This document shows, piece after piece, positions 1 through 38,160 of a stretch of DNA of 38,160 bases. Numbering within the stretch: the first letter of the stretch is position 1; every line of letters begins with the position of its first letter. The DNA comes from Acidobacteriota bacterium (GTDB lineage: Bacteria > Acidobacteriota > UBA6911). The DNA lies in assembly GCA_016934295.1 (NCBI GenBank), contig JAFGTD010000319.1, positions 1 through 38,160 of the forward strand. The letters run 5' to 3'. Made by a program: the position numbers and the translations under genes. Below the pieces are notes generated by a model. The model had not been told where the DNA came from. It saw only the letters and a list, made by a program, of their open reading frames with translations, and did no database searches.

Positions 1-257
1 CGGCGGCGGGCGGCTCCTACTGTCTGAATTGCAGTGGCCGGAATTGGCCGCTCCCTGCCTGCTTTTCCGACGCAACTTACACCAGGATATTGCCTCTTTC
101 GGAAACGTATTTAGCGCGCACCGGGTATCACACATTCATAAGGCCGTCAAAAAGTGCTAGAATCGCCCCATCAGCAATGACAGACATAGTGATTTGCCGG
201 TAAAATCGAATATCCGCTTCCCCGGACAAAGAAGGCGGAAGCGCAAAGGAGAAACGA
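1..257. other. Upstream region without a recognisable gene
   Basis: The first 257 bases carry no gene I can support. Two plus-strand frames stay open over much of the first 160-200 bases, but neither has a recognisable start or resembles a known family, so the end of a gene from outside the window cannot be excluded. A candidate promoter at 135-163 and the AAGGAG ribosome-binding site at about 247 serve the flavoprotein gene that begins at 258. Confidence 0.5.
135..163 (+). promoter_or_regulatory. Candidate sigma70-type promoter for the PPOX gene
   Basis: TTCATA (135-140) and TAGAAT (158-163) are separated by 17 bases. The -10 box matches five of six consensus bases and the -35 box four of six. 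It lies about 95 bases upstream of the first gene. Pattern match only. Confidence 0.3.
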
Positions 258-683
258 ATGGATTTCAAAGAATATGCCGATTTCGCCAATCAGAATCAGC
301 CCTGCTATCTGGCAACCGTCGAGGGAGACCAGCCGAGAGTGCGGTGCCTGAGCATGTGGTTTGCAGATGAAACCGGATTCTATTTTCAGGCGCAGACAGT
401 CAAAGCCATGTGCAAGCAATTGCAGAAAAATCCTAAAATTGAAGTGTGTTTCTACACAAAGGACTTCAGTAAAGCCATGAGGGTTTCGGGCGAAGTCAAA
501 TTTATCGACGACCTTGAAATGAGGGCGAAATGCATCAAAGAGCGGCCTTTCGTCAAGAATTTCGGTATCACCGAACCTGACAATCCCCTGCTGGCCGTAT
601 TTCATCTTTACAAAGGGGAAGCCTATTTCTGGACCATGAAAGACAGCATGAACGAAGATAAAATCCCGAGGGTCAAATTCTAG
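258..683 (+). CDS. Pyridoxamine 5'-phosphate oxidase (PPOX) family FMN-binding protein
   Basis: This 141-residue protein has the size and sequence character of the small split-barrel flavin proteins of the PPOX family. The N-terminal half shows the usual pattern (PCYLATVEGDQPRVRCLSMW, residues 15-34): a strand that lines the flavin pocket, then an Arg-containing strand. It is followed by a Phe/Tyr-rich strand and the alternating hydrophobic strands of the barrel. Such proteins bind FMN or F420 and reduce or shield small molecules; the substrate cannot be told from sequence. The start has a good ribosome-binding site (AAGGAG about 6 bases before ATG). It lies 116 bases upstream of an AOR homologue on the same strand, so a redox link is possible but unproven. 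Confidence 0.85.
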   Translation: MDFKEYADFANQNQPCYLATVEGDQPRVRCLSMWFADETGFYFQAQTVKAMCKQLQKNPKIEVCFYTKDFSKAMRVSGEVKFIDDLEMRAKCIKERPFVKNFGITEPDNPLLAVFHLYKGEAYFWTMKDSMNEDKIPRVKF

Positions 684-799
684 CCCGCATCCTTCAAATT
701 TCAGAAAAGAGCCTTGGATCGGGCCGGTCATAAACAAATCCATACCCCGGGAAGAGTCGACCGGCCATATATCCAATATTGGATTATCAGGAGTAAACA

Positions 800-2650
800 A
801 TGGCAGAGAAAACAGGTGGTTATCTGGGGCGCATTCTGCGCGTGGACCTCAGCAACGAAAAAATCACGGTAGAACCGCTGGATGATTCCATTCTTCGTAA
901 GTTTATCGGAGGCGCGGGTCTGGGCGCTAAATATCTATACGATGAAGTGCCGCCTGCAGTGCAGTGGTCCGATCCGGATAACCGGCTGATGTTTTTTTCC
1001 GGACCCTTCGGGGGCACCCGGTATGCGGGATCGGGCATGATCGCCGTGGTCAGCAAGGGGCCGATGACCAATATGGCCGGGTCGTCGCAGGCCAACGGAT
1101 TCTTCGGCACTTTCCTGAAATTTTCAGGCTTTGACGGCGTGATCATCCAGGGCGCGGCCAGGGAGTGGAAATACCTTCGGATCCATGACGGAACCGCCGA
1201 ACTGTGCGACGCCCGGGACCTTCTCGGTCGCGACACTCTCGAAACCGAAGACATTATCCGCGACAAACTCAATCATCAGTGCAGCGTCTATGGAATCGGT
1301 CCGGCGGGCGAGAACCTCGTGCGCTATGCGGCCATATTCGGCGATCACGGGCATGTAGCGGCCCACAACGGCCTGGGCGCGGTGATGGGATCGAAACGAT
1401 TGAAAGCCATTGCGGCCGAACGGGGCAACCGGAAAATCGAGGTCGCCGATCCCGAACGATATGCCGCGGCGGTGAAGGAATTTGCGCAGAATTTCCATAA
1501 CATGAAGCACCCGCTTTTCGAGTACGGCACGGCCGACCTTGTCGGACTGGCGAAGAAGCTCGGCTGGCTGCCCGTGAAGAATTACACTACAAGCGAATTC
1601 CCCGAATTCGAAAAGTTCACGGGCGAATCCATCCGCAGGAATTTCAAGACCAAGTCGACTCCCTGCTGGGCATGCCGCAAGGGACATACCTGCTCGATCC
1701 AGATAGAGGAAGGACCGTTCGCCGGATTCGAGGGGGAGGAGCCGGATTACGAAGGCGTGGCCGCCATGGGATCGCTGATCGGGCAGACCGATCCGGCAAC
1801 GACGATCTACTTATGCAACCTGGTCGATCGGCTGGGCATGGATATCAACGAGAGCGGATATGTCATCGCCTGGCTCATGGAATGCTACGAGAAAGGAATT
1901 TTGAAAAAATCCGACATGGACGGCCTGGAGATGGACTGGGGAAACAGCGACGCCGTCATGGCAATGCTGAAAAAAATCGCGCACCGCGAAGGATGCGGCC
2001 GTCTGTTGGCTGAAGGCGTCAAGCGGGCTTCCGAAAAGATCGGCGGAGAAGCCGCCGACTGCGCCGTGTACACCATGAAGGGTGCATCCCCGCGCACGCA
2101 CGACCACAGGGCCAACTGGCCGGAACTGATCGACACCTGCCTGTCCAATACAGGGACCATCGAGGTGACCGGCGGCGCACCCAAGCCGGAGGAACTGGGA
2201 CTGGAGCCGGTCAAGGATCCGTCCGACCCCGTTGAAGTGTCCGGCATGAACGCGAAACTCAACGGCAAGGGGCAATTCCTGGACAGCCTGCCGCTGTGCC
2301 GTTTCTGCATGATGGATTTCAAATCGCCGATCGAGGCGCTGAATATCATTACGGGCTGGGATATGGACATAGAGGAAGCGATCGCCGCCGGACGCCGTGT
2401 CGTCAACCAGTTCCGCGCCTTCAATTTCCGGCACGGATTGACAAAGGACATGGAGGCCCCGTCCGTTCGTTACGGTTCCACGCCCACGGATGGCCCGGCG
2501 GAAGGCAAAGCCATTATGCCCCAGTGGGATGCTTTGCGCAGAAACTACTACGAACAGATGGGATGGGATCCTGAAACCGGCAAGCCCCTGCCTGAAACAC
2601 TGAAAAAACTTGGATTGGATGATCTGATCCCGGGTCTGAAGGGCGAATAA
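800..2650 (+). CDS. Aldehyde:ferredoxin oxidoreductase family protein (tungsten/molybdenum pterin enzyme), copy 1
   Basis: This 616-residue protein has the full length of the AOR family, which oxidises aldehydes to acids or reduces acids using a bis-pterin tungsten site and a 4Fe-4S cluster. The N-terminal pterin-binding domain is clear (FIGGAGLGAKYLYDE at 35-49, SGPFGGTRYAGSGM at 67-80, NGLGAVMGSKRLKAI at 190-204). The cluster motif is unusual: Cys289-x2-Cys292 is followed by His296 and Cys298 rather than a Cys three residues on, while the distal Cys pair (LCRFCMMDF) is present. The canonical family motif is C-x2-C-x3-C, so this protein belongs to a divergent clade. The start is supported by AGGAG 6 bases before ATG. 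It is followed by a TRAP transporter, which may import its substrate or that of the pathway. A complete second homologue lies at 35215-37098. Confidence 0.92.
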   Translation: MAEKTGGYLGRILRVDLSNEKITVEPLDDSILRKFIGGAGLGAKYLYDEVPPAVQWSDPDNRLMFFSGPFGGTRYAGSGMIAVVSKGPMTNMAGSSQANGFFGTFLKFSGFDGVIIQGAAREWKYLRIHDGTAELCDARDLLGRDTLETEDIIRDKLNHQCSVYGIGPAGENLVRYAAIFGDHGHVAAHNGLGAVMGSKRLKAIAAERGNRKIEVADPERYAAAVKEFAQNFHNMKHPLFEYGTADLVGLAKKLGWLPVKNYTTSEFPEFEKFTGESIRRNFKTKSTPCWACRKGHTCSIQIEEGPFAGFEGEEPDYEGVAAMGSLIGQTDPATTIYLCNLVDRLGMDINESGYVIAWLMECYEKGILKKSDMDGLEMDWGNSDAVMAMLKKIAHREGCGRLLAEGVKRASEKIGGEAADCAVYTMKGASPRTHDHRANWPELIDTCLSNTGTIEVTGGAPKPEELGLEPVKDPSDPVEVSGMNAKLNGKGQFLDSLPLCRFCMMDFKSPIEALNIITGWDMDIEEAIAAGRRVVNQFRAFNFRHGLTKDMEAPSVRYGSTPTDGPAEGKAIMPQWDALRRNYYEQMGWDPETGKPLPETLKKLGLDDLIPGLKGE

Positions 2651-2718
2651 GTCTAATCTGCAGTGCGGAAATTTACTTTTATGACGCATTGGATCCACAA
2701 TAGCCTCCCCGGAGAATA

Positions 2719-3744
2719 ATGCGGACTGCAATGAAACATTACCTGTCGGGCCTTCTGCTGTTATCGGTTCTCTTAGGTTCGTCCTGCTCCGCTCGAAACC
2801 AAAGGACGCAACTCGCATTCACCGGGGCGCTGCCGGCCCACGACAGGCTCAGCCAGGTACTGGAGCAGTGGTGCGGAGACCTGGAAAGAAGAAGCGCGGG
2901 AAAACTGAAAACGGACTTTTATCCGGGCGGGTTACTCACTCCCGCCCCACAGTTGCTTGATTCCGTGACTACCGGTATCGCCGATGTCGGTTTCGGCCCG
3001 ATGGGGGTAACTCCCGGACGCTTTCCCCTGACTGAAATTCTGGAACTTCCTCTGGGCATCCGGAGCGCTTTCATGATGACCCGGCTGTCCAATGACTTTT
3101 ACCGCACATTCAGGCCGAAGGAATTCGATTCCGTCAAGGTCCTGTTCTTCATGAGCGCCAGCCCGGGATTGCTGCATACCAAAAAGCCCGTCAGAAGCCT
3201 GGAAGATTTAAGCGGCATGAAGATCCGGTGCCTGGGCGGAAACGCTTCAAGGGTGCTCAAGTCCCTGGGCGCGGTTCCCATCGTAATATCGACGGGGGAT
3301 ACCTACGATGCATTGAGGAAAGGAATCGTGGATGGCGTAGTTGCGGCATGGGATTCCCTGGAAACTCTAAAATGGGGCGAAGTCCTGCCCTACACTACCG
3401 TGAGCTATCATGCGGCTGTCGGCGCGCCCGGATTTGTAGTTATGAACAGGAATACCTGGGAAAACCTGCCGTCGAAATTGAAGGAAATCATCGATGCCAT
3501 GTCCGAAGAATATGCAGAAAAGTTAAGCAGAATCTGGGACGAAAAAGACCGGACGACTATCCAAAAGTGGAAAGACAAAAATCATATTTCCATTTATTTA
3601 AGCGAGGAGGAGGAAAAAAGATGGGGAAAAGCCGTGTCTCCTCTTTACGAAATGTTCGTCAGGGAAAAATCCGCCCGGGGACTGGTCGCGGCGGAAGCGC
3701 TTGCATACTGCCGGGAATGGGTGAGTAACAACACGTTACAATGA
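2719..3744 (+). CDS. dctP: TRAP transporter solute-binding protein (DctP family), probable lipoprotein
   Basis: The protein (341 residues) is the periplasmic receptor of a TRAP carboxylate transporter. It begins with a hydrophobic signal sequence ending LLGSSCSA, where the Cys could be lipidated, although the residues before it are not the ideal lipobox. The mature part has the DctP pattern: an opening strand with AFTGALPAHD, a GKLKTDFYPGGLL segment, SVTTGIADVGFGP, and the MKIRCLGGNASRVLKSLGAVP stretch whose Arg normally grips the substrate carboxylate. GGAG lies only 4 bases before ATG 2719; an in-frame ATG at 2731 is an alternative that trims four residues. DctQ and DctM homologues follow on the same strand. 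The ligand is probably an organic acid but cannot be specified. Confidence 0.9.
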   Translation: MRTAMKHYLSGLLLLSVLLGSSCSARNQRTQLAFTGALPAHDRLSQVLEQWCGDLERRSAGKLKTDFYPGGLLTPAPQLLDSVTTGIADVGFGPMGVTPGRFPLTEILELPLGIRSAFMMTRLSNDFYRTFRPKEFDSVKVLFFMSASPGLLHTKKPVRSLEDLSGMKIRCLGGNASRVLKSLGAVPIVISTGDTYDALRKGIVDGVVAAWDSLETLKWGEVLPYTTVSYHAAVGAPGFVVMNRNTWENLPSKLKEIIDAMSEEYAEKLSRIWDEKDRTTIQKWKDKNHISIYLSEEEEKRWGKAVSPLYEMFVREKSARGLVAAEALAYCREWVSNNTLQ

Positions 3745-3756
3745 ATTCGCGGGAAC

Positions 3757-3820
3757 GGGTAGGGGCGAACCTTCCGCCTGCGCCCTACGGGCTCCGGCGG
3801 ACAAGTTGTGTTCGCCCTTC
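3757..3820. repeat. Nested inverted repeat of the GGGGCGAAC / GTTCGCCC class
   Basis: Between dctP and dctQ, GTAGGGGCGAACCTT is opposed by TGTGTTCGCCCTT, with an inner GC-rich hairpin (CCGCCTGCG...CTCCGGCGG, 3775-3801). Two more copies of the outer words occur at 35074-35098 and 35175-35202, so this is an interspersed repeat and not a gene-specific terminator. Confidence 0.6.
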
Positions 3821-3853
3821 CGGCGAATATTAAAGGCCAACTATCATTAGATT

Positions 3854-4351
3854 ATGGTCAAACTACTTACACTTTATTCCGGCCGTCTTGGCACCTGGAT
3901 GGAAATCGTTGCCGGAACAGCTCTCATTGGAGTGATGGTCCTGATAGGTTCCGATATCGTCGGCAGGCTTTTCGGTTGCCCGGTGCCGGGAACATACGAG
4001 ATCGTATCGCTCGCAGGCGGATTGATTATAGGTCTTGCCCTGCCGGCGACATCCAGGGCGAAAGGGCATGTTGCCACGGATATTCTGCTTGCCAGGCTTC
4101 CGGAGAAATCGAGGCTTTTCCTTACGGTAACCACCCGCCTGATCGGGATAATCCTATTCCTGCTTGCCGCTTACGGCATGGTCTCGATGGGCGTCCGATT
4201 CAAGGAATCGGGTGAAGTTACGGCCGAGCTCTCCCTTTCCTTCTATTATGTCGTGTATGCCATAGGGGGAGCCTTCTTTGTACAGACTCTGATCCTGCTT
4301 TCGGAAATTATTGAAAGGATCAAATCACGCAAGGACACTGGGATTCCTTGA
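3854..4351 (+). CDS. dctQ: TRAP transporter small permease (DctQ family)
   Basis: This 165-residue protein has the size and four-helix hydrophobic profile of DctQ, the small membrane subunit of TRAP transporters. The first membrane segment (IVAGTALIGVMVLIGSDIVG) is followed by the family-typical RLFGCPVPGTYEIVSLAGG, then helices around residues 85-105 and 130-150. The segment between helices two and three (ATSRAKGHVATDILLARLP) also matches the family. No strong ribosome-binding site precedes ATG 3854, and the repeat at 3757-3820 occupies the gap behind dctP. It should pair with the large permease at 4638. Confidence 0.9.
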   Translation: MVKLLTLYSGRLGTWMEIVAGTALIGVMVLIGSDIVGRLFGCPVPGTYEIVSLAGGLIIGLALPATSRAKGHVATDILLARLPEKSRLFLTVTTRLIGIILFLLAAYGMVSMGVRFKESGEVTAELSLSFYYVVYAIGGAFFVQTLILLSEIIERIKSRKDTGIP

Positions 4352-4396
4352 AAGCTCATGCACATGCAATAAATCCGGCTGAGCAAGGATTAAAGA

Positions 4397-4637
4397 AGCC
4401 AGAAGTCAGAAACCAGAAGTCAGCCCGGCCTCCGGGGGAGTTTTCGGAATCGGTATCGGAATCGGTTTTTAAAAGCTCGACCCCGATGCCGATTCCGACC
4501 CCGACGCCGATGTATTTCCGGCCCAGCTTTTCACTTCGGAAAGAGTCACAGGCCAGAAGTCAGAAGAAAAATCGAGAATCGTTGGAATTTGGGGCATTTA
4601 ATTTTGAATCTTCAACCTTTAATTTTTAATTCCGGAT
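4397..4637. repeat. Cluster of word-like direct and inverted repeats between dctQ and dctM
   Basis: The 286-base gap between the two permease genes holds several low-complexity elements. CCAGAAGTCAG occurs at about 4399 and 4413 and again at about 4553. TCGGAATCGGTATCGG (4444-4459) faces its near-perfect inverse CCGATGCCGATTCCGA (4483-4498), with 15 of 16 bases paired and a possible G-U for the last. The end of the gap is an AT-rich run (TTCAACCTTTAATTTTTAAT) directly before the dctM start. One frame stays open for 93 codons (4348-4629), but its product is only the repeat words in translation. Confidence 0.65.
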
Positions 4638-5933
4638 ATGAATGAAGCGCTTATCGGTTGCATCGGCCTGTGCCTGCTGCTGGTTCTTTTCCTTACAGGA
4701 ATTGAACTCGCCTTTGCCATGACATGCATCGGATTTATCGGATTTGCAATCCTGAGGTCTTTGCCTGCGGCCGTGGACCTTGTAGCCAAAGATTTTTACG
4801 ATGCTTTTGCCTCCTACGCATTTGTAGTCATCCCGCTTTTCGTTCTCATGGGCCAGATCGCCTACAACTCGGGCATTGCAGAAAAGATGTATGGAACGTC
4901 CCGCAAATTCGTCGGTCATGTTCCCGGGGGCCTGGCATTGGCCACAGTAGTAGGCGCCACAATTTTCAAAGCCATTTCCGGATCTTCGCTCGCGACCGCC
5001 GCCACCTTTTCCAGCGTCGCCGTACCGGAAATGGATAAGTACGGGTACAACAGGAAATTATCGACGGGCGTTGTCGCAAGCGTAGGCACCCTGGGCATCC
5101 TTTTGCCACCGAGCGGCACGATGATCATCCTGGCGATGATCACAAATCAGTCCATCGGGAAGCTGTTTCTCGCCGGAATCGCCCCCGGCCTGTTGATTGC
5201 CGGATTGTTCATGGCGACCATTGTTGTATGGTGCCGGATGAACCCTTCACTTGCACCCAGGGGGGAGGCTTCAGGCTGGAAAGAGCGTGTGCGTTCGATC
5301 CCCCAGGTTTTCGGGCCTTTGCTGATCTTTGTCGTCACCATAGGAGGCCTTCTTGCGGGATTCTTCACGCCCACGGAAGCGGGCAGCGTCGGATCTATTG
5401 CGGTTCTTCTACTTACACTATTTAAGCGGGACCTGGATTTCAAAGGCTTTGTGAAATCGGTCCAAGAATCGTTGCGTATGGGATGCATGGTCCTGATGCT
5501 CATCGGGGGGTCGGCCGTGCTCGGCCATTTCGTGGTCGTCTCGAAAATTCCCAGTGCCGTTGCAGCCTGGACACTGGATCTGCCGCTGCCGGCATATCTG
5601 ATCATTGCCGTTATCCTACTTATTTATCTTATAGGCGGATCCTTCGTTGATGACATTGCCTTTATGATTCTGGCCACTCCTATTTTTTTCCCCGTAGCGA
5701 TGAAACTTGGTTACGACCCCATCTGGTTTGCCATCACCATCGGCGTGACGCTCATGATCGGAGTAATCACCCCGCCGGTAGCCGTCGCTGCCTTTATCGT
5801 CAAGAACATCACCCGGGAATCGATCGTTCTGATTTACAAGGGAGTTCTCCCTTTTCTAATCACCCTGGTTCTCTGCCTGGTCCTTCTCTTTATTTTTCCC
5901 GAACTGGCGACCTTTCTTCCCGGCAAATATTAG
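4638..5933 (+). CDS. dctM: TRAP transporter large permease (DctM family)
   Basis: The protein is 431 residues long, the usual DctM size, and is hydrophobic throughout with about 12 predicted membrane segments. Family signatures include FVVIPLFVLMGQIAYNSGIA near residue 60, the GATIFKAISGSSLATAATFSS stretch near 105-125, and GTLGILLPPSGTMIILAM near 150. It forms the transport channel with DctQ and receives substrate from DctP, using a sodium or proton gradient. No clear ribosome-binding site precedes the ATG; the gap upstream is filled with repeats, so translation may depend on dctQ or on an internal transcript. The gene ends only 9 bases from the convergent gene at 5943. Confidence 0.93.
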   Translation: MNEALIGCIGLCLLLVLFLTGIELAFAMTCIGFIGFAILRSLPAAVDLVAKDFYDAFASYAFVVIPLFVLMGQIAYNSGIAEKMYGTSRKFVGHVPGGLALATVVGATIFKAISGSSLATAATFSSVAVPEMDKYGYNRKLSTGVVASVGTLGILLPPSGTMIILAMITNQSIGKLFLAGIAPGLLIAGLFMATIVVWCRMNPSLAPRGEASGWKERVRSIPQVFGPLLIFVVTIGGLLAGFFTPTEAGSVGSIAVLLLTLFKRDLDFKGFVKSVQESLRMGCMVLMLIGGSAVLGHFVVVSKIPSAVAAWTLDLPLPAYLIIAVILLIYLIGGSFVDDIAFMILATPIFFPVAMKLGYDPIWFAITIGVTLMIGVITPPVAVAAFIVKNITRESIVLIYKGVLPFLITLVLCLVLLFIFPELATFLPGKY

Positions 5934-5942
5934 TCCGAGTCT

Positions 5943-6551
5943 TCAATGGGCTATTGATTCCGTTCTAAGATTGTATTCGGGTGAAGGCAAATGGCGATCA
6001 CGGTCGTAGGGCAGAGGTTCCTTAGGGGGAATTTCATCATCCGGAAAATCGCTTTCCCAGCATTCCCGTTCGTCGTCATCCGCATAGTATTTGAGACGGA
6101 TTTTCATGTCCTCGTCACTGCAGCCGCCCAGGATGTCGATGTGGCAGAAAGAGGCATTGTCGGCAGGGATGGACGTGGGCTCAGGCAGAATGTCGCGCCA
6201 GAGGTGTTCATACAGCTCGCGGTCGCTGAGATGATCGGTGCTGGACAGGAAATGTCCCGCCAGGGCCATGGCGTTGATCACTTCCCACAGTTTGGAGTGA
6301 AGTTGTGCGTCGTCCAGGGCTTCCGGTTTTGGCAACCGGATGCCTCCCTTCTCCAGATATTCAAAAAGAGGCTGCTCGTCGCACTCTTCCATAAATAATA
6401 TTCGTTCCAAAAATTTTTCCTGCACTTCAAGACTCAGTGAGTCATCCAGGTAAAAGCATTCAGGATCTTCCACAAGACGCAGCACCTGTTCTTTCATTTC
6501 CTCTATATGACGTATTCTTTTTTCTTCATCTGACTCTTTCGTATCAGGCAT
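5943..6551 (-). CDS. Hypothetical acidic protein, 202 residues
   Basis: I do not recognise this protein. The reading frame extends upstream to 6830, but ATG 6551 is preferred because AAAGGA lies about 7 bases upstream and the extra N-terminal part looks like intergenic translation. The product is strongly acidic, rich in Glu, Asp and Leu, probably largely helical at the N terminus (EEKRIRHIEEMKEQVLRLV), with a Cys-containing segment (CHIDILGGCSDEDMKIRLKY) in the C-terminal half. There is no signal peptide or membrane segment. It is divergent from the helicase gene and convergent with dctM. It may be a conserved deltaproteobacterial protein of unknown function. Confidence 0.65.
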   Translation of the reverse strand: MPDTKESDEEKRIRHIEEMKEQVLRLVEDPECFYLDDSLSLEVQEKFLERILFMEECDEQPLFEYLEKGGIRLPKPEALDDAQLHSKLWEVINAMALAGHFLSSTDHLSDRELYEHLWRDILPEPTSIPADNASFCHIDILGGCSDEDMKIRLKYYADDDERECWESDFPDDEIPPKEPLPYDRDRHLPSPEYNLRTESIAH

Positions 6552-6894
6552 ACCGGATCCTTTCCGACCGGCATTCACACACGTATGCTTTGTATTGCCG
6601 ATCTTACTGTCTAACGGTCGACCTGCCATTTGATCCAAAATATTTTGATTGGAGCTAAACTGGAAATTCCCGGCAAACTCCCCTAAGATACCGGACAGCC
6701 GGAAGAATTCACCCATAAATTCTGGGTATAATTTCCAAAAAGATTGGCATTTACCTTGGGAATCACATTTATCGGTATGATAGCTTGAATGTTTGTATTC
6801 CAGATCTATATAAATATGCGGGCAGATCACTAAAGAACTGAGAGTTTAAAGAGGAATCCCGGTTTCGTGATCTTAAATCTTTAATTTTTTATCC
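6552..6894. other. Divergent intergenic region (343 bases)
   Basis: This AT-rich gap separates the minus-strand hypothetical gene from the plus-strand helicase gene and must hold promoters for both. A candidate helicase promoter is listed at 6785-6814. The last 30 bases before the helicase start contain the AT-rich words AAATCTTTAATTTTTTATCC, similar to the run that precedes dctM at 4608-4632. No RNA gene was seen. Confidence 0.5.
6785..6814 (+). promoter_or_regulatory. Candidate promoter for the helicase gene
   Basis: TTGAAT (6785-6790) is followed after 16 bases by TATATA (6807-6812) or after 18 bases by TATAAA (6809-6814). It sits about 80 bases upstream of the helicase start. Pattern match only. 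Confidence 0.33.
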
Positions 6895-9366
6895 ATGATT
6901 GAAAACCTTCAACTCAAGCTGGCTTACGATTATGTGCAGTGGACGGGTGAAAATATTTTCCTGACCGGCAAGGCAGGTACAGGCAAGACGACCTTTTTAC
7001 ACAACCTGAAAGGCCATTGTACCAAGCGCATGATCGTTGTCGCTCCAACGGGAGTGGCCGCCCTCAATGCAGGCGGAGTTACGATCCATTCCTTTTTTCA
7101 AATGCCGTTCGGCCCATGGATACCTTCAACCTCGCTCAACCGGACAAACAGCGAGGGCAGAACAGTTGTCGGGAAGTTCAACCGCAACAAAATTAATATC
7201 ATCAAAGGATTGGACCTTCTGGTGATCGATGAGATCAGTATGGTGCGGGCGGATCTGCTGGATGGCATCGATGCCGTACTGCGGCAATACAGGGATCGCC
7301 ATCGGCCGTTTGGAGGAGTACAACTGCTGATGATCGGAGATCTCCGGCAGCTGGCGCCGGTCGTTAAAAAGGAAGATTGGGCCATCCTGAGCCGCTATTA
7401 TAAAAACGGCTTCTTCTTCAGCAGCATGGCACTGCAACAGGCCCGGTTTATCGGTATTGAACTCAAGCACATCTATCGCCAGAGCGATCCCCGGTTCATT
7501 GCGTTGTTGAACAATGTCCGCGAGAACCGGATGGACATCGAAACGTGTAAGGCTTTGAACCGACGCTATCAACCGGACTTTATACCGGATGATAAACAGG
7601 GCTTCATTACAATGACGACACATAATATCCAGGCCCGACGGATAAATGAGACGAAACTGGCGGAATTGACGGGAACAGTCAGGAATTTCCAGGCCACCGT
7701 CAGCGGTGATTTTCCGGATTATCTTTATCCTACGGATCTCAATCTGCAACTCAAGATTGGAGCCCAGGTGATGTTTGTAAAAAACGACAGCTCTACCGAG
7801 AAACGGTATTACAACGGCAAGATCGGCACACTGGTCGGTTTTGAAAATGATTGCATCCGGGTTCGGTGTCCCGGTGAAGATGAGTGCGTCGCAGTGGAAC
7901 CGGTCCTCTGGGATAATGCCAAATATACGCTTGATGAGGAGACCAAAGAGATCCGGGAAGAGATAGCCGGCACTTTTACACAGATCCCGTTGAAGCTGGC
8001 CTGGGCCATAACAATCCATAAAAGCCAGGGATTGACTTTCGACAGGGCCATTATCGACGCCCAGGCTGCGTTTGCCCACGGCCAGGTCTATGTGGCTCTC
8101 AGCCGCTGCCGAACCCTGGAAGGGCTGGTGTTGAGCACGCCTATCCAGGCCCGGGCTGTAAAAACAGATACCGAGGTCCTGGCCTTTACCAGCGACATTG
8201 AAAACAATCCGCCCGATCCCCAACAACTTTTCACTGCAAAACATGACTATCAACGAACGTTGCTGTTAAACCTGTTTGATTTCCAGTCCTTCCACAGGGG
8301 ATTGAGGCGGATTATCAGGCTGGCTCGGGAACATGCTTCCGCCCTGCCGGAAAATCCTGTACCTCGACTTGTGGAGATAGACCGGAATGTACGGGAACAC
8401 ATCAGCATTGTTGCCGAGAAATTTCACGCACAGATTCATATCCTGATCGCCGATCAAATCGTCGACCTTGAATCCAATGACGCTCTGCAGGAAAGGATCC
8501 GAAAGGGAACGAGGTATTTCAGTGAGAAAATCAGAGACCTTCTGATGAATCCTCTGGAAAGCCTTACAATAGAAACCGACAACAAAGCCGTACGCAAGTC
8601 TCTGGAAAAAGCGATAAATCAACTGACTGACCAGGTGAAACTCCAGTCAGCCTGTTTGGAAGCATGCAGTTCGGGTTTCTCTGTTAAAACCTATCTCAAG
8701 GTCAGGGCTGAAACCGCAATGGATGGTACCGGCGGTCGTAAACGCAAAAAAACCGGCACCCCGGAGCAGGCTGCAGACGTGGCACACCCGGAACTTTACA
8801 AGCGTTTGAAGGCATGGCGTCAGCAAAAGGCGCATCAGGAAGGTGTGGCCCTCAACACAATCCTGGGGCTGAAGGTCATGATTGACATTGCCAATCGGGC
8901 GCCGGCAACCAGACAGCAACTCAAACGAATTCGGGGTATGGGCAAAAAGACCCTGGAAAGGGTCGGCGACGATCTTCTGGACATTCTGTCGGATTACGGC
9001 TCATCCGATCAGTATCCGGAAGAAACAAAAGAGATCCGGAATAAAAGCAAATCCAGCCCGACCCGACAGATCAGTCTCGATATGTTTAATGAGGGTAAAA
9101 CCATCGCCGAAATCGCATCTGTCCGAGGATTGGTCGAGGTCACCATAGAAGGCCATCTCGCCCACTTCGTGCGCAACGGAACCCTGCCGCTGGAGAGGTT
9201 CATTACCATCGAAAAAGCCCTCCCGGCAATGGAATATTTCAAAACAGCCGAGTCTCTCTTCCTATCCCCGGCCAAAGAGCGCTTCGGGAATACATACTCC
9301 TACTGCGAACTGAAAATGATCGTACAACATTTGATTCATACCGGTGCGGTACAAACACCCGATTGA
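6895..9366 (+). CDS. Pif1-like superfamily 1 helicase with HRDC-like and C-terminal helix-turn-helix domains
   Basis: This 823-residue protein begins with a Pif1/RecD2-type helicase core. Walker A is GKAGTGKT (25-32), followed by VVAPTGVAALNAGG, Walker B as LLVIDEISMV, GDLRQLAPV, and the late motif WAITIHKSQGLTFDRAIID with YVALSRCRTLEGLVLS. These enzymes unwind DNA 5'-3' in ATP-dependent fashion and act at recombination, repair or G-quadruplex sites. The middle (about 460-600) is a helical linker. Residues about 630-700 (LYKRLKAWRQQKAHQEGV ... IRGMGKKTLERVGDDLL) resemble an HRDC nucleic-acid-binding domain, and the last 90 residues resemble the helix-turn-helix that often ends such helicases (TIAEIASVRGLVEVTIEGHL). 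No strong ribosome-binding site is visible. It is probably a single-gene unit of chromosomal type. Confidence 0.9.
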   Translation: MIENLQLKLAYDYVQWTGENIFLTGKAGTGKTTFLHNLKGHCTKRMIVVAPTGVAALNAGGVTIHSFFQMPFGPWIPSTSLNRTNSEGRTVVGKFNRNKINIIKGLDLLVIDEISMVRADLLDGIDAVLRQYRDRHRPFGGVQLLMIGDLRQLAPVVKKEDWAILSRYYKNGFFFSSMALQQARFIGIELKHIYRQSDPRFIALLNNVRENRMDIETCKALNRRYQPDFIPDDKQGFITMTTHNIQARRINETKLAELTGTVRNFQATVSGDFPDYLYPTDLNLQLKIGAQVMFVKNDSSTEKRYYNGKIGTLVGFENDCIRVRCPGEDECVAVEPVLWDNAKYTLDEETKEIREEIAGTFTQIPLKLAWAITIHKSQGLTFDRAIIDAQAAFAHGQVYVALSRCRTLEGLVLSTPIQARAVKTDTEVLAFTSDIENNPPDPQQLFTAKHDYQRTLLLNLFDFQSFHRGLRRIIRLAREHASALPENPVPRLVEIDRNVREHISIVAEKFHAQIHILIADQIVDLESNDALQERIRKGTRYFSEKIRDLLMNPLESLTIETDNKAVRKSLEKAINQLTDQVKLQSACLEACSSGFSVKTYLKVRAETAMDGTGGRKRKKTGTPEQAADVAHPELYKRLKAWRQQKAHQEGVALNTILGLKVMIDIANRAPATRQQLKRIRGMGKKTLERVGDDLLDILSDYGSSDQYPEETKEIRNKSKSSPTRQISLDMFNEGKTIAEIASVRGLVEVTIEGHLAHFVRNGTLPLERFITIEKALPAMEYFKTAESLFLSPAKERFGNTYSYCELKMIVQHLIHTGAVQTPD

Positions 9367-9508
9367 TTTCATAGAGAACGGTGGCCTTGGTGATCGTGTG
9401 CCTTTCATACTCCTTTCCGAGAAGGATCTCGATCTCTGCATCAAAGGAGCCGATGAGGTCCGGAAACTCGGCACCCGGGAATATCAGGTATTCATCTACA
9501 TTATGGCG
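9366..9508 (-). pseudogene. Truncated cupin-like gene remnant
   Basis: Between the convergent helicase and MFS genes, one minus-strand frame reads HNVDEYLIFPGAEFPDLIGS, then FDAEIEILLGKEYERHTITK and ATVLYEIN. In my judgement this matches the core of small cupin proteins of anaerobes (H-x3-DEYL, DAEIE-x-x-LG-x-E, a TK-x-T strand). Both the N-terminal part and the expected continuation (a PKG-x-x-H strand) are missing. The similarity stops at the helicase stop codon, and the other end runs into the MFS gene in a different frame. There is no start codon. It looks like the scar of a deletion that removed most of a cupin gene. Confidence 0.45.
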
Positions 9509-10764
9509 GGTTCCAGCCGTTTTGAATGATTGCGCCGGATCCTGTAGAGAACGACAACCATGATCGCGACGACACTGGACATCCCTATCAATATTTCTAT
9601 GACAGGCAGATAACTACCGTAAATTCTTTCCATCTCGGCGATTATGGATATTCCCAGACCGCCGCAGGCGACGTCCACGGCGGTCAGAATGCCCAGGATT
9701 TTCCCATAGGACCGGCCGGCAAAAAACTCGGCGATAACAAGCTGGATCAGGGCGAAGGTCCCGCCGAAACCGAGTCCGAAGACCGCGGCATATCCATACA
9801 GATTCAGCATATGATCGGCACTGGACGCTCTAAGAAAAGCAAGCCCTATGACCAGCAGGACTACAACGACGCACATTATGAGGATTTTGTCGTAACGGTC
9901 GCTCAGGTATCCGAACAGAATCTTCCCGGCAATGGCAAACCAGAAAATGGCGCTGAATATCAGGGAATAGGTGTCGGTTGAAAGTCCCAGTTCACCGCTC
10001 ATGAAAAAGGACTGATTGTTGTAAATGCCGTTCATGGTGAACCAGAGCGCACCGGTTGTCAGCGCCAGAATGTAAAACGCCGGATTGCGCAGCGCTTCTT
10101 TCAGGGTCGGTCCCGCGGGCCCTTTATCCAGGGCGGTCCGGTCCTTCTGTTCCACGGCGGCTCCGTCAGGCAGCAGCCCCTTTTCTTCCGGGCGGCTCCG
10201 GATCAGGAAAATGGAGGAGATCAGCATCATAAGCGCGCTGATAACCATGAAAACGGTTATGGCGTCGCGCCAACCGCCGTTTGCCATCACATGCTTGAAG
10301 ACAAGCGGAAAAACGGCCCCGCCTATACTGGTGCCCGTCAGTGTAATGCCGACGGCGATGCCCCTGTATTTCCGGAACCAGCGCGTCACGACCAGTATTG
10401 TCGGCACCTGTCCGGCGCAGACCTGGGAGAAGGCCAGCAAGACGTAAATCAGTATCAGGTGCGTCAGCGTTTCCATCGAACGGTAGGCCAGAAGACCGAC
10501 AACGGTAATGCATCCCCCAACGATCATGAAAATCCTGGCGGAATAACGGTCGAACAGCGAACTTACAAATGGCGTTATGGAGGCACCGGTAAGGAAGAAA
10601 ATAGTGGCGGCATAGGAAATGCTCTGCTTGGACCAGCCGAATTCCTTTGTCAACTCGGGATAGAACAGGGGCAGCGAATAGACCTGTACGCCGACAAGGG
10701 CGGTATAGCTTGTAAAAATGCCGAAAAGCACCCACCACCCGTAAAACAGTCTGTTGCTCGTCAT
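9496..10764 (-). CDS. Major facilitator superfamily transporter (monocarboxylate / oxalate-formate antiporter-like)
   Basis: This 422-residue protein has about twelve membrane helices in two halves of six. The N terminus (LFYGWWVLFGIFTSYTALVG) and the YPELTKEFGWSKQSIS segment are typical of the oxalate:formate antiporter / monocarboxylate branch, and the central loop is charged (RSRPEEKGLLPDGAAVEQKD). It probably moves small organic acids across the inner membrane. ATG 10764 is chosen over the upstream frame start at 10830 because GAGGAG lies 6 bases before it and the protein then begins at the first helix. It is divergent from the catabolic run at 11348, a common arrangement for an uptake carrier. 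Its last codons overlap the cupin remnant in another frame, so its C terminus may have been altered by that deletion. Confidence 0.88.
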   Translation of the reverse strand: MTSNRLFYGWWVLFGIFTSYTALVGVQVYSLPLFYPELTKEFGWSKQSISYAATIFFLTGASITPFVSSLFDRYSARIFMIVGGCITVVGLLAYRSMETLTHLILIYVLLAFSQVCAGQVPTILVVTRWFRKYRGIAVGITLTGTSIGGAVFPLVFKHVMANGGWRDAITVFMVISALMMLISSIFLIRSRPEEKGLLPDGAAVEQKDRTALDKGPAGPTLKEALRNPAFYILALTTGALWFTMNGIYNNQSFFMSGELGLSTDTYSLIFSAIFWFAIAGKILFGYLSDRYDKILIMCVVVVLLVIGLAFLRASSADHMLNLYGYAAVFGLGFGGTFALIQLVIAEFFAGRSYGKILGILTAVDVACGGLGISIIAEMERIYGSYLPVIEILIGMSSVVAIMVVVLYRIRRNHSKRLEPAIM

Positions 10765-11347
10765 AGAACTCCTCGTGGATATGGATCGCGTGAACCAGGG
10801 TGCCTCTAGCATACACCACGGTGATGACAATGCAGGCCCATTTAATAAGGCTATTTTGGAGTACTAACGGTTTTTTAGCCACACCAAACGGAAAAAGCAT
10901 CCTCCTTCAAACGGAAAAGGGCTCTGCAACATTCGAACAAACTGCCGGCCTTTTCCCCCGCCAGGATTTTCTCATGTCGCAACAAGATCCTGCAGCCTGC
11001 TTCCAGGGTATTTTCCGCATTCCTTATATAAAATACATATCTCATTCATTTATAATGATTTACATCATCCACAGCTCAAATCAAAATTCTGTAAAAAGAT
11101 TCCACATATTAGTGATAAAATCGTGTTTGTAGAATTCCCTGGATGCGACTTTAGTCAGCCTTTCAACGAACCTGCTGGAGAATTCTCAAAAATAATTGAA
11201 ATTGAAGCAGTACTGCCCGCGATCGATCAGGTGCCGATTGCTGTCGGCTTCCGGTTTGATACACGAAAAGGGCTTTCCCTTCCCAGTTGAAGACTCTGGA
11301 TTTGATACGGGGAATATGCAACGGAACGCAGCACACGGAGAGTAACA
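10765..11347. other. Divergent intergenic region (583 bases) upstream of the catabolic run
   Basis: This is the control region between the MFS gene and the large catabolic run. It is AT-rich in the middle (about 11020-11130). A 110-codon open frame at 10800-11132 has low-complexity composition and no ribosome-binding site, so I do not call it. TATAAT occurs at 11050-11055 without a good -35 partner. I see no regulator gene next to the run, no terminator-like hairpin and no repeat of the GGGAAAC family here. GGAGAG directly precedes the flavoprotein start. Confidence 0.5.
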
Positions 11348-12799
11348 ATGAATGCAAGCGCGACAGAAGTAGATCTCGTGGTAATCGGCTCAGGAGCCGC
11401 GGGACTGGCAGCGGCGCTGACCGCGGCCGAGGGAGGGGCTAAAGTCATTGTTTTTGAAAAACAGCGGGCGCCCGGAGGAACCTCGAACTTCTTCGGAGGC
11501 ATCTTTGCCGTGGAAAGCGACATGCAGCGAGCGCAATTTATCGACTACAGCAGGGACGACGCATTCAAGAGCATTATGGAATACAGCCACTGGAAGGCAA
11601 ATCCACGCCTCGTCCGGGCTGTTGTCAATGAATCCGCCGAAACCATATCGTGGCTCGAGCAACAGGGCGTCGAGTTTGCCGGCGTCACCATCAATATGCC
11701 GAAATCACCCCGGACCTACCACACCGTAGCGGGCACGGGGCTGGCCGTCGTCAAAGCGCTTGTCACCAACGCGAAAGAAATAGGAGTGGATCTGCGGCTG
11801 GGCACCCCGGTAACGAAAATCCTCAAGGAAGACGGCCGCATAACGGGCGTCATGGTCGAAGGCGAACCGGACGACATCCGGGTGAACGCCAAAGCCGTTG
11901 TGATCGCCAGCGGCGGATTCGCAAACAACAGGCAATGGATCAGGAAATATACGGGATTCGAACTGGAGAAAAACCTGATTCCCATCGGCAATACGGACAA
12001 ATTCGGAGACGGCATCCGCATGGCCTGGGAGGTAGGTGCCGCCGAAGAAGGCATCGGCGTTGTGGAGCTGTATCGTGTCGGCCCGATCACGACCGAAATC
12101 GGCGGCCAGGTGGAATGGGCCACCGTTCAGCCCGATCTCTGGGTCGACCCGCGTGGAGAGCGATTCTGCGATGAAGCAATCGCCTTCTATGATACCTCCG
12201 TCGGCAACGTCAACGCCAAATTCAAGGAAGGCTACAGCTACAGCCTGTTCGATACTTCGATACTCGAGCACTATAAACAGGAAGGCCTCGATAAAAGCGT
12301 CAATGCACGAACTCCTCCCGGTTCCAAGCTTACCAATTTCGACAAGGAACTCGAGATCCTGTTTGAAAAGGGAAACACGGACGTCTCCGTCGCGGATTCC
12401 ATCGAGGAGCTGGCCTGCAAAATAGAGGTCGATCCTGTCGTTCTGAAAAATACCGTCGAAGAATACAACCGGTATTGCGAGAAAAAGCACGACGACCTCT
12501 TCGCCAAGGATCCCAGGTACCTGCGGCCATTGAAGGGCCCTAAATTTTATGCCGTGAAAGCCCATACCATCTTCCTCGGCACCATGGGCGGAATCAGGAT
12601 CAACCACAAAACCGAGGTCATCGACAAAAAGGACGCCGTCATTGCAGGCCTCTACGCTGCCGGGTTCGATGCGGGCGGCATGTACGGCGACAGTTATCAC
12701 ATATCCGTGGCATCCGGTTCCTCCGTCGGGTTCGCCTTCAATTCCGGCCGTATCGCGGGCAAGAGCGTATTGAACTACATAAAGAACGTTTCCCGTTAA
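11348..12799 (+). CDS. FAD-dependent oxidoreductase of the fumarate reductase / 3-ketosteroid dehydrogenase flavoprotein family
   Basis: This 483-residue protein begins with a dinucleotide-binding fold (VVIGSGAAGLAAALTAAEGG) followed by an acidic residue at the second strand end (VFEK) and the FAD-contacting GGTSNFFGG. Later family segments are AVVIASGGFANN, GNTDKFGDGIRMAWEVGA and the C-terminal AAGFDAGGMYGDSYHISVAS. The family reduces or desaturates C=C bonds next to a carbonyl (fumarate reductase, urocanate reductase, ketosteroid dehydrogenase); the substrate cannot be inferred. GGAGAG precedes the start. It is the first gene of the catabolic run. Its last three codons and stop (GTT TCC CGT TAA) coincide with the first word of repeat element 1, so the C terminus is supplied by the repeat. 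Confidence 0.88.
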   Translation: MNASATEVDLVVIGSGAAGLAAALTAAEGGAKVIVFEKQRAPGGTSNFFGGIFAVESDMQRAQFIDYSRDDAFKSIMEYSHWKANPRLVRAVVNESAETISWLEQQGVEFAGVTINMPKSPRTYHTVAGTGLAVVKALVTNAKEIGVDLRLGTPVTKILKEDGRITGVMVEGEPDDIRVNAKAVVIASGGFANNRQWIRKYTGFELEKNLIPIGNTDKFGDGIRMAWEVGAAEEGIGVVELYRVGPITTEIGGQVEWATVQPDLWVDPRGERFCDEAIAFYDTSVGNVNAKFKEGYSYSLFDTSILEHYKQEGLDKSVNARTPPGSKLTNFDKELEILFEKGNTDVSVADSIEELACKIEVDPVVLKNTVEEYNRYCEKKHDDLFAKDPRYLRPLKGPKFYAVKAHTIFLGTMGGIRINHKTEVIDKKDAVIAGLYAAGFDAGGMYGDSYHISVASGSSVGFAFNSGRIAGKSVLNYIKNVSR

Positions 12800-12860
12800 C
12801 GGGTTTCCGGTCCCCCGTTAAAAGCTTTCTGCTCAAAACGGGAAACGGGAAACGGGAGAC
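12787..12860. repeat. GGGAAAC-family inverted repeat, element 1
   Basis: The left arm (12787-12820) is built from GTTTCCCGTT words, the loop is AAAGCTTTCTGCTC, and the right arm (12835-12860) is AAAACGGGAAACGGGAAACG plus a tail. The left arm overlaps the end of the flavoprotein gene. The loop is nearly the same as in element 2, so these two are recent sister copies. Confidence 0.85.
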
Positions 12861-12878
12861 GCGGATCGGAGATGATTT

Positions 12879-13640
12879 ATGTCGGACGAGTATCAGGATA
12901 AAGTCGTTCTTGTAACCGGCGGTTCCTACGGAATCGGCAGGGCAGCAGCGATAGGCTTTGCCCGAAGAGGTGCGAAAGTAGTCATCGCGGACATCGATGT
13001 CGCAAGAGGAGAGGAAACGCTTAAAAGCGTCAAGGCAATCGGCAATGATGCGATTTTTGTAAAAACAGACGTATCTTCGGAAGAAGATGTTAAAGCGTTA
13101 GTTGAAAAAACAATCGCCACTTACGGATACCTGGATTGTGCTTTTAATAATGCCGGGATCCATAAACAGTTCGTTTCCACGGTCGACTTCGACATTGAAG
13201 ATTGGGAAGAAATGATTAATGTGAATCTCAAGAGCGTGTGGCTGTGCATGAAATATGAGATTCGGCAGATGCTCAAACAGGGCAAAGGCGCCATAGTGAA
13301 CACATCTTCGGCCGCAGGACTCGTCGGGGCGCCGAGCAATCCGGCCTACCCTGCCAGCAAGCATGGCGTTGTGGGTATCACGAAATCGACGGCCCTCGAA
13401 TTTGCACGAAAAGGCATTCGCGTTAACTGTGTCTGTCCCGGGCCTACCAGGACGGGAATGAATGAAGCGCTGACGGCGACCAATCCGGAGATAGTCAAAG
13501 CGATGGACCAGAAAGTACCCATGGGTAGGATCGGCGAACCCGAAGAAGTGGCGGCAGCGGCCATCTTCCTTTGCTCGAATGAGGCGTCGTATATTACAGG
13601 ACACGCCCTGCCGGTGGATGGCGGCATCGTCGCGGGTTAA
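12879..13640 (+). CDS. Short-chain dehydrogenase/reductase (classical SDR), copy 1
   Basis: This 253-residue protein is a classical SDR. The nucleotide motif is TGGSYGIG (13-20), the structural motif NNAG is at 90-93, and the catalytic set is a Ser in NTSSAAG (about 143), Tyr157 and Lys161 (YPASK). An Asp after the second strand (VVIADID) predicts NAD(H). Enzymes of this type oxidise secondary alcohols, including 3-hydroxyacyl or cyclic alcohols. It sits between two repeat elements in the catabolic run, after the flavoprotein and before the aldehyde dehydrogenase. A GGAG lies about 9 bases before the ATG. Confidence 0.92.
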   Translation: MSDEYQDKVVLVTGGSYGIGRAAAIGFARRGAKVVIADIDVARGEETLKSVKAIGNDAIFVKTDVSSEEDVKALVEKTIATYGYLDCAFNNAGIHKQFVSTVDFDIEDWEEMINVNLKSVWLCMKYEIRQMLKQGKGAIVNTSSAAGLVGAPSNPAYPASKHGVVGITKSTALEFARKGIRVNCVCPGPTRTGMNEALTATNPEIVKAMDQKVPMGRIGEPEEVAAAAIFLCSNEASYITGHALPVDGGIVAG

Positions 13641-13643
13641 ACA

Positions 13644-13712
13644 CGTTTCCCGTTAACGGGTTTCCCGTTGCCCGTAAAAGCCTTCTGCGCAAAACGGGAA
13701 ACGCTGAAACGG
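13644..13712. repeat. GGGAAAC-family inverted repeat, element 2
   Basis: The left arm (13644-13676) is CGTTTCCCGTTAACGGGTTT plus a further CCCGTT word. The loop AAAGCCTTCTGCGC is close to that of element 1, and the right arm is AAAACGGGAAACGCTGAAAC. It fills the gap between the SDR and the aldehyde dehydrogenase gene. Confidence 0.85.
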
Positions 13713-13733
13713 TTATCTAAAGGGAGAATACAC

Positions 13734-15215
13734 ATGAGTTCAGAGTATCGAATGCTTATCAACGGGGAGCTTTGTGAAGCGTCCACAAAAGAAACCATGC
13801 AAGTCATCAATCCCGCAAACGGCACCGTCGTCGGGCATGCGCCGAAATGCGGTTCGGAGGAAGTGAACCGGGCTGCTGAAGCGGCCTACAAAGCCGCACC
13901 GGCCTGGGCGGAGAAATCGCCAACGGACAAGGCGGCGATTTTTTTCAAGATGGCGGAACTCCTGCGAAAACATCGCGAGGAATGGGCGAAGCTTGAAACC
14001 ATGCAGTACGGCGGACCCATTTTCAAAACCATGAATTTCGACATGGTTTTCGACGCGGAGCATTTCGAATTCATGGCAGGCGTCGGAAGGGCCGTAACAG
14101 GCAAATCCCTTCCCGTCGGCCCGCAGGCTCTTTCCATGACCATTCGCCAGCCCCTTGGCGTCGTCGGTCTGATCACGCCCTGGAATTTCCCCCTTGTCAC
14201 GGCAATTTCAAAAATAACACCGGCCCTGATGATGGGTAACACGGCCGTGGTAAAGCCCGCTTCCTGCGCCCCGCTGACGGTGCTGAAGCTGGGCGAGCTT
14301 GCGATTGAAGCCGGTTTCCCTCCGGGCGTCCTGAATATTGTGTCAGGCCCGGGCGCTTCCGCAGGCGAAGCCATCGTCAATCACCCCTATATCTCCAAAA
14401 TCAATTTCACGGGCGATTCGGAAACAGGCAAGAGAATTCTGGCCCTGGCCAGCGCCGCCGTGAAACCGGTTGCATGCGAACTGGGCGGCAAAAACGCGTT
14501 TATCGTCATGCCCGATGCGGACATGAAGGCCGCTGTTGAAGGCGCCGTTTGGGGCGGCTTCTTTAACTCCGGCCAGAACTGCGGTGCTTCGAGCCGCTAT
14601 CTCATCCACGATTCGGTCTATGACGAGTTCGCCGAAAAGTTCGTGGAAGCCACAAAACAGCTGCGTGTAGGGGATCCGTTGAATCCCGAAACAATGGTCG
14701 GCCCGGTTGCCTACAAGGGACACAGGGACGGAATCGAAAGATTCGTTGAGCGGGCAAAGAAGTCCGATGCGAAACTGCTTCTGGGCGGCGAACGGCCCGA
14801 AACGCCCGAGACAAAAAACGGATACTTTGTAGCCCCCACCATATTCGGAGACTGCGATCCCAAATCGGAAATCATGCAGGAAGAAGTGTTCGGTCCCGTG
14901 GTCGCCCTGGCAAAATTCAAGACGCCCGAAGAGGCGGTGGCCATTGCCAACGATTCCCGTTTCGGATTGTGCGCTTCCATATGGACCCGGGATATCCGGC
15001 AGGGGCTTGTCATGACCAAGCAGCTCAAGGTCGGCACCGTGTGGCTGAACCAGCACTTGTCGATCGTGTTCGAGTGTCCGTGGGGCGGATGCAAAGAGTC
15101 GGGCCACAGCAAGGAAAATTCCATCATGGTGCTCGACGAATACAGCATGATGAAAAACGTATGGATCGACCTTGTAGGCACTCCGGCGACACCATGGGAA
15201 GGCAAGTTCGACTAG
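13734..15215 (+). CDS. NAD(P)-dependent aldehyde dehydrogenase
   Basis: This 493-residue protein is a full-length member of the ALDH superfamily. Visible signatures are ITPWNFPL with Asn151, the cofactor Lys174 in VVKPAS, FTGDSETGKRI, the general-base Glu249 in CELGGKNA and the nucleophile Cys283 in SGQNCGAS. It oxidises an aldehyde to the acid with NAD(P). ATG 13734 is used because AGGGAGA precedes it; the frame upstream to 13668 only translates repeat element 2. The partner SDR immediately upstream suggests an alcohol-aldehyde-acid sequence. The gene is followed by the convergent HigBA module, so any transcript must continue through 1.8 kb of unrelated DNA to reach the next catabolic gene. 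Confidence 0.94.
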   Translation: MSSEYRMLINGELCEASTKETMQVINPANGTVVGHAPKCGSEEVNRAAEAAYKAAPAWAEKSPTDKAAIFFKMAELLRKHREEWAKLETMQYGGPIFKTMNFDMVFDAEHFEFMAGVGRAVTGKSLPVGPQALSMTIRQPLGVVGLITPWNFPLVTAISKITPALMMGNTAVVKPASCAPLTVLKLGELAIEAGFPPGVLNIVSGPGASAGEAIVNHPYISKINFTGDSETGKRILALASAAVKPVACELGGKNAFIVMPDADMKAAVEGAVWGGFFNSGQNCGASSRYLIHDSVYDEFAEKFVEATKQLRVGDPLNPETMVGPVAYKGHRDGIERFVERAKKSDAKLLLGGERPETPETKNGYFVAPTIFGDCDPKSEIMQEEVFGPVVALAKFKTPEEAVAIANDSRFGLCASIWTRDIRQGLVMTKQLKVGTVWLNQHLSIVFECPWGGCKESGHSKENSIMVLDEYSMMKNVWIDLVGTPATPWEGKFD

Positions 15216-15220
15216 TTGGA

Positions 15221-15529
15221 TTAATGTTGCGTCGGCAATTGCAGGACTAGCTGTTGCCGGCGCACCTTGATCTTGCTCTCCTTACTCCGGGCCACAGCAA
15301 GATCATAGGCAAGCTGCATTTGCAGCCATGTTTCTGCGCTACCGCCGAATGCTTTGGACAGGCGGATGGCCATTTCAGGGCTGATGCCGGATTTGCCGTT
15401 AATGACATTATTTAGAGCCTGTCTGGAAATACCCAGGATCCCGGCGCCTTCCGTCACAGAGAGACCTAGAGGCTCCAGGCATGCCCGGCGGATACTGCCT
15501 CCCGGATGGGGTGGCTTTTTCATAGACAT
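15221..15529 (-). CDS. higA: HigA-family antitoxin (XRE helix-turn-helix)
   Basis: This 102-residue protein has the HigA pattern: an N-terminal [20 protein letters not shown], a helix-turn-helix ([20 protein letters not shown]) and [24 protein letters not shown]. It should neutralise the toxin encoded just upstream and repress the operon. ATG 15529 is preferred because GGAG lies 7 bases before it; ATG 15523 is an alternative. The 19-base gap and the toxin-first order match higBA modules. It is on the opposite strand to the surrounding catabolic genes. Confidence 0.92.
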
Positions 15530-15548
15530 AACAGGACTCCAATATTTG

Positions 15549-15827
15549 CTAATGATAATCAATCAGTTCGATATCGAAGACATCGTTACCGATAAATCGG
15601 AACACGATGCGCCAGTTAGACCGAACGGTAACAGACCACATTCCTTTAAGGTCGCCTTTGAGGGAATGCAGCCTGTAACCGGGAAGATTCATATCCTGCG
15701 GCACGACCGATACGTCGAGACGCGCAAGTATATCTTCAATCGAATGGATAAGATCGGGGCGTATTCCGCTTCGATCTCCTGTTTCATAAAGCCGTTTCAA
15801 TCCCCGATGCTTGAAGGATTGAATCAT
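15549..15827 (-). CDS. higB: HigB-family toxin (RelE-fold mRNA interferase)
   Basis: The 92-residue product matches Hig[21 protein letters not shown] at the start, [11 protein letters not shown] in the middle and [15 protein letters not shown] plus IELIDYH at the end, which carry the basic and aromatic residues used for ribosome-dependent mRNA cleavage. ATG 15827 has GGAGG 4 bases upstream and gives the usual HigB N terminus; the frame extends to 15851 without support. Toxin before antitoxin is the hig order. Confidence 0.92.
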
Positions 15828-15836
15828 CAAGCCTCC

Positions 15837-15865
15837 ATTGTATAGTGACAATTGTCAGTTGTCAA
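15837..15865 (-). promoter_or_regulatory. higBA promoter with palindromic operator
   Basis: On the minus strand, TTGACA (15865-15860) and TACAAT (15842-15837) are separated by exactly 17 bases. The perfect 12-base palindrome TGACAATTGTCA (15846-15857) lies between them, where HigA binding would block RNA polymerase. The predicted transcription start near 15830 leaves almost no leader before the toxin ATG, so part of the GGAGG may fall outside the transcript. Confidence 0.65.
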
Positions 15866-16076
15866 AGTTATAATAAATGTACCCTGTTTATTACAAATAA
15901 GACTGAACGGGATTGATTAAGAAAAAGTTGAATTTTCTGAAAAACAATTATTTTATGGACAGAATAGTTACGTGGATATCCAGCAGCCGAGATTTAGAAT
16001 ACTTAAAGCGACTTCTCTAGTAAAACCAGACGGTTGTTAGCCTGTTAAATATATTAAATGGAGGTATTTTCAATTA
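15866..16076. other. AT-rich gap between higBA and the secreted protein gene
   Basis: About 210 AT-rich bases with no recognisable gene or repeat of the local families. A GGAGG (16060-16064) precedes the next start by 12 bases. The base composition differs from the catabolic genes on either side, in keeping with acquired DNA. Confidence 0.45.
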
Positions 16077-16988
16077 ATGGATTTCAAATACCGTTTTCGA
16101 ATTATTTCCGGTGTAATTGTATTTTATATGTCTCTATCGGGATTGATTGTCGCTGAAGACTTAAGACTGTACGTTGGTGTCCTTGAGGAGTGCAGTGATC
16201 AGGAGTTTTCCAATCATAACTTATCGAAGAGAATTCGACCTCTTTTTATGAAAAAAGAGGCCGGATGGCAATCTCTAGAGGAAAAAATCGCAGATAAAAC
16301 TCTCTATCCCGATGAAACGCGATGGACTATCGCATTCGATGGGCGTTGCCTGAATACTTTTCGTGGCATTCAAAAAGACTTCCCGCAGAAATTTGAATGG
16401 CACCTGCCGAGAATCATTGCACAAATACCGGACGGTTCATATGATTTGCCGCAATTTGGTGAGCCAAATCGGGAATTCTCAGGTTTTACAGCTCATCACT
16501 GTTATCGTCCCCTGGTCGTTCTATCCAACGATAAATGTACCGATCCCAAACAGTGGCGTTCATTCTCTCCCCAAAAAGCTGTAATAGATTCGATTAAACC
16601 GGATTTCTTAAAGCACCTTCACCAAATCCATTTTACATGTCCGGATGTCGATATTCAGAATCCCCCCTTAACGGTGGCGAAGTCCTACAAATCCAAGACA
16701 GGTAACATGCTGGTTAATATAGAAACGAAGTGTGCTGTAAGTATGTGGTTTTATATTGACCAATACGGTAAGAAACAGAATCTCAGCTCGTTGGTTGACT
16801 GGAAATATATATTGAACGATTTTGGAGGTGATAACGACTCTACAATGCGACTTGTTGATGCCGGCGATTATGATGGTGATGGAGATTCGGAGGTTGTCTT
16901 CTGGATTAGCCGGTATAATCGTGATGGTTATATAATGTTCTACGAAGGTTTTGAAAAGTTTATTGAATTTTCTTGGGGGTATCATTAA
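16077..16988 (+). CDS. Hypothetical secreted protein with a C-terminal Ca-binding-like motif
   Basis: I do not recognise the family. The 303-residue product starts with a signal peptide (basic MDFKYRFR, a hydrophobic stretch to about residue 24, cleavage likely near VAED). The mature part has several Cys residues that could form disulfides in the periplasm and ends with DAGDYDGDGDSEVVFW (about 268-283), a D-x-D-x-D-G pattern seen in FG-GAP or dockerin-like calcium loops. The coding DNA is clearly more AT-rich than the neighbouring catabolic genes. It lies with higBA in an island that interrupts the run, so it is probably horizontally acquired and unrelated to the pathway. Confidence 0.7.
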   Translation: MDFKYRFRIISGVIVFYMSLSGLIVAEDLRLYVGVLEECSDQEFSNHNLSKRIRPLFMKKEAGWQSLEEKIADKTLYPDETRWTIAFDGRCLNTFRGIQKDFPQKFEWHLPRIIAQIPDGSYDLPQFGEPNREFSGFTAHHCYRPLVVLSNDKCTDPKQWRSFSPQKAVIDSIKPDFLKHLHQIHFTCPDVDIQNPPLTVAKSYKSKTGNMLVNIETKCAVSMWFYIDQYGKKQNLSSLVDWKYILNDFGGDNDSTMRLVDAGDYDGDGDSEVVFWISRYNRDGYIMFYEGFEKFIEFSWGYH

Positions 16989-17059
16989 GACGAAAGCTCT
17001 TAATGTGAAAATTCTTAAACTGGAGTAAGCTTAACGGATTAAGAATGAAGGGTTTGGAT

Positions 17060-18766
17060 ATGATTACGCCCGAAAAACCGGGTAAAGTGCTGGATCTCCG
17101 CGAAGCAATTGAACGCTTTGTGAAGCCCGGGATGAAACTGCACCTTGCGGCGGGTATCGGCGGGCCGAGCGCCGCAGTCTGTGAGATCATCCGGCAGTAC
17201 CGGGGGAAAAATTCCGGGTTCACACTGATACAGAGCACTGTTACCGGACACAGCCTCAATCTGGTTCACACTAAGCTCGTAAAGAAGCTTATCTGTTCGG
17301 TATGTGCGAATATCTCGGCACAGGGCCGTCCCAGCAGAGTCATCCAGGACGCGGTTGAAAACAAACAGGTCGAGATGGAGAACTGGACGCTGAATTCCCT
17401 GCAGCAACGTCTTATGGCCGGCGCATTCGGCGTGCCTTTCATGCCCACACGCTCCGTTTCCGGCAGCAGTATCGCCGATGATAATAAAGATACTTTCAAA
17501 TCCATTGAAGATCCGTTCGGTTCGGGAACTGAAGTCGGTTTGGCAGGCGCTCTCATCCCCGATATTTCCATTATCCACGGATGCGTAGCGGACGTCGACG
17601 GCAACGTAATTCCGGCTGCTCCTTATGGGGAAGACCTGTGGGGCGCCCTGGCCAGCAAAGGCGGAGTGATCGTTACCGTTGAAAAGATCGTCCCCACGGA
17701 ATTCATTCAGAAATACGCGGCCCTGGTCAAGATTCCCGCCTATGCCGTCAATGCGGTCGTGCCGGCCCAGCTGGGGCTGCATCCTTTCTCGCTGGCCAAT
17801 CCGGGCATCAGCGATCTCGATCCTTACGAAAAGGACGTCGATTTTCTCAACATTCTTTTTGAGGCCTCCGAGAGCGAACATGCTCTGGACGAATGGATCA
17901 GGGAATGGGTTCTCCAGTGCGACAATCACGAACAATATCTGGAAAAGCTTGGCGAGAAAAGGATAGCTGATCTCAAGGAAAAGTCCGGGAGAGTAAAAAC
18001 CGTATCCACACAGGTGCCGCCGTCGCCTGGCGACAATGCCGAAACATTCAAACCGAAGGAAATGATGCTGATCGCGCTGGCTCGGGAAATTATGAGCAGT
18101 GTGGAGAAGCATGGACACAAGGCCGTGCTGGCGGGTGCAGGGCTCGCCGCAACGGCCGCCTTTCTCGCTTACTTCCGGCTCCGGGGGACCGGTTTCGAAC
18201 TGGCAACGGGCAACGGGCAGATCGGCTATACGCCCGTCGCAGGCGAATCCATACTCGCAAGCGAAGCGAATGTGCGGACGTCCAAAATGCTGACCGATAC
18301 AACGGTGATGCAGGGCATCATAGTCGGAGGCGAAAACAACAAGTGCCTGGGCATTCTCGGCGCGGGCCAGATGGACAGGTTCGGCAACATCAATTCCACA
18401 ACGACCTCCGAAGGCAAGTTTCTGGTTGGCTCCGGCGGCGTCAATGATGCGCTCAATGCGCGTGAAGCAATATTGTGCCTGAAGCAGTCAAAAGACCGGT
18501 TTGTGGACAAGCTTGCGTATGTGACCGGACGCGGCGGGGCCGTAACGACCGTTGTATCGACCATGGGTATTTTCAGGAAACAGAATCCGCAGGACGAACT
18601 GCATCTTGTTGCATGCTTCCCCGATCTTCAGTTGCGAAGCCTGGAAGAAAGGGTGGAAGAGATCCGGAACCATTGCGGGTGGGATTTGAAGACTGCGCCT
18701 GTCGTTGAAGAAATTGCCGGGCCGTCTCCGGAGGAACTGCAGCTTCTCCGCCGGCTGAGTACTTAA
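17060..18766 (+). CDS. Fused family-I CoA-transferase homologue (glutaconate CoA-transferase / IpdAB-like A and B halves)
   Basis: This 568-residue protein joins the two subunits of a family-I CoA-transferase. The A half (1-300) has LHLAAGIGGPSAA (28-39), QRLMAGAFGVPFMPTRS (116-132) and IPDISIIHGCVADVDGN, all GctA-like. A linker at about 300-335 leads to the B half, with GAGQMDRFGNINSTTT and KFLVGSGGVNDALNAREA, which are GctB-like. The expected nucleophile loop of the B subunit (E-N-G-x-x-G) reads T-G-N-G-Q-I-G at 383-389, so the catalytic Glu is replaced by Gly384. IpdAB, a ring-opening hydrolase of steroid catabolism, belongs to this fold and also lacks transferase activity, so a hydrolase or C-C cleaving role is possible. 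ATG 17060 has GAAGGG 7 bases upstream; ATG 17045 is an alternative. Confidence 0.82.
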   Translation: MITPEKPGKVLDLREAIERFVKPGMKLHLAAGIGGPSAAVCEIIRQYRGKNSGFTLIQSTVTGHSLNLVHTKLVKKLICSVCANISAQGRPSRVIQDAVENKQVEMENWTLNSLQQRLMAGAFGVPFMPTRSVSGSSIADDNKDTFKSIEDPFGSGTEVGLAGALIPDISIIHGCVADVDGNVIPAAPYGEDLWGALASKGGVIVTVEKIVPTEFIQKYAALVKIPAYAVNAVVPAQLGLHPFSLANPGISDLDPYEKDVDFLNILFEASESEHALDEWIREWVLQCDNHEQYLEKLGEKRIADLKEKSGRVKTVSTQVPPSPGDNAETFKPKEMMLIALAREIMSSVEKHGHKAVLAGAGLAATAAFLAYFRLRGTGFELATGNGQIGYTPVAGESILASEANVRTSKMLTDTTVMQGIIVGGENNKCLGILGAGQMDRFGNINSTTTSEGKFLVGSGGVNDALNAREAILCLKQSKDRFVDKLAYVTGRGGAVTTVVSTMGIFRKQNPQDELHLVACFPDLQLRSLEERVEEIRNHCGWDLKTAPVVEEIAGPSPEELQLLRRLST

Positions 18767-18795
18767 TTGACGATTCCGGATAATCGTTTTACGAT
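18767..18795 (+). promoter_or_regulatory. Candidate internal promoter
   Basis: TTGACG (18767-18772) and TACGAT (18790-18795) are 17 bases apart, directly after the stop codon of the CoA-transferase homologue and about 84 bases before the CaiB gene. This gap is one of the few in the run that lacks a GGGAAAC element. Weak pattern evidence. Confidence 0.28.
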
Positions 18796-18878
18796 TGAAA
18801 TTCTGCATTTCGATCAGCGCCAGGATACTGCAGACTTATCGCAAATGTTTTCAATCGCGACATGCAAACGAGGTGAAT

Positions 18879-20105
18879 ATGAGTGGCGGACCATTACAGG
18901 GCATACGGATCATTGAATGCGCCGGATATCTCAGCGCCCCGACAGCCTGCTACATGCTGGGCGACCTGGGTGCGGAAATAATCAAGGTTGAGGATCGCGT
19001 AAAAGGAGATCCTTCGCGGGGCACATCGGCCGTTTTCGGCTCCTCCATGACACTGGCCAACGGCGAAAACATCCTTTTCGAAACGGCGAACCGGAATAAA
19101 AAGAGCCTGACGCTGGACCTGAAAAAAGAGAAAGGCCGGCAACTGCTATACGAGCTGGTTTCCAGGGCGGATGTTTTCTGCACTAATTTTACACAGCGTG
19201 CTATCGAAAAACTCCAGATCGACTTTGAGACACTGAAGAAATACAATCCGAAACTTATTTACGGACTTGCCACCGGTTACGGGCTCAAGGGTCCCGAAAA
19301 CACACGACGCGCCTTCGACAGCGTTGCCCAGGCCCGATCCGGAATAATGTATGCTCTCGGCGGCGAGCCGGACACGCCGCCGGCCCAGATCGGCGGCCCG
19401 GTATTCGATCAGATGACGGGAACGGTGCTGGTTTATGCAATACTGGCGGCACTTGTCGCCCGCGACCGCACCGGAAAGGGACAACAGGTTGAAGTGTCGC
19501 TTCTGGGATCGGGCATTCACCTGCAGGCGTACAATCTGAACACGGCGCTTCTGCGGGGACGCCAGATCCCAAGACCTTCGAGACGCACCCTGAAAAATCC
19601 GATGGCGAATCATTTCGAGTGCCTCGACGGCGAGTGGCTGATGCTTTCGGAACCGCAGGCCGACCGGTTCTGGCCCGTTTTCTGCGGCTGCCTGGGCATC
19701 AAACATCTTGAAAAAGATGAAAAATATGCCGATGCCGCCGCCAGGAGGGAAAATTTCCGGGAACTGCTGGGCATCATTGAAGGTGTTTTTATAACTAAAA
19801 CGCGGGAAGAGTGGATGAAAATCCTGGATGAAAAAGGTGAAGGCATCGCCTATTCACCCGTCCTGAAGCCGACGGATCTGGCCGATGACGCACAGGCGCT
19901 GGAGAACGGCTATATTGCGAAAATCGACCACCCCTCCCTGGGCTCGATCAAGATGGTGGGCAATCCGGTCAGTTTCACTGAAACGCCTGTAACGGTGGAC
20001 GGCTCCGCCCCCTGTTTCGGCCAGAACACGGAGGAAGTCCTGCTGGATGTCTGCGGCTACGACTGGGATAAAATACAGCAATTAAAAGACGAGGAAGTCA
20101 TATAA
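18879..20105 (+). CDS. CaiB/BaiF family (class III) CoA-transferase, copy 1
   Basis: This 408-residue protein has the length and motifs of class III CoA-transferases, which move CoA between carboxylic acids through an enzyme-aspartyl anhydride. The N terminus shows IRIIECAGYLSAPTACYMLGD and GAEIIKVED. The middle has LTLDLKKEKGR and YGLATGYGLKGPENTR. The catalytic Asp is present as Asp177 in GGPVFDQMTG, followed by the usual DRTGKGQQVEVSL. ATG 18879 is used because AGGTG precedes it; the upstream extension to 18795 lacks family character. It is the first of three CaiB-type genes in the run and is followed by the B12 mutase genes. Confidence 0.92.
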   Translation: MSGGPLQGIRIIECAGYLSAPTACYMLGDLGAEIIKVEDRVKGDPSRGTSAVFGSSMTLANGENILFETANRNKKSLTLDLKKEKGRQLLYELVSRADVFCTNFTQRAIEKLQIDFETLKKYNPKLIYGLATGYGLKGPENTRRAFDSVAQARSGIMYALGGEPDTPPAQIGGPVFDQMTGTVLVYAILAALVARDRTGKGQQVEVSLLGSGIHLQAYNLNTALLRGRQIPRPSRRTLKNPMANHFECLDGEWLMLSEPQADRFWPVFCGCLGIKHLEKDEKYADAAARRENFRELLGIIEGVFITKTREEWMKILDEKGEGIAYSPVLKPTDLADDAQALENGYIAKIDHPSLGSIKMVGNPVSFTETPVTVDGSAPCFGQNTEEVLLDVCGYDWDKIQQLKDEEVI

Positions 20106-20109
20106 AAAA

Positions 20110-20183
20110 GGTTTCCCGTTTCAGGTTTCCCGTTTCCCGTTATTGCAGGTCGTTTTTGAACGGGAAACGGGAAACGGGAAACG
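20110..20183. repeat. GGGAAAC-family inverted repeat, element 3
   Basis: The left arm begins GTTTCCCGTTTCAGGTTTCC, the loop is ATTGCAGGTCGTTTTTG and the right arm is three AACGGGAAAC-type words. The left arm and the start of the loop are shared almost exactly with element 5. It occupies the gap between CaiB-1 and the mutase large-subunit gene. Confidence 0.87.
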
Positions 20184-20200
20184 ATGAACGGAGTAATTTG

Positions 20201-21667
20201 ATGGAAACAACGTTAAAAAACAAGCGGCTGGATGAAAAAGAATTTCTGAAAATGCGGGATCCTGTTCTTGATTTGTGGCCGACGGGGCGCGAAGTGGATC
20301 TTGACGAGGCTGTCGAGTATCAGAAGAATCTGCCCGACTCGAAAAACTGGCACAAGATAGCCCGGAAACTGAATGCGGAAGAACGCACGGCCATATTCCC
20401 CAGGGCGGGAACGGGCCTGCTTGAAGCCCAGATCAGTCTTTCCAAAAAGCTGGAGGAATCGGGCGTCCCTTTTATCCCGGTAACCTCGGACAGCTACACG
20501 CGCCAGCTCGAGTTCGAAAAAGTGGAAAGCATCCTGGATGAAATGCGCAAGACAGGCCGGAACCTGCTGAACGGATTTCCCCTCATCAACTACGGAGTCA
20601 AAAAGACCCGGAAACTGATTGAAAGCGTTTCCGTAGGCGCCTTCAATCCCAGGCTGTCTTTGAAATCCTACAAAATTGCGACTGAAATCTCTTTCGCCGC
20701 CGGCATGACGGCGGTTGCCGCATGTCCTTTCATATCCTGGGCAGCCTATGAAAAGGATGCGACGCTGGAAGAATCCATGGCCACCAACCAGTATGTGCAC
20801 CGGCTTATCGGCTATTATGCCGACCGTGGCATCGTTATTTCCACGGACAACCACGGATGGATCCTGACGGGCATGCAGCCGATGACGGTGAACCTGGCAA
20901 CCACTATTGCCGACGCCGTCATGGTGGCCGAACAGGGCGGCAAAAGCATCACGTCCGTCGTTCACCTGATGGGCAACATGGCCCAGGATCTGGCCTGGAT
21001 TCGCGTAACCCCCAGGCTGCTGCGGGAGTATCTCGACAGGCTTGGATACAAAGATGTAGAGATTGCGGGTGTTTTCGCACAGCACACCCCCCTGTTCCCC
21101 ATGCCCCAGAGTATGGGCGGTGCGTTCGCTTTCCCGAATTACACGGCCATGGTCGCCGCCCTGGGGAAAACGGAGGCCGTATCCGTCCGAACCATCGACG
21201 AAGCCCTCGGCGTTCCCACGGAAGAATCGCACGCTCTCAGTTACGAATCCACAAACTGGCTGCTCAATATAATCCGGGGCCAGAAGATCGAACTGCAAAG
21301 CAAGGAAATAGACGCCGAAGCCGCCATCGCCGAGACTGAAATACGCGCCTTCATGGACAAAATTCTGGAAGTAGGGGACGGGGACGTGATCGTCGGATGC
21401 CTGAAGTGTGTTGAGGAGGGATTTCTCGACTCAAGCTTCAGTCCCAACAAACAGGTTCGCGACCAGGTTATCGGCATCAAGGACAGCCGCGGCGCGATCC
21501 GGTGGAAAGAATTCGGCAACCTTCCGCTCCCTGACGAGGTCAAGAAATTTCATCGCGAAAAAGTGGCGGAAAGAGAAAAATCGGAAGGCCGTGCGATGGA
21601 TTACGACGCCATCGTCCAGGATTTCTGGGCATTCAGCAAGGGCCGGTTAACCGGAAAACCGGAATAA
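20201..21667 (+). CDS. Glutamate mutase-like large subunit (GlmE/MutE family), divergent substrate site
   Basis: This 488-residue protein is collinear with GlmE, the TIM-barrel subunit of adenosylcobalamin-dependent glutamate mutase (483 residues in Clostridium cochlearium). Shared stretches include LDLWPTGREVDLDEAVEY (23-40), FPRAG with Arg68, SYTRQ, GRNLLNGFPLINYGVKK (119-135), FGNLPLPDEVK and the ending FSKGRLTGKPE. The segment that in GlmE reads NEGGGISYNVPY and holds the catalytic Glu and substrate Tyr residues reads AVAACPFISWAAY (171-183) here, so the amino-acid substrate contacts appear lost. The small B12 subunit follows directly. ATG 20201 has ACGGAG upstream; the frame to 20156 is repeat translation. 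The chemistry is probably a carbon-skeleton rearrangement of something other than glutamate. Confidence 0.85.
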   Translation: METTLKNKRLDEKEFLKMRDPVLDLWPTGREVDLDEAVEYQKNLPDSKNWHKIARKLNAEERTAIFPRAGTGLLEAQISLSKKLEESGVPFIPVTSDSYTRQLEFEKVESILDEMRKTGRNLLNGFPLINYGVKKTRKLIESVSVGAFNPRLSLKSYKIATEISFAAGMTAVAACPFISWAAYEKDATLEESMATNQYVHRLIGYYADRGIVISTDNHGWILTGMQPMTVNLATTIADAVMVAEQGGKSITSVVHLMGNMAQDLAWIRVTPRLLREYLDRLGYKDVEIAGVFAQHTPLFPMPQSMGGAFAFPNYTAMVAALGKTEAVSVRTIDEALGVPTEESHALSYESTNWLLNIIRGQKIELQSKEIDAEAAIAETEIRAFMDKILEVGDGDVIVGCLKCVEEGFLDSSFSPNKQVRDQVIGIKDSRGAIRWKEFGNLPLPDEVKKFHREKVAEREKSEGRAMDYDAIVQDFWAFSKGRLTGKPE

Positions 21668-21671
21668 AAAA

Positions 21672-21752
21672 GGTTTCCCGTTCCGCGTTTCCCTTTTCCC
21701 GTTAAAACCAATAATTGTCTAACGGGAAACGGGGAACCGGAAACGGGGAACG
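21672..21752. repeat. GGGAAAC-family inverted repeat, element 4
   Basis: The left arm (GGTTTCCCGTTCCGCG plus TTTCCCTTTTCCCGTT), loop AAAACCAATAATTGTCT and right arm (AACGGGAAACGGGGAACCGG plus AAACGGGGAACGG) fill the gap between the two mutase genes. The right arm ends 4 bases before ATG 21757. Confidence 0.87.
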
Positions 21753-21756
21753 GCGC

Positions 21757-22200
21757 ATGGAAGGAGAAATCATCAAAGTGGCTAATCCAACAGTTATAAC
21801 AGGCACCGTCGGCAAAGACGCGCATGTCATAGGAACAAAAATCTTATCCCGAGCCCTTCGTGAAGCCGGCTTCAATGTCGTGGAACTGGGGATCCTGACT
21901 CCCCCGGAGGAATTCATCCAGGCCGCTCTCGACAACAGTGCCGATGCCATCCTGATGAGTTCCCTTTATGGAATGGGCGAAAATGACGTCCAGGGATTCA
22001 AGGATAAGTGCATCGAAGCGGGACTGAACGACCTGCTCCTGTATATCGGCGGCAATCTCAGCGTGGGCAAACACGACTTCTCGGAAGCCGAAACGACCTT
22101 TAAAAATCTTGGATTCGACCGCGTCTACCCGCCTGCGTCCGATGTAAAAAAGGCCATCGCGGATCTTTGGGCAGATCTGAAAGCCAAAGGGAAAGCATAA
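21757..22200 (+). CDS. B12-binding small subunit of the mutase (GlmS/MutS family)
   Basis: The product is 147 residues long and closely follows GlmS (about 137). It carries the base-off cobalamin motif D-x-H-x-x-G (Asp21, His23, Gly26 in GKDAHVIGTKIL), then SSLYGMGENDVQGF, YIGGNLSVGKHDF and GFDRVYPPASDVKKAIADL. It should bind adenosylcobalamin and dock onto the large subunit. The ATG at 21757 follows repeat element 4; a GTG at 21778 preceded by AAGGAG (11-base spacer) gives a 140-residue protein closer to the usual length and is a real alternative. Translation of the next gene starts 5 bases after the stop. No GlmL-type chaperone or methylaspartase gene is present in the window. Confidence 0.92.
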   Translation: MEGEIIKVANPTVITGTVGKDAHVIGTKILSRALREAGFNVVELGILTPPEEFIQAALDNSADAILMSSLYGMGENDVQGFKDKCIEAGLNDLLLYIGGNLSVGKHDFSEAETTFKNLGFDRVYPPASDVKKAIADLWADLKAKGKA

Positions 22201-22205
22201 GAAAT

Positions 22206-23450
22206 ATGACGCGCGCAAGAATGCTGGAAGGCTATCGCGCCCTGGACCTGACGGACGAAAAAGGATTTTTGTGCGGCAAAATCCTGGCCGAGCTGGGCGT
22301 GGATGTCATCAAGGTGGAGAAACCGGGAGGCGATCCCGCTCGAAAAGTCGGTCCTTTCTGGCACGACGAGAAGGAACCGGATAAAAGCCTGTACTGGTTT
22401 GCATACAACAGCAGCAAACGCGGAATTACGCTCGACCTGGAAACGGAGGAAGGGAAAGACCTGTTCCGCGACCTGGTCAAAACCGCGGATTTTGTCATCG
22501 AATCCTTCGAGCCGGGAGAGATGGACAGGCTGGGATTCGGCTACGAGGAATTGTGCCGGATCAAAAAGGACATCATCCTGACCTCCATTACCCCCTTCGG
22601 CCAGTCAGGTCCCTACAGTCAATACAAGGCCACGGACCTGACCCTCATGGGAATGGCCGGCGAACTCTTCATGACCGGCGATTCGGACAGACGCCCCGTG
22701 AATATTAGCGTTCCGCAAGCCTGCATGCACGCCGGGGCGGACGCGGCCGTAGGATCCATGCTGGCGCACCACCACAGAAGAATGACCGGCGAGGGACAGC
22801 GCGTGGACGTTGCCATGCAGCACAGCGCCGCGTGGTTTCTGGCCCAGACCATCCCCCACTGGGAAATCGATAACCTGATTCTCGGCCGCGTGGGCACCTT
22901 CCGCACCAGCAGCCGGGGCACCCTGCAGCGGCAGGTCTGGCCCTGCAAGGACGGTTTCATATTCTTCTTCATGATCGGCGGACAGCAGGGAGCCAAAACC
23001 GGTTATCAGCTTGTGAGTTGGATGAAAGAAGAAGGTATGGCCGATGAATTCCTTCAAAACTACAAATGGGAAGAGTTCGATATGGCCACGGCCACCCAGG
23101 AACTGGTGGACAAAATCTCCCGGCCGATCGCCGAATTTTTCCTGACGCGGACCAAAAAGGAAGCGCTCGATGCGGCAATGTCGAAAAACATCTCCATCTG
23201 CCCCCTTATGGGCAACCGGGACCTTATCGAAGATCCGAACCTGGCCGCAAGAAACTTCTGGAAGCCGATGGAACATCCCGAATTGCAGACAACGATTCCC
23301 TATCCAAGGCAGTTCGCACGATCCTCGGAAAATGAAATGGAGACCCGATCCCGTGCCCCCCGCATCGGCGAACATAACGCCGAAGTCTATGGAAAATTAG
23401 GATTGTCTGATGACCGGATTGAAGCATTGAAGAAGGCGGGAGTGATTTAG
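22206..23450 (+). CDS. CaiB/BaiF family CoA-transferase homologue, copy 2, lacking the catalytic Asp
   Basis: This 414-residue protein has the class III CoA-transferase fold: LAELGVDVIKVEKPGGDPAR (27-46), YNSSKRGITLDLETEEGK, the SITPFGQSGPY segment and the C-terminal RAPRIGEHNAEVYGKLGLS. Aligned with the other two copies from the conserved R/M-TG-x-GQ motif, the residue in the place of the catalytic Asp is Cys173 (VPQACMHAGADAAVG), so transfer by an aspartyl-CoA anhydride looks impossible in the usual way. It may be a non-catalytic partner, a racemase-like or otherwise modified member. It is nearly contiguous with the B12 subunit gene (5-base gap), the tightest coupling in the run, which suggests the mutase substrate or product is a CoA ester or its acid. 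ATG 22221 is an alternative start. Confidence 0.88.
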   Translation: MTRARMLEGYRALDLTDEKGFLCGKILAELGVDVIKVEKPGGDPARKVGPFWHDEKEPDKSLYWFAYNSSKRGITLDLETEEGKDLFRDLVKTADFVIESFEPGEMDRLGFGYEELCRIKKDIILTSITPFGQSGPYSQYKATDLTLMGMAGELFMTGDSDRRPVNISVPQACMHAGADAAVGSMLAHHHRRMTGEGQRVDVAMQHSAAWFLAQTIPHWEIDNLILGRVGTFRTSSRGTLQRQVWPCKDGFIFFFMIGGQQGAKTGYQLVSWMKEEGMADEFLQNYKWEEFDMATATQELVDKISRPIAEFFLTRTKKEALDAAMSKNISICPLMGNRDLIEDPNLAARNFWKPMEHPELQTTIPYPRQFARSSENEMETRSRAPRIGEHNAEVYGKLGLSDDRIEALKKAGVI

Positions 23451-23457
23451 AAAATAA

Positions 23458-23528
23458 CGTTTCCCGTTTCAGGTTTCCCGTTCCCCGTTATTGCAGGTTT
23501 TTCCACGGGAAACGGGAAACGGGAAACG
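23458..23528. repeat. GGGAAAC-family inverted repeat, element 5
   Basis: The left arm starts GTTTCCCGTTTCAGGTTTCC like element 3, the loop is ATTGCAGGTTTTTCC and the right arm is ACGGGAAACGGGAAACGGGA plus AACG. It lies between CaiB-2 and the flavoprotein reductase gene. Confidence 0.87.
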
Positions 23529-23552
23529 AAAAACTCAATAAAGGCGAAACGT

Positions 23553-25652
23553 ATGAGTATCAATAGCAAATATGAAAAACTCCTTGAGCCCGGATACATA
23601 GGATCGGTACAAACGAGAAATCGTATGATCAAATCGGGTGCCGGCATGCTGATGTGGCACCAGGACGACCTGCATATGCGCCCGGAGGTCCTGGCATTCT
23701 ACGAGGGTATTGCAAGAGGCGGCGTCGGCCTCCTGATCGTGGAATCGCCGACCGTCGATTATCCAAGAGGCGTTCGCTGGAAAGAAAGGTACCGTATCGA
23801 CGACGACAAATACATTCCGGGCCTCGTGGAACTCGTGGAAATCATTCACAAGCACGGCTGCCCCACATTCATGCAGATGAACCACGACGGCCCCTGGGAG
23901 GTCAAGCTTCCTTTTGTGCCGGAACCGATGTACGACGGACCGCCTATCGGCGCATCCCCTGTCAGCTTCACGGAAGGGGCTGCCGACTTCCACAAGGAAC
24001 CCCCTCATCCGCTCACGGCCGGGGAGATTCAGGAAATCGTGGACAAGTTCGCGGCCGCTGCGGTCCGGGCTCAAAAGGCCGGTTTCGACGGCGTGGACAT
24101 TAATGCCGCCAGCAGCCATCTCCTGCATAATTTCTTCTCTCCCTTCTTCAACAGGCGCGAGGACGAATACGGCGGAAGCGTCGAAAACAGGGCGCGTTTC
24201 GCGGTGGAAGTCATTCAGGCGATTAAAAAGCGCACCGGCCAGGACTTCCCTCTCTCCATTACCATCAACAACTTCGAATTAGGCCGGGTTATCGGCGTCG
24301 ACGACAGCAAATGCCTCACTCACGAAGACAGCCGGAAAATCGCCCGGCTGTTGGAGCAGGCGGGTGCCGACGCTATCCAGGTCCGAAGCCATATCCTGGG
24401 ATATCACGTCGGCGCGTATCTTCCGGATACGCTTTTCTATCCGGAACCTCCCTTCCCGCCGGAATCCTTCCCGGAACAGTACGACTCCAGCGACAAAGGC
24501 GTCGGCGCCAACATACCGGGAGCTGCCGGGATTAAAAGCGCCGTTTCCATTCCGGTCATCACGGTAGGCAAACTCGATGCGGATCTTGGAGAGAAAGCCA
24601 TCCGGGAGGGCAAGATTGACTTTATCGCAATGACCCGGCGTCTGCTGGCAGATCCCGATTATCCCAGGAAGATAGCCGAGGGACGTCTGGACGATATCCA
24701 GCCCTGCACCGGATGCGACAACTGCCTGGGAAGCCGTCGCTGCCGCATCAACGGCCTGCTGGGCACGCCGTACAACACCATCGAAAAAGCGAAAAAGAAA
24801 AGGAAGGTACTCGTTATCGGCGGCGGTCCCGCCGGGATGTCGGCAGCCCGTGTCTCCGCACTCCGGGGACACGACGTGACTCTTTACGAGAAATCCAACA
24901 TGCTTGGAGGGCTGCTTCCGATTGCTTCGATCGTCAAGGGTCCCCGCCCTGAAGATCTGTCGCTTATCATCCACTATTTCTCGCGCCAGCTTGCCAAGCT
25001 CGGCGTCAGAGTGGAACTGGGTAAAGAAGCGGACATGGCCGTAGTGGACGCGATCGAGCCCGACGTGGTTTTCCTCGCCGCCGGCGGCACCTCTACCATT
25101 CCGAAGATCCCGGGTATCGACGGGCCGAATGTCGTCAACGGGGCGGCTCTTCATCAAAAGCTCAAATTCGCATTGAAGTTTTTCAAACCGGAAACGCTCC
25201 GGAAGCTGACCAAACTCTACATGCCGCTGGGCAAGAAGGTGATTGTAATCGGCGGCGCCATTCAGGGGTGCGAACTCGCCGAATTTCTTACCAAAAGGGG
25301 CCGTGAAGTCACGGTGGTCGAGACCGGCGAGATAATGGGCGACGGCATGGTGGACGCGATGATGGACTACCTCTTTAACTGGTTCCATAAGAAGGGCGTA
25401 AAACTCATCAGCGGAGTCAAAGAGTATGTAGAAATCACGGGCAAAGGCCTGACCATTATCGATCGGGACGGCAACAAGCAGGTCCTTGAAGCGGACACTA
25501 TCGCGACAGCCCTGCCGTTGACACCCAATAACGAGCTGCTGGAAAAACTCAAGGCGGTCGTTCCGGAAGTCTATGCCATAGGGGACTGCAATGAACCGCT
25601 GCTGATTGCGGACGCCATCGGAACCGGGCTCCGCACCGCCAGAGAAATATAA
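23553..25652 (+). CDS. 2,4-dienoyl-CoA reductase / old yellow enzyme-like FMN, FeS and FAD oxidoreductase
   Basis: This 699-residue protein has three parts. Residues 1-375 form an OYE-type FMN barrel (RNRMIKSGAG near the start, FFNRREDEYGGSVENRARF at 199-217, FIAMTRRLLADPDYP at 357-371). A cluster segment contains Cys385, Cys388, Cys391 and Cys397, tighter than the C-x2-C-x3-C-x11-C of E. coli FadH. Residues 415-699 form a FAD/NAD(P) domain (VLVIGGGPAGMSAARVS, then VIVIGGAIQGCELAEFLTKR and YAIGDCNEPLLIADAI). The active-site stretch reads DINAASSHL, with His189 where FadH has its Tyr. It should reduce an unsaturated CoA ester or enone using NAD(P)H. Translation probably starts at ATG 23553 after repeat element 5. 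Confidence 0.92.
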   Translation: MSINSKYEKLLEPGYIGSVQTRNRMIKSGAGMLMWHQDDLHMRPEVLAFYEGIARGGVGLLIVESPTVDYPRGVRWKERYRIDDDKYIPGLVELVEIIHKHGCPTFMQMNHDGPWEVKLPFVPEPMYDGPPIGASPVSFTEGAADFHKEPPHPLTAGEIQEIVDKFAAAAVRAQKAGFDGVDINAASSHLLHNFFSPFFNRREDEYGGSVENRARFAVEVIQAIKKRTGQDFPLSITINNFELGRVIGVDDSKCLTHEDSRKIARLLEQAGADAIQVRSHILGYHVGAYLPDTLFYPEPPFPPESFPEQYDSSDKGVGANIPGAAGIKSAVSIPVITVGKLDADLGEKAIREGKIDFIAMTRRLLADPDYPRKIAEGRLDDIQPCTGCDNCLGSRRCRINGLLGTPYNTIEKAKKKRKVLVIGGGPAGMSAARVSALRGHDVTLYEKSNMLGGLLPIASIVKGPRPEDLSLIIHYFSRQLAKLGVRVELGKEADMAVVDAIEPDVVFLAAGGTSTIPKIPGIDGPNVVNGAALHQKLKFALKFFKPETLRKLTKLYMPLGKKVIVIGGAIQGCELAEFLTKRGREVTVVETGEIMGDGMVDAMMDYLFNWFHKKGVKLISGVKEYVEITGKGLTIIDRDGNKQVLEADTIATALPLTPNNELLEKLKAVVPEVYAIGDCNEPLLIADAIGTGLRTAREI

Positions 25653-25655
25653 AGA

Positions 25656-25730
25656 CCGTTTCCCGTTTCCCGTTCCCCGTTTCCGGTTTCCCGTTAAAAG
25701 CATAAAACCAAAACGGGGATCGAGAAACGA
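25656..25730. repeat. GGGAAAC-family inverted repeat, element 6 (left of the four-helix-bundle gene)
   Basis: A long left arm (25656-25696, four GTTTCCCGTT-like words) is followed by the loop AAAGCATAAAACC and a short, decayed right arm (AAAACGGGGATCGAGAAACG). Unlike the other elements, its right arm is much shorter than the left. The four-helix-bundle gene starts 8 bases later. Confidence 0.82.
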
Positions 25731-25737
25731 TATAGAC

Positions 25738-26127
25738 ATGAAAATTGGACACTTTGAAGAAATTGAAGCATGGCAATTGGCAAGAGCGTTAACCCAGCAG
25801 ATTTACAATTTGACGAAAAAGGATAAATCCTCCAGAGATTTCAATTTGAAAAGACAGATTCAGAGCGCAGCAAGTTCAACAATGAATAACATTACTGAGG
25901 GATTCGATTCAGACACCAATGCTGAATTCCTCCGTTTTCTTCGGTATGCAAAACGCTCATGCTCAGAAGTTCAAAGTCAGCTCTATATAGCAATGGATCA
26001 AGAGTATGTTTCAGAGTCTGAGTTTCGTAATACGTACAAACATGCTGGCCGAACCCGCGCAACCATACGCGGTTTTATTAGATATTTGTTATCCTATGAG
26101 CAAAGTTCATCTAAACAACGGAATTGA
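25738..26127 (+). CDS. Four-helix-bundle protein of the bS23 / 23S rRNA intervening-sequence family
   Basis: This 129-residue protein matches the small four-helix-bundle family first seen in 23S rRNA intervening sequences: FEEIEAWQLARALTQQIYNL (helix 1), LKRQIQSAASSTMNNITEGF (helix 2 with the typical N-I-x-E-G), TNAEFLRFLRYAKRSCSEVQ (helix 3) and a C-terminal helix with RTRATIRGFIRYLL. Avd, the accessory protein of diversity-generating retroelements, has the same fold. The biochemical role of stand-alone members is unknown; nucleic-acid binding is suspected. The gene is more AT-rich than its catabolic neighbours and is enclosed by GGGAAAC repeat arms on both sides, so it looks inserted together with them. 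ATG 25738 has no clear ribosome-binding site. Confidence 0.9.
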   Translation: MKIGHFEEIEAWQLARALTQQIYNLTKKDKSSRDFNLKRQIQSAASSTMNNITEGFDSDTNAEFLRFLRYAKRSCSEVQSQLYIAMDQEYVSESEFRNTYKHAGRTRATIRGFIRYLLSYEQSSSKQRN

Positions 26128-26171
26128 CCGTTTTCCGGTGACCTTAACGGGAAACCTGAAACGGGAAACGG
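26128..26171. repeat. GGGAAAC-family repeat, element 7 (right of the four-helix-bundle gene)
   Basis: This begins at the base after the four-helix-bundle stop codon. A short left arm (CCGTTTTCCGGT) is followed by a long right arm at 26146-26171 (AACGGGAAACCTGAAACGGG plus AAACGG), the exact complement of the left-arm words of elements 3 and 5. Element 6 has a long left arm and this one a long right arm, so together they form a single inverted repeat with the gene in its loop. Confidence 0.85.
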
Positions 26172-26177
26172 CAGTAT

Positions 26178-27395
26178 ATGGGAAAAAAGGTTTTTGAGGA
26201 TCTGAAGATTGCAGCATTCAGCTGGGCCATGGTCGGCCCGCTGACGCTGAAGTTCTTCGCCGATCACGGGGCGACGGTTATCCGGGTGGAGACGAGTCTT
26301 CGCCCCTGCGTCACACGAACGTCCGCGCCATACAAAGACAATATCCCGGGCATCAATCGAAGCGGGTACTTCAACCATTTCAGTGCCAACATGATGAGCC
26401 TGTCTCTGAACATGAAAAGTCCTGAAGGATTGAGCGTAGCCAGGGAACTGATCGCCTGGTCGGACGTTGTCATGGAAAATTTCACCCCGGGCGTCATGGA
26501 CAAATGGGGACTCGGATACGAAGAGCTGAAGAAGATCAAGCCCGACATCATCATGGTGCGGCAAAACGGCTTTGGAATTGAAGGCCCCTATAAAAACCTG
26601 GCCGCATTCGGAATGATTCTGGCGGCTATTGCCGGAATCCCCAACTATATCGGCTGGCCCGATGGAGGTCCCCTGCCCGTCGGCGTAGGCGCCTATACGG
26701 ACAGCATCAGCCCGCGTTTTGCCTCTGCCGCATTGATCGCGGCGCTGGACTATCGCGACAGGACGGGCAAAGGCCAGCTAATCGACCTGGCGCAGTTTGA
26801 GACCGCGCTCTATTTCCTGATGCCGGGACTTCTCGACACCGCGGCCAACGGTAGAGAACCCGTCCGCAACGGCAACGCCGTAGACTGCGCTGCGCCGCAC
26901 AATGTGTATCCCTGCAGGGGAGAGGAACGATGGTGCACTATCGCGGCAACCGACGAGGTCCAATGGAAGGCGCTTTGCGGCGCCATGGGCAAATCCGAAC
27001 TGGCACAGGATCCGCGATTCGACACATTGCAGCACAGGAAGGAAAACGAAAAGGCACTGGATGCGGAAATTGAAGCGTGGACGGTCGAACGAACACCTGA
27101 AGAGGTGATGACCGTACTACAGGCAGCAGGCGTAGCCGCCGGAGTGGTCGAAAATGCGTCCGATGTATTTAAGGATCCCCAGCTGCGCCGGCGGGGTCTT
27201 TTCTGGCCCATGCAGCACGACGAGATGGGCGAATTCACGCACTTGGGAACCAGCATGATCCTGTCGAAGACGCCTGCACAGGCGACAAAGCCAAGCCCCT
27301 GCATTGGAGAACATAACGAATACGTAATTACTAAGGTCCTGGGCAAGACGGATGAGGAATTTGTGGAGCTGCTTGTCGCGGGCGCGCTTGAATAA
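26178..27395 (+). CDS. CaiB/BaiF family (class III) CoA-transferase, copy 3
   Basis: This 405-residue protein has the class III motifs FFADHGATVIRVET (26-39), SLSLNMKSPEGLSVARELI, FTPGVMDKWGLGYEEL and the catalytic Asp175 in GAYTDSISPR, followed by DRTGKGQLIDLA. The C terminus ends with the usual PCIGEHNEYV segment. It should transfer CoA between carboxylates. No obvious ribosome-binding site other than the repeat's own GGGAAA words precedes ATG 26178. It is followed 18 bases later by the enoyl-CoA hydratase gene, so the two are probably co-translated and act in sequence. Confidence 0.93.
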   Translation: MGKKVFEDLKIAAFSWAMVGPLTLKFFADHGATVIRVETSLRPCVTRTSAPYKDNIPGINRSGYFNHFSANMMSLSLNMKSPEGLSVARELIAWSDVVMENFTPGVMDKWGLGYEELKKIKPDIIMVRQNGFGIEGPYKNLAAFGMILAAIAGIPNYIGWPDGGPLPVGVGAYTDSISPRFASAALIAALDYRDRTGKGQLIDLAQFETALYFLMPGLLDTAANGREPVRNGNAVDCAAPHNVYPCRGEERWCTIAATDEVQWKALCGAMGKSELAQDPRFDTLQHRKENEKALDAEIEAWTVERTPEEVMTVLQAAGVAAGVVENASDVFKDPQLRRRGLFWPMQHDEMGEFTHLGTSMILSKTPAQATKPSPCIGEHNEYVITKVLGKTDEEFVELLVAGALE

Positions 27396-27413
27396 TCATA
27401 CGGAGGTTTCATT

Positions 27414-28292
27414 ATGGATTTGGAATTTGTCAAATACGAAAAAGAGAAACAGGTAGCATTCATTACCCTGAATCGACCGGACAGGCTTAATGCCATCGGC
27501 CCGGAAATATACCACGACTGGGGATCGGCTCTGGATGAGGCCGAAAGTGACGACGATGTGAAGGTCGTCGTTTTCAAGGGTGAAGGCAAGGCCTTCAGCG
27601 CCGGCGCCGACCTGACGGGCGTCGGTTATGTTTACGGCATGAAGGATCCCAAGCCGGGGGAAAGAGGAAAACAGCGCATTCCCCTGAGAGTCAAATTCGA
27701 GTTCGACCGGCGCGTTTTTCTGGATTTCCACAGAAGAATTCTTTTCTGCAAAAAGCTGACGATTGCCCAGTTGCACAAGTATTGCCTCGGCATTGCATTC
27801 AATATTATATCTCACTGCGATATGATCCTCGCCAGCGAGGACTGCCTTATGGGACACGTTGAGGAGCGTCTCGGCCAGGGCGGCATGACGCTCACTCCCA
27901 TCATGATACTTCGCTGCGGATTCACTCGAGCGATGGAGCTTTGCCTTACCGGCCGAAAATTCAACGGCATCAAGGCGGCGGAATACCAGTTGATCAACAA
28001 AGCCGTACCGGCAGACAAACTCGATGAAGAGGTCCGAAACCTGGCGCACGGCCTGTGCCTGCATCCCAAGGACGGCATCGCGGTCGGCAAGGCGATGCGG
28101 GAGATGATTTATACGACCATGGGCATCGATCGCGGACTGGTCGATCATTACATCATGCACACACTGCAAACCAACAGGGTCCTGGACGAGGATGAAGTCA
28201 ATTTCTTCAAAATGAGACGGGATAAGGGTGTTCGAGAGGCCGCTCACGAAAAGCACGATCGATTCAAGGTCCTCGACGATTTCGATAATTAA
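27414..28292 (+). CDS. Enoyl-CoA hydratase/isomerase family protein
   Basis: This 292-residue protein is a crotonase-fold enzyme: ITLNRPDRLNAIGPEIY (17-33), the first oxyanion-hole segment GKAFSAGADLTG (58-69), the second at KYCLGIAFNIISHCDMILAS, and Glu150 in GHVEERLGQGG in the place of a catalytic Glu. The usual NG-x-A-x-GGG segment is altered to HKYCLGIAF, so substrate handling may differ. There is a charged insertion at about 70-100 (DPKPGERGKQRIPLRVKFEF), and the protein is longer than the usual 260. GGAGG lies 7 bases before ATG. It may hydrate an unsaturated CoA ester or cleave a C-C bond like other crotonases. Confidence 0.9.
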   Translation: MDLEFVKYEKEKQVAFITLNRPDRLNAIGPEIYHDWGSALDEAESDDDVKVVVFKGEGKAFSAGADLTGVGYVYGMKDPKPGERGKQRIPLRVKFEFDRRVFLDFHRRILFCKKLTIAQLHKYCLGIAFNIISHCDMILASEDCLMGHVEERLGQGGMTLTPIMILRCGFTRAMELCLTGRKFNGIKAAEYQLINKAVPADKLDEEVRNLAHGLCLHPKDGIAVGKAMREMIYTTMGIDRGLVDHYIMHTLQTNRVLDEDEVNFFKMRRDKGVREAAHEKHDRFKVLDDFDN

Positions 28293-28304
28293 TAATAACG
28301 TTCA

Positions 28305-28371
28305 GCGTTTCCCGTTTCCGGTTCCCGGTTATGTTTTTAACGGGAAACGGGAAACGGGGAACGGGAAACGG
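28305..28371. repeat. GGGAAAC-family inverted repeat, element 8
   Basis: The left arm is GCGTTTCCCGTTTCCGGTTC plus CCGGTT, the loop is ATGTTTT, and the right arm has four AACGGGAAAC-type words. The ATG of the next gene begins 8 bases after the right arm with no other ribosome-binding site. Confidence 0.87.
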
Positions 28372-28378
28372 ATAAGTC

Positions 28379-29749
28379 ATGGACGCTGCCGTTCTTTTTG
28401 CCCGGAACTTCGCGAATACAAAATTCGAAAATCTTTCTCTAGAAGTTGTTCATGCAACCAAGAAGGAAATACTGGATCTTCTGGGTGTCGCCCTGGGCGG
28501 CATCGCACAACCGGGCGCCACGCATGTATGCAAGTTGATGCAAGAATGGGGCGGCAAAGAGGAAAGCAGCATTATAGGAAGCGGCCTGAAAGTTCCGGCG
28601 CCGAATGCGGCCCAGGCAAACGCCACCATGGCGCACGCCCTGGATTTTGATGATGTCCATGAAGCGGCCGTCATGCACCCCGGGATTGCGGCTATCCCGG
28701 TTGCGATGGCTGTGGCGGAGGCTGAAGGAAATTTCAGCGGCAGAGAACTGATCACGGCTACGGCCCTGGGCGTCGACATGATGTGCCGGCTGGCCCTCGC
28801 GACCACTCCCGGGAAAAATCCCATAGATTTGGGCTGGCATCTGACTTCCCTGTTCGGCTTCGTAGGATCGGCGGCGACGGCGGCCAGGATTATGGGCCTG
28901 CCCGAAGAAAAAATCGTCGACGCCATCGGAATCGGCTACCACCAGTGCGCGGGCAACGGCCAGTGCGTCAAGGACGGGGCGCTGACCAAGAGGCTGGGAC
29001 CGGGATTCGCCATCAAGGGAGGCATCACGGCTGCGCTCCTGGCTAAAGCCGGCGTAACAGGTTCGACGAACAGCTTTGAAGGCGAATGGGGCCTCTACAA
29101 GCAATATATGCATGGAGACTACAGCCGGGAAATTCTGACACAGGATCTGGGGAAACGTTTCGAAGGAGCCAACGTCGCCATAAAACCCTATCCCTGCTGC
29201 CGCGGCATTCATCCAGCGATCGACGCCGGACTGGCCCTGGCTATCGAGGACGGCATCCGAAGCGAGGACATAAAGGAAATCGTATTAACCGTGACCGACG
29301 CGCACCTTTCCCTGCTCTGCACGCCGGAAGACGCCAAAAAGTCGCCGAGAAGTTCCGTGGATGCCCAGTTCAGCATTCCCTGGGGCGTGGCGTCGGCCAT
29401 CGTAGGCAAACGGGTAGGTCTGGATGACTTTACCGAAAGTGCCATCACCAACAAAGACGTTCTGGAAGTCACGCAGAAGATGCGACTTGAAACGGACAAC
29501 GCGCTGAGCAAGCCGGGACCGGATCCCACCCGGGTAAAGGTCATCACAAACGACGGCAAGGTTTTTGAGAAAGTGGTCCAAATCCCTCTCGGCAGTCTCG
29601 ACCGGCCCATGTCGTTCGATGACTGCGCAAACAAATTCAGGGATTGCGCAAGAATTCTAGATTCCGAACATGTGGAAAGAATTATTGAATTGGTCGACCG
29701 ACTGGAAAAGCTGGACGATATTCGGGAAATAATTAAACTTTTAATATAA
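28379..29749 (+). CDS. MmgE/PrpD family protein (2-methylcitrate dehydratase / cis-aconitate decarboxylase-like)
   Basis: This 456-residue protein has the complete MmgE/PrpD length. Family landmarks are NATMAHALDFDDVHEAAVMH followed by PG (81-102), the helical AIPVAMAVAEAEG, MMCRLALATTPGKNP, GWHLTSLFGFVGSAATAARI, and the C-terminal IKPYPCCRGIHPAIDAGLAL. Members dehydrate 2-methylcitrate or decarboxylate cis-aconitate; in degradation clusters of anaerobes relatives often act on other branched di- or tricarboxylic acids. It follows the hydratase and repeat element 8. The ATG has only the repeat words upstream. A substrate with vicinal carboxylates is a reasonable inference, no more. Confidence 0.92.
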   Translation: MDAAVLFARNFANTKFENLSLEVVHATKKEILDLLGVALGGIAQPGATHVCKLMQEWGGKEESSIIGSGLKVPAPNAAQANATMAHALDFDDVHEAAVMHPGIAAIPVAMAVAEAEGNFSGRELITATALGVDMMCRLALATTPGKNPIDLGWHLTSLFGFVGSAATAARIMGLPEEKIVDAIGIGYHQCAGNGQCVKDGALTKRLGPGFAIKGGITAALLAKAGVTGSTNSFEGEWGLYKQYMHGDYSREILTQDLGKRFEGANVAIKPYPCCRGIHPAIDAGLALAIEDGIRSEDIKEIVLTVTDAHLSLLCTPEDAKKSPRSSVDAQFSIPWGVASAIVGKRVGLDDFTESAITNKDVLEVTQKMRLETDNALSKPGPDPTRVKVITNDGKVFEKVVQIPLGSLDRPMSFDDCANKFRDCARILDSEHVERIIELVDRLEKLDDIREIIKLLI

Positions 29750-29762
29750 GCAGATACTTTAT

Positions 29763-29844
29763 TTGGAGTGCGGCAGCAAGCTGCCGCCTTTGTTACGATT
29801 TTGTATATCGACGCAAAGGCGCAAGCAAGCTTGCGCACTCCAAA
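29763..29844. repeat. Nested three-stem inverted repeat between mmgE/prpD and the SDR gene
   Basis: An outer stem (TTTGGAGTGCG ... CGCACTCCAAA) encloses two smaller palindromes, CGGCAGCAAGCTGCCG on the left and GCGCAAGCAAGCTTGCGC on the right, with an additional CCTTTG/CAAAGG pairing between them. The shape resembles the paired REP units of other bacteria. A run of A bases follows. It does not share words with the GGGAAAC family. Confidence 0.8.
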
Positions 29845-29885
29845 AAAACCAGCTTTCAATTTTCAATTAGTGAGGAGGCAGTTCG

Positions 29886-30731
29886 ATGGGTAACGCTTTA
29901 AGTGGAAAAGTAGCATTCGTTACAGGTGCGGCGGCAAAGCGCGGCATGGGAAGAGCGGTTGCCGTGCGTCTGGCGCAGGAAGGCGCCGATGTGATGGTAA
30001 CCGATGTATTCGCCTCGCCCAAAAGCGCATGGGCCGGAGACGAGAACTGGAAAGGGCTGGAAGATGTCGTCAAGGAAATTGAGGCCCTTGGAAGAAAAGC
30101 CGCTTCGGCCGTGGCAAGCGTGGACAATCTGGCCCAGTGCGAAGCGGCCGTCAAAGAGACGATCGACAAGCTGGGCCGGATCGACATCCTGGTCAACTGC
30201 GCCGGAACGCGCGGTCCCGTAGGCGTGAACATAGTCGACGGCGACGTAAAAGACTGGGAGGCGTTGTTTGACGTAAACGCGATCGGGACGATGGTCGTTT
30301 CCAAGGCCGTCGGCAAGGAAATGATCCGTCAGAACCAGGGCGGGAAAATCGTGCATATCGCCTCGGCCGCAGGCAAACTTCCCTGCCCCGGCAGCGCCGC
30401 CTATGCCGCGTCCAAGTGGGCCGTCATCGGCATTACCCAGGCCCTGGCCATGGAGCTGGCTCCCTACAAGATCAACGTCAACTCGATCAATCCCGGCTTC
30501 TTCGCCACCAACCTCCGCGACGACGATGCAACCATGCACAGCAAGGAAAAAGGCATCACGGTGGAAGAATTCCGGAAAAACGAATACAAGATGCTTTCCG
30601 ACATGGTGCCCCTGAAGCGTATGGGAACCGTCGAGGACATCGCCAACCTGATCTTCTTCCTGGTGACCGACCAGTCGGAATACCTGACAGGAGTGGATAT
30701 CAACATCACCGGTGGGACATTGATGCATTAA
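29886..30731 (+). CDS. Short-chain dehydrogenase/reductase, copy 2
   Basis: This 281-residue SDR has a modified nucleotide motif TGAAAKRGMG (13-22), two residues longer than the usual T-G-x3-G-x-G, then NCAG (104-107), Ser160 in HIASAAG and the active pair Tyr173/Lys177 (YAASK). An insertion near residues 42-58 (VFASPKSAWAGDENWKGL) lengthens the loop after the second strand. The C terminus has VDINITGG, typical of the family. GAGGAGG precedes ATG 29886. It is the penultimate gene of the run and is followed by another SDR after repeat element 9; the two may act on successive hydroxyl groups or as a heteromer as in BbsCD-type enzymes, but this is inference. Confidence 0.92.
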   Translation: MGNALSGKVAFVTGAAAKRGMGRAVAVRLAQEGADVMVTDVFASPKSAWAGDENWKGLEDVVKEIEALGRKAASAVASVDNLAQCEAAVKETIDKLGRIDILVNCAGTRGPVGVNIVDGDVKDWEALFDVNAIGTMVVSKAVGKEMIRQNQGGKIVHIASAAGKLPCPGSAAYAASKWAVIGITQALAMELAPYKINVNSINPGFFATNLRDDDATMHSKEKGITVEEFRKNEYKMLSDMVPLKRMGTVEDIANLIFFLVTDQSEYLTGVDINITGGTLMH

Positions 30732-30734
30732 AGA

Positions 30735-30804
30735 GGTTTCCCGTTCCGGGTTTCCCGTTTCCCGTTTTTAACTGATGGGGAACGGGGACGGAATCGGGTA
30801 ACGG
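30735..30804. repeat. GGGAAAC-family inverted repeat, element 9
   Basis: The left arm is GGTTTCCCGTTCCGGGTTTC plus CCGTTTCCCGTT, the loop is TTTAACTGA and the right arm (TGGGGAACGGGGACGGAATC plus GGGTAACGG) is the most diverged of the set. Its last bases lead into the GGAGG of the next gene. Confidence 0.83.
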
Positions 30805-30815
30805 AGGTTACTACA

Positions 30816-31637
30816 TTGCTGTTAGAAAACAGAGTGGCGGTTATTACCGGAAGCGCCAACGGCATGGGAAAGGCCATGGCGCTGAAGTTCGCGGGCGAAG
30901 GCTGCAATATTGTCGTCAACGACATCCAGATTGAAAAAGCTCAGGAGGTCGCCGAAACAATCAAGGTCGGCGGCCGGGATGCGATAGCGGTCAAGGCAGA
31001 CGTCTCCAGCAGCGAGGACATCAAATCCCTGATCAGCCAGGCGATTGCAAAATTCGGCCGGATCGACATCCTGGTCACCAACGCCGGGGCCGCCGGCGGG
31101 GCCGACCTGGAGCATTCGGACGAGGATGAGTGGGACAGGGTCCTGGCGCTGAATCTGAAAGGCGCGTTCATGCTCTGCAAGGCCGCCGTTCCCCACATGA
31201 AAAAACAGCGCTACGGCAAGATCATCATGCTTTCCTCCATGGGCGCCGTCCGTCCTTCAATATCCGTGCTTGCCTACCACGCTGCCAAATCCGGCATTAT
31301 TGGCTTGATGAAAAATCTCGCATTTGAACTGGCCTCTTTCGGTATCCACGTAAACTGCATAGTGCCCGGACCGATTGAGACTCCATTCTGGGACCCGCTT
31401 TCCGTGGGCATGTCGGAAGAGAAAAAGCGGGCCTTCTTTGCCGCACTCGGCAAGAAGGAAGTGCCGCTCGGCCGCATGGGCCAACCGGAAGAGATCGCCG
31501 GACCGGCCCTGTTCTTCGCGTCGGAACTATCTTCCTACGTCACGGGCCAGGTGTTGTGCGTCGCCGGCGGCCAGCCGGGCATCACCCGAGACATGACCTT
31601 CATCTCCGCCCCGGAAAGCGGAGAATTCGGGAAATAA
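30816..31637 (+). CDS. Short-chain dehydrogenase/reductase, copy 3 (TTG start)
   Basis: This 273-residue SDR has TGSANGMG (11-18), TNAG (88-91), Ser in MLSSMGA (about 140) and Tyr154/Lys158 (YHAAK). An Asp after the second strand (IVVNDIQ) favours NAD(H). The start is TTG at 30816, supported by GGAGG 8 bases upstream and by the position of the first strand only seven residues in; no ATG occurs between the stop of the previous gene and the fold. It is the last gene of the catabolic run and is followed by a terminator-like hairpin. Confidence 0.92.
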   Translation: MLLENRVAVITGSANGMGKAMALKFAGEGCNIVVNDIQIEKAQEVAETIKVGGRDAIAVKADVSSSEDIKSLISQAIAKFGRIDILVTNAGAAGGADLEHSDEDEWDRVLALNLKGAFMLCKAAVPHMKKQRYGKIIMLSSMGAVRPSISVLAYHAAKSGIIGLMKNLAFELASFGIHVNCIVPGPIETPFWDPLSVGMSEEKKRAFFAALGKKEVPLGRMGQPEEIAGPALFFASELSSYVTGQVLCVAGGQPGITRDMTFISAPESGEFGK

Positions 31638-31655
31638 ATACAAGAAGCACTACAG

Positions 31656-31709
31656 AAAAGGGGGCATAATACTTTTTTCGGTATAATAAGTATTATGTTC
31701 CCATTTTTT
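31656..31709 (+). terminator. Probable intrinsic terminator of the catabolic run
   Basis: CATAATACTT (31665-31674) and AAGTATTATG (31688-31697) form a perfect 10-base stem around a 13-base loop. It extends outward by two G-U pairs and GGG/CCC, with A-run/T-run flanks (AAAAG upstream, ATTTTTT at 31703-31709). The hairpin begins 18 bases after the last SDR stop codon. Confidence 0.62.
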
Positions 31710-31785
31710 ATGTGGTCGCGAATTGCAGCTGTCTTTTCCTTCAAATTCATACACGTAACCGTTATAAAAATATATCGTCCATACT

Positions 31786-31806
31786 GCACATTTTCTGTGC
31801 TATACT
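31786..31806 (+). promoter_or_regulatory. Extended -10 promoter and operator candidate of the vapBC module
   Basis: GCACATTTTCTGTGC (31786-31800) is an inverted repeat of GCACA and TGTGC, and a further TTGTGC lies at 31811-31816. It overlaps the sequence TGC-TATACT (31798-31806), an extended -10 element without a good -35 box. Such overlap fits autorepression by the antitoxin gene product that starts at 31828. Confidence 0.45.
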
Positions 31807-31827
31807 TTTTTTGTGCAAGGAGGGGAT

Positions 31828-32058
31828 ATGGGTAAAAACATCACATTGCGCCTGGATGAATCCGTTATCCGCCAGGCAAAACATGCGGCTGTAGAGCAGG
31901 ATCAGTCGCTATCGGAATGGATTACTAACCTGATAACGCGTACCGTTTCAAAGAAAACCCGGTCCCTGTCTGCAAGGGAGAAAGCATTGCAGCGGATGAA
32001 ACGCGGCTTTCATTTAGGAGGAGAGCCCCTTTCGAGGGAACAGGCGCATGAGCGATAA
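31828..32058 (+). CDS. Antitoxin of a VapBC-type module (ribbon-helix-helix)
   Basis: This 76-residue protein begins with the ribbon-helix-helix pattern GKNITLRLDESVIRQAKHAA, where a short strand is followed by two helices (QSLSEWITNLITRTV), and ends in a charged tail that would wrap the toxin. It should dimerise, bind its operator and inhibit the PIN protein. GGAGGGG directly precedes ATG 31828. The 3' end overlaps the toxin start by 11 bases, the normal translational coupling of such modules. Confidence 0.85.
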   Translation: MGKNITLRLDESVIRQAKHAAVEQDQSLSEWITNLITRTVSKKTRSLSAREKALQRMKRGFHLGGEPLSREQAHER

Positions 32059-32470
32059 ACAGGTTTTTGTAGATACAAACATCCTGGTTTATGCACATGA
32101 TAAGGATGCCGGTGACAAATATAGGACAGCCAGGGCGGCCGTGGAATCTTTATGGCATCGACCGATATTTCCAAGCATCAGCGTCCAGGTCCTTCAGGAA
32201 TTTTACGTGAACCTCATCAGGAAGAACGTCAAGGCATCGGATGTCCGCGAAACAATCGTGAATTACCTTGAATGGGACGTGATTAATAACGACCGTAAAC
32301 TTTTACTCGAAGGCATGCATTTGAAAGACAAATTATCCATATCGTTTTGGGATGCTCTGATTGTAGCGGCAGCAAAGAATGCGAAAGCAAAGGAGCTTTG
32401 GAGTGAAGATCTGAATCCCGGCCAGAATTACGAGGGAGTTATTGTTGTCAATCCTTTAAAGAAAAAATAA
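32048..32470 (+). CDS. PIN-domain toxin ribonuclease (VapC-like)
   Basis: This 140-residue PIN-domain protein has the four acidic residues expected to hold Mg2+: Asp9 in VFVDTNILVY, Glu51 in VQVLQEFYVN, Asp102 in SFWDALIVAAA and Asp121 in WSEDLNPGQ. VapC toxins cleave tRNA or rRNA when released from the antitoxin. The start lies inside the antitoxin gene. The length and the VLQEFYVNL segment agree with PIN toxins found with CopG/RHH-type partners. Confidence 0.9.
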   Translation: MSDKQVFVDTNILVYAHDKDAGDKYRTARAAVESLWHRPIFPSISVQVLQEFYVNLIRKNVKASDVRETIVNYLEWDVINNDRKLLLEGMHLKDKLSISFWDALIVAAAKNAKAKELWSEDLNPGQNYEGVIVVNPLKKK

Positions 32471-32620
32471 ATCCTCAATAAAACTTCTTCCCGTCCGTCA
32501 AGACTTTGAATTTGTATATCTTCATTCGTTTCTTTCATGAATAACGCGTTAAGCTGAGAGGTGCGCGGCTTTTGGCATCCTCTAAAGCGCAGGATTCGGC
32601 AACGCTTCAAGTTTCGCCTG

Positions 32621-33160
32621 TCAATCGGCCTTGGCAAAACTGTACGTTTTATTGCCCTTTCCGACAAATCGGAAGATGCCGGCGCCGGTCACCCGCTCGA
32701 GCACTTCATCTTCTTTCATATGGTGGTCGCTAAAGGACAATATGCCGCCGGGTTTGAGTATTCTGTGAAGCTCCCGCAGGATGTCGCCGGGACGCGCGAG
32801 ATCGTGAAAGACATCATACAACAGGACGGTATCCAAACCACCGTCCGGGAGCCCGGTATTGCAGTCAGACTCGATAGCTTCGATGTTCCCGATCCCTTTT
32901 CCCGTCGCCATCTTTTTGACTCGGTGAACGGCAAGCGGATGCATGTCGAGCGCATAAATTTTGCCGGAAGGGCCCACCAGTTCCACAAGCGGCAGGATGT
33001 AACCCCCGGGACCGCACCCGAAATCGAGCACTGAGAATCCGGGTTTTATTCCGGCTTCATTCAACACATCCGAACGAGGCCGAATGAGGTCGCGGATTTT
33101 GAACATCATACTCATAATCCTGAAGCCGATACTCGACATCGACCTATTTGTTGCTGCCAT
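32621..33160 (-). CDS. Class I SAM-dependent methyltransferase
   Basis: This 179-residue protein has a Rossmann-type methyltransferase core: motif I VLDFGCGPGGYILPLVEL, an acidic residue ending strand 2 (IYALDMHPLAV), motif for strand 4 (VLLYDVFHDL) and the post-IV segment RILKPGGILSFSDHHMKED. It is in the Methyltransf_11/UbiE-like group; the methyl acceptor is unknown. ATG 33160 is preferred, since GGAG lies 8 bases upstream; a GTG at 33169 is possible. It is a stand-alone minus-strand gene. Confidence 0.87.
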   Translation of the reverse strand: MAATNRSMSSIGFRIMSMMFKIRDLIRPRSDVLNEAGIKPGFSVLDFGCGPGGYILPLVELVGPSGKIYALDMHPLAVHRVKKMATGKGIGNIEAIESDCNTGLPDGGLDTVLLYDVFHDLARPGDILRELHRILKPGGILSFSDHHMKEDEVLERVTGAGIFRFVGKGNKTYSFAKAD

Positions 33161-33412
33161 TTTCTTCACTCCATTGTGTTGTTCCTTTGTTGCCGAACGT
33201 TAAGGCTCATCGACCAGCGCGTGTTTTTCACGCGCTGCCCCGGTGAAGTCGATTGGACCTTGGCCCCCCTGATATCGCGCGCGCGGGCGAGTGCCTTTCC
33301 CGATTCCCTCACGATCCTGCAATCACCGGATTTGTCGATTGCCAAATGCTCTCCCTCAATCCATTCAAAAACCTCGTCGTGTTTAAGAAATCTTTAGGCA
33401 CTTTACAAAAAC
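33161..33412. other. Gap with a start-less open frame
   Basis: On the minus strand a frame stays open from about 33390 to 33168 (HDEVFEWIEGEHLAIDKSGD and onward) without an upstream start codon. It could be a decayed gene end or chance; I cannot assign it to a family. GGAG upstream of the methyltransferase start lies at its end. Confidence 0.3.
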
Positions 33413-34093
33413 TTACGCTTGAGTCTCATGTGTCAAATGTTCCGTCCCCATTCGGCGAAAGAGGACAGCCAGGGACCACGTCGATCCGGGAAATGTAACT
33501 GCCCAGAGTGCAGCAATCCATATCATCCAATGAAAGTACATTTGCAGCGCAAGGAACGGCAGCAACAGTCCGTTTGCCGTTAAGAACAGGCGTACGATTC
33601 TCTCCAGACCTTTCCCCGTAAATGCCCTTGCAACAAAAAGAGTGGACAGACTCATAAAACTGTAACCGAGAATGTCGACAGCATACAAGAATGAATCGAA
33701 AGGCGTGAACAAGAATGCCTCAATGCCCTGGATCCGACCTGCAGCTAACCGGGGCATCACCCAGGCGAGTTGAACGTAGTAGTTGATGCTGATTAAAGCT
33801 GCGTAAATAGTGGCGAATACTACCGCTGAGTGACTCCATATTTTTCTATCCGGAGAGGACAAATAGTGGATGCTTACAATAAGCAAAAGAAACGAAGCTC
33901 CCAAGAACAATGATGGCGTAAGAAGGACAACTATTCCCAGAGGCGTACTGGCATTCTCAGGCCCTCCTCCGGATCCCATCAACCCTATCCACTCCGCTAT
34001 CTGACCGATGTCGTACATCAAACTGAATATAGTAGCAAGCACGGCGGACCAAAATCCGACGGACTTTGTCGAAGGAGATATTTTTATAACCAT
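33413..34093 (-). CDS. Hypothetical integral membrane protein with about six helices
   Basis: This 226-residue protein is strongly hydrophobic, with membrane segments near residues 13-30, 51-76, 86-108, 128-152, 166-186 and 188-210. There is no signal peptide, cofactor motif or recognisable catalytic residue. I do not recognise the family with certainty; the topology resembles small DUF4386-like or related bacterial membrane proteins. Only a weak purine-rich site (GAGAG) precedes ATG 34093. It lies on the same strand as the secreted NTF2-like gene upstream. Confidence 0.65.
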   Translation of the reverse strand: MVIKISPSTKSVGFWSAVLATIFSLMYDIGQIAEWIGLMGSGGGPENASTPLGIVVLLTPSLFLGASFLLLIVSIHYLSSPDRKIWSHSAVVFATIYAALISINYYVQLAWVMPRLAAGRIQGIEAFLFTPFDSFLYAVDILGYSFMSLSTLFVARAFTGKGLERIVRLFLTANGLLLPFLALQMYFHWMIWIAALWAVTFPGSTWSLAVLFRRMGTEHLTHETQA

Positions 34094-34201
34094 AAATTAC
34101 ATCTCTCGGAATTTTATAAGTTTTTGCTTTGCGTTCATCTTGGCCAGGGACTCAATTGCTCAATCAATTCATATGCAGAACTATCAACGGTTCGACGACA
34201 T

Positions 34202-34696
34202 TCAGTCGGTGAAGACGGTCAGCTTGCGCTCCTGAATCAACCACTTGCCATTGTTCTTGACGAGTCGGTCTCTGGAGCGGCCCATCGCCGCCGCGGTCAT
34301 TTTGCCATCCTCGCCGCGAAGCACCGTCTGCCAGTATGACTGATGCAAGGCCTCGCCGGGTTTCGGGAACGTGATGCGCACGTTGCTGATCAGGTGGTAC
34401 AGATTTGAGGGCGGCAATCCCTTCGCCTCGTTGTCGTCACGCCGCCCGATGAGGCTCGTGACGATCTTGCGTATCTCCTCGCGTCCTTTACTGATGTTGC
34501 CGTTCGAATCGATGACGGCATCTTCGGTGAAAACGGCGACGTAGCCCTCGGCATCCAGTGAATCCACCGCCCACACATAACGTGCCATCACGTCCCCGAC
34601 CGCCACACGGTCTTCATAGGCGCCGAGATTGTCCTGTGCCGTGAGGATCACGGGCGCGGTAATTAACGCAATAATAAAAGCAAAATGAAATCTCAT
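34202..34696 (-). CDS. Secreted SnoaL/NTF2-like protein (ketosteroid isomerase fold)
   Basis: The 164-residue product starts with a signal peptide (MRFHFAFIIALITAPVILTA, cleavage near residue 20). The mature part follows the SnoaL/NTF2 pattern: helix with DRVAVGDVMARYVWAVDSLD, AVFTEDAVIDSNGNISKGRE, then the curved sheet with ISNVRITFP, YWQTVLRGEDG and RDRLVKNNGKWLIQERKLTV. Such domains bind small hydrophobic molecules or catalyse isomerisation or aldol-type reactions. GGAGG lies 10 bases before ATG 34696. A 45-residue ORF precedes it closely, so the two are probably one operon. Confidence 0.85.
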   Translation of the reverse strand: MRFHFAFIIALITAPVILTAQDNLGAYEDRVAVGDVMARYVWAVDSLDAEGYVAVFTEDAVIDSNGNISKGREEIRKIVTSLIGRRDDNEAKGLPPSNLYHLISNVRITFPKPGEALHQSYWQTVLRGEDGKMTAAAMGRSRDRLVKNNGKWLIQERKLTVFTD

Positions 34697-34717
34697 GGTT
34701 TGTGTTCCTCCGTTCTG

Positions 34718-34855
34718 TTACGACGGTGATTCAAAACGCATCTCCAATTCATTTAAGCGTTGCGGAGCCTCTCTTTTCAAGATGAACCGGACAAGATCGC
34801 GTTCTTCAGCAGTGAATTGTCGTTGACATGGAATGCAGTATGGAATTTCATCCAT
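34718..34855 (-). CDS. Small protein of 45 residues with a C-x2-C motif
   Basis: ATG 34855 has a good ribosome-binding site (GAGGTG, about 7 bases upstream). The product starts MDEIPYCIPCQRQFTAEERD and continues with a helical, charged tail. The Cys pair could hold a metal or form half of a zinc site. It ends 21 bases before the NTF2-like gene start, which has its own GGAGG. I do not recognise it; the case rests on the start signal, the operon position and the amphipathic composition. Confidence 0.45.
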   Translation of the reverse strand: MDEIPYCIPCQRQFTAEERDLVRFILKREAPQRLNELEMRFESPS

Positions 34856-35073
34856 TATTGCACCTCTAACTTGAATTGTACGGAACCGGCGAAATAATTC
34901 GCGGGCTGGACGCTGATCCGTATATCCGGAATTTCCACTCTCTGCTCGGCCTATTTCAGTTTCTGACCGGATTTATTATGAATACAATTTTGAAAATTCA
35001 ATGGTGATTTTACACAGGCTCAGGCAGGAAAACAACTTCGGGCAAAAGGAAGCTAACGCCCATTCTTGCGAAC

Positions 35074-35098
35074 AAGGGCGAACACAAGATTCGCCCCT
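35074..35098. repeat. AGGGCGAAC/TTCGCCC repeat, copy 2
   Basis: AAGGGCGAACACAAGATTCG followed by CCCC is a compact inverted repeat of the same words as at 3757-3820. Confidence 0.6.
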
Positions 35099-35174
35099 TA
35101 CGATCAACATAACGTAACAACATACCAATCAGACTGCGGGCCGGCCCTAATCTCCAATTTTCAATTCATGGGAA

Positions 35175-35202
35175 GAGGGCGAACGCGAGGTTTTCCCCTA
35201 CC
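35175..35202. repeat. AGGGCGAAC/TTTTCCCCTACC repeat, copy 3
   Basis: AGAGGGCGAACGCGAGGTTT followed by TCCCCTACC is a diverged copy of the same family, located 12 bases from the AOR stop codon. It is preceded by the AT word CAATTTTCAATT, which also occurs at 29855-29868. Confidence 0.5.
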
Positions 35203-35214
35203 TTGAATTCGGGC

Positions 35215-37098
35215 CTACAGAACATCCTGGAGGCCGAGTTTCTCGATGGTTTCCGGCTTGATGGCGGCGGTGTCGACATCGTAGCCCATGGCTTCGTAGT
35301 ACTGCCGCTTCAGCTCTTCGAAATCAATCTTTACGTCTTTGAGTTTCCCCGCAGTCAGGGGCGGATCTCCGCAAACCCTCGGAGGAATCTGGAAGTCGGA
35401 GGGCTTGAATCCGTGCTTGAGATTGAAGGCATGCATAATGGCCGCAATGCGATGGCCGGTCTCGACCAGGTTTTCGGGCGTCAGATCCCACCCTGTGATC
35501 GCTTTCATGACGTCGACGAACCGGAAGTTCAAACCGTCGGCCGCAAACAGGCAGGCGCCCGACGTGTTGGTTATATGCTGCCAGCCGGCCATGATCGCAT
35601 GGTATTTTCCCTTCCCTTCGGGATTGTATTTATCCAGCTTGTTGGGAAGGCCCAGCATCTCGCAGATCAGTCCGGGAGCATGGCCGTCTTCGGCGAACAT
35701 TGTTCCGCCTCGGGTATGCTTGCCGGGAGTAGGATCCGATGAGTATGTCGCGCCCCACCCGGGAGCCTGCCTGGGATCGTGCATCGGCATCAGTTCGCCG
35801 CCGACATGCATGGCCAGCGGTTCCGCTTCCTTGCCTATTTTTTCAGCCGCGATCTTCCCGCCTTCGGCCAGGATATCGCCGATCCCTTCCCGCCTGGCGA
35901 TCTTGTGAACCAGTTCGACAATCACGTCGCTGTTGCCCCAGGTCAGCTCCATGCCGTCGGTATCACCCCTGGTCAAAAGGCCGTTTTCGTAGCATTCGAT
36001 CGCCAGGGCGATGGTCGATCCGGTACCGATCGTATCCAGCCCGTAGCGGTTGCACAGATCGTTGGCATAGATCATGGATTCCATATCGATGTTCAGGCAA
36101 TCGGGACCGAAAGCCGCCAGTGTTTCGTATTCCGGCTTGTGGGTTTTCTTTAGGGGATACTTTCCACCGGGCACTTCGAGCCATCCGCCGCACGCGATCT
36201 TGCAGTCTTCGCAGGCATACTTTTCGACAATATACTTTTCCAGGGCTTCATAGCCGACCTTTTCCCATAGTTCTTTCGGGAAGTCTTCGACATTATTGCC
36301 GCCCCAGTTCCTGATGGGCACATCATGGGTCGCCATGTGCGGCCCCATTGCGCCGGGAGTTCCGGTGTTGCTCAAAACCATAATCATGCCGGAGGGGTCG
36401 TTGACCATATCTTCGGTAATAGCCGTCACCAGTTCCTTCACTTTCACCATGTCGTGAAGCCCTGGACGCTGGAATCCCATGCAGGCAACGGCTTTCAGAT
36501 TCTTGGACCCCATGACGGCGCCCAGCCCGCTGCGGGCTGCCGCCCGCCCGTGATCGTTGATAACTGCCGCGATACGGGCGCATTTTTCCCCGCCGGGCCC
36601 AATGCTTACGATCCTGTAATCCTTGCCCTGATTCTCTTCACGGATCATCGCCTCCGTCTCAATCGTATCCTTGCCCCATAAATGGGAGGCGTCCTTCAGC
36701 TCAGGTTTGCCGTTGGTAACAAGGAGATAGACCGGGCGTTCCGATTTGCCCTCGAAGAAGATCATGTCATAGCCCGATGCTCTCTGGGCGATGGCGAAGT
36801 TGCCGCCGCTGTTGGCGTCGCCCCAGTACCCTGTCAGCGGGGATTTGCCCATGGCCGTAAACCGGCAGGTGGAAACCGTCCCGGCCAGCGTCAACGGGCC
36901 TGTTCCCAGAGCGAAAATGTTATCGGGCCCCAACGGATCCGCCCCCGCTTTCATGCGGTCATACATGATCCTTGCACCGATCCCGTAACCGCCTATAAAG
37001 TTGCGTGCCAAATCTTCCGACAGTTCCTCCTGTTGGATTGTTCCGTCGTTTAAATTGACAAATAGCATTTTGCCTATATAACCGTATCTAGCTTTCAT
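35215..37098 (-). CDS. Aldehyde:ferredoxin oxidoreductase family protein, copy 2
   Basis: This 627-residue protein is a full-length AOR homologue. The pterin-binding N-terminal domain shows NFIGGYGIGARIMYDRM (33-49), TGPLTLAGTVSTCRFTAMGK (66-85) and SGLGAVMGSKNLKAVACMG (190-208). The 4Fe-4S motif is canonical, Cys296-x2-Cys299-x3-Cys303 (ACEDCKIACGGW). The distal cluster Cys lies in the SGACLFAADG region. It oxidises an aldehyde or reduces an acid with ferredoxin or through a partner flavoprotein. ATG 37098 is used because GAGGTG lies 5 bases upstream. A FAD/NAD(P) reductase gene sits just upstream on the same strand, as in AorABC-type clusters, which suggests NAD(P)-linked electron transfer for this copy. 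Confidence 0.92.
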   Translation of the reverse strand: MKARYGYIGKMLFVNLNDGTIQQEELSEDLARNFIGGYGIGARIMYDRMKAGADPLGPDNIFALGTGPLTLAGTVSTCRFTAMGKSPLTGYWGDANSGGNFAIAQRASGYDMIFFEGKSERPVYLLVTNGKPELKDASHLWGKDTIETEAMIREENQGKDYRIVSIGPGGEKCARIAAVINDHGRAAARSGLGAVMGSKNLKAVACMGFQRPGLHDMVKVKELVTAITEDMVNDPSGMIMVLSNTGTPGAMGPHMATHDVPIRNWGGNNVEDFPKELWEKVGYEALEKYIVEKYACEDCKIACGGWLEVPGGKYPLKKTHKPEYETLAAFGPDCLNIDMESMIYANDLCNRYGLDTIGTGSTIALAIECYENGLLTRGDTDGMELTWGNSDVIVELVHKIARREGIGDILAEGGKIAAEKIGKEAEPLAMHVGGELMPMHDPRQAPGWGATYSSDPTPGKHTRGGTMFAEDGHAPGLICEMLGLPNKLDKYNPEGKGKYHAIMAGWQHITNTSGACLFAADGLNFRFVDVMKAITGWDLTPENLVETGHRIAAIMHAFNLKHGFKPSDFQIPPRVCGDPPLTAGKLKDVKIDFEELKRQYYEAMGYDVDTAAIKPETIEKLGLQDVL

Positions 37099-37247
37099 TG
37101 GACACCTCTTTGCTTTACGCATCAGGGCCTGTTTATGAATGACATCTGCAGGTCCGTAAATTCAGAAATTATCTGTCCGGTATTTTCCGATATCCGTGAG
37201 TAGAATTCCATTCTTAATGTAAATAATGCACAACGACTTAACCCGGG

Positions 37248-38160
37248 TCAGTAACTTCCCCATACCTTTACCGTCGCGATCTTCATTCGAAGATCGCACT
37301 GGAGGCAACGACCCGATTCGTAGTCGGCCGTATTCTCCTCGAGCCCCTGATCGACCTTGCAGAAGCTCGTCACCCGCTCTTCGGGAGCCACGCATACCGG
37401 TTCGCACCGGTCCATAAATGCAAATTCCTTATCCGGCCCAAGGCCGGGATCCGGTTCGGATGCCGGGGCCAGCTTTTCGTCGATCAAGCCGCTTCCTCCC
37501 AGGTAGATGTCAACAGCCGTTGCGCATCTTCTGCCGGAGGCGATCGCCCCGATCAGCGCACTCGCCCCATGGACGGCATCCCCCGCGGCGTAGACGCCTT
37601 CCATGCTTGTTTCGGAAGTGTAATCCTCCACTTCGATTCGATTTTTTTCACTCAAATCCAAATCGAAGGATTCCGGCACGTCGGGTTCCTGACCTACCGC
37701 CAGAATAACCGTATCCGCATCCATCCGGCTTTCGCTGTCTTCCGCCACTTCCAGTTCAATCGTCCCGTCCTCCTCGAAATAGAACGCATCGACATCCTGA
37801 AACGCCACGCCTTTTACCCTGCCGTTCTCGCAGAGAATCTCGGTCGCGGTTTTCGAGGGATGTATCCGGACGCCCTCCTCTTCCCCCTGCTTGATTTCGT
37901 CGCGGGATGCAGGCATTGCCGGCCTGCTTTCAATACAGCACAGGTGCACCTGCTCCGCACCGAGCCGCCTGGCGACCCGGGCGCTGTCAAAAGCCGCATT
38001 GCCTCCGCCCAGCACGACGACGCGTTTGCCTGTTTCGAAACCCTCGCCCAGGTTCACACTCCGCAGAAAGTCCACACAGCCCGTGACGCCTTCGCTGTCG
38101 ATACCCGGAATATCGCTTTTGAGGCTCTTATGCGCGCCTATTGCGACAACCACCGCGTCC
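37248..38160 (-). CDS. FAD/NAD(P)-dependent oxidoreductase (GltD-like), 3' part, continues beyond the window
   Basis: The frame is open to the last base of the window, so only the C-terminal 303 or so residues are seen. It has the second dinucleotide fold of the glutamate synthase small-subunit family (VVVLGGGNAAFDSARVARRL) and the terminal flavin segment GVYAAGDAVHGASALIGAIA. The C terminus bears four Cys residues in two groups (RCEPVCVAP and GRCLQCDLRMKI) that could bind metal or an extra FeS cluster. It lies 149 bases upstream of the AOR gene and probably transfers electrons between NAD(P)H and that enzyme. Confidence 0.85.
   Translation of the reverse strand, partial: DAVVVAIGAHKSLKSDIPGIDSEGVTGCVDFLRSVNLGEGFETGKRVVVLGGGNAAFDSARVARRLGAEQVHLCCIESRPAMPASRDEIKQGEEEGVRIHPSKTATEILCENGRVKGVAFQDVDAFYFEEDGTIELEVAEDSESRMDADTVILAVGQEPDVPESFDLDLSEKNRIEVEDYTSETSMEGVYAAGDAVHGASALIGAIASGRRCATAVDIYLGGSGLIDEKLAPASEPDPGLGPDKEFAFMDRCEPVCVAPEERVTSFCKVDQGLEENTADYESGRCLQCDLRMKIATVKVWGSY

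Follow-up and report, generated by a model that had tools for sequence, protein, structure and literature searches.

Intervening sequences of 23S rRNA, as found in Coxiella and Leptospira, carry a PF05635 open reading frame (ORF) in the loop between inverted terminal repeats. In the Coxiella element, the S23 ORF is preceded by tandem heptamers (GACAGAT) and the terminal stem measures 28 bp; RNase III processes the element (PMC4990558). Tandem heptamers have also been described between protein genes: GGGAATC in Xanthomonas and GGGGATT in Nostoc (PMC4692102), and TAACTGA in Beggiatoaceae and cyanobacteria (PMC4679880). These repeats lie between aligned genes, prefer four units, and place the G-rich strand after a stop codon or antisense before the next start codon, with many inverted pairs in Xanthomonas. 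MacGregor asked for a protein that binds such repeats (PMC4679880); the S23 gene family is absent from the text of both heptamer papers (PMC4692102, PMC4679880). Two further contexts are known for the four-helix-bundle family, namely Avd, the homologous accessory protein of diversity-generating retroelements (DGR; PMC10053308), and the 23S_rRNA_IVP genes in cas loci, which have been listed as cas-associated (PMC3936711). REP/RAYT systems and MITEs likewise consist of short intergenic hairpins in gene-bearing and gene-less forms. In a literature search whose coverage extended neither to preprints nor to most subscription journals, we found no publication that connects this gene family with heptamer hairpins.

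We analysed a 38,160-nt stretch of an Acidobacteriota genome (the window), in which a gene of this family lies in the loop of a GGGAAAC repeat, as the first-pass annotation had proposed (Table 1). The ORF matched PF05635 (E = 2e-29, 102 bits; curated cut-off 33.8) and TIGR02436 (E = 5e-28, 97 bits; cut-off 24), and is the sole family member in the 5.45-Mb assembly. Its best arm pair (25670-25697 and 26144-26171) spans 28 nt, is 93% complementary and is separated by 446 nt, and the whole element is sited between the stop codon of one host gene and the start codon of the next. The decayed right arm that the annotation had seen in the left block is present and precedes the gene; the left block by itself may therefore have formed a hairpin in the past. 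The right arm had been placed at the base after the stop codon; it in fact begins 17 nt past the stop, and the word CCGTTTTCCGG intervenes.

Table 1. Features of the window's gene-bearing element and of the hairpins sharing its word.
Feature	Position	Strand	Evidence or remark
Gene-less hairpin, same word as the window gene's arms	12787..12855		fold z -4.2
Gene-less hairpin, same word as the window gene's arms	13644..13712		fold z -2.9
Gene-less hairpin; same slot and same word in G008	20111..20184		fold z -6.2
Gene-less hairpin; same slot occupied in G008 and G009	21673..21751		fold z -6.9
Gene-less hairpin; left arm exactly complementary to the gene's right arm over 25 nt	23458..23534		fold z -4.8
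Left (5') arm, tandem GTTTCCC-type heptamers	25656..25697	+	inverted-repeat pairs
Decayed right-arm-like segment between left arm and gene	25704..25729	+	81% complementary to left arm
Four-helix-bundle gene (bS23-like, PF05635/TIGR02436), 129 aa	25738..26127	+	profile matches; PDB relatives 2gsc, 2rld
Short left-type word CCGTTTTCCGG, immediately 3' of stop codon	26128..26138	+	sequence
Right (3') arm, GGGAAAC-type heptamers	26144..26171	+	ends 6 nt 5' of next start codon (26178)
Gene-less hairpin; same word in G008 slot, different hairpin family in G009 slot	28299..28371		fold z -5.3
Half element, single arm	30736..30766		repeat search

The annotation's link to the hairpin-bounded 23S rRNA insertions is borne out by the Coxiella element described above. 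Unlike those insertions, the window copy lies between protein genes (no Rfam match was found within the window, and the gene's neighbours are not 23S rRNA) and its private word recurs in many gene-less copies. It also differs from REP/RAYT systems and MITEs: there is no transposase, the gene sits inside the hairpin and each gene has its own tandem word. Only the four-helix protein lies between the arms, with no transposase, nuclease or polymerase domain (PF05635/TIGR02436 profile searches); in particular there is no Y1 transposase there, and this genome's three Y1_Tnp matches lie on contigs other than the window's. Unlike in a DGR, no reverse transcriptase is near the gene, the only RVT_1 gene of the genome being on a different contig, C319. 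The window repeats are intergenic heptamers of the STRR-like kind, with tandem 7-nt units between genes and many copies per genome, and the published placement of such heptamers fits hairpins between aligned genes.

Seven further elements in the window carry the same word, with about 50 more matching places elsewhere in the genome. Exact complementarity between the gene's right arm and gene-less left arms, also claimed in the annotation, was confirmed over 25 nt for the 23458 copy and 24 nt for the 20111 copy. Predicted RNA folds were far below those of shuffles in five of the six complete gene-less copies tested (z -4.2 to -6.9), and that of the 13644 copy was weaker (z -2.9). A separate REP-like hairpin family (GGAGTGCGGCAGCAAGCTGCCGC) occupies window positions 29758-29848.

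We surveyed the family for flanking repeats that also occur without the gene, as the first-pass annotation had suggested, and found both. All surveyed genomes were represented by parts, many of them draft assemblies, and genome-wide counts come from searches plus sampled stretches. Nearly all of 17 relatives found by similarity (Desulfobulbaceae, Verrucomicrobia, Chloroflexi, Bacteroidota and others) had inverted tandem repeats on both sides, with differing words (GAACCTT, GCACCAA, AACTGCT and so on). The family was present in 36 of 60 relatives of the window genome, in 1 to 14 copies each, and in 45 of 61 sampled Bacteroidota genomes, with a maximum of 16 copies. Arms were scored by local alignment of the left flank against the reverse complement of the right flank, and a score of at least 24 was reached by 64 of 81 family genes, compared with 30 of 617 other genes at the same loci (4.9%). 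In a wider set that added more phyla and cyanobacterial plasmids, the gene's own flanks were complementary in 94 of 131 distinct genes (72%), against 11 of 216 (5%) when a left flank was paired with the right flank of another family gene in the same genome, 2.9% for flanks paired across genomes and 1.5% for shuffled flanks. Roughly one family gene in four did not pass this test, and several of those inspected had short or direct arms. The family is associated with inverted flanking arms. That low-complexity intergenic sequence mimics such arms by chance might be suspected from the abundance of repeats in the window genome; this reading is refuted by the matched controls (same-loci genes, mismatched flanks and gene-free genomes) and is scarcely credible.

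The arms have a regular anatomy. A tandem array above the 99% null was found in a flank of 115 of 137 family genes, and with all periods from 5 to 11 allowed, the period was 7 in 129 arms, 8 in 39 and rarely 6 or 9; periods 5, 10 and 11 gave no arm in this array search. The number of units per arm peaked at 4 and 5, and both arms had the same period in 64 of 67 genes. On the coding strand, G-rich left arms (79 cases) far outnumbered C-rich ones (9 cases; P = 4e-15, with some double counting of a few loci); the window copy is among the exceptions. In most elements with a gene, the two arms mirrored each other's unit order; the gene-less elements of the window did not show this. Such mirroring was rejected as proof of arm copying, given arm-selection bias and its absence from the window hairpins, as was a tracking of protein similarity by repeat period, which was weak after similar-word pairs were dropped (P from 0.01 to 0.39).

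The words are private to genes. Each gene sampled in one genome (G045) had a different word, with matching arms in all but one, and no pair of genes within a genome had a word in common. Words common to different genomes were almost always in the same orientation relative to the gene. Therefore, as each gene is differently worded within a genome and orientation is kept, the words belong to the gene and not to the genome. Two family proteins from different phyla, L108 (G031) and L238 (Bacteroidota), are 56% identical and have nearly identical arm words (AGAAGTC).

The arms might act as G-quadruplexes, a role proposed for the Xanthomonas word GGGAATC and the Nostoc word GGGGATT. GGGAAAC, the window's word, is itself G-rich and similar heptamers form quadruplexes in vitro (PMC4692102), but 70 of 90 gene-bearing arms contain neither GGG nor CCC, and four such runs occur in only 6. 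Quadruplex formation thus fails as a general explanation and we regard it as highly improbable.

Gene-less copies were concentrated in gene-bearing genomes. We searched 20 genomes with the arms of 27 genes: of the ten gene-free genomes, nine gave no match, and each gene-bearing genome gave 11 to 104. Among the sites listed, with the gene's own arms excluded, most were in the word's home genome; the main exceptions were G039, where a related gene carries that word, and the window genome, G000, where AGAAGTC repeats occur and no such gene was found. These last are tandem repeats on contigs C2, C176, C114, C214, C53, C141 and C9, and match the arms of a G031 family gene. We also counted 7- or 8-nt tandem arrays independently of the word. 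The 15 gene-free genomes yielded 3 in 502 kb (0.6 per 100 kb). The 13 gene-bearing genomes yielded 61 in 643 kb, counted only at distances above 1 kb from the nearest family gene (9.5 per 100 kb); contig starts that had not been chosen for the gene contributed 29 of these, in 303 kb. This is an approximately 15-fold higher density with the gene (genome-level P = 1.6e-5). The sample was limited: its gene-bearing DNA came mostly from the surroundings of family genes (up to about 10 kb away, with 1 kb masked), and gene-free genomes tended to be smaller.

The elements are polymorphic by insertion. In the window's genus, three genomes (G001, G008 and G009) have both genes flanking the window element adjacent to each other, without the family gene. 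At that slot, G008 carries a gene-less hairpin with the word ATTCGAG, which is the word of its own resident gene L071, and at the slot equivalent to window position 18767 it carries ATTGACG, the word of resident gene L072. At slots 20111, 21673, 23458 and 28299, G008 has GGGAAAC hairpins as in the window; G009 has some of these, and other slots differ. Slots are swapped between species by hairpin families: the 29758-29848 slot holds a GGGAAAC hairpin in G008, and the 28299 slot holds a GGAGTGCGGCAG hairpin in G009. Among three Bacteroidota of about 90% identity, one family element was present in two and absent from the third between the same genes, and a second slot showed replacement of one family gene by another whose arms also differed, which argues that gene and arms travel together. 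On cyanobacterial plasmids, Picosynechococcus PCC 7003 carries an element at its cas10/cmr3 junction that PCC 7002 lacks, and Nostoc edaphicum carries one (antisense) at its nrdB/nrdA junction that is missing from Calothrix NIES-4105. No target-site duplication was evident at three filled/empty pairs, where spacers were short and diverged; an Anabaena/Dolichospermum cas6/cas4 pair was rejected as a clean junction because its spacer was too different. In related Bacteroidota (L274-L276), successive gene junctions are occupied by three to four different family elements in a span of about 6 kb.

These comparisons divide the hypothesis of the first-pass annotation, in which the protein recognises or helps to spread the hairpins and the window gene is the parent of its neighbours. 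As a statement about the class it is supported, with recognition or spreading by the protein as a putative step: the survey gave the opposite of the outcome that the annotation had named as refuting (no association of the family with flanking repeats), gene-specific inverted heptamer arms occurring far above controls, and the same words occur without the gene. The parenthood of the window copy does not stand: GGGAAAC hairpins also occupy several of these slots in G008 and G009, which lack the gene at the window slot, so the window copy did not give rise to its neighbours. GGGAAAC hairpins are retained in these congeners, and a GGGAAAC-flanked gene was not found in them (G008 has five family genes; draft assemblies may miss genes). 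With GGGAAAC in G008 and AGAAGTC in G000 both present and no matching gene, presence of the gene is not strictly needed.

The same slots bear on whether the hairpins constitute a post-transcriptional regulon, with a TRAP-like RNA-binding regulator reading the words in mRNA hairpins and its own arms autoregulating the gene. Hairpins lie right after stop codons and right before start codons, mostly between genes of the same direction (47 of 69, against a background of 54%), they are predicted to fold strongly as RNA, and there is one word per protein; a translational network was proposed for TAACTGA by MacGregor in 2015 (PMC4679880). However, orthologous slots in close relatives hold other words, no hairpin or another gene, unlike conserved regulation, and insertions occur in unrelated operons (cas, nrd), also antisense as in the Nostoc nrd case. 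We therefore consider a regulon unlikely as the primary explanation, and regulation of host operons through the same putative binding is compatible with a mobile element.

We think it probable that the window copy represents a gene-bearing hairpin insertion element, whose persistence or spread is aided by recognition of its own word by a pentameric four-helix protein, the gene-less copies being derivatives. The unit consists of about four to five tandem 7-nt words as its 5' arm and a complementary arm on the 3' side, with the bS23-like gene forming the loop. Arms and gene would move together, and gene-less hairpins of the gene's word would be non-autonomous derivatives. The window protein is homologous to 2gsc over its length (profile match E = 1e-36), and 2rld is a further PDB relative. 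2GSC is described as a homopentamer of four-helix bundles with fivefold quaternary structure (PMC4990558; title of Lin 2006 cited there). From this homology, we infer that a homopentameric ring binds the tandem word as a single strand or as a transcript hairpin, with roughly one heptamer per ring subunit. The TRAP ring reads triplet repeats through regularly spaced sites. By analogy, regularly spaced sites on the ring would explain why the period is fixed, why the word is free and why arms have four to five units; ring spacing would set the period at 7 (in some cases 8), and the word would drift with the protein. Binding may then help host machinery to copy the hairpin, or to establish it anew, at further intergenic sites. 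The 23S rRNA intervening sequences would be a special case, in which an element landed in rRNA.

A different division of labour would leave the gene as a passenger, carried along as some other host activity (a Y1/RAYT transposase, a reverse transcriptase or polymerase slippage) spreads the hairpins. The protein has no nuclease or polymerase domain and hairpins occur without a matching gene, both as a passenger would predict. Against this, each gene has a private word within one genome and genome-wide array density depends on the gene. One genome, G047 (95% complete), has seven family matches and many arrays, and had no match to RVT_1 or Y1_Tnp; a reverse transcriptase or Y1 transposase is thus not needed as the mover, and was rejected as such. 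We judge the passenger reading quite improbable. A gene-bearing element that recognises its own word remains our preferred explanation.

Its generalisation is more tentative, and we put it forward as a possibility that may well prove too broad: a class of mobile elements built on a pentameric ring, without nuclease, transposase or reverse transcriptase, in which ring geometry would set a 7- or 8-nt word and the protein surface its letters, and the ring would drive the intergenic spread of hairpins carrying it. Heptamer repeats, gene-less hairpins, rRNA S23 ORFs and 'cas-associated' IVP genes would be faces of this class. Four unconnected observations are joined in this way: heptamer repeats, species-specific intergenic hairpins, multi-copy four-helix genes (up to 16 per genome) and the S23 ORFs of 23S rRNA. 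The data point to mobile hairpin elements as a class that has attracted little notice and may lie behind several puzzling repeats of bacteria. The PF05635 family is a candidate for the repeat-binding protein that MacGregor asked for, giving a testable answer to which protein belongs to the heptamer repeats, with a word predicted per protein. X. campestris encodes a family protein, XCC0516 (2GSC). From the XCC gene name, we take this to be the same strain as the X. campestris with heptamer repeats. Should the word turn out to be set by the protein, the latter would represent a novel type of sequence-programmed nucleic-acid binder.

The IVP genes of cas loci belong to the same family and occupy the same kind of slot (cmr2/cmr3, and near cas4/cas6; PMC3936711). 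Because relatives without the insertion exist, we suggest that they are hairpin insertions, and their CRISPR association may reflect insertion into intergenic slots, which would correct the reading of family genes in cas operons as CRISPR functions. On the cyanobacterial plasmids, family genes (L250, L252 and L256) lie inside type III-B and type I-D cas operons.
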